A stretch of DNA of 64,000 nucleotides from Hexactinellida sp. DTS-2022 (lineage: Eukaryota > Porifera > Hexactinellida), in assembly GCA_028753945.1 (NCBI GenBank), contig JAPNXP010000016.1:1830001-1894000 (forward strand). Reading direction: 5' to 3'. Of this stretch, positions 1 to 64,000 are shown piece by piece. Each line of letters begins with the position of its first letter. Position 1 is the first letter of the stretch. A program made the translations under genes and the position numbers. Below the pieces are notes generated by a model, which saw only the letters and a program-made list of their open reading frames with translations, had not been told where the DNA came from and did not search any database.

Positions 1-320
1 TTATCTACGAGTCTGGGCAATTGGAATGCAAATATAAGGAAACAGATAAGATGATGCAATATTACGTTGAAAAACAACAAATGTTGGAAGTATTAATAAA
101 TAAATAATTATCATAAAGATTATTTAGGAAAGCATAAAACTGTAAAACTAAATTGTCAAACTGAATTGTACACAATAAATACTACAATAATAATTACCCC
201 TAGAACCCCTAGGAATATATATATTATAAATATACTTATAATAAGTTAGACCAAATTGTTAACTTTTACATTCGCCCATGTCCTGTAATAAATAATACAG
301 TGATGTTCACTTAATTATTT

Positions 321-425
321 CAGGGGCGTAATACGGCTCTGGAAAAGTCTCCGGCCAAACAGTTAAAGTGGCCCGAACAAAACTGGACCCTACTATTATC
401 AGCCGGACCCCGTACTACGCCTATG
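321..425. mobile_element. hAT-like MITE, short
   Basis: The ends are imperfect inverted repeats, CAGGGGCGTAATACGG on the left and the complement of CATAGGCGTAGTACGG on the right, 105 bp apart. The CAG-type terminus resembles the better supported hAT elements of this window. I could not find a convincing 8-bp target duplication, so this call is weaker than the others. Confidence 0.4.
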
Positions 426-1589
426 TACGTATTGCTCTATTAGCAAGTCACAGTCAGCCTAAAGCGAGAATTTAAAGTCAATTATGTTCCTCTAATAACT
501 AATTTGCCTATTAGCAAGAAAGGTTCGTGAATATGAACATTTCAATTCAAGGTCTGATTACTAAATGTGTGTACCAGGGATTACTAAAGGATTTGCTGGT
601 TAGGAGGCAATGAATGCAGGGGATTAAGTCCCCTGCATCCATCGAGTATAGTAAAGAGTTGGTTCTGTCAAATTGGATAATCATGAATTCCTCTAAGAAA
701 TCCAACGTATAAACCCACTGTTACTTTTCTATAATCATATTGTGCGAATCTAATCTGATGACAAAATTCAGCCGCACAACTAGGAGTGGTAGGTTCAATT
801 TCACCCCCTGGTCTCTACACAGCTGAATATAAATTATTGTATGACAGCAATGTGGCTGCTTGATCGTTTCGGATAGTTTCCTTCAAGGAATTATCCAGGA
901 ACGCGAGAAGCTCCTTTTGGAGAATTTTAAAAAAAATTGTAATTACGAGCGCTAAATTTGCAACCTTCTCCTATACAGTAACATTAATTTGTGATTTAGG
1001 CATTTGAAAATTAATCATACCAGGATTAGGAGCGTATTTACAAATGGCTGTGTATAATACACTAGTTTTCATAAAACATGACTTGTTTTGAGTTCTCACA
1101 GCTGTTTTACATTTTTATCTTGATTCGCACAGTTTTGAATCATATTGTAGGATGAGGGTAAGAAATTCGATTCGGTTCAAAAATGCTAATTAACTAATTA
1201 ATTAATAAGTTATATGATTATCTCAAGTTTACCTATGAACTTTTTCTCTGAAATTGTATCTACGTACAATAGAAATCAACATAATTACTGCAATGACTGA
1301 CTGGCATAGGCTAAGTGTTTAAACTTTCGAAATCATATGCTAATGAAACCCATATTTAACCGATATTGTTATTGCTGAATAATATTTCCAGCAATAAGTA
1401 TATGCATATATGAGATGGTAGAGTTTGGTGCTTAGCATTAGGTATCTCTAGCCATCTGTTATAGATTTCTAGTCAAATTAATGCTAAATGTTGTCACTGA
1501 ATTGTTAGCTGAGAGAGATATCTCTCTTTAAGCTTGGTTGAAGTGGTAAAATCCGCAACTTTATGTTCTGCAAGTTCGATACAGTACAT

Positions 1590-2390
1590 AATAGATATAA
1601 TAATATATTGGATATAGTGATAATTTGCCGTTTTAAGCGTGTCTCCAAGCAAATCCCATACAAATTTTATGGTTATAGTGATATCATTATTGGATATAGT
1701 GATAATTTGTGCCAGATTACACAATAATTTTGGATTTTCGACCTTCCTTGGCCCCATAATTTCATATTTTACAGTATAAATATCGTTACCAGTTAAATTG
1801 ATAAGGAATTTGATTATGAGAATATTAATATTGACGATGTATAGTCATATATTAGTACAGTGATACAGTGGATATAGTAATAAAAACCCTGGATATAATG
1901 ATATATGGAAATAGTGATACGTATATGGATATAGTAATGTATTGGATACAGTGGCGGCGCGAGACCAAAATGAGCGATGGGGCTGGCCGGGGGAAGGGAC
2001 ATTTGAGATGGGGCAAAATGTTTAACTATAAAACCACTATCAAAAAATATAGGTAGACACACAATAGTGGGATGGTGAAATTTCATGGTAAGACTAACAG
2101 TAACAACAAGGTTTAAAACATGAAAACCAATTCAAACGTAATCCATGCTACAAAATTGGGTTCAAAAAGCGTCCTATTAAGAAGACGAGCGAAAAAACTT
2201 CAAAAGCGCCCAAATAAATTATAAGCTATTGATAAGGCTTGGCCCACCAGTGGTGGGGCAAGCCGAAGTCCATTTGCCCCACCTTGCCCCAGCGTGGCGC
2301 CGCCTCTGATTGGATATAGTACTAATTTGGCCAAAATGTCCCCACCATTATCACTATATCCATTATGTACTGTTTATTATTAATGAGTGA
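1590..2390. repeat. Dispersed GGATATAGTGATAATTT repeat, copy 1
   Basis: The stretch around 1660-1815 closely matches 44350-44500, including the shared block GACCTTCCTTGGCCCCATAA. The end at 2310-2380 matches 44560-44640, including TCACTATATCCATTATGTACTG. The outer motif is inverted at the two ends, so the unit looks like a non-autonomous element with long degenerate termini. It is longer here than at 44 kb because a hAT MITE has inserted at 1949-2308. Confidence 0.65.
1949..2308. mobile_element. hAT MITE with 8-bp target duplication ATTGGATA
   Basis: The left end reads CAGTGGCGGCGC and the right end is the complement of CAGAGGCGGCGC. The identical octamer ATTGGATA flanks both sides (1941-1948 and 2309-2316). 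Eight-base duplications and CAG ends are the signature of hAT elements. No transposase is encoded in the 360 bp, so it must have been mobilised in trans. Confidence 0.85.
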
Positions 2391-2681
2391 CAAAATGGTT
2401 TAGATCAAAATCATTTTGAAGATTACAGTACAAGAGTCATAAAAGAGTGTAGAAACTAGTGGATAAGTATAGAACCATGTATATTTAGTCGTTTAAATAC
2501 TATTGATATACTATGAATATTACGAAGTAATCAACTACCAAGGGTTAGATATTTAATTAATAGATATAATTCCAATCAATAAATACAACGAAATAAGAAT
2601 GAGCCATATATTGGATTGGAAGCCTTAACCTAAATCGAACCGTTTAATAATATTTATATATAAAAATAGTAACAAATCAAT

Positions 2682-5582
2682 TCAATATGGTTTATCAGTA
2701 AATTGTTTCAATGCGATATCAAAGTCTTCTCCACTAACAACAATAGTATCATACTGGTCGCTCTTCCCTTCTCTCTCGTACTCTGCTATCTTCTTCCTCA
2801 GACTGTTCATCATAGCGGCATAGCAAATGCTGTATATATCACTGCCACTGAATGTACCTATTAATGATTCACTTATCTTGGCTAAATCAATGTCTGGTGT
2901 CATTTGGAAATCCTTCGTCACAGCACGGAACACTTTCTCTATGTCTTCGGCAGTGTCACTAAACCCCACGTGAATCGACCGGTCAAACCTCCCCGGACGT
3001 AGGAAGGCGGGATCCATCAGGTCGTGTCTGTTCGTGGCAGCCACTACATACACATTTGGAGTCTTGGCCACTCGGTCTAGCTCGGTGAGCAGCTGCGAGG
3101 CGACTCGGTCCATCACGCCCTCAGAGTCCCCCTTCTCGCCTATGCGCGGCGCCAGAGAGTCAATCTCGTCGAAGAAGATGATGGCGGGAGCAGACTCGAT
3201 TGCGATGTCGAATATATTCCTCAGATTGTTCTCACTCTGTCCCACGTACATGTCGAGCAGCTCGGGTCCCTTCACGCTAAAGAAGTGGCACTCGCACTCA
3301 GTAGCGATTGCCTTCGCTATCATAGTCTTGCCGCAGCCAGGAGGCCCGTGCAGTAACAGGCCGCACCTCTTGAATGCCAGTTGGGCAGGGTCTGCTGTCT
3401 TTGAGAAGAAGAGAGAGCTCCTAACCGTTTCCTTCACTTTCTCCAGTCCCCCTATGTCGTCCCAGTGTACCTTAGGGATTTCAGGTAGACCCATAGCGTT
3501 CCCTTGTAGTGATCTCAGGTGTTTCAGTGCAGATGTGAAATCTTCTTGGATTAAAATGGTTGTTAGGTTGTGGCATGGTAGGAATGTGATCCCCAGTTTC
3601 GATACAATATCCAGGGTCCTGCTCACTGAGTTCATGTGAGCCGCGTCAAATAAAAACTTCACATCTCCCAGCAGAAACTTATGGCATTGAGTGGCTACAG
3701 ATTTCAGGTCTACGCTCGGCGCGAGTTGCAGCCGTGCCGTCATGAGCTGCAACATATCAGTTATCTGTTGCACTTTTAGAGTTGGTACACTTATAACATT
3801 ACGAAATGCTGTGTGAATATCTGCTAGGAGGCCTTTGTGGAATGTGGTGCCCCCAATGATTATGAGAGGAAGTCCATCTTGCTTCCGATACTCGGTAACC
3901 AGCTCGCTAATGTATCGCGCTAGCCTGAGGATCGCGGGGTTATCCTTCTCAGACACGGACAGCAAGTGCAGACAGGATATGAAGAGAACGCAGGGCCTGG
4001 CTCTGAGCGCTGAGCTAAATACTGATACTAGCATTGCTTCCGCTTCGGTTGGAGACTCATAGATTATGTCGTGACAGTTAATGGACATATAATGCATTGA
4101 GAAGAGACTGGCTGCAGCTCGGGCTAGTGTGGCTTTCCCAGAGCCGTGCTGTCCTTCAATTAATATTCCGTTGTTGAGCTCTGCATAGGGGTTGTGGGCT
4201 AGACACACAATGGGATACACAAACCGTAGCAGTTGCAAGAGATGGCTACCTAACCCATATATAAAGGGACAGTCTAAGTAATCTTCATACTTAAAACAGT
4301 GTGGGGTATACGTCTCAATATATCCGACTTGAGAAAGCTTGCTCAGATCACTGGTGGCCCATAGCTGTTCATTCTCAGTCCCATCTTCTGTCTTCAGAGA
4401 TTCCACGATATAGTACATTTCATACTCAGTGAAAGTTTCAACGCAAATGAAGTCTCCTTTCCTGAGGAGTCTCGGAGGAGTGAAGTACCGCTTGAGCTCA
4501 CCTGTAAACGAATCCGTTGTGTCCAGGGTGGGTGTGGACACCTGTCTGATGACAACCTCGGAGGCTATTACAGTGGGCAACTCCTTTCGGTGAATATCTC
4601 CATAGAATGCGAACCAGTTGGGGTGGAGTGGTGAGCTCGTGTTGAGAATTAGAGACGAGACGTAGCATAGAGCTGCTCCTCTCTCCAAGTCATCTCGCAC
4701 GTTGTGAATCAAACTGTTTTGAAGGCAGATGGTTTCTCTCTCGTGGAGGACCACTATGCGACAGAGCCGTTTTATTGGGTTAACTACAAAATCAATTGGA
4801 GGCGTCTTAAGCCAATCACAATCTTCAAATGTATTATTAGAGACGCTTCGATTAATATCTATTTCTACCCAGTCCCCGTCCCCAAACCCCAGGAGAGTGA
4901 GGTCTCTCTGGTTAATCATGACGGCATTCGAGTCGACAGCGCCGTGAGGCACGAACCTGATCAAGCCGTGCTTCTTGACGCGCTCCGTGACCAGTTCCAA
5001 TTCTGTACGCGGGTCTATGTATCCGTATGGCAATTCTTCAGTGCATTCCACGCGTGTTGCTAAGCAACGTGGCGGCTGATCAACAGGAGCGATCTCTCCC
5101 CACTCCGGGAGAGACAGCAGCAGTGTGCTGTGCGCCTGGCACAGAATGGGGCGGAGTGAACTCTGCGAGGAGATTAGTTGGAGAATAGTATCTCTCTCCA
5201 ACTCTGCACTCTCTTCCATGGAGAGTAGGACCTTCGTGAGACGTGGCAACTCCACTTTGTACAGTAATACTTCATCTTTATCCCTAACGTTATAGTAGCA
5301 GGAGAGGTAGCTAGGAAATAGTATTATTGGGTTAGGTTTTGTTGTATCAATCTCTTTATTTTGTTCAATGTTATCCTCCAGCAGTTGTATTGGCAGCAGC
5401 TGGATGTATCCCTTGTTGAAAGCGCTAGATTCAAAGTTAGTAGTCACCCTCGAAAGGAGAACACCTGAAAAATCCTTTTCTTCTGTCAGTAGAGAGGAAA
5501 TATGCTTTGTATTGTGGGAAATGTTCGGTATGTAAAGACCGGGCAGTAGGGATTGTGCTGTTGAGTGTAGTGTACACAGCAT
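2682..5582 (-). CDS. PEX6: Peroxisomal biogenesis factor 6 (Pex6), AAA ATPase
   Basis: This encodes a 966-residue double-AAA protein. Pex6 pairs with Pex1 in the hetero-hexameric motor that extracts ubiquitinated Pex5 import receptor from the peroxisomal membrane. The first AAA domain has a readable but altered Walker A around GQHGSGKAT (Lys483), and its Walker B position reads FISCLHLL without the acidic pair, as is usual for the inactive D1 of Pex6. The second domain is intact: GPPGCGKT (Lys752), FFDEID (Asp804-Glu805) and LRPGRFDR with arginines 865 and 868; it is preceded by WDDIGGLEKVKE. I start at the ATG at 5582 rather than the upstream TTG. The length fits animal Pex6 (about 980). It is a single exon with no introns, which is unusual for an animal PEX6. 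ATTAAA just downstream could serve polyadenylation. Confidence 0.93.
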   Translation of the reverse strand: MLCTLHSTAQSLLPGLYIPNISHNTKHISSLLTEEKDFSGVLLSRVTTNFESSAFNKGYIQLLPIQLLEDNIEQNKEIDTTKPNPIILFPSYLSCYYNVRDKDEVLLYKVELPRLTKVLLSMEESAELERDTILQLISSQSSLRPILCQAHSTLLLSLPEWGEIAPVDQPPRCLATRVECTEELPYGYIDPRTELELVTERVKKHGLIRFVPHGAVDSNAVMINQRDLTLLGFGDGDWVEIDINRSVSNNTFEDCDWLKTPPIDFVVNPIKRLCRIVVLHERETICLQNSLIHNVRDDLERGAALCYVSSLILNTSSPLHPNWFAFYGDIHRKELPTVIASEVVIRQVSTPTLDTTDSFTGELKRYFTPPRLLRKGDFICVETFTEYEMYYIVESLKTEDGTENEQLWATSDLSKLSQVGYIETYTPHCFKYEDYLDCPFIYGLGSHLLQLLRFVYPIVCLAHNPYAELNNGILIEGQHGSGKATLARAAASLFSMHYMSINCHDIIYESPTEAEAMLVSVFSSALRARPCVLFISCLHLLSVSEKDNPAILRLARYISELVTEYRKQDGLPLIIIGGTTFHKGLLADIHTAFRNVISVPTLKVQQITDMLQLMTARLQLAPSVDLKSVATQCHKFLLGDVKFLFDAAHMNSVSRTLDIVSKLGITFLPCHNLTTILIQEDFTSALKHLRSLQGNAMGLPEIPKVHWDDIGGLEKVKETVRSSLFFSKTADPAQLAFKRCGLLLHGPPGCGKTMIAKAIATECECHFFSVKGPELLDMYVGQSENNLRNIFDIAIESAPAIIFFDEIDSLAPRIGEKGDSEGVMDRVASQLLTELDRVAKTPNVYVVAATNRHDLMDPAFLRPGRFDRSIHVGFSDTAEDIEKVFRAVTKDFQMTPDIDLAKISESLIGTFSGSDIYSICYAAMMNSLRKKIAEYEREGKSDQYDTIVVSGEDFDIALKQFTDKPY

Positions 5583-5788
5583 TGAAAAAGTTGGCAATAG
5601 TAGTTACTTATTTGTCGCAAGTATTAAGCCACAAGCTAATTTCAGATAGGTTTACTACTGCGTGAAGGATAATTATAGCTTATAATGTTATAGATTGGTC
5701 GATTTTGCTAAACACAATAACTAAATTTAAAAAGTCAAAGTAATTAAAGAAAGTTACGATAATAATATCTTGCTACATTTAACCTATA

Positions 5789-5873
5789 CAGTAGATGTCG
5801 GTTATAAGCACATGCCGGTTATAAGCACATTAAGTGCAGTTCCAGACGATGTGCTAATAACCGGCATCCACTG
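5789..5873. mobile_element. pogo/Tc1-like palindromic MITE
   Basis: The 85-bp unit starts CAGTAGATGTCGGTTATAAG and ends with the near complement, between two TA dinucleotides. Almost the whole unit is a fold-back. Confidence 0.75.
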
Positions 5874-6131
5874 TACAGGTTTAATTAATTAAATTAAGTT
5901 AATTAATTAATAACCCACGGATGCCATGGGGTCAAAGGTATAAATAGAAAACCCCAATTCCACTTTCAATTTCAATTGAAATTCAATTAACTTTAAGTTT
6001 CATTTTCACATTCCAGGCCAACCGTGAGATAATTATTAAATAGAACTAGAAACTGATTAAATTTGCATTGTGATGTTACAATCGGTGCTCGACAATATAA
6101 AATCTCAGTGACTTAACAATAATACAGTATA

Positions 6132-6318
6132 CAGTCAACTCCGCTTAATAGAGTCACCTCGGGACCAAGTAGTTTTGACCTGATTAAGCGGAGAAACCGA
6201 TTAACCGAAAATATTGTAAGCCAAACTGTTATTCTGTCCTATAAATCCTGTGGAAATTTTTGACCCGATTAAGCGGATAAACCGATTAACCGGTGGGACT
6301 ATTAAGCGGATTTTACTG
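6132..6318. mobile_element. pogo/Tc1-like MITE, 'GACTCCGCTTAATAG' family
   Basis: The unit begins CAGTCAACTCCGCTTAATAG and ends with the complement-like ATTAAGCGGATTTTACTG, with TA on both sides. The same family recurs at 21567-21750 and 36345-36446, with shared internal text such as GAGTCACCTCGG. Confidence 0.8.
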
Positions 6319-7356
6319 TATACTTAGCCAAAAATAAATTCAAAATTAAGTAAATACGTAAGGGATGGCAATAAATCATTCTTTGCTCTAAAAAATTGTT
6401 TTCCCATGAAGTCACCTATGGGTTAGTACCCTATTGATTGACCCCCCCCCCATGCTCAATGTAAAAGTTAGATTCTCAGTTGAATTAAGATGGTATTCTC
6501 AGACTTTCAAAAAAAATGGGACAATGACATCATAATTCCATGGTAGGTAAAATTTCCTTCAAGACTCGAACTTGTCCGAGCCAGACCCAAAATACCACTG
6601 CATACCAAAAATCAGCCCTGTGGCCCGCTGTGGGTATTGTAGTTTCTTCAATAAATTCTGTACATACAATTACAAACAAAAATATAAAGAAATAAGTGCC
6701 AAGGCACTAAGATTAGAACTGGGCCACTATACTTAGTATACTATAGTATAGTCGGCACAGTAATAATTGTGTTTGAATTATAGATATAGTAGGGCTGATT
6801 TTTGATTTTTTTCTCACAGGGCTGATTTTCTGCATGCAAGATAGAATTATGACGCATGCAAGATAGAATTATGACGTCATTGTCACATTTTTGAAAGTCT
6901 TAAAATCCACTCAAAGACATATAAATCACACTCCATGAGAGATAAAAACGTGAAATTTGAATACAATATGTACATTAATAGTACCAATAAATCCCCCCCA
7001 TCCAAAATCACAAATATACATACTTATTGTAAAGTTATGACGTCATCATGATAATATCAAAAATTTTTATAAAAATACTGGTATTCTGAAAAAATTAATA
7101 GTTCGTTCCTTCGTGAGGCACGAAGTGCTGAGTGCAACATACAACAACCGCTTCGCGGTTGTTGTATGGGCCACTGTGGGGTGCCACACGTCGAGAAGCG
7201 ACCGAGCAAGTTCAAAATAATCACTTAATATCTGATCGATATGAAAAGAACGAATAAATAAAATTTTTAATACTCCTACGCCTATGCAAGCGATAACACG
7301 TGTCATGGAGCTAGTCGCTTTAGAAAGAAACACTCAACCACTAAATGGTCAACATC

Positions 7357-7501
7357 CAGAGGCGTAGCTAGTCCTGCATGAAGGTGCAGCATTGGGAAAT
7401 TACGGGTGCGGCGTTTCCGCACCATAGTATTATACTAGTGGGCATTTTGGTTGGCACAATTTTTTTGGTGCGGTCTGTGCCCCACCCTGGCTACGCCTCT
7501 G
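7357..7501. mobile_element. hAT MITE with near-perfect 8-bp target duplication
   Basis: Ends CAGAGGCGTAGCTAG and the complement of CAGAGGCGTAGCCA enclose 145 bp. The flanks are TCAACATC on the left and TCAACACC on the right, 7 of 8 bases equal. Confidence 0.8.
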
Positions 7502-7780
7502 TCAACACCATATATCCGGAGATTTAAATATGTAAGTCCAAATGTATATCAGCAGATCTTGTCTCACTACATTCGTTACAAGTGAATTACAATCGTTCTA
7601 TGAATTCATATTCCAACAAGCACCATAACCGCAGTAGACTAAGCCAAGGCAACTGCATAGTGTCAATTTCAAATATAGTAGTTGATTATAACATTTGGTA
7701 AGCGTGTAGTATAAAACTAAATAAGAGTAACATAAATTGTATTCAAAATACGTGGAACAAATATATTGAAGCAGAAATTA

Positions 7781-9897
7781 ATGATGAAGGGAGGTAATAA
7801 AAAATACTATTTATTGCTGGCTTGTATATTCGGATTATTGGTGACAATAGGAGGAAATGTGATGTGCTTTGATCCTAACGGTGCACTGAGTTGCTATGAA
7901 TCCTACATGATAGTTTATTGTACGATACAGCAACCAAACACTGATCTGATTGCTCAAAAAATTGCTGCTTGCGGGATTGGAAACTTGAAAATTTTAGATT
8001 TAGAATACGATCCTAGCGGTGCTGGCGCAACGTTAAACTTCAGCATACCTGAAAATATCAACGAATTAACAATCGATAATCCGTTAACAGATCCAGGCTA
8101 CGTTGAAACAGCAACCATTCACAATAGTATTAAAGTAATCTCATTCAATGGTAAATATATTTATATCAATCATGGAGATTTTTTCAGCTACTTTCCAAAA
8201 TTGGAATCATTCAAAGCAGATAAAATTGAAGCGAAAACGATTCCATTTTTCACTGAAAACAAAAATATCAAAACGATAGAGTGAAACAATCAATTATTGA
8301 AGACAATGCTACACGAGTGATCGATGAAACGATAATTGGAGGACTGGACAAACTGACTACATTCAAGTGGGAAAATGGAGGAATAACAAAACTAAGAGAA
8401 AATGCATTTATTGGGACGAACAACCTGCAATCGTTGCTATTAGCAGGTAATAATATTAATCAACTGTATAACTGTGCATTTGGGGGATTAGGAAACCTAA
8501 AAACTCTCTCGCTCGATGGCAATAGGGTGTCTGTGGTGGAACCACATGCATTCATAGAATTGAGCAGTTTAAGGGATTTGTATCTCGACGAAAATTTAGA
8601 TTTCCCTCTATCTACAATCTTTCCATTGAAAAATCTTGAAAATATATATCTCAGTGAATATACTTCAATCGAAATAACGCCAGAAATATTTCAACAATTG
8701 CCTAGCTTAACAAAGATTACCCTGGAACAAATAACGTTTAATTGTTCGTGCGCAGATCAATGGCTTTCTAAGTTGAGTTCGTTTGGTATAACAATAAATA
8801 CAGACCAATCCAGTTGTGTTGGGGGTGGTGCTACGAATGTCGATAATCCCATATTATATTCCTCTTGTCCAAATAAGAGCTACCAATGCTTCAATAAATC
8901 CATAGTCTGTCAAAGTGACAACTGGTATCGAGTAGACACGGACGCAGGCTGTAACTGCACTTACCCGGTGGAACTGTCAACAAATCAATTCATTTGCCCA
9001 GATATCGATGAGTGCAAAAACAGCAGCATTTGTCAGGGAAATTGCACAAATACACTAGGTTCGTATAAATGTGACTGTAATGAAGGATATTACAATCTGA
9101 TTGAATCATTTTGTGACGACATTGATGAATGTGCATCCGCAAACGGAAACTGTACCCACAATTGTACCAACAACATTGGTTCGTACGAGTGCACTTGTAT
9201 CACGGGATACAATAAACAGGGATTCAGTGGCTGTACAGACATTGATGAATGTGCATCCGCAAACGGAAATTGTACCCACAATTGTACCAACAACATCGGT
9301 TCGTACGAGTGCACTTGTGTCACGGGATACAATAAACAGGGATTCAGTGGCTGTACAGACATTGATGAATGTGCATCCGCAAACGGAAACTGTACCCACA
9401 ATTGTACCAACAACATTGGTTCGTATGAGTGCTCTTGTGTCACGGGATACAATAAACAGGGATTCAGTGGTTGTACTTTCATTGAGCAGTGCAAAATCAA
9501 CAACGGTGGCTGTCATCATTACTGCGTTCAGTATGAAATAGGCTATATTTGTTCTTGTTTTGAAGGATATAAGGGATCTCCTTTGAACACAAGCCATTGT
9601 GAGCCCATTGATGATGGAACGATCAGCGAACAAATTTTCAACGTAAAGCAACCTCAATTCTACCTGACATTGATGGTTGCATTGTTGTTTTTATTAACCA
9701 CTATAATTCTAATAATTCTCCTAATTGTTGTTATTATGTATTTTAGGAGACAGTTGAAGTTTGCAAACTCTATTCCAGCTACTACAGTTCTGTCGCTTGC
9801 TCAATTGGACAAGATACGAGCCGACAAATCAACCGTCATAAAGTCTCCTCTCGCAGAACTAGAGGGATTCGAAAAAGCTACTAATCTCGCCCCTTGA
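7781..9897 (+). CDS. LRR and calcium-binding-EGF type I membrane protein, one frameshift
   Basis: The gene reads as a secreted-pathway receptor-like protein. ATG at 7781 starts a lysine-bearing signal peptide (YYLLLACIFGLLVTIGG). A cysteine-rich N-terminal cap and leucine-rich repeats follow (for example NLQSLLLAGNNI, NLKTLSLDGNRV), then an LRR C-terminal cap (NCSCADQWL). After that come about five EGF modules, several starting DIDEC as in calcium-binding EGF, one hydrophobic span (FYLTLMVALLFLL...) and a 50-residue basic cytoplasmic tail. The first frame stops at 8282-8284. The downstream frame opens with no ATG and continues the LRR pattern from 8281, so one base is missing or extra near there. 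That is a sequencing error, a polymorphism or early pseudogenisation; no intron fits. Function and ligand are unknown to me; adhesion or signalling is inference. Confidence 0.75.
9121..9480 (+). repeat. Three tandem 120-bp EGF-coding repeats
   Basis: Three units of exactly 120 bp (9121-9240, 9241-9360, 9361-9480) each encode one 40-residue DIDECASANGNCTHNC-type EGF. They differ at only a few positions, so the duplication is recent or homogenised. All units keep frame. Confidence 0.95.
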
Positions 9898-11306
9898 GTT
9901 AGCTGTTTCGCACTAGTTAGAACATAAAGTAGGTGTGTGTCTGTGTCTGTGTCTGTGTTCAGGTCGATTTCCTCAAGACTCCAAGCTGTGTCCTTAGATC
10001 TCTACTACAAGAGGACAAACGGATGATATTGACCTGTATGTGTGTGTGTGTGATGTGTGCTCATGACATTTTATTTGTTTCCATTATATTCATATTTACT
10101 CCTGTATTCAATCTCTCCTATACTAGTTTGATAAATAATAATAATAATAATAATAATAATTCCTACCATTAATATAAGTAATTGTTTCATTTGCTTACAT
10201 AATATTTTTCTTCACAAACTTCGAGATTATATATAAGTAGAACAATCGCCGTCAGTCCCCCCCCCCCCCCCAGGTGATCGTATGCTCTGGCTGTCCAGGC
10301 AATCAGTGCCACCCATGAGCTCGTAGTCAACCGGTAATAGTAACAGGACAGGGACGCACTTTACACCAAACTGAAAACTTTATATACGTAAGTACATATA
10401 GGTGAATTAAATTGATAAAGTTCAAGCAATTCCTCCTAGACTGAAAATGCGTTGGAGGCCATTTTAGGTCACAATTTGATTTGCAGTCCAATTTTTTTTA
10501 AGAAACACGAAAAGTTTGATTCCCAACTATTGAAAAATTGTCTGGAGAGGTACTTCCTTAATAAAGGGTTTACTCAACTGCACAAAGCAATTTTTGGACA
10601 ACAATTAAGTAAATTCTAGTTGATAATACAAGGGTTGTTCTAAAATACTACATAAGACTAATCATAGTATGCATCCCGTTAAATAATTAGATTAGTTTCG
10701 TTAATAATTCTCATTGTCTTGGATAATATGGAAAACATGTTAAAGCAAAGCGTATAGTGTCATAATGTTTCTCTGCAAACAAGGGAATAGGGTAAAGAGA
10801 ATCAGCATGAAATGTCGGTGGCTTATGGTACATGTGTCCTTCCTAATCTATATGTGGATTGGACGATTGGAGATGGCTGGATTACGGCTGCTGACATAGT
10901 TAGAGGAAAATTCCGGATCGAAAATTCCAAGAGACCAAATTTCCGAGACCAAATTTCCGGATACGAAATTTCCTGAGACGAAATTTCCGTCTACCATGTT
11001 GAATAACTAACTTGTGTCTATTACACTTTGTAATTATGATTAAGTTATTGTAAACATTAACAAAAATATATTTTCCACTGTAATTTGAGTCTTGAATTTG
11101 ATTTAATGATTTAATGCTTCAAAACGAACGAATATTTGAATATTCGTTCGCTACATTTCGAATATTCGTTTCAGCCCTACAAATAACAACAAACTGAACT
11201 GGATCAATTGTGTTGGGTAGAGTCTAACTTAAACGAACAAAGGCCGAAGGGCTCGTAGTTGAAATAAGACAATAATTATTTAATGGTTTAGTAATTTACC
11301 CCCCCC
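9898..11306. other. Intergenic region, low complexity
   Basis: No gene is recognised. The region holds TG-rich runs (9930-10055), an AAT microsatellite (10133-10160), a poly-C run near 10258, and a cluster of short inverted AAATTTCCG/CGGAAATTT-like motifs at about 10908-10990. Confidence 0.55.
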
Positions 11307-14300
11307 CTAGGTTTTTAAGGAACCAAACTTCCAACGATCATAATAAGCTGCAGCGAGTGGCTGTTTCCCGTGAGCTACAATAATCATTGGAAGGAGGACT
11401 TTCTTGATCGCATATTTCAAAGTAGCCAGTGGAAGAGAATGTCCAGTGTATTCTGGTATAGTTAGGATATCCTCTGAATGGATTAGCTCTATGAAAAGAC
11501 GATCATGAACAAAACTATATTATAAACTAAATATTAGAGTTGCGAGGTGAAATCAAGCTTAAGCGACCTCGCATAGAGTAACTAAATTGGCTATTTGGAG
11601 AAAAACGCAAGAAATTTAATACACTGAGGTACGATATCATATACAAGGTACGAGGTACGATATCATATACCATATTATGATATCGTAATTCTGAATTATT
11701 CAGGAGCGCGAAGCTCCTTTTGGAGTATGATTTTGTGAGTCTTAATTAGGATCGCAAATATTTGGAAACTTCTCGTCAAAAAAATGTGTTTTACAATTTG
11801 TGAATTCGATATATCGAAAGTATTGGTCGGAGTATAGTGAAACTCAACATTTACGGGGAAAATGATGACTCATACAAATATCCCTAGATAGTTTGTAAGT
11901 ATGACAAGTTAATCATAACTCCACTGTTTTCAGATAAATTCTGATGAATGAAAAGCTGCCCCCCTGAAAAATTGGTTGCCCTCCTCTGCCCCCCAGTTCG
12001 AAAAACCTGGCGCCGCGCATGGTAATCATGCGATAATGAGTAAGAATATGGACAATCTGTTGTGTTCAACATGTCCGCATCATTAATGCACATGTTCATT
12101 AAAATTTCAAATATGTATCATCTCTTAGATTTAGAGGGTGCGAATTATGTGTAATTAAGTGAAGTTTCACGCTTCCCAAAAGTGAGAATGACGTCATAAC
12201 TTGGCGAGGTGGGAGAAATTTCGAGTGGAAACCTCAACTTGTTGGCGGGGGCCAAAAGTTACCTTATATGCCAAAAGTCACATTTGGATTTCCCCGAATA
12301 AGCGCCCCGGCGCTTATTGTTTTCGTGGGCCAAAATTATTCTGAAATTTTTGTGAAAAATCCAGAATATAATATTTAGGTGGGTTCTAATGGTTTCCACC
12401 AACAGTATACCTACTGAAGTTGCCAAAATCAATGGAATTACATTACAGTGATCTACTAATGTGTTTAAATTTTTATCATACCAATGCCATTTTTATTGAC
12501 CCGGCGCTTATTCGGGGAAATACGGTATACGTGCATATGTTCACATATAAAGGTTTGTGTTTTAAACTTTTAATTAGACCTGAAACGAATATTCGAAATG
12601 TAACGAACGGACCTTTTTCTAACGAAGGAATATTCGAACATTCGTTCGTTTTAATGACTAAGCATTAAATCAAATTCAATTTGTTGATGTTACAATAGTT
12701 TAATCAGAATTACAAAGTGTACTAGACACAAGATAGTTATTACAAGTTAGTTTAGGTAGGGATATCATATATATTGACGATCTCTATCTAAACAAAAGTA
12801 ATGTTGTTATCGAAATGTAGTAAACCAAATCCGTTTCAATCTAATATTCCTACAATAAACGAATATTCATTTCGAAACGAATATTCGATATATTCGTTTC
12901 AACCCTAGTTTTTAATGAATAAATAGATCTAGAGAGTATAGTGGCCAGTACTGATCTTACTGCCTTGGTATATTCCACAGAACAGAGTTTTATTAAATAA
13001 GAACTGAAATTTTCAGGACAGATGTCTCGTGGGTTACAGATGCGCACCTGGGGTCACGATTGTTGATAATTCACATTTCCATTCCAGAAGGTAACAAAAC
13101 TTTTAACCAATTAAATTCGAGGGTTGTCCCAGTATGGATTATCGAGTAGCATTCAATTAGCATAAAGGATTTTCTATCAATAGTTAAGTGTGCATTATAG
13201 AATGTCTAACAGAGGCTGTAATTTAATGAGTATATGACTGCAACTAATCAGTATTTGTGTTCCATCAGTTATTTCAATTAGTTATTTTTACAGCATTCTC
13301 TTTGTAGGCACTTTTAATCAACCAACGACCAAAATATAGTGCCTCCAATGACATGCTGTGGGCACAGGGGTAATTTTAGATTTTAATACAGAGATAGATT
13401 GTGTAAGAGAGTAATCTGTCAAGTCACAAAGAGACCGAGACAAAAGGGCTCGTTTAATCAAGGAAATAGAAACTCTAACATGTGAGAGAGAGATATTAAT
13501 TATAAGAAAATATTTAAGGTATTGTAATACGGAATATTTAAAAGTCAGGATCTATAGTTTTAAAAAACCGTTGATGAATATAAAAAATGTATCAACCATG
13601 TTAAAAATCAAAATAGGAACGTCATTAGAAGACAAATCCATAATGAGATAGGTTACAGTGGGAGGATATTTTTACATGAAAGTAAATAAAGTAAATTCAA
13701 AGTAATAAACGAAAGGTATGAGAATATCGAAAAAATTTCAGTAATTTTGGTATAGGAAGTAGAAACAAATTAAGTAAACATGAATTGATGAAGTTACAAT
13801 CAGTGCTCGACAAAATCAAAATTCGATGACCGATGATCATACAAAAATACTAAAATTAGACGGAGTCAAATTCAAAATTAAGCTAAGATAGAAAAATTAC
13901 GGAGATTCTCTAAAATGACTTTAAATATATTCTATAGTTCTAAACTTCATAACATTGTTATTTTAAGTCAATTTTATACAATAACCATGAAGTGGCCTTG
14001 TGGTACAAGTGGCACAAATGGGAATGTGGGTGTATGATGAGTCAGGGTGTTATACTGAGATGACAATGCAAGGCCTAATATGTCAGCTTAAAAATCTAGG
14101 TACATATCTAATATTTAAAACCTCGATTGTTGAAATCGCATTTATAATTGAGATATAAACTAACTTCCAAATGTTAATATAAGTTTCGTACATTTTGGCA
14201 TCATTGATTTCTTCTTTGCACCATTAAATGCTCCCAAATAATAATTTAATTACAGTATAACAACTATAGGTGGCTATTTGGACACCAGCCGTCCCATTAA

Positions 14301-17300
14301 ATAGCCAGTTTACTGGATATCAATAGAACAGGGGATATTGCGATAAATGGGCTCTTAATGTTGAATTTGTGGCACCGCCCAAGACATATCAATTACTTTA
14401 TAATATTTAATAAATTGTGTTTCTATTTTACAACTACTATCTTAGCTTAATATCCATCGATATTTAAATTATTTGAATATACGAAATAGATAGAGCTACC
14501 AATAGAGTGAACCATAAAAAACAAGTTAATAATTCGCAACCCTCTCATGCAATATTCCTAATTAATTTATAAAATTACGTATAAAGTTCGAAAACATTGA
14601 TCTGATTGATGTCTAAAGCAAATTAAGGTTAACTTAACAAGGACATTCTTGTATACCAAAAATATTTAATTAGGTAATTATGTATAATCACTAAAAGGCG
14701 TTAAATTCAAGCATTTGTGTTGTAATCAGAAATTTTCGGGCAAAAATATGGGTAATGTTGATATAATATTATGATGCTTCAATCCAAATGTATTAAAATA
14801 CTCAAGTATCAAAAAAACTATCATTGGGGTTAGTGATCCTTATTGGAATCCTCTTTGCACATGTAACTCGTCTGAATAACAATGCAAATCACATAGACAG
14901 AATTGTGTCTAGTTAGTGAGTGAATATTTTAGACGCGTAATGTTTGTGTAGTAATTCGAAAGTTCACTAAAATTAAATAGAATGAGTAGAGACATACCGA
15001 ATACCGAGATAATACACATTGCTACTGGGTTGCTAATGACTCTACAGCTGCCAGTGTCTATGTAAGAAGTGAGTCCCAAATCCTCTTCGATTCCCTTCTG
15101 ACATGCCCAGTCCGCAAACGCAGGCATTAACAGCTTATGCACCAAGCATTTGTGCACCCATTGACTGTCTTTAACTTTAGCTATTGTCTGTAGAGACACG
15201 GCTATCTTATGAGCCACGGGACTTAACTCCTTCTTCGGACCTAAATACATTCTTATTAACTCATTTATTCGAATGCAACTACGTATAGTAAACTCCCGTT
15301 ACAGTCGAAATCGGATTATTTTGTCATCGGATTATTTTGTTTTATCGGACTATTTTGTCCTAATATTCTAGGAAAATTATGATATATATACCATTTTGCA
15401 TGGATATCCCACCGGATTTATTTGTCTTATAGGATTATTTTGTCGAATTATCCATGCAAAGAATTGGACAAAATAATCCGATTTCGACTGTATAACGAAG
15501 TCGGATATACAGAAATAACCGCTAATAATGAAGTTATTTACAGTAGACTCACAGTGCCGCAAAGTGGTGAATACGTATGTGGAAATAGATATTTTTATTC
15601 GAATTAACCCTAAGAGATAACCTTAATATATTATATGGGAATATTCACTACAAAAAGTCACATGGAGCATTTATTTTTGATATTACGTAATTTAATATTT
15701 TTTGTGCATTTCTTAATTTGGCTAATACAAATCTCCCATAGGGTACTTTCCGTAAGTGGCGGTCGTAAATAAAGTATATTTTGGCAATGTGGCTATCTAT
15801 GTTTGTTCTCAAAACCAATATTTAAAGATTATAAGCGTACGCTGTTGGTAGTCGGTTTACATTATTGAATTATGACTCTATCTTTTTTTCAAACAATTTA
15901 TCAAAGATCCCACAAAAAATAACGTTTTATTTATTTTTTGCTTTCAAAAGGTAACATTTTTTAAATTTCGGTTGAATAAAATTCTAATCCAGTCACCTTT
16001 CACCCATAACGATGATCTATGTGATATATCACTCAAAATATGTCTCTAGCGAATAGTGATTTTCAAATCCACTTTTCTATCAGGTGGAGTATGAAGAAAT
16101 CCCCTATGGAACTTTTGTATTAGGATAAAACTGCATGCCCTGTCACGAAATATTCGGTCCGGGGTAAATTTTGTCCGGCCAGACCAAATTTACCCCGGAC
16201 CGAATATTTCGTGACAGGACTTATAAATTCAATTTTGAGAATGAAATATGATAATTTCCAAATTGTAAATGAATTAAATACTTAAAACACTTTGTTTGAG
16301 ACATAAAGAAAAAAAGCCTATTTCCACATATTGCGGCACTGTGAAGCTCTTGTAAGTACAAACAGGGAAGAAGCGAAATATCGGTTAAGGAGTATAAATT
16401 CCCCCAACCTATACAAATGCATGCAAGCATCTCGGTTATTACGAATTTATGGATAAGACGAACAAATTTAGACGCCTCATGGTATCCAATTAACGAGAGT
16501 CTACTGTATATAATATTCCAAATACGGCTAAAATAGTTGACAGATAACGAACTCCGCTTATATCGAAGAAAACAAAGGGTCGCTTGGACTTCAGAATGGG
16601 AGCTAACTTTAGTAATTTAAATTTGTGTGTATAATGCTATACTTACCATTATTAACAAGTCTGACATCAGGGGACGTGATCAGGAGGTTGAGTAGCTCTT
16701 CTGTGAAACAACTCATGGTATCTTCTGGCCAGAATAAATTGGGCTACAAAAGTTAAGTTTACATGTACACTTACTTCAAAATCGCAAACCTGGGCTCCTC
16801 TCTTTGTAATTATTGTGTTGTCTCAAATGTATCAAGCTATCAAACTTGGTTAAAAATTTTAAAATTAATGAGGAGCATAGGCAGAGGCGTTTACCCAGAT
16901 ATACCGTATTACCTCGAATAATCGCCTAGGCTACTATTCGAGATGATACGGTATGTGGGGAGTCGGTATCAAACATAATTTGAGGGCTTTGTGAAACTTA
17001 TGGAGTACTGCTATAAACCCGGCACTGTTCAAATCACCGGTCTGCTAACATATACATATGTGTACATACATACAGCACAGTAAGTTACACAATTCCCTTA
17101 TACTAGTCCAGTCCTTATTCTAACTGTTCATGTTCTCTAATAGTTAAGAGATAATATACTACGAAGATTATTTAATTGTTTTGAAGAAGAAAATAACGTA
17201 CCTTAGCCCAATTGCAAATTAACTCCAGAGTAGTGAAGCACTATAATTTGAATTAAATAGAAATGTGTAGAAATTTGATTAGCACTAGTATAAGAAGGAA

Positions 17301-20300
17301 CTTATACATACAGGATAGTAGACTTGTAGCGTGTAGTCGCTGTATAGGATTGAACTGAATATCACCTGCATAGTGGATAGAAACACCTGTCTTGGCAATA
17401 CTATTGGAGTATAAATACAAGTATGAAAGGGCACAATATAGTAAGACACTAATTTAGTTAAGAGTAACTGAGTTCATATGAGCTTTTAGGTTGCAGTAAT
17501 ATTGTACAAAACAACAGACCTAAATAGTTATTTAATCATAAATTATTTTAATAGGCTTTGTATTAATTGTAAACATACATATTGTAGGACCAGTAAATAT
17601 TTCATTTCAAAAGTATGCTGAATAAAATATTTGCAAGCAGTGGCGGATTCTTTTAAAAATTCTGGGGGGGCAAAATTGAACTTATCGGAGCTACTTTTGG
17701 ATTCCATTATAGAATACTACACACTACCGTACATCATACTACACATACTAAAACTACAATTTGTCCATGCAAGTTAATATTCGTTCATCCTATTAGAATT
17801 TCTAATAAATTATATTATCTTACTTGTTTACTAATTAATTTCAGTTATTCTAATGTTGACCAATGCCCCCCCCCAAGGAATCCGCCGTTATTTGCAAGGG
17901 ATAATGATTGAAAAAGGTTTGGAATACTGATAAATAAAAAATACAGTAAATTTCGATAATGAGTTTAAAAGCTCCCTACTACAAATATTATAAAAAATAA
18001 GTACCTTTGTAGCCTTTCTCATTTTCCCGTTGGACTATTTGATCAGACTGTAGACAAGATGAGTGTAAATTAAAACAGAAATAGCTAAGAAATAAACGAA
18101 TCTTAAAATGTTCAGATTGAGATTAAAGGAATTAGCATAATTAGGCCAATCTGCCTAAAGGAATTAGGCAGATTGGTAACGGCAACATGAAACTATGGTG
18201 CAAATAAGATAAAATATGTAAAAGACAAACCAATCTCCGTAGAACTTTGGGCCAAACAACTCCCATAGACTGATATAGCAAAATATCAGCAACAGAGAAG
18301 TCCAACCTCTGGAGAGGGAGAGCCATCAAGAAGAACCCCATCTTATCTGAATTATCTGAAACACAAATAACAATAATTAGCATAGGAAAGTACATTATAA
18401 TTTAATATCTAAGGATAATTAATATATTAATTCAATAGGAAATAAAATATGAATGATAATTTAATAAACTTTTTAAATAGAGAAGGGAAGTGCACTTACA
18501 AACATTAAATGATTTTGTTCTCTGTTTGTACAAATAAAATAAAATATAATTCCTACCTTGTAAACGATAGATTGTAGTCAGGATACGGCTAAGAAGAGAA
18601 AATAATTCGTTATTATTAATATTATTATACTAATACGTATTATAATTAATGAAAGAAACGAAGAATAAATAATTAGGCGAAAAAACCCCAGAATATGTAA
18701 ATCCATGGGCAATAACATTTCATTTTATGCTAAGTCGAAATAAAAAAATTTACGCCGGCTTTTTTTTGTCCCGTCGAGTTTTTACATCAATCCTTGCCTA
18801 TAAATTGTTTTAGTCTTCGTACAGTTCCATTATAAAATATTCGGAAAATTTGGTCGATCGGTTTTCGCCTAGGCAGTATAATTAGATTGACAAAAAAACA
18901 CCGTTTCAACTGTATTAAACTTACCATGCGCTGGTTAGTCTGGAGTAAGTGTATATAGCAGTAATCTTAGGAATGTTAGGCTTAATACCGAATAGAATCG
19001 ATTCGAGACAGTGAATGAGAGTCTGGAGCAGAGGGTACTTTGTTCTCTCTCCCTAGCAAAAGGCATTCTGTTAAAAATACGGAATAATAGCATTAATAAC
19101 ATATAATTACAGTTTACAACAACTTCAACAAGTTATATGTATTTTCCCCTGACGAATTTGCTTCGCTTATAACGAAATAACCGTAGGTTCCCTTTGAATA
19201 TATTAGAATGGTGTTCACTGTATTTAAATAAGCATTCATATGCACCACAGCTTACCAGATGCGGAGCCTTGTTGCACTCCAGAATGAGGAATATGAGCTG
19301 TGCCTCGAAGGGCGCTAGGATCGGCGGGTAGCTGGGAGAGACGGGGGAGATGACCTCTCTCTCGTAGCTCGAGTGTCTCGTCCAGTAGGTCAGGTCAATC
19401 CAGCAGTCCTCCATACACTTCATCTATAGGAAGCCAATCTGTATAACAGTGCTTTTAGCACAAAAGTAGACGTAGTATATGTTAATCTAACAGCTGGTGC
19501 ATTTCCAATTAATTTGAATCCTGCTTACAACAAAAGTAGTTTAATTATATTAATAATAATCCTAATAATGTTTTTATTCTGCTCTATAAACAAAGAATCA
19601 CCAATGATAGGTACGTTATGTAACGAAAACTCCCGAAATTAGACCCCACCCTCCTATGTTTTAACCATTTTGTAATACAAAGTATGTTCTGTCACACGTT
19701 AAATGGAACCGTAGTAGCAATATCTGAGTACAAATATCATGCGTACCATGAGAGGCTCCTCTTCCGGTATGCCAATCTGCGTGAGTTTGTCAGGAGGCGT
19801 GTAGCACGTGTTCTCCTTAATAGTAAAGTAACAAACGTGCTTAATCAGCTGGGATAGTGTCTCCTCTACGGCCACGGGCAGCATCTGCAGGAACTGTGGA
19901 TGCAGAAGTAAATACAGTAAACTCCCGTTATAAGAAATCGGATATAACTAATTAACTGATTACAACAAAATATAGTTTTTTTCCCCAGAGCACAAATTGA
20001 ATTAATTATTATCTGCTCATAACGAATATCGGGATATAACGAAGGAATTTACACGTTCCAAGCACTTAGTTATAGCGAGAGTTGACTGTAGTAGATAATA
20101 TAAATAATTAGACACAACACCATGGGTTAGTCGAGATTTGTAACTCTTACAAAATTCGATTTACCTAATAGGAATTCCGAATTAACTGTGCACTATTAAC
20201 TGTCCTATCTACTTTCTAGCAATAGTAATTTTCTGCTCTGCTAATATAAATATTATCGGCATAAGGTAGATAATATTCTTTAAATATATTTAAATTTTAA

Positions 20301-22685
20301 ACAAGTTAGATTTTGTAACTCAATAAGATGTAATTATAATTACAGTATAACCTCGTTAGTACGAACACCAGGGGACAGTCTTTCGCCTTATCCGCAATTC
20401 GCATCAATCAATATCATTTGTATTGTGAAAACTTTGAAGGAGAATAAAATAGTATCGTATTAACCGGTAATTCGAATTATCTGTGTTCGTACTAACTATA
20501 CTACTAACGAGGTTTTACTGTATATCGGATAGCTAGGAGTGAATAAGCGCGGTCTGATAATATTCTAAATCATATCTTACAAAGTAGTTTAGTAAGAAAT
20601 AATAGTAATACGAATCCTAAGGAAAATGAATACACACTATTTTCTCTAATAGTCCACCTGTGGGCAATCGGCCCAAAGTGGACTATTAGAGAATATGGAC
20701 AATTACAGCAAGATATATGAATAGTTGATTTGGGCAAGTAAATAAGTGCACTATTAGAGAAGTGGACAATTAGAGAGAACAGACTGTACAGTGAGCATTA
20801 ATTAATGACTAATATTTACAACCAGATAGGAAGCTGAGCTATATTTTCACCAGCTGTTCGGTACAAACAAGGGTTCTGTTATCAAATACCTTTATGATTC
20901 CTTGAATGATAGGTAGCGAATTGTGGATGTTTTCAGGGTTTTTAAGCATCAACATAATGTCCTGTACTTTCAGTGAGCCCAGTCTCAGGCGCTCCAAGGT
21001 CTTCACTACATCTAGATAGCAACACACTAATTAGCAGGATTCTATTTGTATAGTTTGTTATATTCCAATTAATGAAGGTTATGTAAAGTCATACAAACCG
21101 TACAACTATATATGATGTGTGGCAGGAATTTAATATTTGGTTCAATCTTGTGTCATGAGATAATGCATAGGATACTCAGGAGATATTACGTGGTAATAAT
21201 GAAATGAGACATTAGGTTGAAAGGTTATATCTGTGATTACACTACGTATATCCAATTATAATTAGAATCATAATGGGAAGTAAAGGGATTTAATTAAGAG
21301 GAAGCTACTATTGAAATAAGTATGAATCCTTGGGTTAATGAAATAACAATATCTTTTGATCTGAAAAGAAAAACCGTTGTAATCAGGCCTGAAAATTGGA
21401 TACGTAGATTTATATTTTGTTGTCAGATTTTACTTATCCAAAATAATTATAAAATTTATTAGAAATTAACAGATAATGAACGTGAACTCACTATCAATCC
21501 AGTTAATTAACAAACTAGAGGTATTGAGAATGCTCTAAATGGGTAAATTTAACTGTTGAGAATATACAGTCGACTCCGCATAATAGAGTCACCTCGGGAC
21601 CAGGTTACTTTGACCCGATTAAGCCGAGAATCTATTAACTGAAAATATTTTAAGCCAAACTGTAATTCTGTCCTATAAATCCTGTGATATTTTGAACCCA
21701 TTAAGCGGACAAATCTATTAACCGGTGGCTCTAATAAGCTGAGTCGATTGTATTAAAATATATTTAAAAAATAATGACAGTAAATATCAATATCAAATTG
21801 AATATAAATTGATTGATCGAAATTTTAATTACAAAATTTATGTCTTCTCATTAGGTTAGTACGTATATCAGATCTGATAGGATACGCAAAACCTTTCCTT
21901 TAAAGGAATTATATTGGTTCCCACCAAACACAACAAGCCAATCAACAAATAATATAACTATAAAAACTGTATTTCACAGTAAACATTTGAATTCTCAAAA
22001 ATAGGACTTTTATCTATATCAACTTTCAAACTGTCCATAGGGATCTCTACATGCAAATAATTCCTAGAATAAATTAGTTGAGTATCGAATGATATGACAG
22101 AGATAGAGCGAGTATTTAATCGGCAAAGAAACAAAACTAGTTTATACTACGTAGTAGTCGGCACAGAAAAAAGCTCAGTCTCGTGATAATGTAGACAAAT
22201 AAAAGTTGCATTTCTAAGGAAATACTATTTACTATTTCTATGGAAAACCATTGAAACTCAGAAACATAGAAAATACAATTCAAAACAGCTGGTAAGAAGA
22301 AAATATAGAATATTCAAGGCATCTTCAATCAACAAAATACCAAACAAATTACTGACTATACAATTTTATATCAAATGTTCCAATGAAACATGAAAAACGA
22401 GAAATACACACATGCATTTCAGACAATACACAATTATATCAGCAGCCTGTAAAATAGGGAATTAACATTTCAGCTAGAAATAGAGAATTGTAGAATTAGA
22501 GAATCTGCCAACAATAAACCTATTTACGTAATTAAACAGAAGTTTCCAAAAGACATGGATTAAATCGAATTTGCATTCATTAAACGTACAGTACCAAGTA
22601 TGAGACCTAACTGCACTAATTTTCATCACATTAGGGGTTTCTATAATAACAATGGAATTTTCGCAGAAGTTAAGTAACACGTCGT
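11307..22685 (-). CDS. ICE1: ICE1-like gene, C-terminal helical exons 13-26
   Basis: Fourteen mostly short exons (32-243 bases) encode a folded, tryptophan- and leucine-rich region. Near its end the pattern SQWVHKCLVHKLLMPAFADW resembles the W-x(n)-L-x-P-x(4)-W block I remember from the vertebrate ICE1 C-terminus. The last exon follows the acceptor GTCTTTTCATAG at 11489 and ends QPLAAAYYDRW... with TAG at 11307-11309. Its two leading bases complete a codon with the single base left by exon 25. The 3.5-kb gap between exons 25 and 26 and most other introns carry MITEs. Confidence 0.68.
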
Positions 22686-25600
22686 CTGCATTAATACAGG
22701 CTACAAGTGAATATTAGCAGTATCATAGTAAGTGTCAAAAAGTATTCTGAAAATAGTGAAACAGCAAACAGCGCAGATCACTACCAACTCTCTAAGCCAG
22801 CACTTCGTAGCTGCTCGCTTGCTTCTTCCGCTTCCAAATCCTACCTGCGATGTACGCCACCAGAATAACACCGACAGACACCGCCAGCCCGCTGGCCACG
22901 CCCACCGCTATCAGATTAACCACCTCCTCCTCCTCCTCCTCCGTGTTGCACACGTGAGTCGGAGAGAAATACGATGACGTCATGTTGAACCCCTGCAGTG
23001 TGTACTCCCCCATTGAGAACTGCACTATGGCGCTGTGCACCGTGGCATTGGAGAGAGTCAGTTCCAGCTCTTCGGGGCAGTAGTACGAGTATTTAACGTC
23101 TGTGTAGCTCTGGGGGCTGCTGTAGTAGGATACCGTACTGAAGTTGAGAATGGGGTCTATGAACATTGGATCTCTGCTGGCGTTGAAATAGCTCAGTTTA
23201 ACGTCGGAGAGCCACCAGCTGCCCTTGTAGCTGGTCTTCCCGCCTGTAACGGAGTCTCGGTCGTTGCGTTTGAACCCAAACGAAATCTCGTACGAGTAGG
23301 CCGCGTTAAGAGGCCACTTCATCGCGATGCGAGAGGAAGATATCCCGTTAGAATTCGCCTTAGCGCACTGGCCACTGACGGCCACGGATGTGTTCTGCGG
23401 GACCGAAGTCAGGAACTCCCTGCCCATCCCGTTGGTGTCGTCGTACTGTACGTTGAGGAGAATCCGCTCGCTGTGCCTGAGACAGAGCTTTACGCAGGGC
23501 CGCGAGAGGGAGGGGTGTGCGTAGCAGGTGCTGATCTGGGTAGGCTCCGGGGCCTGCGTGGTGGCGGGCGCAGGCGTGGTGGTGTTGGGGGCGGCGGTAG
23601 AAGTGGGGGTGGCAGCTGTGGAGGAATGGGAAGGGATGGAGGAGGAGACGGGAGTGACAGTAGTGGAGAGAGTGGTGGATACGGTTTCTTGCAATGAATT
23701 GAGTGCAATAGTAGAACTGAATACAGGGAGACTGCTGGTGGAGATAGCAATAGGGCAGAATGCAATCTGCAGTAATAGCAGAGCATAAATAAAATAAGAT
23801 TTCTGATGCATTGGTAACAATCACAGACTGAAAAGACAAGAAATTTTTTGCTTTTATTACTCAGAAGCTGAATTAACGAATGCCTACTCTGATAGAAATT
23901 GAATGCGAACTTTTGCTATAACAGAAGCCTGGCTATAAGCCATTCAAAGGAAAGATCGCAGATTCGCAAAAGCACAAACAGAGTTCTGGACAATACTCGT
24001 ATAAATACGTACAGATATTATATTTAGTATTCAGTACAAAAGTATATAAATACAAAAGCAACAGAATACAAATTGAATAATATGAATATTAACTTACAAG
24101 CATAGGGACTCTGTTCCTCATTGCGCTTTAAGACACCTAGCAATGAATAACGGCGTTAATAAGGATTAAGTTATTCCTGAGTGAAACTGATAATTGGAAG
24201 CTTATGAGTTTGTTAAATAAGACCTGAGTAAATTAGCAGATACACAGGTTAAGTCCGAAACTACTTTTAATTAATAATCGACTTTTGTAACAAGTTCGGG
24301 TTTCCAGTGTGTATTCGGGAAAACTGACATACATAGCAACATATCTATGTAAATATGCAAAATTTCTTAAAAACATTCACAATATTGTGAGGAAACAACG
24401 TTAATTTAATGTTGATAATAAAAAATATAGTCAGGTTTGTTAATAGCAAATTATACATTACTGCTTGCCAAATGCCAACCAGGGAATGAAAGGTTCACGA
24501 ATGGACTGAATAAACTCCTTCATCTCAAATTGACGCACGTTTAGTTCATTCACGTTCACCTCCTAATTCAACACCACCAGCGTTCGTTCAGTTAAAGTTA
24601 AATAAGTTCGTTCGTGAACCTTTCATTTCATTCCCTGTTGCCAGCAATAAAATCGGCATTAGAGGAACTGAATTAAACCTACAAGTCTTGCTATCACTGC
24701 TACTATACAAATATCCTGCATATAATATTGCTTACCTATGACTACAATCTTCTTAGTGGCGGTCTTAGGTCTCTCGGGCTTCCGCCTGGCAGTCTCCTTT
24801 CGCTCCCTCAGTTCCTGCAGCATGCAGTCTATCTCCTCGTCGCTGTCCGTGTCCTGCGTGCGGCCCTGTCCCACCACGTACCCGCGCTTGGCAGGGAAGC
24901 TCTTCCCTCTCTGCTTGCCTCTGCCGTGCCGCGGCTGGCTGGCTCGCGGCGGCTGCTTGCTGGACTGAGCCTGGAACTTAGACTTGTTGGCCTCGAACAG
25001 TTCCGAGGTGCTCTGCGAACTGAAGGTGTAGCTGGACATCAGCTCCGTGATGGTGGTGCTCTCCGCTTGGAAGCTCTTCCAGTAGCTGTCAGTGCTACCG
25101 ACATCCTAATGCACATAGTATGTGTAATACAGTGATATGCAAATCCCGAAATTAAATCCTTGTTACACTTCTTGTAATACAAAAAGGATGATTTGTCAAC
25201 GTTGTCACCCGTTGAATTCCTCAAACAATATTTTAAGAGTTTTGACTGATACTGACAACAACCACTGACAAGTGACTGCATAACCATGGCGTTTACCTGT
25301 GTAGCGGAGTCCGTGAGTCCAGTGTCCGTCTGCTCAGGAGGCTCAGTTGGAGCGCTGCAGTCCATAGGAACATCTGCGGTTAGCTCCGATGACGTAGCAC
25401 TGTCCGGCTGCTGAGGAGAGTCGCTAGGAGGAACTGACTGGGATAGGAAATTAGCGAAGGGCAACGAGCTCTCCTCGTTTGAGAAATCAGTGGTGAGATA
25501 TGACCTGTACTCGGTCCCGGAGCGGGTGGTCCTGACGTCAGCTGGCGAGGGGTCAGCTGGCGCGTCTGTGGACAGCGCAGGCTGTTCTGAGTGAAGAGGG

Positions 25601-28600
25601 GAGGGGGGGTGTGTCTTGGTGTCGTCACTGCAGGGCGTGTTGAATGAGGAGCAGGAGCTGGCAGCCGCGGGGGAGGCGACAGGGGACAGGTAGCGGTCCT
25701 CTTCTGAGGGCTGCGAGGGAGAGAGGAGGGGCGAGTGGGGACTGAGCTCTGCCTCTGTCAGATCTACGACCTCGCAGTCCGCTGCAGCCCCCATTCCCTC
25801 ACAGCAGCCCGCAGGAGAGAACTCTTGCTTAATGCGAATAATCTCACCCCTGGACAGCGCCGGCGTGACGTCATAGAAGCCTAGCGAGTCTAGACTGTAG
25901 ACAGGACGGGCGAGTTTGCTGCGGGCCCGCGTGACTGGAGCGGAGAAGAGAGTCCGCATCTTCTCCGGCTCCAGACACACGGCTGTGTCCGTCACTCGAC
26001 TCAGCTGAGAGGAGTCTCGCGCTGAGGAAACACACTCGCTGTTAAAGCTGTCATACACTATGCAGTCAGCTGTCACGGTCTCTTCTCGCAGGGCTATCTC
26101 AGTGGTGGCCTCAGGGGGCGGGGGGCTGGAGTCAGAAGAGTACTCCGACTCACTGATGTAGACCTTGCTCTTGATCCTGCGGCGCTGTCTGCCCCGCCCG
26201 ACCACCCGCTTGACAGGCCCCATCCCCATCTCCACGTCGCTCTCCCCCTCCGAGACGCTGGCCCTGCCCTCCCGCGGCTCCGCTGTCTCCCCCGCAGACA
26301 GCGCCCCGGCCAGCTCTTGCTGGTCCTCGGAGAGCGCCAGCAGGTTGCACACCTTCTTGGTTCTCATCTGGGAGAACTCCCTGCCCGCGGGCTGTCTGGA
26401 CCGGCTGGTCTCTCTCAGGTACTCGGAGAGGATCTTGGAGGAGGAGGGGGACTTGGCCAGCTGTCTGCTGCCCCTGGGCGGGAGCTTGGGCAGCTCTATG
26501 ACGCGCCTCTCGGTGCTGAGGCCGGTGTGCACTGGCTTGCTCTGCCTGTCTCTCTCTAGGCTGCGGAGACACTGAGTCTTCGACTTACGAATCATATTCC
26601 TCCTCTTGCGTCTGTTTCTGGCTGGAGCTGTATGAGGGGTGGCAGTGCTATTTATAGGTGCGGAGACCTTTCTGGCTGGGCTAAGAGCAGCCGGCATTCT
26701 CTGTCTCTCTGCAGCAGCGCTCACCGGCTGTCTACTCCTAGTGGCGAGCTTTGGGGACATTCCAATGTTCGGGTTATGTTGCGAGGGCAAAGAGGGGAGT
26801 AGAGCCGGTCTAGCGGGCGGCAAATGGAACAGGGCAGTCTCCACAGGACTGATTGTGTCGGGAGCTGTGGTGAGACGGGGACTGCGTCTGGGGGTGGACA
26901 GCTGTTTGCCAGACGAAGCGATGGGTATCAGCTGTTTGTCAGGCGAAGTTATGGGTATCAGCTGTTTGTCAGGCGACACAGTGGGAGACAAATGTTTGTT
27001 TTGTGAGACAGTAGAAGACAAAACTTTGTCAGACGAGGCAATGGGTATCAGTTGTTTGTCAGACGAAGCAATGGGTATCAGCTGTTTGTCAGGCGAAGTT
27101 ATGGGTATCAGCTGTTTGTCAGGAATAGCAATGGGTATCAGTTGTTTAGCATGTGACACAGTAGAAGACAAAACTTTATCAGGCGAAGTTATAGGTATCA
27201 GCTGTTTGTCAGAAGAGGCAATGGGAATCAGCTGTTCTGTTGGCGAGTCACTGGGTATCAGCTGTTCGTCAGGCGAGGGAATTGGCATCAGCTTTTTGTC
27301 AGGAGAGGCAATGGGTATCAGCTGTTTGTCAGACGAGGCAATTGGTATCAGCTTTTCGTCAGGTGAGGCAATGGGTATCAGCTTTTCGTCAGGCGAGGCA
27401 ATGTGTATCAGCTTTTCGTCAGGTGAGGCAATGGGTATCAGCATTTCGTCAGGTGAGGCAATGGGTATCAGCTTTTCGTCAGGTGAGGCAATGGGTATCA
27501 GCATTTCGTCAGGTGAGGCAATGGGTATCAGCATTTCGTCAGGTGAGGCAATGGGTATCAGCTTTTCGTCAGGTGAGGCAATGGGTATCAGCATTTCGTC
27601 AGGTGAGGCAATGGGTATCAGCATTTCGTCAGGTGAGGCAATGGGTATCAGCTTTTCGTCAGGTGAGGCAATGGGTATCAGCATTTCGTCAGGTGAGGCA
27701 ATGGGTATCAGCATTTCGTCAGGTGAGGCAATGGGTATCAGCTTTTCGTCAGGTGAGGCAATGGGTATCAGCATTTCGTCAGGTGAGGCAATGGGTATCA
27801 GCTGTTTGTTCGGTGTGCTGACTATATCGGCTTGGACGCGAGAGGCCAGTTTAGCTCTGGAGCGAGTGGTGGGTGCGTGTATCGCCTCGGGAGTGTCTGA
27901 GTCTGTGGACAGAGACACTGCCTCCACTGCCCCGGCGCTTATGACGGACAGCTGACTGCTGTCAGGGTAACACGGGGAAAATGCTTGCACAGGCTCTTTA
28001 GAGAGTAAATCTATTTCTGTCGGTTCTGACATTGAAACGATCAACTGAGGCTCGCCAGTTAGCTCATTAGGCAACAAACTAGTGTCCATTAGCGCCGAAC
28101 TATCGCCCGTATCTGTAGGGCTCATAACGCTATCAGAAGTGTCAACCGCTTGTAGTGATTCGCTATTTTCTAACGGATAACTTCCTTCCTGAGGCTGTAC
28201 TGCATCCAGTTGTGTGTCGTTGCAGAGAATCTCAAAAGAATCCTGTGCTACAGAGCTAGCGTGAGGAGAGCATGCACTCTCTGGCAGCATTCCAATCGCC
28301 TCTGCTGTTGCTATGAGGTCATTAGACTGGCCCCGCGGGGGAGAGGTCAGATCGGAGTTTGCGTTCTCGGAAGTTGTCCGGGACCTGGAGTGGCGGCGCG
28401 TGACCTTGGGCGGGTCCGGCGTGTTCTCCTGCAGCGGCGGTATGGATATGTTCAGCTGCCGGGCGATGCTGCGCGTGACGCGGCTGGAGCAGCTGGGCGC
28501 TGAGGGGTCCGCGGAGGGGGAGAGCGGGGAGAGACTCGGGGGCCTGTAGAGCCGCCGCTGCAGCCTGGGGCTGAGGGGCGGCGTGTGCAGGGGAGAGGAG

Positions 28601-31600
28601 GAGAGGGAGGAGGACTGGGAGGAGGAGCTGAGGTGCAGGTCCTCGTTGAGGGGGTTGAGTGCCGCAGGAGGGGGCGAATGCAGGGGGGACAGGTTAGGCA
28701 GAGGAGAACCGGCTATAGTATAGAGAGGGGTATAAGCAGTGCTTTGGAACTCAGTATAGTGCAACCTCGAATATCCGAACTCGTTAGTAAACTAGTTCGG
28801 ATAATCTAGTACAGTTCAGATAATTTAATGTTGAAGTAATTTATTGGTAACATTGGGATGGTAGTTAAATTTATTCAGTTTTTTAATTACTTTCGTGGCT
28901 TATGAAAACGACGAAAATATATTGACAACGAAAATTTCAAATATACAGTATTTATTCAAAACCTGCCGATATTACACACGCAAAGCTTATCATATAAGAA
29001 TACGAACACCAGGGGACCGTCGAAATTTCCATTAACCGGCGTCATTTGCATGCATTCTTATTAAACCTTGTACTCCTTAACTAGGGTGACCATTATCCAG
29101 GTTTTAGCCTGGACAGTCCAGTTTTACAATTATTGTGTGACGCGATGTCCAGTAAATTTCTATATTGTCCAGGGATTTTTTGCAAATATTTTTATCATAA
29201 TTCAATTGTCTCCGATTCGCTCACATTCAACTAATACAGTGTCCCGGATTTTTGTCGAAATTTTGAGAAATGTCCAGGTTTTGGCCCAAAATCCTCTGGT
29301 CACACTCCTTTAACAGAAATTTCGCCTTATCCGTGTTCGCATAACGAGAGTCTACTGTATTCTACTAACTTACCCAACGCGATGCTTATGTCTGGTGTGT
29401 GGTTGGGAGTGCGGGTCCTGAGTGGAGACATGGCGGGCATGGTCCACTGAATGGCGGCCTCCAAACTCTGGCAAATGCTGACGGAGCGGATGGAGGAGGC
29501 GAGACTGACGTCAGAGAGCTCCGAGTCGCTGGAGAGCTGGGAGGAGTCGCTGGGCTGCGGAACCAGGTTGGGAGTGCTGGCGGTCGGGAGCGGGTTAAGG
29601 CGCCGCCGCTTCCGACGAGGGGTCGACTCCGGGTCACTCAGGGTGGAGGATTGGAATCTATGAATAACCGACGATAACCGCTATAAGGAAAACGATATGC
29701 AGGCTCTGCTTTAATATTCGGTTAATGAGACCACATTCCTCATAACCAAGCTGTATATACATAAATGATACTAAATATAATATACTCAGAATAGCTAATA
29801 TTCTCACCGCAATTTGAGCTTCTGTTTATATTGAGATTTCCACTAAATAGAATAATAGAATCAACATAACATTGATAATATAAATTTGCAATATTAAACC
29901 GTATATTCATAATGTGACTCATTGAGAATCAATTTTCCTCAGGTTCAATTGTGAAATACTAATACCGTATTTAAGTATTAAAGTAGCTCAGGGGTTTCCA
30001 AACTCGGGACCGCGAGACATAACTAAAATAATTTTTATAGTATTTTGCAAGTTTTGTATTAATAATGAATTCTTGTGAGCTAAAACATAGTTTTGCTCTA
30101 TTTGTGTCATAATTTAGTAGTATTTCCCAAAGTATTTAAATAACTAGCTTAGTAAATATTTGTAGATTATTTCATGGACGTTCCCAAATTACCATGGGGA
30201 CCAAAATGACACTAAAAAAAAGTTTTGGAACCACTGAACTAGCTTATAATATCTCAGAATAGTCAGAAAAAAAAAGGTATTTTGGTTATAGCGAAAGTAG
30301 ATCGTATTAGTAACCAATTTATAGAGCCTCGTTAATACGAAGACTATTTCAGTGCAAATGACAAACAAATGACAAACAAATGACAAACAAATGACAAAAC
30401 AAATGACAACGGTCAATAGGAATTTCGGGTAAGGAGTACACATTATGACGGTCCCTTGGTGTACATAATAACAGAGTTATACGTATTAACTATTAGCGCT
30501 ACCTCTCTCTCTGCTAGTTTAGATTCCTTCTTAACAACAGACATCTCGAGCTTAATGTTCTGCAGCTTATCCTCTGCGTTAGTTTGCTTCTGAGAAGATT
30601 CCTTCAGGAGTTTGGTTAGTCTCCGTTTATCTAAAACAATTATAATGTAAAAGTACAGTAGACTCTCGTTAATCAAACGCCAGGAAACAATCGAAATTTG
30701 TCCGTATTATCCGGAAATTCGTATTAACCGTGTCACTTGCATGGATTCGTATATGCTGGGGGTTTTTAACTTGTACTCCTTAACCGATAAATCGCAATCA
30801 GTGTTCTTATTAACGAGAGTCTACTGATACATTAACTTAAAGGGAGATCGGTAGTTATGTACGTACATGGACTATTTACCTTGGCTTAACTCTTTGGATT
30901 TATTCAATTTCTGTTGCAACCTTTCATTTCTAAGATACAATCGGAAGCATAATAACTATGATCGTAAAGTTAACAGTTCAATACCTACTTTTTCTTCTCG
31001 TCCCTGTACGCCACCTTGTACACATCCAGCTGCGAGAGCATCTCCGTCTTCTCCCGCTCCGCCTCCAGGTATTTGGCGTTCAATTGGAATATTGTAGTCT
31101 GTGGAATGGAGAGATACACAGTGCACATACAATATGATAATATTATAGCAGAGCCTACCTCCTTAGAGTCGAGCTCGGTTCTGAGGTGTACTACCGTTTC
31201 GTCAATCTCCCGCTTGGCATCTTTCAACTGTTCATTCTCCTAACAGAATAACAGATTCATAACAAACAGAATAACAGATTCATAACAAACAGAATAACAG
31301 ACATAACAAACAGAATAACAGATTCATAACAAACAGAATAACGGATTCATAACTAACAGAATAACAGATTCATAACAAACAGAATAACAGATTCATAACA
31401 AACAGAATAACAGATTCATGACAAACAGAATAACAGATTCATAACAAACAGAATAACGGATTCATAACTAACAGAATAACAGACATAACAAACAGAATAA
31501 CAGATTCATAACAAACAGAATAACAGATTCATAACAAACAGAATAACAGATTCATAACAAACAGAATAACAGATTCATGACAAACAGAATAACAGATTCA

Positions 31601-32550
31601 TAACTCGAAACTATAGAGGGCAAAATATTTTTTATGGTTGTCAGATTGTCTATGGCATGGTTTGGGCTATAATCTAATTGCTTGGAGATGGATTTTGGAA
31701 AAGTTGGGTGGCGATCCAAAAAGAGTGTCGTGAAATTAAAAAGTCGGAATACCTAGGTTGTTATAATGTATTGCTAACTAATTGTATTACTAGACCATAG
31801 ATATTGTGATACGGTCTATAGTATTAGTACACAGTAGATTCCCACCTGTTGGCATGGCCAGAGATGGTCCACTTGAGCCTTGAGAGCTCTGCACTCATTC
31901 TCAACCATAGATCTCTGCTGAAGGAGCGTGCGCACTACTTTGCTGGAAAGAAAAATGGAATAATTTGCTCAGTAAATATAATATAATATAGTTAAAATAT
32001 ACTATACTATTATTACTATACTATAATATAGTTATAGTAATGGGACTCACTCGAAGTTCATTATTTTCTGCTTGAAAAAGAGGAACTGATCTACCCGCTT
32101 GTTCTCCTGAGACTTTAGCTCCTAAGTGGAAAAAAACATTAATTATGTTACACCACCAAACTCATTAAATTATTAACGTAAGTAACAATTGCTATTGTTA
32201 ATACGCAAGAATATCTTCGTATAGATAATACAGTCTAACGAGCTTGTGCCTAGTTAGTCATTACAGTAGAACCTCGATAGTACGAATAGTAGGGGACTGT
32301 CAAAATGCGTTCACCTTATCCGGAATTCGTATTAAGTTATTAACCAATATAATTTGTACTGAAAAGGCTTTGAAGGGGACTGAAATAGTGTTCGTACTAA
32401 CGAGGTTCTACTTTATATAAAAAATTCGTGATTTTGACATATAAATCTGTTTAATTTAACATTAGCTGTAATTAATACCTTTGTTAAACTGACGCACTTG
32501 CTGCAGCGAGGAGCGATATCCCCATTCTGCTTAGCATCTTTATTAGACAT
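11307..32550 (-). CDS. ICE1: ICE1-like little elongation complex scaffold, 26-exon gene
   Basis: I assembled this from splice signals. Exons, 5' to 3': 32550-32479, 32121-32051, 31952-31856, 31239-31159, 31098-30989, 30929-30880, 30630-30503, 29842-29808, 29657-29374, 28712-25297, 25105-24736, 24136-24098, 22685-22528, 21534-21492, 21011-20890, 19893-19747, 19423-19256, 19052-18925, 18588-18557, 18346-18231, 18047-18005, 17400-17312, 17240-17202, 16743-16647, 15240-14998, 11488-11307. All introns are GT-AG, all phases agree, and the sum is 6360 bases with one stop, giving 2119 residues. Architecture is a CxxC motif and coiled coil, a long disordered middle with a SUMO-interacting-like VVDLTE, and a helical tryptophan-rich C-terminus. 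Human ICE1 (about 2266 residues) has this plan and a similar early motif (CxxCxSL then KQKIxN). ICE1 scaffolds the ELL/ICE2 complex for snRNA transcription. Small exons 12 and 14 are the least certain. Confidence 0.7.
12285..12530. repeat. Inverted 'CCCCGAATAAGCGCC' element
   Basis: CCCCGAATAAGCGCC near 12293 and GGCGCTTATTCGGGG near 12503 are inverted copies bounding about 240 bp, with TACGGTA just outside the right copy. It lies in the last intron of the ICE1-like gene and looks like a MITE; its class is uncertain. Confidence 0.6.
15302..15490. mobile_element. pogo/Tc1-like MITE nested in another MITE
   Basis: The unit begins CAGTCGAAATCGGATTATTT and ends with its complement, TA on each side. 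The flanks TAGTAAACTCCCGTTA and TATAACGAAGTCGG look like the two parts of an older MITE of the CAGTAAACTCCCGTTATAA type, interrupted by this one. Confidence 0.8.
16139..16218. repeat. Perfect 33-bp inverted repeat (CCTGTCAC foldback)
   Basis: Arms 16139-16171 and 16186-16218 are exact complements separated by 14 bases, giving a very stable hairpin in DNA or RNA. The terminal octamer CCTGTCAC/GTGACAGG is shared with the larger foldback at 33775-34036. It lies in an intron of the ICE1-like gene. Confidence 0.9.
17638..17890. mobile_element. hAT MITE with 8-bp target duplication TTTGCAAG
   Basis: Ends CAGTGGCGGATTC and the complement of TAACGGCGGATTC enclose 253 bp, flanked by TTTGCAAG on both sides (17630-17637 and 17891-17898). 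Internal G and C runs sit next to the termini. It is intronic in the ICE1-like gene. Confidence 0.88.
19915..20088. mobile_element. pogo/Tc1-like MITE, 'AACTCCCGTTATAA' type
   Basis: It begins CAGTAAACTCCCGTTATAAG and ends TTATAGCGAGAGTTGACTG between TA dinucleotides. It is intronic, just upstream of exon 16 of the ICE1-like gene. Confidence 0.8.
20343..20520. mobile_element. pogo/Tc1-like MITE, 'ACCTCGTTAGTACGAAC' type
   Basis: It begins CAGTATAACCTCGTTAGTAC and ends with the complement-like CTAACGAGGTTTTACTG between TA dinucleotides. The same type recurs at 32264-32413. Confidence 0.82.
21567..21750. mobile_element. pogo/Tc1-like MITE, 'GACTCCGCTTAATAG' family
   Basis: A second copy of the family at 6132-6318. 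It begins CAGTCGACTCCGCATAATAG and ends AATAAGCTGAGTCGATTG, TA on both sides. It lies immediately upstream of exon 14 of the ICE1-like gene. Confidence 0.8.
22792..23811 (-). CDS. LAMP-family lysosomal membrane glycoprotein, nested in an intron
   Basis: A 339-residue type I membrane protein. ATG at 23811 (the upstream TTG is not needed) gives a signal peptide (FIYALLLLQIAFCPIA), then a Ser/Thr/Pro/Ala hinge likely to be O-glycosylated, then a lumenal domain of about 190 residues with paired cysteines and many N-glycosylation sequons (NTS, NAS, NFS, NAT, NMT). One membrane span (VNLIAVGVASGLAVSVGVIL...) and a short basic tail ending SYEVLA follow. YEVL fits the YxxΦ lysosomal sorting motif of LAMPs, and the overall plan matches LAMP1/2 or a LAMP-like protein. 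It is intronless and lies wholly between exons 12 and 13 of the ICE1-like gene on the same strand. I see no AATAAA in the 106 bases between its stop and exon 13. Confidence 0.85.
   Translation of the reverse strand: MHQKSYFIYALLLLQIAFCPIAISTSSLPVFSSTIALNSLQETVSTTLSTTVTPVSSSIPSHSSTAATPTSTAAPNTTTPAPATTQAPEPTQISTCYAHPSLSRPCVKLCLRHSERILLNVQYDDTNGMGREFLTSVPQNTSVAVSGQCAKANSNGISSSRIAMKWPLNAAYSYEISFGFKRNDRDSVTGGKTSYKGSWWLSDVKLSYFNASRDPMFIDPILNFSTVSYYSSPQSYTDVKYSYYCPEELELTLSNATVHSAIVQFSMGEYTLQGFNMTSSYFSPTHVCNTEEEEEEVVNLIAVGVASGLAVSVGVILVAYIAGRIWKRKKQASSYEVLA
25297..28712 (-). CDS. ICE1: ICE1-like gene, giant low-complexity exon 10
   Basis: This 3416-base exon starts after the pyrimidine-rich acceptor CTCTCTATACTATAG and ends at ACACAG/GTAAAC. 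It encodes a Ser/Thr/Pro-rich, probably disordered stretch containing the decapeptide array. Later come a KxRTKKV-type basic patch, an acidic SESEYSSDSS run, an IKQE sumoylation-like site and the VVDLTE SUMO-interaction-like motif around residue 1290. The open frame continues upstream past the acceptor without an ATG, which supports a splice rather than a start here. Confidence 0.8.
26920..27815 (-). repeat. 30-bp coding minisatellite with 90-bp higher-order unit
   Basis: About thirty 30-base units encode LIPIASPDE(K/M) or close variants within exon 10 of the ICE1-like gene. From about 27361 to 27810 the units are nearly identical and alternate in a strict K-M-M order, so the real repeat there is 90 bases. 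Units towards 26920 are more divergent. The array stays open on both strands, which produces a long antisense open frame. Confidence 0.95.
29082..29305. mobile_element. hAT-like MITE, 'TAGGGTGACCA' type
   Basis: The left end TAGGGTGACCATTATCCAGG faces a right end complementary to it (CTCTGGTCACAC). Flanks are TCCTTAAC and TCCTTTAAC, a target duplication with one indel. It sits within an older pogo-like sequence whose right end is near 29360 (AACGAGAGTCTACTGTA). Confidence 0.65.
29374..32550 (-). CDS. ICE1: ICE1-like gene, N-terminal coiled-coil exons 1-9
   Basis: ATG at 32550 opens MSNKDAKQNGD and then RCSKCVSLTK, a CxxC pair. Exons 2-8 encode long charged heptad-like helices (for example KREIDETVVHLRTELDSKE and RLTKLLKESSQKQ), consistent with a dimeric coiled coil. 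Exon 8 is only 35 bases, but its phase is required: joining exon 7 directly to exon 9 gives an immediate stop, whereas exon 8 supplies two bases that complete an arginine codon with the first base of exon 9. Exon 9 changes to basic and then serine-rich sequence (PRRKRRRLNPL), a plausible nuclear localisation signal. Confidence 0.75.
29989..30236. mobile_element. hAT MITE, 'CAGGGGTTTCCAAAC' type
   Basis: Ends CAGGGGTTTCCAAACTC and GTTTTGGAACCACTG are inverted. Flanks AAGTAGCT and AACTAGCT match at 7 of 8 bases. It resembles the hAT element at 57767-58367. Confidence 0.78.
30355..30410. repeat. 11-bp tandem repeat
   Basis: Four to five copies of AAATGACAAAC lie in an intron of the ICE1-like gene, the last with one extra A. 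Confidence 0.85.
30656..30826. mobile_element. pogo/Tc1-like MITE, 'GACTCTCGTTAAT' type
   Basis: It begins CAGTAGACTCTCGTTAATC and ends ATTAACGAGAGTCTACTG. The left flank is TA; the right dinucleotide is AT, so the target duplication has decayed or the boundary is off by one. Confidence 0.75.
31241..31612. repeat. 24-bp intronic minisatellite touching a splice acceptor
   Basis: About fifteen copies of a 24-base unit AACAGAATAACAGATTCATA plus ACAA lie in tandem, a few lacking the TTC or carrying single changes. On the coding (minus) strand each unit reads TCTGTTATTCTGTTTG, almost identical to the real acceptor TCTGTTATTCTGTTAG directly before exon 4 of the ICE1-like gene, so the array continues into the 3' splice site. 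Confidence 0.93.
32264..32413. mobile_element. pogo/Tc1-like MITE, 'ACCTCGATAGTACGAA' type
   Basis: It begins CAGTAGAACCTCGATAGTAC and ends GTACTAACGAGGTTCTACT, with TA on the left. It is intronic between exons 1 and 2 of the ICE1-like gene. Confidence 0.75.
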
Positions 32551-32947
32551 AATAAAGAGCTAACAAAGAGCTAGTAAATAACAATAATAATAATAATAAT
32601 AATAATAATACAGTAGAATCTGCATAATCCGGAATTCAACAGAACCGACACTTTCCTTATCCTAATGAGCGTCGGACTATGCATTAGAGCAGCGATTTCT
32701 AAACCTTTTTCAACCGTGGACCCCCTATAGTCATTATGTGGACCCCCTGCCATTGACCGTAATACATCCTGTGGACCCCAGGTTGGGAACCACTACTTTA
32801 TCCCCGCATAATCCGACATTTTTTGCAATCCACATTTTTTTCATATCCCAACGGGTGTCGTCGGATTAGATAATAAAAAATAACAATAATACAATAAAAA
32901 TAAAAATAACAATAAGTGATAAAAACTAGCTTTAGGTAGTAGAATAA
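32551..32947. other. Intergenic spacer with repeats
   Basis: This spacer between the ICE1-like start and the dehydrogenase stop holds an ATA microsatellite (32580-32610), the start of a pogo-like repeat (CAGTAGAATCTGCATAATCC) and a hAT-like fragment ending GGTTGGGAACCACTAC near 32796. The ICE1-like promoter should lie here, but I see no distinct promoter element. Confidence 0.5.
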
Positions 32948-34536
32948 CTACGATTCGCATCCTGCGAAAGAGGACTCCTCTCCGAACCTCTCGGGCCCCA
33001 TAGTGACGTAGCCCCCGTCGCACGCCAAGTCGGACCCGGTCACAAACGAAGCGTCGTCGCTCAGCAGAAACGCCATCGCGCTCGCCACTTCCTCGGGCTC
33101 GCAGACTCTGTTCAGCATGTGGAACTTGCCCCACACGGGTCCCCACTGGGCCCTGCCGCCCGCCCCCGCGGCCCTGTACACCTCCGGGGTCCAGGTCCAG
33201 GCGGGACTGATGGAGTTAACGCGAATGTTGTCTCTGCCCATGTCCAGAGCCATGCAGCGCGTCATAGCCGTGATGGCTCCCTTCGTGGCCGTGTAGGTCC
33301 ACCTGTTTACCTGTGGAGTACAGCATAGTACAATACACCCTCGCTAGTGTGTTATACAGCCATTTGTAAATAGTAAATACGCTCATAATCCTGGCCTGAT
33401 CCAATTTCCATACGCCTAAATCACAATTTAATGTTACGGTATAGGAGAGGATTCCAAATTTTCGCGCTCGTAAATTCAAAGTTTCCAAATTCATGCTCCA
33501 AAAGGAACGTCTCGCGCTCCTGGATAATTCCTTGAGCCTCGCTAATCCGAACACAATTTGAAACTGGAATGGTAAGAATATATGCATTATGGGGTTGTGA
33601 TGGAATTTTGGTCCCCTTGGAAAATTGGTCCGGGGGGACCAAAATTTTCATGGAAATTTGGTCCTTTTGTGGAAAATTGGTCTCTCTGAGGTTTGTGTTT
33701 ATTTTACCGTATTTACTAGAATAGTAGCCTAGGCGATTTTTCGCCATATTGGGAGCAAAAATTATTATGAATAAGCCTGTCACTGGAAAATTGGGCCCCG
33801 AAAAATTGATCCGGGACCAAAATTCCATGGAAAACTGGTCCTAGGATCATTTTTCCATGGAATATTGGTCCCCCGGACCAATTTATTTGGGGAAAATTGG
33901 TCCCCGGACCAAAATTCCATGGAATATTGGTCCCATGTGGGACCGAAAATTTCAGGCTAGCCTCTAGGACCATTTTTCCATGGAATTTCGGTCCCCCGGA
34001 CCAATTTTTTCGGGGACCAATTTTCCGGTGACAGGCCTACTACAATAAGTATTAATGTTCACCTGTGCAATAGAGGCCGATATGCTGGCAGTATTCACGA
34101 TGCTGCAGGAGAGCTTCCGTCTGCTGGCCTCCAGCATGTACGGACGGCAGGCCTGCACCATGTTGGCATAGCCCACTACGTTAACTCCGAAGCTCTTGTC
34201 CCAGTCAGCCTTCTCGGCCGAGAAGGAACAAGACCCGAAGTAAGCCACGCTGTTAACCAACCCTCTCACGACACCTCCGTTTTCAACCGCGAATTTCTCA
34301 ACAGCTCTAACGCACTGCTCTTTCTCTGACACGTCTACCACCTGGTGAGACGCCCGGGAGCCGAATTCTCTGGCGCATTCCTCTGCGCCCTCACCGTTGA
34401 TATCGAATATCTGCACTATAGCGCCTTCTGAGCAAAGACGTTTCACGGTTGCTTTCCCAATGCCAGACGCCCCCCCTGCCACTATAATGGGCCAGTCCTT
34501 CATCCGAATGCAAACCGGCCTGTGTTCTTCTGCCAT
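32948..34536 (-). CDS. Short-chain dehydrogenase/reductase (classical SDR), two exons
   Basis: Two exons, 34536-34063 and 33310-32948, join at CAG/GTGAAC and CCACAG/GTAAAC in phase 0 to give 278 residues. The N-terminus has the cofactor motif AGGASGIGKAT, an acidic residue after the second strand (FDING) that favours NAD(H), the NSVAYFG element, a SIVNTASIS serine segment and the catalytic YTATK (YxxxK). Near the end is the typical SFVTGSDLACDGGY. The enzyme should oxidise or reduce a small alcohol or ketone; the substrate cannot be told, and an insertion rich in Gly/Ala/Trp lies in the substrate loop. The 752-base intron is mostly repeat, including a foldback element. GC content in the exons is clearly higher than around. 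Confidence 0.88.
33775..34036. repeat. CCTGTCAC foldback with internal GGTCC palindromes
   Basis: Ends GCCTGTCAC-TGGAAAATTGG and the complement of GCCTGTCACCGGAAAATTGG bracket a chain of short inverted motifs of the type CCATGGAATATTGGTCCC. It lies in the intron of the dehydrogenase. Its terminus is shared with 16139-16218. Confidence 0.75.
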
Positions 34537-34639
34537 CGTGTTGTTGCTACGGAGTCACCGTATATATTCTAATAGTAGCCCTATTCGAATAATCGCCTAC
34601 CAATAGCCCCCCCAAATTAGCAAATACAAATTTACTACA

Positions 34640-34753
34640 GGTGTGAGCGAGTTTTGGTATCCAGCGATTTAGGGACCCCATGGATCCCAAAAACGCTAGC
34701 GTTTTAGGGACGGGGATCCCTAAATCGCTGGATACCCAAAACGCGCTTACACC
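34640..34753. repeat. Foldback element with about 36-bp arms
   Basis: GGTGTGAGCGAGTTTTGGTA at the left and the complement of GGTGTAAGCGCGTTTTGGGT at the right continue inward through a shared CCAGCGATTTAGGGA. It is nested inside a looser inverted pair (about 34553-34600 and 34880-34925) with AATCGCCTA...TATTCGAAT motifs. Confidence 0.8.
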
Positions 34754-35057
34754 GTACCCTGAGTAAATTTCTTTATCAAATATTTGTCGAATACGATTAT
34801 CAACCGACTATTACAAAATAAATCGTATCAACATGTGATATTCTCGAAAAGTCACACAAATTCTTGGTCAGAAATGGCCTAAAAACAATAATCGCCTAGG
34901 CTACTATTCGAATAAATACGCCGGTATGTGTCACACGTTTTTCTAATAAGGAATAGCTTTAGAAGGAACTCCAGGCTGAGAATCGACAAAAATCAAAGTA
35001 CCCTGCTCAGAATAGGGCAGGGGGTCCTAAGAGATGGATAATAAAATGCTTGCTTAT

Positions 35058-35196
35058 CAGGGCTTTTCACGAGTCACTTGATTGCCTCGATGACCTTCGA
35101 GTCGCGAGTCACCACGGGTCATCAAGTCAGATTCGGTGACTCGAGTCACCGAATTTTGTCACGAGTCAATTGACTCGGTGCTCATGAATAGCCCTG
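35058..35196. mobile_element. hAT MITE with 8-bp target duplication TTGCTTAT
   Basis: Ends CAGGGCTTTTCACGAG and the complement of CAGGGCTATTCATGAG enclose 139 bp. TTGCTTAT is present on both sides (35050-35057 and 35197-35204). The interior repeats GAGTCAC motifs in both directions. Confidence 0.88.
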
Positions 35197-36144
35197 TTGC
35201 TTATCCAAGGGAAAAATTGTTCAGAGAACTCTATTCCCTATAACATATCTGGGATGAGTTTTGGTGACTATACTTTTCCAACCCTGATCGGTTTATCCCA
35301 TTGGGCAAGTTATATCGACTTGTACATTTTGCCATTGCTTATTTCAGGCGTAGTCTCGAGCTATGAGAATTTAGTAATTTCTATAATTATCATAAATGAT
35401 ACCATTTCCAATAATTTTCTCTCCTCCATAACAAATACACTAATATAAAGACCCCACTAACCCCAGCTCGAGCCTACGACCTATATTAGGCAATAACAAA
35501 GGGGGATCAGCGATGGCGGATTTAACTAGTCCTCTTTTGCTATTATCTTATAATTAGTAGACGGATGCGTTATGGTCAACAAACTAATCCAGATTAGTTA
35601 TGGTGTGACAGGTTCCTTTTAATTAATTAATTAATTAAACCCAAAAACACAACAAGTTATGTTTCCAACAAACATAACTTGTAGCGAGAGAACCTGTCCT
35701 CTCATAAAACGATCCATTATTTTCAAACTAACATGTTATGTTTTCAACTTAACCAATGTATTGTTTCAAACCCCATAATTACCATGTGGGTTATCCCTTT
35801 TGTAGTAAAAATGTAATAGGTGAATTAGGGGAAAATGAATTTAATTTACAAGAACATTCAAGAGATAAAGGATATTATTTTAAACTAATGTTGAATTATG
35901 TACAGAACTTTAATATAAGAGCTTTTTGAGCTCGACATCTTAGCGACGTATCAAATTCATTGCAAAAATTACCTTTTTTGATAACTGGAACATTTTAGAA
36001 ATACAGTAGCTCATAGGAACTATAATAGCTATACAAAACACCAAGTCATCGCATTAGAACAAACAAACGAACCAGACTGTAATGGAATCCGGGCGGATCC
36101 AGGGGGCGGAGAGAGTTATTCGAGTGGCGAATAAGATAATTTAA

Positions 36145-37322
36145 TATCTCTATATTATTGGATTTGTTAATGAGCCAGACTAACCAAGCTACTTAGTGGT
36201 CCAGTATTGTATATTAAAGTCTAAATTTATGAATAAACTCTTGTAACTTTATACCTAATCTTTGAATAAATTTAGTTTACACTTTAAATAAACTAAGTAG
36301 CGAGAGAACCTGTCCCCTCATAATTTATCACCCAATTACATATACAGTCGGGTCCGCTGAATAGAGTCACCTCGGAACCAGGTTGCTTTGACCCGATTAA
36401 GCGGAGAAATCTATTAACCGGTGGCTCTATTAAGCGGAGTCGACTGTATTAACCTTGCTTTTCTGGTCAATCTCATACAATGAATTCAATATTAACCGCG
36501 ATGTTTGTAACCATCCATTCATTCATTAAGCTGAACAGACTGCAATTGCTTCCCACTTAGTAAATTTGTAATTAATATTAATTACATGTTTACAAGGTGG
36601 GGCACGTCCTTTCGAAAAGTGGTACGATGGAGAATTATACAATATTCGAATGTGGCTCGGCGACGTTGCACCAGTTATTTGAATGTGGTCCGGCGATCAT
36701 TAAATCATTAATTCAATAAATTATCAATGAATTGTTTAATTTCGAACAAATAGAGGTGGTACAGCAAAGCTGGCCATCCTGAAAAGTGGAACGGCGCTCG
36801 CCGCACCAGCCGTACGGGTATGCCGCCCCTGCTTAGAATACCTACGGTTACATGAATACAATACCTAAACTGATCGAGCTCAATTGTTAATTTAGTTAGA
36901 GAGAATTGGGCAATATGCCAATATCTGTTCCAAAAATACTTTTAAGAATACCAGGTACGTATATATTTATGATTGCATATTCATGGATTGATCCAAACAG
37001 ACCATTGGCGTCACTTTAACTCTAAAGCTGGCTACGCGCCTGCTAATATTGAAATATTTATCAAAGTAAAAAATGCAAAAAATAACTACATACGTAGTAC
37101 TTAGCTAAAAGAATCACTTAGTTTAATTAAAGGTCATAATGATGTAAGCTAGGTGTAGTTCATAAGATGTATTCAAAAGTGTGGACTAAATTTATTAAAA
37201 GATTAGATATAAAGTTACAATAGTTTATTAATAAATTTAGACTTTAATAACACACTACTGGACCACTAAGTAGTTTGGTTAGTCTGGCACAATAACAGAT
37301 CCAATAATATTTAGAGATATTT
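36145..37322. repeat. Inverted repeat pair with related third copy at 39640-39800
   Basis: The block 36145-36285 returns in inverted form at 37170-37322, sharing text such as AGTGGTCCAGTA and CTAAATTTATT. A third, more divergent copy in the orientation of the second lies at about 39640-39800. A pogo-like MITE and an insertion of about 240 bp lie between the first two. Confidence 0.7.
36345..36446. mobile_element. pogo/Tc1-like MITE, shortest 'GACTCCGCTTAATAG' copy
   Basis: It begins CAGTCGGGTCCGCTGAATAG and ends ATTAAGCGGAGTCGACTG between TA dinucleotides. At 102 bp it lacks the central part present in the copies at 6132 and 21567. Confidence 0.82.
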
Positions 37323-37560
37323 TATAATAGACTACACCAGCTGCCTCATACAAGGAAACTAGTATAATATTAACCGCGATATTTGTAGCATCCATCCATT
37401 AAGCTGAACAAGCTGCAATTGCTACAACTTAGTAATATTTGCAATTAATATTAATTACATGTTTACAATACCTACGGTTACAAGAATACAATACCAAAAC
37501 TGATCGAGCTCAATTATTACTTTAGTTAGAGAGAATTGGGCAATATCTGTTCCAAGACGA
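36483..37560. repeat. Direct duplication, two copies
   Basis: 36483-36930 and 37369-37560 share long blocks in the same orientation (ATTAACCGCGAT, AATTAATATTAATTACATG, AACTGATCGAGCTCAATT, GAGAGAATTGGGCAATAT). The first copy has an insertion at about 36595-36835, relatively GC-rich, that the second lacks, marking it as a later arrival. Confidence 0.75.
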
Positions 37561-38129
37561 CTATTCAGAATAGTCATGATTGCATCTGAATAAATTAAAA
37601 TATTACTATTTGGTCACAGGCTAGTTTAGATATTTTACTAAAAGAACGAAGCATTCAGTTCCTCAATAGTTAATTTAGTTTTAAGGATAATTTGAGATTT
37701 CAAATTCCATTCTTAAACGCTTATATTTAGAAGAAATGAATCGTATGTAGGGTAGTATTAATAAATATAAAGTATGAAACACTAAACATCTTTTTGAGCA
37801 GTTTGGAAAATATATTGTTGGGAACTTGCAATATGCAGTTAATTGACATTAATATATCAGGATTACAAATTTCTAACTATATAGAGTGGTGTATATTACC
37901 TAGAAGTGTAAAAGCATAGCAACATTACTTCTTTTCTCTCACAAACCTAATTTCCTTATCGGAGGGTATTATTGCAATATTTCCAAAAATACTACTTATT
38001 GACAGTGATTGTATACACACCATAAATCACAGTCAGGACTGCTTGTCCAAATCTACTCAACTTTTCAGTAAATTCACAGATCTACTCAAGTTTAGAAAGG
38101 CTATATTTAGTCTATCTTACATATATTAA

Positions 38130-38470
38130 ATCACAATGTTTTTGTGTTTGTTTGTTTGTGTGTTTGTTCAGAATTGATTGAGGAACTGGTAAAAGCTACA
38201 GACCTAAAATTTGGCAGTGGGGTGGGAAATACTAGTATTGTATGTACAAACAAGTTCAATATCTAAAAAGATATTCAAATCTTCCATCACAAAAGGTGTC
38301 AAAACCTTTAGCCAATTAAATTCGAGGGTTGTTCCAGTATGGATTAGCAGCTTGCATTTCAATTAGTATAATCGAATGCTTTAGTGTCTGTCAAATGTTA
38401 AGTGTGCATTATGGAATACTGAGAAAGTAATCTAATTGATCGAGAGGAAGTTCAGGCATTTAATCAGTTA
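38130..38470. repeat. TTTG-microsatellite-linked dispersed repeat
   Basis: A TGTTTG run is followed by CAGAATTGATTGAGGAACTGG. Further on, TTAAATTCGAGGGTTGTTCC and ATTAAGTGTGCATTAT-like text match 13085-13215. The inverse of the first part occurs at about 42640-42725. Confidence 0.6.
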
Positions 38471-38920
38471 TTTGTGTTCTGTCTGTCTAGCCATACATTT
38501 ATAACATTCCATTGTGTTATTTGATATCAAATTATTATCAATCAATACAATAACTTCTCCACATCCCAAAGTCAGGGGTCCACTGGTAAAGTTTCTTAGT
38601 GATATTTAATTATATATTTGGAATTGGTATATTATTATACACGGACAAGCTTATATATCTAGAAAATTATCTGTTCAAATTTGCATAAATATCCAAATTA
38701 TTTAATCTGTCCTTATAGAAACCTGTAGCTAGGATGAACGGATATAAATAGACGGCTAGCGGCCACTCATCAAGAACGACATTTAATTTGAAAAGGAGAT
38801 GCTTTAAATACAAGCGAGGGCCGTAGGCCCGAGTACAAGTTGTAAGGACGCGCGTAGAGCAGACGAGCAGATTGTACTAATAAATATTTTTGTGGTTGGG
38901 ATCTCCATACTAGTTTCAGT

Positions 38921-39150
38921 AATCCAATAAAACTTGAGTATATTCGGAATAATCCAATAAAACTTGAGTATATTTGGAATAATCCAATAAAACTTGAGTA
39001 TATTTGGAATAATCCGGTAAAACTTGAGTATATTTGGAATAATCCGGTGAAACTTGAGTATATTTGGAAAAACTTGAGTATATTTACAAATTAGTTGAGT
39101 ATTGTTGAGTATATTTGGAAATTTTTAAAAAACTTGAGTATTTTTGGAAT
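38921..39150. repeat. 30-bp tandem repeat array
   Basis: About five full copies of a 30-base unit containing AATCCAATAAAACTTGAGTA are followed by degenerate AAAAACTTGAGTATATTT remnants. The array is non-coding. Confidence 0.9.
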
Positions 39151-40964
39151 TTTCCCTTATCCAACTTGGACAACATAGACGTGTTATAAGCTCATAATAT
39201 GGGAACAGTTCATTGTCAATATTTTGGTACAAAATTTGGGGGCTCAACCGCTCCATTGGCCACAGAGCTAACAATGTTTCTATGGCAGCGTTAACTGATG
39301 CTAAAACTTTACCACAAGTAAAGTAACAGATTAACTCAAGTATTTGGGATGAATTCGTAAGTTAATGTAGGATCATATTAATCAGGCAACTCTACTTTTC
39401 TAGGTTGTTCCTTATTCGTGCATTTATATCATCAATTTTTTGACTACTTAATTGCACAGAGTTGCATCTTAACAAATAAATTTAACCTACAAAATTTGTG
39501 AAGATGTCTAACATATGTAGTAATATTCAAATTTCAAACACTTAGATATTTATTCAATAAAACAATTATGTAGTACCTAAAATGCATCACTTAGTTCAAT
39601 TAAAGTTCAAATTGTGTAAGGGTGTGGTTGATGACATGCATTCAAGGTGTGGACTAAATTATTAAATTGTATAAGCTAAATTTATTCAAAAGATTTACTA
39701 CAAAGTGACAATTATTTATCTATGTAATTTAGACTACATTAAAACATACTGAGCCAGCCACTAAGTAGTTTGTAAAGTAGTCTGTTAAGTAGTTTGGCAC
39801 AATATCAAATATAAGAAGATACTCTATTTCAGCAGTAATTCATTCAAAAGTGCAATTACACTATTTGTAAAGTACAAAAATTGAATAATATTAATTTAAT
39901 TTAGTAGCGGGTCCAGAAATGATCGGTTGGGAGGAGATGACTACACAGTTGGGAGTCTGGGGTCGCTGCGCTATAAGCCCCCAGTGGGGTTAGGGCCTTA
40001 AGGGACGCTAAACAACATTTAGTTATGACTTATGGTAATTACTTAACTTGCTATTATTGTGTAATATGCTTCATACTCCAATATTTTTAACTATCCACCT
40101 AGACCGACCCCTTTGTTAATAACTTAGATGAATAGACTACATACGTAAATCAAAAATTTATTAAGTTAAAATTACTGGTTACTAGTCGTATAATTTACAA
40201 AGGAGCTATGACCTCAGAAATATGTTTGGTTAATAATAGTATCATACTTGCCAACCGTGCCCTGTCCCGCCAATCAATTATCTTATAAAATAGAAATGTT
40301 TATACGTATTAACGCACACTAGAACAGGGACGTTGCCAGGATTTTTCTTCTATGGGGAGCAAACATTCTATTGATGTTAGATCTAGCAGTTGACATTACC
40401 AAAAACTAGGCTATGAATATGAACCTTTCTAGTTAAATGTTCTCAAAAGTATGAAAAGTAGCCTAAAAAAATCAATACATTAACATGAAATTTGCAACCC
40501 CAGCAAATATTACAGGAAAAATCTACTAGCTATAATGACAGTTAAAAGTCAATTTTGACAGGGTAAAAGGTCTAAAGTAAAGGTGTATTGTAAAACAGTT
40601 GATTAGAAGTTAGAACCAAATTTCCAAAATAACTAAGAATATCCTATAAGGCGCAACTAGTAACAGTCCATCCCTGTCAAGTACAAGGATTTCAACCATT
40701 TTGGTTGTTCTGTCCAGGGATATAATAATTTTGATATGAATTACTAGTTTGGAAAAATTATTGATTGTCTGTCGAATAATGTCTAAAAATTCCTAAACCC
40801 TAAAATGTAGCAGTTTGTTTTGTTTAAATTAACACCTATTCAAGCGTACAGTGATTCTCTGTACAGTATTTTTTTTTTTGTCAAACTTAATAAGAATAAA
40901 TAACTTGACCGTATATCTTATGTAATGTTTTGGTTAGTGTAATTCGTTTCAGTATAGATGTGAC

Positions 40965-41265
40965 GTTGCGGTGTGTGATCCGTGAGAGCAATAAGGTCAG
41001 TCACTCCCAGGAGGACTAGGCGCTGCTGGAGCTGTGTAGACAGCGAGAGTGAGCAGCCTAGGTGTGTCGCGACGATGGAAGAAGTACAATCTGGACGAGG
41101 TCGGACACAGCGATCGCAGTGAGCGTGCCGAGGGTAGAGGACTGGACCGTCCTCCTGATGAGGCCTCTGGAGGGTCGAAACCCTAGAGTGGTGGCGACAC
41201 CACTTGGACCACTTGAGCTGTCAATGGTGGCAGCTTGGTACAGTTAGGTCCCAAAGCTTTTCCTG
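40965..41265 (+). other. GC-rich island, SINE- or retrozyme-like unit carrying the ribozyme
   Basis: About 300 bases of clearly GC-richer sequence stand out in AT-rich surroundings; boundaries are approximate. The island contains the hammerhead at 41131-41184. GGGTCGAAACCCT at 41173-41184 also resembles an RNA polymerase III B box (GGTTCGANNCC, one mismatch), so the unit could be transcribed like a SINE. The short open frame from 41062 has no known domain, and I do not regard it as coding. Confidence 0.5.
41131..41184 (+). ncRNA. Type III hammerhead self-cleaving ribozyme
   Basis: All core elements are present in order. Stem III is AGGG (41131-41134) paired with CCCU (41181-41184). The cleavage triplet is GUA, with the cut after A41136. 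Stem I GAGGAC/GUCCUC (41137-41142, 41149-41154) is a perfect 6-bp stem with loop UGGACC. The core CUGAUGA is at 41155-41161. Stem II starts with the required G-C pair (41162 with 41176), has five pairs including two G-U, and a 5-base loop. GAAA is at 41177-41180, and A41180 pairs U41135. The order (open at stem III) makes it type III. Hammerheads of animals are known from Penelope-like elements, SINE-like repeats and retrozymes. Cleavage itself is inferred. Confidence 0.88.
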
Positions 41266-42306
41266 ACATAAGTGTAGATTTACATCTTAGACGAGCGAGC
41301 GAGAAAATATTCGGGGTGTCCAGGGATCGTGGTAAATCAATGTACAGGGGAAATTGGAGCTAATGCGATAATAACTTGCTGTTTTGTGTATAACTATTTT
41401 TTTAATGTTGAGTTATCAAAAAAGTTTTTTGTTAACTTTGAATTAAGGAGAATAATTTATCTGATACTTTACCAAGCTGTCAAGATCAATACTTATACTT
41501 TAAGAAAACTCTATTAATGATTCAGTGAGTCAAATGAATGCACATAATAAGCTATTGAATCAAAATAAATGCGCCCGAATTTTTTTCTTAGAACCCTGCT
41601 TTGGCCTCATTAAAAATAATTCAAATAATAAGTTCGCTGAATATATAAAATGGTTCAAACGTTAATTAAGTAACACTTCCGAGGGGAAAGGGGTCAACCA
41701 ATGTGCGACAGTCAATCCATTTTATATTACAAACAGATCAAAGAGCGTGACATTAGAGGGGGAGGTGTCTAGTTTTCCTGGAATTTGCGTTGGTGACATT
41801 TGACCGGCACATAACGTATGAAACAGCTTAGAACTTAGTTTGTCTTTTTTAGATTATGTCACTTGTCAGTACAGGCGCAGCACATCCTTTTTATATTGGA
41901 ACGACAGAAGATTAAAGTGGTACAGCGACTATTTTATCACCATTGTTCTCGAGCTCGTATCCATCATACACCTTCCAAAAAGTGATTGCTTTAATCTGTA
42001 TTTTTTTAGCAGCAATAGTTTTTTTAATTGAGTATTATGTGATAAATCCCCCAATATTTCGTGATTTATTATAAAAGTTGTACAGAGAGAGATGCCATAC
42101 CACTCCAAACGTGGTACTGTGCCCGCAGTCCTGCTGCATCGATATAGTCACAATCTGTCACTTTATTAATATAAGTTCATGACACAACTAATATACTTGC
42201 ACTCTAAATCCTAATTGCCTAGAGGTGCAAGGTTGTAAATTATATTTTAAATTATGTTGGGTACTTTTTTATCTTGAGCTGCTCATCTCGGTGATCTAAC
42301 TATATA

Positions 42307-42461
42307 CAGTGAACTATCGTTATAATGAAGTGTTTGGGACCTGTAAATTCCTTCGTTATATCCGGATATTCGTTATAAGTGGATAAAATTAATGCAATAT
42401 GTGTTTTGGGAGAAAATCTCCATTTCATTATATCCTACTTGGTTATAATGAGAGTTTACTG
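42307..42461. mobile_element. pogo/Tc1-like MITE, 'AACTATCGTTATAATGAA' type
   Basis: It begins CAGTGAACTATCGTTATAAT and ends GGTTATAATGAGAGTTTACTG between TA dinucleotides. Confidence 0.82.
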
Positions 42462-43325
42462 TATCACAATTTAGATTATTTGCTCTACAGTCATTGTACA
42501 ACGTTCAAAAACTATCGAAACAACTTTTAATTTATTCAATAACAAGCACGCCTCGGATGCTTGAGCTGCGCAGCTCGGACACTTCGTATCCGCAGACAAC
42601 AACAAACATCTAATATTTTGCTTTGATATCTAAATTTGTTTCTAGATACGCCATTTCTGCCCCCATGCCAAATTTCAAGTCTCTAGGTATAATTACCAGT
42701 TCCTCAATCAATTCGAACAAACAAAGAAAAACCCATTGAGTTTTAATATATGTATAATATAATAAGAATTTTAAACTCATTGAAAATTTTAATGAGTAAC
42801 AGTATTAATTGCAATACGAACTTACGAAGTACGTAATATATTGCATGAGAATCCTCATACAAGTTGATCAAATTGTTTAGTATTACGTTGCAATTATTAA
42901 CAACATAGAACCTAATTAAGGATAGGTATAAATAACAAGTTTTCCTATTCTGAAACATTACTCAAAATCTACTATAATTTTCATAACAACTTCAAGAAAA
43001 TCATTAACAAATCATCGCAAAAACTGGTAAACTTATTATCACAATTTACTTACATTCAATATCTAAATACTACTTATATTAATAATTTATAAGGAAATTC
43101 ATTTGTTAATTGTTATTTAAATGGCTTATTCGCATTACTATATTAAATATACGAGCCCTTCGGTATAGGTCGCTTTGCGACGGATCGGTGCTATGCTACG
43201 CACCTCAAGTTAACGGCAGCTTTACAGCCTTGCTCTTCACCCTTTCTGCCATGAAAAATGGTATAAAGGGACGTTATATACATCCCTTTATAAGTTTTCC
43301 ATAGTGTTAACTTGTTTTTCATATT

Positions 43326-43580
43326 CTAAATTTATAAATGCGAAATTCGTGTTTAGCCTATAATACCCGTTGAAAGCTAACTTCTAGATTGATTTTGAAT
43401 TTCATTAATTAGTTTACATATTTTTGGTAAACAACAACAACAAATATTAATATTATAAATTTATAAACGAGAAATTCGTGTTCAGTAAACTTGTTTCCTA
43501 TAATACCCGTTGAAAGCTAACTTCTAGGTTGATTTTGAATTTCATTTATTTGTTTACCTATTTTGGTAAACAACAACAAA
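43326..43580. repeat. Two-copy tandem duplication of about 125 bp
   Basis: Both copies contain CGAAATTCGTGT or GAGAAATTCGTGT, ATAATACCCGTTGAAAGCTA and GGTAAACAACAACAA in the same order. A shorter inverted relative lies around 45570-45680 (ACACGAATTTCGCATTATAA). Confidence 0.85.
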
Positions 43581-43825
43581 TATTATAATTTTAATTGTGT
43601 CATTCATCATCTCCTCAAGGTGTTAACTCGATATTAGAAAGGTTTTACGGGTGTTGTCATAAGGAAAATATTATAAATTGGATTTTTTTATTTATTATCT
43701 GACAAAATAGAGTTATCACAACCTGAAACAATTGAATAATATTTAACATATTTATTGAGTAAACATGAGTAAACATGAGTAAACGAAAGAAATTAGTACC
43801 TAAATTATGGCAAAAAAACGAAACA

Positions 43826-43857
43826 GTCTTAAAGCAGTCGAACTGCTTTAAGACTTA
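43826..43857. repeat. Short near-perfect hairpin
   Basis: GTCTTAAAGCAGT and ACTGCTTTAAGAC are exact complements with four bases between. No poly-U tract or other context suggests a function. Confidence 0.75.
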
Positions 43858-44279
43858 GAATTATACTGCGATTCTACTGGTAAAATAAAAATGGGAGTTT
43901 AGTTACAACATTTTACTGTGCTTGTTATACTTCAGTACAGTGGCCCAGTTTTGAAATCACTGTCTTGGTTAGTTATTATTATTATTAATATTATTATTGC
44001 TTTTTTTTAGTTTACCACAGAACAGATTTTGATTCACTTAAAGCTGATTTTTAGTATTTTTTTGACATTTTAACACATATTTAATGTGAAAAAATGATAA
44101 ATAAATAGTAACAAATGTTCAATTCATATGTTCCCGATAGCGAATTTAATTCTACACCTTTAGCAGCACACTAATTTTCAAATTGGGCTTAGTTTGTTCC
44201 TTAAATAGTTACTAATTTCCTTTATTTACTAATACACTTCAGTTCACTTTAAATTGTTAAATCTATTTCTATTATTTCG

Positions 44280-44645
44280 ACTTATAATAGCTACAGTAGA
44301 CTAAGTAGACCCCTGTAAATGGCTACAATAACTACAATAGACCCTGTAATTTATTGGTTATAGTGATATCATGATTGGATATAGTGATAATTTGTGCACA
44401 TATTATACAATAATATTGGATTTCTGACCTTCCTTGGCCCCATAATTTCATATTTTACATTATAAATATCGTTACCAGTTGAATTCGATAAGGAATTTGA
44501 ATATACTTAAGAGAATATGAGTATTTAAAATGAATACAGTCAAATATTAGATGCAGTAACACAGTGGATATAGTGATAATTTGGCCAAAAATCCCATGTC
44601 CCCACCATTTTCACTATATCCATTATGTACTGTATCAATATATCC
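44280..44645. repeat. Dispersed GGATATAGTGATAATTT repeat, copy 2
   Basis: This is the uninterrupted relative of the repeat at 1590-2390, with the same internal block and the same inverted ends. Confidence 0.65.
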
Positions 44646-45690
44646 ATTATGTAATGTACGTATATGTCGTAGTTACAGTAAAGATTTTCCCACTTTTAAA
44701 TATAAATATATTTTTGGGTTTCCCGTTCGGATAATCGAGGGTTCGGATTTGCAAGGATGTACTGTATATTCATTCAACTTGTGTGATCGAGTAGGCTCCT
44801 ATTTTCTAATTGAAAACTAAAATTATATATAATTTTCATATCAACGACAAATTTTGTGAATATGATTCCTCTTGCAGGAATATTCTTACACTATACGTAT
44901 TTAATCTTAATTAATTCAGTTTGCATTAACATAAGTATACTGAAATTATTTTAATTTGTTTTTTTTTACAGGGGTTGTTCAATTATTGTAGGGAAATCTA
45001 TCTTAAATTAATAGTTGTTCATGAACTAGCATTGCTATTCAAACTAAATTAGTGCAGAATTAAATTTCCCATCGAATACGTACATATATATAAATTGCAT
45101 CTTTGTCACTATTTATTTTTAATGTTGTCACATTAAATGGCTGTTAAATGTTTTTAAAAAATTAATCAAAATCGTAACCCGAGGTGAAGATTTGTAACCT
45201 ATGAGACACCGATCCTGAAAATTTTAGTTCTTAGTTCTAAAATTACCCACGTTCTAAAACTACATAATACATATGAAATTAACAAAAGTTATTGTTATAC
45301 AAATCATAAACAATTGACGAGTCATTTAAACTCGAATTTTAAAATTCAGGGCCCATTTCAGCCAATAACCATAAAGTAAACGTACAAATTAACTCACGGA
45401 CAAATCTCTCCTCTTATGTCATGCTCTGTCACATTTTGCTCACCACTTCCCTACCCTGGAAGCGCTACGTAATGCTTGAACTGCTCCTAGCCAAATTCAT
45501 TTATATTTACCGTTGATAATGAATTAATTAACATGGTAATCTCAAATACCTACAAAATATCATACCGGCTGAACACGAATTTCGCATTATAATTTCTAAT
45601 AGGAATATTTATTGTTGTTTTAATAGGTAAACAATTACTGTAGTCAAAATTCAAAATGAATCTTGAGTTTTAATGTACTTATTTATTGTA

Positions 45691-46535
45691 CTGTTGCATG
45701 GGAAATGGACCCCCTAATTAAGTGACCATGGATATGTTCAGGGGGTCCATTTCCCACGGGCATAGGCGTCGTAACCCGCCCGGGTGCCCGGAAATGTCCG
45801 GGTGGTCCGGAAGGGTTGCCCCTATGCTACTAATACTATAACCGGAGTTTACCCGGACATTACCCGGAATTTTCGGGCGGCCCGAAGGATTGACCTTTGC
45901 ATTTACGACGCCTATGCCCACGGGGGTCCATTTCCCAGACGTATGCGTGGGATTTGGACCCCCCTTGAAATGAAAAAACATTAGTCATATCCTGATATAA
46001 AAATGTATTACTAGTCATATCCTGTTATGAAATACAATTATCACCTGTTATTTAAGAACGGAATTTGTTGACTTTCAATAAATACATTCTAATTGAGCAC
46101 AAAATATGGTGCGTCTTCCTTTAGTTGAGTTGAATTGTGAATTTTCTGCCTAATTGTTACTGCATATTTACCAATTTGGATTGTCGTTTTTTGAGTATAC
46201 TTATTAGCCCATTCACGGTTCCTGATTTGATGGAATCAACTTCATTCAAGAACTAGTTGATTGAAAACTAGTCTACATTAATATGTACAAAGTATTTCAT
46301 AACAGGATAACTAGTAATACATTTTTATAACAGGATATTATTAATGTATTTTCATATCAAGGTAATACATTTTTATAACAGGATATTACTAATGTATTTT
46401 CATATCAAGGGGGGTCCAAATCCCACGCATACGTCTGGGAAATGGACCCCCGTGGGAAATTGACCCCCTGAACATATCCATGGTCACTTAATTAGGGGGT
46501 CCATTTCCCACGGGGGTCCATTTCCCATGCAACAG
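45691..46535. mobile_element. Foldback element with CTGTTGCAT termini and TA flanks
   Basis: The left part CTGTTGCATGGGAAATGGAC returns as the exact complement at the right end, and TA lies outside both ends. Long internal stretches (GGGGGTCCATTTCCCACG, CACGCATACGTCTGGG) are also mirrored, so most of the 845 bp can fold back. A hAT MITE is inserted at 45761-45916. A smaller relative lies at 46688-46795, and the same 9-base terminus bounds the element at 56439-58921. Confidence 0.82.
45761..45916. mobile_element. hAT MITE nested in a foldback, target duplication CCCACGGG
   Basis: The 14-base inverted ends CATAGGCGTCGTAA and TTACGACGCCTATG are exact complements. CCCACGGG flanks both sides (45753-45760 and 45917-45924), a perfect 8-base duplication. 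Confidence 0.9.
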
Positions 46536-46687
46536 TACTACTATATGAAATAAGCGAGACCGCGTTTCGGTTGAGCTATCCGTTTATACGAGCTCATAGG
46601 GCTCGTATCATCTATTTACGTTACGCCTTAGGGTAAAAAATAAATAAATCAAAACAACATTATTTTCATACATTATTTTCTAATGGC

Positions 46688-46795
46688 GGCACTGTTGCAT
46701 GAGAAATTGACCCCCATGAGAAAATGACGCCCCCCTTCATATGAACCATGGATACTGTTTAGGGCGTCATTTTCTCACGGGGGTCATTTCATTAT
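46688..46795. repeat. Small relative of the CTGTTGCAT foldback
   Basis: CTGTTGCATGAGAAATTGAC and CCCCATGAGAAAATGACGCC are mirrored by GGGCGTCATTTTCTCACGGG and a decayed right end TATGCAAG. It lies 150 bases from the larger element. Confidence 0.65.
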
Positions 46796-47403
46796 GCAAG
46801 CCCCGTGAGAAAATTACCCCCTCATGAATTTCCGCATTGTCATTGCAATAATGTAAAGACTACTTGAACAAAACAATGATGTAGTGACAATTAGATATGG
46901 AACCACAACGGGTCCGCGAATTGTGGAACGAGCCACGGTACCGTAGATGATCCGACCGCACCAACCGTAGGGGGACCAAATATGGCATGACAATTAACAG
47001 TAACAATTTGTGCAATTTGTAATTTTCACCTCAACTATCTTTGATTGTCATGTTTGCACAAAATTTAAATAAAATATAAATACAGTTGACATCCGTTATC
47101 TCGAATGCAATTTTCATTTCCCCTCGTGTAATCAATTGGGTTTGTAAATAAAACTGTTCGCTATCCCGAATGCAATGTATCTCGAATTTTCGCACTCTAT
47201 TTTTATTCCTCCTGAAATAATTACAGCAGTTTATATCCGACTAATCTGAGTCGTCATTGATACAAAAAATATTTCGTAAATCAGATGATTACAAATAATG
47301 AAAGGGGCTCGTTTATACTGTACACAAACAAATTAGAATTAGATTTATCATTTATTTTTAAAATGATTAGCAAAGGTTTAAAGAGAAAGATAAAGAATTA
47401 TTG

Positions 47404-50400
47404 ATGACAAAAAATGAAAAAAGTTTCCCGGATCTAGACCGGGCTAATGGAAATGAGCCTGATCATTATTTTTCAACATACTATCAGGAGTCCCTTCGTT
47501 ACGGTGACAGTATCTACTTAGTTGGAGAGGTAGGGAACAAATCAATCCAAGTCGTTAATTCCCACATAAGCAGTCCATTCCACCAGATTGTTAAACTAGA
47601 CGATTTCTCATACGGAGAAAATGCTAATCCTCTACCCGATTTGCATATATCTGCGTTCCGCGTATTGTACCCAAATGAGTACATTGCTGAAAAAGCCCTA
47701 ATATCGCATAAAGATGAAATTGAAAACTCAAAAATTGGAGATGAAAAACTCACAAAATTAAAAAAAGATGCAAAAGATGAAGCTAAAAATAACACAAGGA
47801 TCTATATAAAGTATCTAGGAGTGAAAATAAAATATGGAAAAGTAATCCAACTACAACATTACTATTCAGGGAAATATCTCGGAGTAAGTGATAGCGAAAC
47901 TAGCATTGTTGATAGAACTCTTCTCAAAGTTTCTTTATTCGATACTAACGGAGAGCATGTCCAGTTCAAAATATCACCAAAATACAAAGTACGCGCAATT
48001 GGTGACAAAGTTCGCATTGAGGATCAAATTATGCTCGAAAATGAGAAATGTCAACAGTATCTTCACTATAGCGAAATTAAAAAAAGCGACTCATTCTTTG
48101 AAGGCAAAGAGATCAATGCTTCTGCTGAAGATTCCATATTCACAATTTACTCCCATATCAGATTGAACAATGAAAACGATGATGTAAACAACATACGAGG
48201 TGGTTCAGTCATCAGACTCTACCATCTTGAGGTGCAATGCTACGTGGTAGCACCGGGTCCGGGATGGGATCAAGGAAAAGAGGTGATAACAGATGAGGTA
48301 CACCTGCGAGCGAGGAAAACAATGCTAGGAAATCTGAAAGCACCATCAACTTCCGCAATTACCTATTGGCAAGTGGAAAATACTAAATCTCCAATTTCCG
48401 GAGATGTATTGAAGTATGGTGAACCCTGTCGTATCAAACACATGTTGACTCAAAGGTATCTTTCTGTAGAAGCAATCGATGACGAGTGCCAAATGAAGCT
48501 CATTAATCTGGCTGATGACGTTTTAGGTGAAAGGACACAATTCCATTTCACTCCTTTCATTGATAAGGGCAGGGAAAAATCGAAAGATGAGTTGATCAAG
48601 TTCGAAAAATCCGCAGGACTTTATCACCCAGCAACTAAAACATGGGTTAAGGGGACCAAAGAAAAATTTCAAGGAAAATTCCCAGATGCGGAGCAATTGG
48701 TGACGATGGGAATTAAATGGGATGATGCCAGCTGTTATCAAATAAACCTGGAACTTTCAAAGGGATTTCATGACGCGTATAAACTGGAAAAGGTTGATGA
48801 ACAACTCCTGGATTATTTTCACTATGCCATGGGATACATACCCGTAATCAAAAACTACCTAGTCACATATGATCGTCCAAAGACAACAAGAGAAATTGAA
48901 CAATCTCTCAACTCATTAGCAAACTGGATGAAAAACGCGCACAAAAAAGACAGGAAAAATCGTCAGAAACTTCTGCGAAACCTTGGAATTATAGAACTTC
49001 TTATGGAAATACAGAAAAGATTCGTAAGAAAAAGTGGTTCGCAAAGTGAAACAATAGATTATAAAATACGTGAAGACATAGCAATCAATACATATGCCGT
49101 TATTGAAGCATATGTAAAGGGAAATAGTCGAAAAAATGAAAATTACACAGCAAAATACATTTATAATTTCAAAAAGCAATTTGGGCTGAAGATAAATGCT
49201 GAGCAAACGCTTATTGAACTCATTCGTGATAACAATAATATCATAGAGGGATTAAGCCAAGGTTTTCATAAACATACTGAGAAGTCATTTAACGAATTAG
49301 CAAAGTACAAAAACCCTCAAATCTTCAATTATTTCGTTGTTATGTGTGTCACAAATAAGAGTCAATTCCAAAAGAACCAATTAACTCTTGCAAAACGACT
49401 TACGGAGAGTTCTGCACAAGATTTTATGTTTTTCATGAAACTGGACAAATCTGGTGAAGAAAATTATATCATTGCCACTTCACCATTAACAGATGGAAAA
49501 CACTATAAACCTCTTTCAGAATATGTTCCTATCGATCAAACAATTAAATTAACACCAGCTATTGAATATCTCATGGGCCAATTGGATTTCCTTTCTAACC
49601 TGTTCAAGGGGAACAACGAAGATGCTATAAATATGTTAAGCACAAAATTTCCATTCGAGGTTGTATTTTCGGGTTTGAAAGATGAGAACATCCACCCTAC
49701 GATAAGGAGCAAGTTTGCACAGCTCCTTTCTACAATGTACATTGATGTGGGATCTAATAGGCCAATCCTCGAAAATCTTACACTAACATTCACTTTTGAC
49801 GAATATGATGAATTTACTCAGGATAATGATGAAACATCAAAAATAGTCGCTTTAACTGGAGAACGAAATGATCACTTTGAGGAAATAAAATGTTGGTTGG
49901 AAGATTTTTTCAAGAATGTACAAATTAATTGTCATGAAGATTTCATCCACAACAACCAATTCACTGTATCAGTCCTTGATGTACTAATATTGTTTGTAAA
50001 GTTTGGGTATTATAAAAACCCAGATGACATAAATAATATCCTGAGCCCATTATTAGATATACTTGATGGGCTTCAAGACAAATTCTCATCGAAAGAGGCC
50101 ATTCTAGAGGGAGACCAAACGTCTAATGACATTTTTACTGAAGAACAAAGATATGAGAAAAACAGAGGGAACGCTCCTATATTCAACATGAAGAAAAAAT
50201 GTTTACGTGTTTTCGAGTTATTCATGAACCTCCGAAAGCATAAACGGTTACAGCTGATGCTATTCTATTATCGAGAATTTATAAAACAGTTAGAAGATAC
50301 GAGTAATAGAAGAACAACAATTATAGAAGATGACTACATTCTTGCCCAACACTTAAATGATCTTCACAGCGAAAAAGAGCTCAACAAAACCTTGATGCAG

Positions 50401-53400
50401 AAATTGAAGGAACATTTAGAAAAAAGAATAATCGAAACTACAGCATATGAATATGAGAAAAACAAAGGAACTGACTCATTTCAATCTATTTTATTAGATC
50501 TCACACTATATAAAGATCGTGAACTGTCTGTAAATGCTCTCCGCTTATTGAATATCAAATATAGTACTGAAAATGACCTCTTCATGAAAGCTATCCAAGC
50601 TCAAGCACTTATTAATCCATCATCGGTTGAATTGTTCAAAGGTTTTGAAAACAAACTTCCTAGATTCCGTCGATTCCTCAAATCTTCATTCACTAATGCA
50701 AATAACCGTGTCGAATTAATTGGAATATTGAAAGAATGTATAAGGGCTTGCAGACTCCCCGATTATCCAACAAGACCACATCGACAAAACCAGAAGATAC
50801 TCTTCAACTTTGGACTTTTTGAGGATGTTTTGAACATATTGGAGAAATTTCAAGAAGAGTGCGGTACTGTAGCAACCAGTACTGTAGGAAAGGATGACAT
50901 CAGAGAACTAGCGGCAGTGTCTTGCACCTTACTCCAACATTTAGCCAAGGATAACCTACAGATACAGAAGAGATTGTACAACCGCCTTGAGATATTAGCT
51001 TCGGAATACCTATTTAAACTAGCTCCAGTAGAGCTTGGAAATCTCATTACACAAATATTTACCGGTGCAGAGGTAATTGTGATGAAAATAAAACCAGAAG
51101 AAATTAAATTAATTTGTATAAAAATGAAGCGATTAGAAAAGCTTATATCACAGAATATAGTTCCAATCATTGAAATCCTGAAGGCAGCCGCAAAAGTCGA
51201 GGAAATCGACCTTCCGGTTCATTCGAATCAAGTACAAATTATGAAATGCTTCATGCAGAATAAACCCAACGAGATCGACTTGTTCTTAGGTGCTAGTTAT
51301 CATAAAATTGATCTGAGAAATAGATTACTTACATCAAATGATCTTAATGAGGAAGAGTTAATACAATTGGAAGTAATGCTCTCTACTTTCGATTTGATGG
51401 CCTCCCTTTGTGAAGGAGAGAATCAACACCATGAATCTGTGTGCCAGTCCATGATATCAGCCGGGGAACTTTTGAATATCCTTAATAATACAGATATACC
51501 ATATTCACGAAAGTTTCAATTTGCTTCATTCTTCAACTGGGCGTATTTGAATACCCACAAAAAGCCATCATTGTATGATATTAGTATCCAAAATCAACCG
51601 CAATTTTGGCTCTTTATAATGAAATCCAATGCCTTATTAGAAGAATTCATTACACTTGTAACAGTTCTTTCGAATCAAAACCGCTATAATTTCAGACAAG
51701 TAAATATCAATGAAGGTGAAGTTCCACTGAAGCCGAAATTACAATTCACCACGCCCCATGAAGATATCTATTCATTTGAATCGATATGTGATTATCTTTT
51801 GAAGGGTATACTTCCAATAATCATTGTATTCTACACACGTTACTTTTCAATTGATACAGAAGATGATGTCGAGCGTAAAAAAAGAAATATCAACACAACA
51901 ATGAATATTTGCAATAACCTCATCGATCTGGCAATAATGTTTCAACCATTTATCGAAACGAAACACCAAGCTAGACTTTTATACACAGCACCATTATCAA
52001 TTCTAACTAATGATGCTATCAAGAATGTTCTCTCAAAACAAAGTAGTATCGAGGATGAAAAACTCCTTGAATTCAAAATGTTGGTGGATAATGAAGCGAC
52101 TTTCGTTCCTCAGTCATTAGTGGATTACAATCGAAAGTACAAAGGAGAAATTTGGTTGAATGATCAATTCAACAATTACGCAAAACATATGCGAAGAGCT
52201 TACTGGGGGGAAAATACTGCTAAAGTTCAAATTGAAGCTCCAAGCAAAGAAAAATATTGCATATTTCTCGATGAAGCGGGCAATTATCCCGCTCTTGATT
52301 CGATGCCCCTCGGTCGAAAATTCCAGGATCATTTGAAATTGTTCTGTGAACACACAACAAAAAATGGTTGTATTGTGGCTAATGAATTGTTCATGAGTAT
52401 CGTCAAACAACTTGAATACTCCTATGAAAACTACTATGAAATGGATGAAAGAGAAAAGATTAAACAAGAAAGCCTTGACATAAAATCATTACAATTATTG
52501 CGTGGAGCGATTCTTAACGAAATTGGCAACATTGATCAAGAGTTGAAAACCAAAAACCTAGAAGAGTACGAAACGCAATGGAAAAAGGTAGAGGAAATTC
52601 AGAAAGAAATCGAAAATCTCTATAACACAACTTACATATTGTTAATATTGACCAGTCATCCTTGTAAGCCTGTTTCATTCCAGAGTATTGCATTACTCAT
52701 CGACATGCTTTGCGGAGGAAATAGAACTATACAAGAAAAGTTTCGGTGGCTTGCAGATTCGAGTGAGGCAAAGTGTTTGGGAAGAATGAGGGCTATTTTG
52801 TACAATGGGGGGAATATCATAAAAGAAAATCGGAACCTGAAAAGTGAAGTAGTCAAGAGAAGATGTCATTTTGACCAAATGAAGAAATATTTAGATGACA
52901 AAATGAAGGGACATTTCGATAAAAGCACACATGATCGCACGAAAACCACGGATGTTATTGTGGGAAAAGATCAAATTATTTGTAATGAATGGGTTCCGCT
53001 AAAGTCATTGCAAATAAATGAAACTGGCGAAGAGAAAGAGTCTTCAACCAGCACGGAAGAACTACGATCTAAGGAAAACAAATTGGTGGAGGAAAAACTG
53101 TTAATGGAGAAAATATCAAAGATGGATAGATTGAGAGAGGTTGAAGTTGCATTTAAGCTATTGGGGCTTATGTGTGATAAACGTTACAAGTTCATGCAAA
53201 ATTGTCTACGTAAACAAGACCACGGTGGAGAAAGTATCAGCATTATCGATAAAGCAGTCGATTTCTTGAAGGATGTCCATATCGAAATTACCAAATATAA
53301 CATCGATTTGGTTACGGAGGTTTTTAATACCATGATTGAGTTAATTGATGGGAACTATTTGAATAAAAAGGAAGCATTCAATGCTGGAATAATCGACGTT

Positions 53401-55290
53401 GTTAAGCATATCTTCCGAAACCCAATTAATGAATGTGGTGTTAGTCTTAAGCAAGAAGTAGATTTGTACAAGTCAATGATTTGGTTCCTTCAAGTTTTCA
53501 TGGAAGAAACCAGCATGGGAACAAAGGATCTAGCAAAAGATTTGTACAACTTAATCGATATTCATAGTATACACAGAGTGCTAGTGCGTCTTTATGAAAT
53601 AGGATTTAATAACGAATATAAGGATCAGGAAATTCAAACAACTGCTGAAAAATACATGTTTTGCCTCTATCATTTTATTCTACACTCAAAAGATTTTGCT
53701 ACAGTTTCGAAATCAAATAAAAATCGTTTAGCAAAAGCACCAGATGTGGAAAGAAACCCCGAAGCCAATAAGGCCTGGCTCTATTGTGAAAAGAAAACAC
53801 GCTCTGTCGAAATTGTATATGAAACTGACGAAAAAGAACCAATTCTTAATAAGATTCGGTTTAAATGCAGCAATTTAGTGTCTAACGACGTAGTAGAAGC
53901 TGTGAAATGGGGAATCAATCGACAATCACCCGAGGACAAACTCAGAGATTTCCTAGAATGGTTCAAGGCTGTTAAAGTGACAGAAAATTACTCTAAAAAA
54001 TTGAGCGACAATAAGTTTACAGAAGTATACATCAAATGTCAGCCTTTAAGAAAAGGGCTATTCATATTTTGGACTTTCATTGTTAATCTATTTCTATTAG
54101 CAACATGGTACACACCCTGTGGCAGTGTTAGCACAACCGAAGTTAATGACATCGTAACTTATGACTGCGATGAACAAACTCCAAACTCAACCTTAACTCT
54201 TCCCCTTTACCCTATTGTCCCATTTTGGTACAATTACGTTTTCTACCCAATTGGAGCCATTCACCTCATTATGGCACTCGATCTTCTGATTCTATTCTTC
54301 ATCGTTAATGGGAAAAACTTTTACATCCCGGATATATTCTATCGCATAAAATCCATTAGTTATCATACGACTTTGAAATATAAGTTCAAATGGGAAGATC
54401 CAAAGGGTGAACAATACTTAAAGATTAACATTATTGGATCCAAGGTTGCATTTATGTGCATTATTTTCCTCTCTTCATTACTTTCACTGCCCTTACGTGG
54501 ATATCTTTATCCTATCTGTTTATTGTACGTGTTGGAATTGAGTGATATACTTCGACGTGTATTACTAGCTGTCACTAAAAATGGGAAATCGCTCATTTTC
54601 GTAGCCTTTTTCGGTTGCATCATTTTATACATCTTCAGTGTTATTGGATTCGCACTTTTCTCCATACAGGCACAATCAACGATAAACCCAGATAGCGATG
54701 CGTACCTTTTCTGCCATACTCTCTATGAATGCTTTGTCACGTTTAGTCGTTGGGGTCTCCTTGATACAATAGCCCAATTCATTCCACAGAGGTCAATGAG
54801 TTTCACTGGTGAATTGGACCGCATTATATACGACCTACTCTTCTTCATTGTTGTGAATACAATTTTGTTGAATATTGTTTTCGGTATCATTGTGGACACA
54901 TTCTCTCAGCTAAGAGATGAGAAGAGTGAACAAGAAAAAGATATGAAAAATTATTGTTTCATTTGTGGTTTGCAAAACTTTGTCTTCGACCGCAAGGGCA
55001 CTGGATTCCGGGAACATGTGAATAATGAGCATAACATGTGGGATTATTATAGCTTTTTCTTGTATCTAGATAGCATCGATCCATGTGACCACACTGCTAT
55101 TGAGGGATTTGTGTTCGAGAAACTTAAATATGGCGAGACTATCTTCTTCCCTCAGGATGTAGCGGGATGCATCGCTAATGAGAACGAGAAACAAGATGAT
55201 CAAGTCCAGATAATCCTCAAGGAATTACAGGACCAAATCGTGAAACTGAAGAGCGTCAACAACCTGAAGTCTCCTCAGAAGATAAAATAA
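47404..55290 (+). CDS. IP3-receptor-like intracellular calcium channel, intronless, atypical pore
   Basis: An uninterrupted 2628-residue frame from ATG 47404 to TAA 55290 has the length of IP3 receptors. In order I see an N-terminal trefoil/MIR region (for example GEPCRIKHMLTQRYLSVE near residue 340), a long helical RIH-type solenoid, an RIH-associated segment (FQSIALLIDMLCGGNRTIQEKF), and five or six membrane spans between about 2218 and 2500. The C-terminal zinc-finger-like CFICG (Cys2518, Cys2521) is followed by HVNNEHNMW and a final coiled coil, both hallmarks of IP3 receptors. The pore loop reads SRWGLLDT (from residue 2448) where IP3 and ryanodine receptors have GGGVGD or GGGIGD. It should form an ER cation channel, but ion selectivity and IP3 binding are open. 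The lack of introns over 7.9 kb is unusual for the family. AATAAA lies near 55574. Confidence 0.88.
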   Translation: MTKNEKSFPDLDRANGNEPDHYFSTYYQESLRYGDSIYLVGEVGNKSIQVVNSHISSPFHQIVKLDDFSYGENANPLPDLHISAFRVLYPNEYIAEKALISHKDEIENSKIGDEKLTKLKKDAKDEAKNNTRIYIKYLGVKIKYGKVIQLQHYYSGKYLGVSDSETSIVDRTLLKVSLFDTNGEHVQFKISPKYKVRAIGDKVRIEDQIMLENEKCQQYLHYSEIKKSDSFFEGKEINASAEDSIFTIYSHIRLNNENDDVNNIRGGSVIRLYHLEVQCYVVAPGPGWDQGKEVITDEVHLRARKTMLGNLKAPSTSAITYWQVENTKSPISGDVLKYGEPCRIKHMLTQRYLSVEAIDDECQMKLINLADDVLGERTQFHFTPFIDKGREKSKDELIKFEKSAGLYHPATKTWVKGTKEKFQGKFPDAEQLVTMGIKWDDASCYQINLELSKGFHDAYKLEKVDEQLLDYFHYAMGYIPVIKNYLVTYDRPKTTREIEQSLNSLANWMKNAHKKDRKNRQKLLRNLGIIELLMEIQKRFVRKSGSQSETIDYKIREDIAINTYAVIEAYVKGNSRKNENYTAKYIYNFKKQFGLKINAEQTLIELIRDNNNIIEGLSQGFHKHTEKSFNELAKYKNPQIFNYFVVMCVTNKSQFQKNQLTLAKRLTESSAQDFMFFMKLDKSGEENYIIATSPLTDGKHYKPLSEYVPIDQTIKLTPAIEYLMGQLDFLSNLFKGNNEDAINMLSTKFPFEVVFSGLKDENIHPTIRSKFAQLLSTMYIDVGSNRPILENLTLTFTFDEYDEFTQDNDETSKIVALTGERNDHFEEIKCWLEDFFKNVQINCHEDFIHNNQFTVSVLDVLILFVKFGYYKNPDDINNILSPLLDILDGLQDKFSSKEAILEGDQTSNDIFTEEQRYEKNRGNAPIFNMKKKCLRVFELFMNLRKHKRLQLMLFYYREFIKQLEDTSNRRTTIIEDDYILAQHLNDLHSEKELNKTLMQKLKEHLEKRIIETTAYEYEKNKGTDSFQSILLDLTLYKDRELSVNALRLLNIKYSTENDLFMKAIQAQALINPSSVELFKGFENKLPRFRRFLKSSFTNANNRVELIGILKECIRACRLPDYPTRPHRQNQKILFNFGLFEDVLNILEKFQEECGTVATSTVGKDDIRELAAVSCTLLQHLAKDNLQIQKRLYNRLEILASEYLFKLAPVELGNLITQIFTGAEVIVMKIKPEEIKLICIKMKRLEKLISQNIVPIIEILKAAAKVEEIDLPVHSNQVQIMKCFMQNKPNEIDLFLGASYHKIDLRNRLLTSNDLNEEELIQLEVMLSTFDLMASLCEGENQHHESVCQSMISAGELLNILNNTDIPYSRKFQFASFFNWAYLNTHKKPSLYDISIQNQPQFWLFIMKSNALLEEFITLVTVLSNQNRYNFRQVNINEGEVPLKPKLQFTTPHEDIYSFESICDYLLKGILPIIIVFYTRYFSIDTEDDVERKKRNINTTMNICNNLIDLAIMFQPFIETKHQARLLYTAPLSILTNDAIKNVLSKQSSIEDEKLLEFKMLVDNEATFVPQSLVDYNRKYKGEIWLNDQFNNYAKHMRRAYWGENTAKVQIEAPSKEKYCIFLDEAGNYPALDSMPLGRKFQDHLKLFCEHTTKNGCIVANELFMSIVKQLEYSYENYYEMDEREKIKQESLDIKSLQLLRGAILNEIGNIDQELKTKNLEEYETQWKKVEEIQKEIENLYNTTYILLILTSHPCKPVSFQSIALLIDMLCGGNRTIQEKFRWLADSSEAKCLGRMRAILYNGGNIIKENRNLKSEVVKRRCHFDQMKKYLDDKMKGHFDKSTHDRTKTTDVIVGKDQIICNEWVPLKSLQINETGEEKESSTSTEELRSKENKLVEEKLLMEKISKMDRLREVEVAFKLLGLMCDKRYKFMQNCLRKQDHGGESISIIDKAVDFLKDVHIEITKYNIDLVTEVFNTMIELIDGNYLNKKEAFNAGIIDVVKHIFRNPINECGVSLKQEVDLYKSMIWFLQVFMEETSMGTKDLAKDLYNLIDIHSIHRVLVRLYEIGFNNEYKDQEIQTTAEKYMFCLYHFILHSKDFATVSKSNKNRLAKAPDVERNPEANKAWLYCEKKTRSVEIVYETDEKEPILNKIRFKCSNLVSNDVVEAVKWGINRQSPEDKLRDFLEWFKAVKVTENYSKKLSDNKFTEVYIKCQPLRKGLFIFWTFIVNLFLLATWYTPCGSVSTTEVNDIVTYDCDEQTPNSTLTLPLYPIVPFWYNYVFYPIGAIHLIMALDLLILFFIVNGKNFYIPDIFYRIKSISYHTTLKYKFKWEDPKGEQYLKINIIGSKVAFMCIIFLSSLLSLPLRGYLYPICLLYVLELSDILRRVLLAVTKNGKSLIFVAFFGCIILYIFSVIGFALFSIQAQSTINPDSDAYLFCHTLYECFVTFSRWGLLDTIAQFIPQRSMSFTGELDRIIYDLLFFIVVNTILLNIVFGIIVDTFSQLRDEKSEQEKDMKNYCFICGLQNFVFDRKGTGFREHVNNEHNMWDYYSFFLYLDSIDPCDHTAIEGFVFEKLKYGETIFFPQDVAGCIANENEKQDDQVQIILKELQDQIVKLKSVNNLKSPQKIK

Positions 55291-56438
55291 CCCCTTTTCT
55301 GTTGAACTATTTGTGTGTCGTCTGCAAGCTCTATACTCCCAATCTTAGGCCTTAGTAAAGTCAGAATCTTAGGCGTTGTACATTGAACAGTAGTCTTAGT
55401 TTATACTATAGTGTGTGCCAGAAATTAGTGAATATCTTATGGTATTATTTTTCGTTTTTCCCTATTCACTAGTTTGTAAATAGTTCATTCATATAGGTTA
55501 GGCTGTAATTAGTTAGTATGTATTGTGCTAATCTTTCATTTTGTTGTATGATTTGTTTCATTCATTAAAATTTAATAAAAAAAGTTAAATCAGAATTAAT
55601 TAGCACCCTCCAGTTTCGATTATTTAGAACTTATAGCAAGACTAAAATCCTGGAGTAAATATACATACCAAAAGCATACCTGCCCACTTATGCCAGTCAT
55701 ATCCTTGGACGCATTCCAAGAAATCACTGACCTGTAGGCTCCTCTCTTTTTACGATCCATCACCCGTCCCATGCCTTATTTTTCCTTGGATAGCACTTAA
55801 TTTATCTTATTCATACTCGTCACCAGTAATAATTCCGTAACCTATTTGCACTATTATCTTAGAATTTGTATTTTTTGCGCACACTATCCGACGGTCTTTT
55901 GTGATTTTGTGAGGGATTATGGGATCCATCTGAAACAAATTTTAGTTATGCGCCGAGACGAAATGGTCGTTATTAATATAGTGCTTGGAATCAATAACAG
56001 AAACAATATACCATAATAGGATAGGGTACTTATTTAACGAGTGTGAAGTTGGCGCAGTATTCAACTGAGCACAGATCAAATCCAAATTTGAGGCCCTTCC
56101 CATAATTGAATTTGGCCAATAATTACACACATTAAAGGGGAGATAGGGACGTTTATGATTATGGATAAAAAAACTTTTAATTTTTTTTACATTTTGTGTG
56201 AGAACACAAAAAATCTTTTTTGACAAAATTTTTTCTAATTTGAATTTAAAACTTTGCAAAGTTTGCATACATGTTTGTGACTATGGGACGTTACTTATGT
56301 CAAAATATAAAAAAATAATATTAAAAATATTATATTATTATTGGAACTTCCTGGAAGCTCAATGGTCTGACGAACTGTTAGACGACAGCGAAAACTAGGA
56401 TTGATGGAAGGGGAAGTGATGTAATAGGTTTATTAGGT

Positions 56439-58921
56439 CTGTTGCATAGAATTTTCAGACATTGTATCAGTGTACCATGGATGCTGTACTGGCGTAGAAT
56501 TTTAGGACATTACTATATTAACAAGGATGCAATACTAAATGAGGTGCTAAATATTCAGAGCCTCATCAAGTCAAGTCTCGCAATTAAATCTCTATTTCTA
56601 AAGATTCATGTAGATTAGTCTATTTACTTCCAGATCTTGTTCTGCAAACAAATGATCAGTAATTAAAATTTACTTAATTAATTCATATTATCAGTATTGA
56701 AACAAAATATTGAGTGTCTATACATAAATCATAGACTACTTTAATAAAGGACTGTAGGCTGCAAGCTCGGGTCCTGGAACTTGGGTTCATTGTGTCTTAT
56801 TGATATCTCTTAATCCGCTAATGCTAGACACAGGAAATGTATAATTGTCGAATAGGAAGTCACATGTAAGGAAGATATTGACATATTGACTATCACTAAT
56901 TAGCAGTGCTCGACAAATATGGTGGTTTGTTGCCGTTAGCCCGAAAAAACTTTCTTAAGCCACCAAATTTTTCCTTTGGAGGCTTAACTAATCCACCATA
57001 ATTGTGGATTATTTGACCTTGTGTAGATTATTTTTTTTGTTGCATTATTTGTTATTAATATTAGTGTTGTTTTACGGCATCAGATGTTTGTTAGGCCACC
57101 ATTTGTTTGTTAAACCAGCCATTGTTTACCGATTTACATCGGTAGGAGGTCCAACTGGCTGCTTTCCACCTTTTACACAGTCGCCCAAACACATTCAAAA
57201 TGTGATTCACGCACAAAGAATTCTCTTCGATCTTTGAGACTCCCTTGATTATTTGGCATTGCCTCAATCCACCTATTCCGTTCATTTTAATCAGTATGAA
57301 AACGGAGTATAAACTATTGCCCACCTATACAATTATACCCTGCATAATCAACGAATGCGTGAATGCAACTGATAAACGAAATACTATTATAAAGAGCTGA
57401 ACTATTAATAATCAAAGGTGGTTCAACAAATGTCAATAGATCAGTATTAGTCAAAAATCCATAACTAACATAATTCCTAAATTCAAAAGGAGCGTCTCGC
57501 GCTCCTGGATAATTCCTTGGTGGGCAGACACCCACCCTAAGCCCCTCTGTACGTATTCTCACAAGAACTTGTAGATACGAGTTGTAATATAAGTAGGTAA
57601 ACTATGATACTACGAGTTATTAAACTAATTACTAAAGTGCTCGACAAAATGTAATTTTGATGGTGACTAATTAAGCCACCACCTCACTTTTTTTGGTGGC
57701 TAAATAATAAACAATGGCTGGTTTAACAAACCAATGATGGCTTAACAAACTTCTGATGCCGTAAAACAGTGGTTCCCAACCTTTTTTAACTCGTGAACCC
57801 CCTGATACCCGAAAATTTGGTGGTGCACCCCCAGGACATACCTAAGTCTGAAGGATTCTATTGACAAGGGCATCGATTATAAAAACAGGATGGGGGGTGA
57901 CGATCATGTGGTCTCATTAGGATGAAAAGCGTCAGTATCTAATACTATCACAAAAGTAAATATAATTATTAATGGATTTATAGACGAGCGTGCGCAGCGA
58001 GCGAGAAAATTTTCTGGGTGAAGAGGATTTTCAAATATCATTGAGTATTACTAACAATTTATGACAAAATATTTGCTGATTTTAGAGAGGATAAAATTAT
58101 GAGGTGCACCAATATTGGGGTCCCAAGGTAGGTTAATGCCCAAAGGTAGGTTGTGGTAAATGGACTAGTACCGACCAAGCCCTATTTGAAAAGCGTTGGG
58201 TAACTTACAGAACACAATAGTAATAAATCAATATAGTCGAGTGATCAGAATTTAACTTGTAGATTATAACAATATTTTTAAAACTTAATTTAAAATGCTC
58301 AATATTCACTCCACTCCTTGTCCCGTGCACCCCCAAGGGTTCATGCACCCCAGGTTGGGAACCACTGCCGTAAAACAACACTAATATTAATAACAAATAA
58401 TGCAACAAAAAATATAATCTACACAAGGTCAAATAATCCACAATTATGGTGGATTAGTTAAGCCTCCAAAGGAAAAATTTGGTGGCTTAAGAAAGTTTTT
58501 TGGGGCCAACGGCAACAAACCACCATATTTGTCGAGCACTGCTAATTAGTGATAGTCAATATGTCAATATCTTCCTTACATGTGACTTCCTATTCGACAA
58601 TAATACATTTCCTGTGTCTAGCATTAGCGGATTACGAGATATCAATAAGACACAATGGACCCAAGTTCCAGGACCCGAGCTGGCAGCCTACAGTCCTTTA
58701 TTAAAGTAGTCTATGACATAAATAGATTAATATAAATGATTAGTTTCTTGAAAACAAAATGAAATCCATTACAAATATACCTGTATTAGTGGAACACAGT
58801 TTTCATTATTTTATTTATTTATATTCTAGTACATAATAATCATTAATAAATGTCCTGAAATTCTACGCCAGTACAGCATCCATGGTACACTAATACAATG
58901 TCTGAAAATTATATGCAACAG
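56439..58921. mobile_element. Large foldback element, arms about 0.7 kb, CTGTTGCAT termini
   Basis: The left arm (about 56439-57130) and right arm (about 57700-58921, excluding a 601-bp hAT insertion) are inverted copies with high identity, from the terminal CTGTTGCAT to the inner AAACCAGCCATTGTTTA. The spacer is about 570 bp. The arms contain sequences also dispersed elsewhere, such as GTGCTCGACAAAAT (13803, 57640). No protein is encoded. Confidence 0.85.
57767..58367. mobile_element. hAT element, 601 bp, target duplication CCGTAAAA
   Basis: It begins CAGTGGTTCCCAACCTTTTT and ends with the complement-like AGGTTGGGAACCACTG. CCGTAAAA flanks both sides (57759-57766 and 58368-58375). Removing it restores continuity of the right arm with the left arm of the surrounding foldback, so it came later. 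Confidence 0.93.
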
Positions 58922-60089
58922 GTCTATAACAGTGGATACTGAATCAAAGCTACTTAGTCTAAATAACTTATACATGTATTAGCTAGTATATCTCATTTAC
59001 TCGAGTACTCACTTATTGTTCTGTAACAAACTTGATAATGCTACCGTTATTAATACAAGTAAGACCATTATGAATTTGTGTGTGGGAATGGAATTAACCA
59101 AATAAGAGAATACTTACAGGGCCGTAGAAAGCTGTTCGACTGTGGTAAGGCCGTAAAGCTTCATCGAGTGTGGGGTCCGGGGGAATTGGAAGGAGTCACT
59201 TTTCTGAAAAGTGATCAGGCCATGGCCTGACCAGCCTGGCCGCTTCTTACGGCCTTGACTTATCCAGTGACCTTCAGTATCATTGACATTACTTTCATTG
59301 GTGGAAACTAACTACAGTAACCAACGATAAGTATGCACTTAGAGTCTTAGACTATAAGAATTAACTATTTGTTATACGAGTCCTTCGGTCTCGGTCGCTT
59401 TGCGACTGTTCGGCACTTCACGCCTCAATTGACAACCGTTGCGTGGCCTTACTACGCCTTGAAACTAATAATTTATAATTATACATCTTTGTGGTGTATT
59501 ATAATGCTACACAATGTAATTTGTTTGGGAAATTCAAATTCTCATATTAATAGCTCAATTAATTTCAGTTGCACGATAAGGAAGCTCGAACAAAAAAAAA
59601 TGCAATGTAATTGACAAATGATTGATTGGTTAGATGAATTTTTTTCAATCAATCAAATTGCAGCCTCATAAAATCTTTCTATTATGCACAGTAAATTTAT
59701 ACTAATTGATGAAGTCTGCTAATCCATACTAATAAACCCTCGTATTTAATTGGCTAACATATTTTGTCACCTTTAAATGTGAATATTTCTCTTCAAAAAC
59801 CAATAAATCGATGTCGCAGTACAAAATTACCCCTGTATACAAATTTTCAGCTTTCTAGGACTCGTAGTCTTTCCAATTAATTTTGGACAAACAAACACAC
59901 GACACACACAGAGAGACAACAATTTCGCTTTTAATTTGTTATATTATTTGTTCCACAATTTGAGAAACTTTTGTTAACTTACAAAACTAAATTGGAAAGT
60001 AACCGTTGTAAAGTCGAAGCGATCGAAACAATATTCTGGTTACTTAAACTGAAATTACCGCTCGGATTAATTAGCAATTGATTCATTGC

Positions 60090-60239
60090 GTAACGCAGAG
60101 GTTCCCAACCTGGGCTCCACGGACGGCAGTAGGGTCCACAAGATCTCATGGTTTGTATTACGGTAAATGGTAGGGCGATCAAAGAATATCTAATATTTGC
60201 TATCGGTAGTCCACGGTTGAAAAGGGTTGGAAATCGCTT
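60090..60239. mobile_element. hAT-like MITE, degenerate
   Basis: It starts CAGAGGTTCCCAACCTGGGC and ends GGGTTGGAAATCGCTT. Flanks GCGTAACG and GTGTAACG agree at 7 of 8 bases. It belongs to the same group as 57767-58367. Confidence 0.68.
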
Positions 60240-60450
60240 GTGTAACGTAAGAGTTAACTCCCTATTATTCTCTAGTCACATTGTGTTTAACCAATTGGAA
60301 GTTATAAATTGTTTAAATTATCTTCCTAAATCTGTTTTAATCCTTTGTACCTTCTTAAGTCCTTAGTATTAAATATAGATTAAATGCAAGTCAAACAATC
60401 TTGGGGGGATTACTATATTAACACAATTATCTGCCACTAAAATAGATTGT

Positions 60451-61302
60451 ATGTTACCATACCAAGATTTGAAGCCAATAATTTCCCTTGGGCAGAAAAG
60501 TAAGATTACTGGTATGCTCTTTAAACCGCATGGAATCGCAATTAATGAAACCCAAACACTTATATACATAGCTGAAGGCAATGGTGTATCCAGAATTTCT
60601 GTATTTTCCTCTCAAGGAAATTTTGTGACCTATTTTTCACATGATAAAATGATCTGTCCATGGGGAATAGCCACAAGAAGAGATAACATTTATGTTACAG
60701 ACATGGATGGCGATATGTTATTTCATTTCCAACAGGATGGAATGGTGTGTAGCAAAATGGTAATAGGGAGTTTTGGTTCAGGGAGTCAAGAATTTAAAGG
60801 TCCGAATCAACTCGCCGTATCTGACGAGGGAGACCTTTATATAGCAGACGTTTGGAATCACAGAATTAAAGTTTTAGATTGCTGTCTTCATTTTAAACGA
60901 AACATGACTCATCCTTCAATGACATACCCAATCGATGTTAAACTGTTGCCACATGAACTTTACGTGCTCAGCTGTGAGGACTCACCTTGTGTACACGTAT
61001 TTTCATACAAAGGAGAACTAAAACGTTCTCTAATAACCCAAGGTAGCGGAGAACAGGTCTATGGAGCTAATTTCTTCTGTCTTGACTCATTCAATAATAT
61101 CTTCATTAGTGATTGGGTTCGTCACCAAGTGAAGATATTCTCAGGTGATACCCTTGTACACACGATCGGAGAGGAGGGTCACCAGTTGGGAATGTTCTGG
61201 TATCCTTATGGGATTGCTGTTACTCCAGATTTAATCATAATGATCGCATCTTTGAATAAAAGCCATACACTTCAGATGTTCTCATCTAAATACTGTATCT
61301 GA
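60451..61302 (+). CDS. NHL-repeat beta-propeller protein
   Basis: A 283-residue frame consists almost wholly of NHL-type repeats: FKPHGIAINETQTLIYIAE, CPWGIATRRDNIYVTDMDG, GPNQLAVSDEGDLYIADVWN-H-R-IKV, FFCLDSFNNIFISDWVRHQV, FWYPYGIAVTPDLIIM. About six blades are expected from the length, enough for a closed propeller. Such domains bind protein or RNA in TRIM-NHL proteins. No RING, B-box or signal peptide is visible upstream. The frame is open for only about 24 codons before the ATG, so it is either a stand-alone propeller or the last exon of a longer TRIM-NHL-like gene. Target unknown. Confidence 0.82.
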   Translation: MLPYQDLKPIISLGQKSKITGMLFKPHGIAINETQTLIYIAEGNGVSRISVFSSQGNFVTYFSHDKMICPWGIATRRDNIYVTDMDGDMLFHFQQDGMVCSKMVIGSFGSGSQEFKGPNQLAVSDEGDLYIADVWNHRIKVLDCCLHFKRNMTHPSMTYPIDVKLLPHELYVLSCEDSPCVHVFSYKGELKRSLITQGSGEQVYGANFFCLDSFNNIFISDWVRHQVKIFSGDTLVHTIGEEGHQLGMFWYPYGIAVTPDLIIMIASLNKSHTLQMFSSKYCI

Positions 61303-64000
61303 TAAAACTCTTAAAATTATATTTGTTTGCTAATGCAACTTGTAACAATATTGATATCATTATTAAACATTGGGTAATTTTTATACAATATTGTGCAATA
61401 AGCTAATTTAGGGGAATCCACAGAATTTATAAATAGCATATTATTTATTACGACTTTTTATCATAATTATATGCAAATAAACTGTTGTAGATTTGTAAAA
61501 CTTCCCCTACATTGTTGCTATCCGTTATTCAGAACTAACACGGTAGATACTTGGGTAAATCACTCCCAAGAACACATACAAATATTATAAATTGATTCAT
61601 AAGGTTTGAAAGTAATTTATCGATGAATATTTTAATTGTCCCTTTTAATATTTTAAAAAATCTGCTTGCTAATAGTGCTCTGAGTTACTGATACGAGTGT
61701 ACTTTGTACTACCAATAATATTACAATTTACTTTCACTATTTAATTATTCTACTCAATCAGTTTATAGAGCAGTGGCGTATTGAGGGATGGTGGGTGTTT
61801 GGGAAATATCCCGAGCAACACTGTAAAGGGATAGGTTTATGATTGTTCAATGTAACTATGTATATACTAGTTAGCAGGCTTTCATCCGAGCAAAATTCCG
61901 CGCTCCTAGATGTAATTTGAGCTTTTCCACAAAATTACACATTTATATCAGTCTATTAGAGTATCTCCTGGTTTTCTCGCGCCTAGAAAAGTTCACTACA
62001 AATTTCCTCCTCTAGGTGTGTTTCAAGCGCCTGGATTGAATATTGCAGTAATGAGAAGGCATGGCAATAATTGAATATTTTTATTCATTGAAATTTAATA
62101 ATCCATTGCAACTGATATAAATTGCATTCAAATTAATTGATATAATAATACAGCTATATAAATATATGTTCTATCTCCATTGCATTAAATTTATGTACTC
62201 ACTAAGCTTTAGATTCCTCAAGATTGTTCCCTTAAGAGAGATATTATCCCATAGATATTCTGTTAGAATTTTAAGCCAAAGCCTTTTACTAATTTCTCTA
62301 TCAAATTAATTAAATGCTTCGTAATTAAAAATATTTAAGAATATTCAAAATTTGAGTTTTTTAACATTTCGCCAAAGAGTTCGTATAATAATGGGATAAT
62401 TATCTGATATTATTTTATTTTATTCAGAGTATATATTTATATTATGAATTTGAATTAATTAAAAGTTAGCAGTACATTTAATGCAGTGATTAAATCAATT
62501 GATGAAAAGCTAAGTAAATAGTTAAGCTACCCAATTGCATGATAATTCCATTAAGATGTGACATCAGTTTGATTCGAAATATTTAATTAAATTAATGCTT
62601 GTTTACCATTAATAAATCAATTTTACACAAAACAAATAATCTCAGCGGAAACAAGTAATTAATTATTTTGTTTACTAAGGAGTGTATAAATAGATAATCT
62701 CTATTAAAAGCGCAATTGTTGTGTGTTTGTTTGTTTGTTTGTTTGTGTGTGTGTGTTTGTCCAGAATTAATTGGAAAGACTACGAGTCCCAGAAAGCTGA
62801 AAATTTGTGCATAGGGGTAATTTTGTACTGCGACAACGATCTATTGGTTTTCTAAGCGAAATAACGGGATTATGACGTCACGGTTGCAAAAAAAACAGAT
62901 ATTTTGTACTAGCTTCCCAATTTTCCTCCGATCTGTAGAAAATTCAAATCATTAGACGTACACTAAATTTCTACACCTGATAGCAGTTCACGAATTCCCA
63001 TTTTACTTCTGATTGTGACACAGTTAATTAATTAGTCCCTGCACTAATCAACCATAAATAGTGTATCGTACCAACACAGGTATAGCAGAGTGCAAGTGTG
63101 TGTTGTGTGTGTGTTTGTCCAGAATTAATAGGAAAGACTACGAGTCCTAGAAAGCTGAAAATTGGCATACAGGGGTAATTTTACACGCTGACAACGATCT
63201 ATTGGTTTTCTAAGCGAAATAACAGGATTATGACGTCATAAACGCACATATTTGGGGATAACTCATTCAGTTTTTATTCGATTCGCCCACAATTTTCGAT
63301 AATAACACAACATGCAATGAGACACACGTATACCAATTTATGGGAATGTGACGTCACGTAGGAACTAATTTGGATTCAGCTCTTACATTTTTGGTTCAAT
63401 CGACAAATAATTTTGTCACATTATAAACAGAATGTATTGCATGTCTCTAGAAATTTTTAAAATTTTCGCACTTAATCTGCGCCAGGCAATAACAAAAATG
63501 TAACATCCTATTGCTGCATCATTGCATATATTGAGGTTTGATGATTTAATCTTCACCTACATTATTTCCGAAATTACATACTTGATTAATCCAGTTTGGC
63601 TTCCATCAGTTTATTTCTATTCGTGATGTATTTAGCTTACGTCAATGACATAAGTATGCATAATATTACTATCAATCTGATTTGTTTGTTAACAGAATGC
63701 GCTTAGAGTCTCTAATGCATTGTTTATTTATTACACCTATATTGGCTTCTATAATAAGACTATCAATGTAACCTAGGATTTCTACTAGAAATGAATTAAG
63801 TTAAGTAATCTAAGATTTTGGTTGCCTAACGATGGGATTTATTATGTTAATTATTGCTATCAATTAAATTAAATAATTCACTAACCCAGCTCCTGCAAAA
63901 TGAATTGTTTATGGTGAGATCTATAAATGTTTATTACTATTAAATCAAATATTTTGCAATTCCTCTTTAAACCATTATTATGGAGAGATTACACCCAGAA
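61303..64000. other. Gene-free end of window
   Basis: No coding exon is recognised. The sequence is very AT-rich and contains the two-copy TG/TTTG-linked repeat listed separately. Confidence 0.6.
62715..63245. repeat. Two direct copies of a TTTG-microsatellite-linked repeat
   Basis: Copies at about 62715-62880 and 63090-63245 each start with a TG/TTTG run, then GTCCAGAATTAAT, AAGACTACGAGTCC, AGAAAGCTGAAAATT, GACAACGATCTATTGGTTTT and GATTATGACGTCA. An inverted third copy lies at 59745-59905. The microsatellite at a fixed end suggests a retroposed or microsatellite-seeded family. Confidence 0.8.

Follow-up and report, generated by a model that had tools for sequence, protein, structure and literature searches.

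Hammerhead ribozymes associated with repeats have been described as splitting along host kingdoms. Two publications of 2020 (PMC7229834, PMC7761336) place those of animals mostly in non-LTR repeats with type I topology, and those of plants in LTR elements with type III topology. An earlier study (PMC3088659, 2011) found most repeat-associated eukaryotic hammerheads to be of type I and considered that propagation may require this type. In its available text, a review of December 2024 (PMC11722881) still describes animal retrozymes as non-LTR elements with type I hammerheads, and gives dicots as the only hosts in which complete LTR elements have been identified. The pertinent part of PMC4918200 (2016) likewise reports that neither a primer-binding site (PBS) nor a purine tract (PPT) was found in the hammerhead repeats of animals, with the exception of a tRNA in schistosome repeats. 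Type III hammerheads linked to animals are known as discontinuous motifs in the mammalian Clec2 genes (PMC6155905, a 2017 review) and from HDV-like RNAs of toads and termites (PMC7761336). A limited literature search over titles and abstract openings returned no description of an animal LTR retrozyme.

Here we analyze a type III hammerhead in a stretch of 64,000 nucleotides of genomic DNA (hereinafter the window), together with its relatives in the same genome, which comprises 112 Mb in 18 contigs. The element that carries the hammerhead is very probably an LTR retrozyme, a non-coding LTR retrotransposon with the ribozyme in its LTR; one solo LTR of it is present in the window. The first-pass annotation of the window had taken type III topology to be apparently less usual for animal repeats, and the type I hammerheads that PMC7229834 and PMC11722881 describe for animals bear this out.

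The most similar elements are the plant LTR retrozymes, which, as far as they are described in the available text of PMC4918200, share with those reported here hammerheads of type III in both LTRs, the lack of coding capacity, a PBS and PPT, 4-bp target duplications, solo LTRs, multimers, a G+C content above 50% and gypsy-type elements as the likely helpers. By analogy, the present elements would work as the plant ones do, and they differ in their tRNA, their size and their host, which is an animal, probably a sponge; the PBS corresponds to tRNA-Gly instead of the tRNA-Met reported in PMC4918200; and the locus L038 has an internal region of 73 nt, with 238-527 nt between successive ribozymes across loci, as against the 600-1000 nt given there. 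Inverted-pair copies are a further difference. An animal, and not a dicot, as host lies outside the reported range of LTR retrozymes, which is a feature of range and not of mechanism. With the non-LTR type I retrozymes of animals (PMC7229834) the elements share an animal host, non-coding units some hundreds of bases long and a small circular RNA, which is here only expected by analogy. What sets them apart is the type III topology and the presence of LTRs, a PBS, a PPT and 4-bp duplications, features that the available text of that paper does not report. Penelope-like elements and Terminons (PMC7229834, PMC7761336) are also retroelements with hammerheads in their terminal repeats; as described in those sources, these are minimal type I motifs in elements encoding reverse transcriptase, whereas those found here are of type III, canonical in size and borne by non-coding elements.

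The present genome thus breaks the split between plant LTR/type III and animal non-LTR/type I retrozymes and thereby uncouples ribozyme topology from host kingdom. Terminal-repeat retrotransposons in miniature (TRIM) have two short LTRs, a PBS, a PPT and a tiny non-coding internal region, all of which are shared by the elements under study, and are distinguished from them by the conserved ribozyme, predicted to be of a self-cleaving type, within the LTRs found here. TRIM elements are also named in the available text of PMC4918200.

The hammerhead motif and its relatives in the genome

The motif lies on the plus strand at positions 41131..41184 of the window and displays all core bases and three stems, in the order AGGGT-A^GAGGAC-TGGACC-GTCCTC-CTGATGA-stem II-GAAA-CCCT. 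Direct reading pairs AGGGT with ACCCT as stem III (41131-41135 with 41180-41184), ends the GTA cleavage triplet at 41136 and pairs GAGGAC with GTCCTC as stem I (41137-41142 with 41149-41154), which is indeed the perfect 6-bp helix noted earlier. The rest of the motif consists of the CTGATGA core (41155..41161), stem II (41162-41176), whose second pair is a G.U in the window copy, and the GAAA core (41177..41180); both core blocks are invariant in 14 independent members of the window family. Cleavage is predicted after base 41136 (GTA^G), a placement made by homology to the hammerhead fold. As loops close stems I and II and stem III is open, the topology is of type III, in agreement with the first-pass annotation, which had also recognized the core as intact.

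The minimum-free-energy fold of the motif is exactly the hammerhead structure, although shuffling does not weaken the folding energy (z 0.11; 106 of 200 shuffles reach it). The Rfam Hammerhead_3 model (RF00008) matches 41129-41186 over its full length with 32.8 bits (E 2.3e-5 for 401 bases) at a permissive threshold, below the gathering score of 48.5 bits, and a search of the whole 64-kb window at gathering cut-offs returned no Rfam match. The proposed covariance-model check hence succeeded in finding the motif and failed in the score, and a score below threshold, which had been named as refuting the ribozyme, was obtained both for the window copy and for L038 of the same family. This score and the unremarkable fold energy are what could be said for a chance hammerhead-like fold within an unrelated repeat, a reading whose probability we regard as negligible. 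Against it stand the genome-wide counts and stem covariation set out next, and a peak of conservation in the LTR that coincides exactly with the hammerhead (see below); on these three grounds it was rejected.

A pattern made of the core and stem II occurs at 372 places in the genome (186 + 186), as opposed to none for the reversed pattern. The Rfam type III model scored above its cut-off at 64 of the 68 places scored, a lower bound given 12,319 candidates at first look; to judge from the coordinates, none of the 68 coincides with a listed copy of the window's own family, so that the passing places all represent other families. When six whole loci were searched with Rfam, four had matches over the cut-off, six in total and all of type III (two each in L050 and L077, one each in L068 and L071), and L038, of the window family, and L045 had none. 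The type I model RF00163 gave no matches in the genome, and none in its 14 controls either.

Parsing of the fetched loci yielded 46 distinct hammerhead motifs of type III, with U-H at the cleavage site in 42 and a stem III of at least 4 pairs in 40. In an alignment of 44 of these (L054 and L079, neither of which forms stem III, being left out), 97.1% of the cells are paired and 10 of the 16 pairs show two-sided changes, values reached by none of 500 shuffles; when the partner position is shifted by one base, 51-56% of the cells remain paired. This alignment was not fitted to the structure: the 3' ends of L047 and L056 were corrected by hand, and gaps exclude 21 sequences at three stem I pairs and one stem II pair. 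Taken with the pattern counts, such covariation vindicates the earlier statement that chance assembly is very unlikely.

A separate type III hammerhead on the plus strand of L045 (1475-1533) combines the loop pattern of the window family with different, compensated stems (stem II GACT/AGTC) and has flanks that by eye are unlike the LTR of that family. A second core similar to it lies at C1:12202213.

LTR ends, target duplications and conservation

The hammerhead of the window is embedded in a plus-strand unit of 310 bp (40959..41268) with TG...CA ends, at which the homology with its closest copies starts and stops. The unit has a G+C content of 57.1% as against 32.0% in the nearby flank. A genome search recovered at least 14 copies at 91-93% identity and one at 90%, which share a common larger block, and at least 28 further matches at 76-94%, some of them pieces of a single copy (40 scored of 77 candidates). 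Twenty aligned copies have the common ends TGTSAYRNAG ... AGCTTCATGACA, so that the termini are TG...CA and form a short, imperfect inverted repeat.

With the ends set by this motif alone, a blind test found exact 4-bp duplications at 5 of 11 solo LTRs, a count reached once in 20,000 flank shuffles. The other six, including the window copy with its flanks TATAGA / TAAGTG, have no exact duplication. Twelve loci had entered the test; the one filtered out, L037, has matching AAAG/AAAG flanks and would bring the count to 6/12. Outside the test were L017, L024 and L030, which are near-copies of counted blocks, L033, which has lost its 3' end, and the two-LTR copies L036 and L038. For the other families the duplications were picked by eye and not blindly: 7 of 14 non-inverted loci have them (L042, L049, L050, L058, L065, L066 and L068), and they are absent or unclear in L039, L046, L047, L048, L052, L056 and L067. 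Motif-set ends were used in place of a mechanical scan for TG...CA ends, a duplication and an inverted-repeat score, which was dropped (11/54 loci against 8, 5 and 8 for mixed halves).

Insertion is further documented by empty sites. When the flanks of a copy on contig C17 were joined with one ACAG and searched against the genome, paralogous places were found that cross the junction uninterrupted. In all four that were fetched, TTGGACAG runs on into TTATAAAG or something very close to it; ACAG is present once and the LTR is missing. The 310-bp unit was therefore inserted precisely and four bases were duplicated.

Two side observations concern the surroundings of these copies. The LTR is part of a block, at least about 3 kb in size, that is present once on each of six contigs (L017-L020, L022 and L023 on C16, C14, C10, C9, C18 and C1) with 99.6-100% identity over long stretches, and that looks as if it had spread very recently. 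In the window itself, imperfect inverted repeats at 38107-38222 and 42660-42765, about 4.5 kb apart, have the solo LTR between them and are perhaps the ends of a DNA transposon that received it.

In the window family, 14 independent insertions were compared: no other 54-nt stretch of the LTR is as well conserved as the hammerhead, whose mean pairwise identity is 95.8% versus 69.9% for the rest, and 13 core positions are invariant. The remaining six of the 20 aligned rows (L017, L024, L030, both LTRs of L036 and one of L038) were kept out of this count as near-copies or second LTRs. Three of the six are damaged: L024 is without the cleavage-site T, L030 has lost part of stem II, and one L036 LTR reads TTGATGA. 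Freely varying core bases, which had been put forward as refuting the ribozyme, are thus not what the 14 copies display, damage being present in three of the six left-out rows.

These data also bear on whether the hammerhead of the LTR could be a relic or serve a regulatory role, for instance in the formation of transcript ends, with the element moving in a linear, TRIM-like manner in which circular RNA plays no part. The damaged cores in L024, L030, one L036 LTR and L081 are compatible with such a reading, and we consider it unlikely, though far from negligible, in view of the invariant core in 14 independent insertions, of the hammerhead being by far the best-conserved part of the LTR and of the compensatory changes across families.

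Complete copies, families and the non-LTR alternative

The LTR retrozyme reading draws its further support from copies that retain two LTRs. The clearest is L038 on contig C6, which is organized as CTAT - LTR of 302 - internal region of 73 nt - LTR of 302 - CTAT, with LTRs 99% alike over 300 nt and an internal region that is present at three places in the genome. Type III hammerheads lie inside each of the two LTRs in L038, L059, L068 and L050; one of the two in L068 passes Rfam, and L050 is composed of two LTRs and no internal region, thus forming a direct tandem of LTR-sized units. In L036 the core is damaged in one of the two LTR hammerheads, and L071 lacks the 5' part of its 5' LTR. Besides L038, a target duplication is present at the two-LTR copy L068, and 3 of 4 bases match at L036. 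The search for further copies and for paired or tandem ribozymes suggested in the first-pass annotation was accordingly productive, with copies, the two hammerheads of L038 and the direct tandem of L050.

Directly behind its first LTR, L038 reads TT-TGGTGCATTGGCCGCGAA, a PBS complementary to the 3' end plus CCA of the genome's own tRNA-Gly(GCC) gene. The complementarity extends to 17/18 positions in L038, 18/18 in L070 and 16 positions in L036. A genome search with the 18-base complement, allowing up to 2 mismatches, gave 13 places, as opposed to none for the reversed control. Ten of these (eight loci) stand 1-2 bases behind the LTR-type end ACA, and at seven of them a hammerhead core lies no more than 150 nt upstream, among them L071, in which the part 5' of the core is missing; the three that have no intact core are the minus-strand places of L073 and L075, and L081, which has GAAC for GAAA. 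The last three of the 13 are unrelated, namely two Helitron copies (L079, L080) and one gene region (L082). The former, both on C1, are long copies 97-99% alike with tandem arrays of about 140 bp, and look like a Helitron by replicase-helicase-like frames judged by eye. The PBS is missing from the window because its copy is a solo LTR, which has none. By eye, purine-rich tracts directly precede the 3' LTR in three families, with GTAGGGAAGAGTGA in L038, AACAAGGGGGGTGA in L068, AAAGGGAAGGTGA in L059 and TTAAGGAAGAAGGAG in L071.

Type III hammerheads are found in no fewer than three LTR families: the window family, marked by the stem I GAGGAC/GTCCTC, a second whose LTR ends are of the TGTTATAG...CATAACA kind, and a third with the ends TGTAGTATCGGGGCC...TTACTACA. 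The tRNA-Gly site is found in two of them, the window family and the third, and no PBS was recognized in the second. Successive ribozymes in the same direction are 238, 344, 375, 385, 486 and 527 nt apart, and the ribozyme-to-ribozyme units measured have a G+C content of 51-60%. The 375-nt unit of L038 has a strong fold (z -3.18; 0 of 100 shuffles).

Such short non-coding units invite comparison with the hammerhead repeats of corals, mussels and salamanders, on the model of which the present elements would be animal-type non-LTR retrozymes or SINE-like repeats moved by LINE or Penelope-like enzymes. The range of 238-527 nt is near the approximately 170-400 nt given for animal retrozymes in the available text of PMC7229834, L050 is a direct tandem of LTR-sized units, and the TGTTATAG family has no recognized PBS. 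The hammerheads are nonetheless type III and not type I, the TG...CA ends come with 4-bp duplications, a PBS and PPT are found where the pertinent part of PMC4918200 reports neither for animal hammerhead repeats, and the G+C content of the measured units also speaks against this model. The characters of non-LTR retrozymes (type I, neither PBS nor PPT, duplications longer than 4 bp) were not encountered here, and relatives of the window copy combine a hammerhead per LTR, a PBS, a purine tract and a 4-bp duplication, the window copy itself being a solo LTR that has no such duplication. The PBS, PPT, 4-bp duplications and empty sites largely refute the non-LTR model, which we hold to be very improbable. 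A SINE with a tRNA head was rejected separately, as by eye the 5' part of the repeat has no tRNA-like head. Hence, where the first-pass annotation had offered an undescribed animal retrozyme or SINE family, the retrozyme is upheld by the PBS, PPT and 4-bp duplications and the SINE falls away; nor is the repeat an animal-type tandem one, the TG...CA ends, 4-bp duplications, PBS and PPT of the elements marking it as a solo LTR of an LTR retrozyme.

Proposed cycle of the LTR retrozymes and the inverted pairs

Since a complete copy consists of LTR, short internal region and LTR, there are two hammerheads in its read-through transcript. By analogy with plant retrozymes, such a transcript would cut itself twice and the released unit would be closed into an RNA circle, which would retain one PBS and one purine tract. 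tRNA-Gly would then prime reverse transcription of the circle by enzymes supplied by another LTR retrotransposon, probably of the Ty3/gypsy type, and integration of the cDNA would generate the 4-bp target duplication. Solo LTRs may arise either by recombination between LTRs or from a circle copied about once. A profile search for Gypsy-type integrase domains scored 150 of 885 candidates, and all 150 lie above the cut-off, many in long open frames; as at least this number is available in the genome, helpers are at hand. None of the 13 places at which the genome matches the 18-base PBS, up to two mismatches being allowed, belongs to an autonomous partner with a tRNA-Gly PBS.

We would entertain, as a possibility rather than as the expected outcome, the more far-reaching proposal that a sponge harbors several active LTR retrozyme families, which replicate in the form of small, viroid-like RNA circles and return to the genome via tRNA-Gly-primed reverse transcription. 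If this is true, LTR/type III retrozymes either predate the plant-animal split or arose twice. The compactness of the elements, with a unit under 400 nt, a tRNA-Gly primer and a 73-nt internal region, makes them a test system for the question of whether a self-cut circular RNA can serve as the template of LTR retrotransposition, and they bear on the origin of viroid-like RNAs that carry type III hammerheads.

Hammerhead elements also occur, whole or in part, as inverted pairs (L026, L041, L044, L055, L059, L070 and L077), in which an LTR and a center are followed by an LTR in the opposite direction. In L070 (C1:10353900-10354850) the whole inverted structure lies inside one 4-bp duplication, CAGG, and to judge from this arrangement it looks as if it had been inserted as one unit. 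The simple retrozyme cycle does not account for these copies. Were the proposal of active sponge retrozymes true, the recurrent pairs would reflect strand-switching by reverse transcriptase on circular or double-polarity RNA.

Host genome and other features of the window

A genome search returned two matches to the zf-C4 domain of nuclear receptors (3 candidates scored). Nuclear receptors are not known outside animals, and therefore the host is an animal; the EGF_CA/LRR and IP3-receptor genes of the window, described below, were also counted among the evidence for an animal and not a dicot. Two nuclear receptors with DNA-binding domains is the number found in demosponges, and the host is probably a sponge. 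A Wnt model gave no matches in the genome, and none in its controls either.

Within the window, a minus-strand frame of 1,250 codons, for which no Pfam match was found, contains a 30-bp tandem repeat of about 26-29 copies at 26933-27809. Domain matches identify an EGF_CA/LRR membrane protein with three nearly identical 120-bp EGF_CA-coding units (9118-9476), and the window also encodes an NHL protein and an AAA ATPase whose PEX6 domain match lies just under the cut-off. A relative of the IP3 receptor occupies 47371-55290 on the plus strand as one uninterrupted frame of 2,639 codons.
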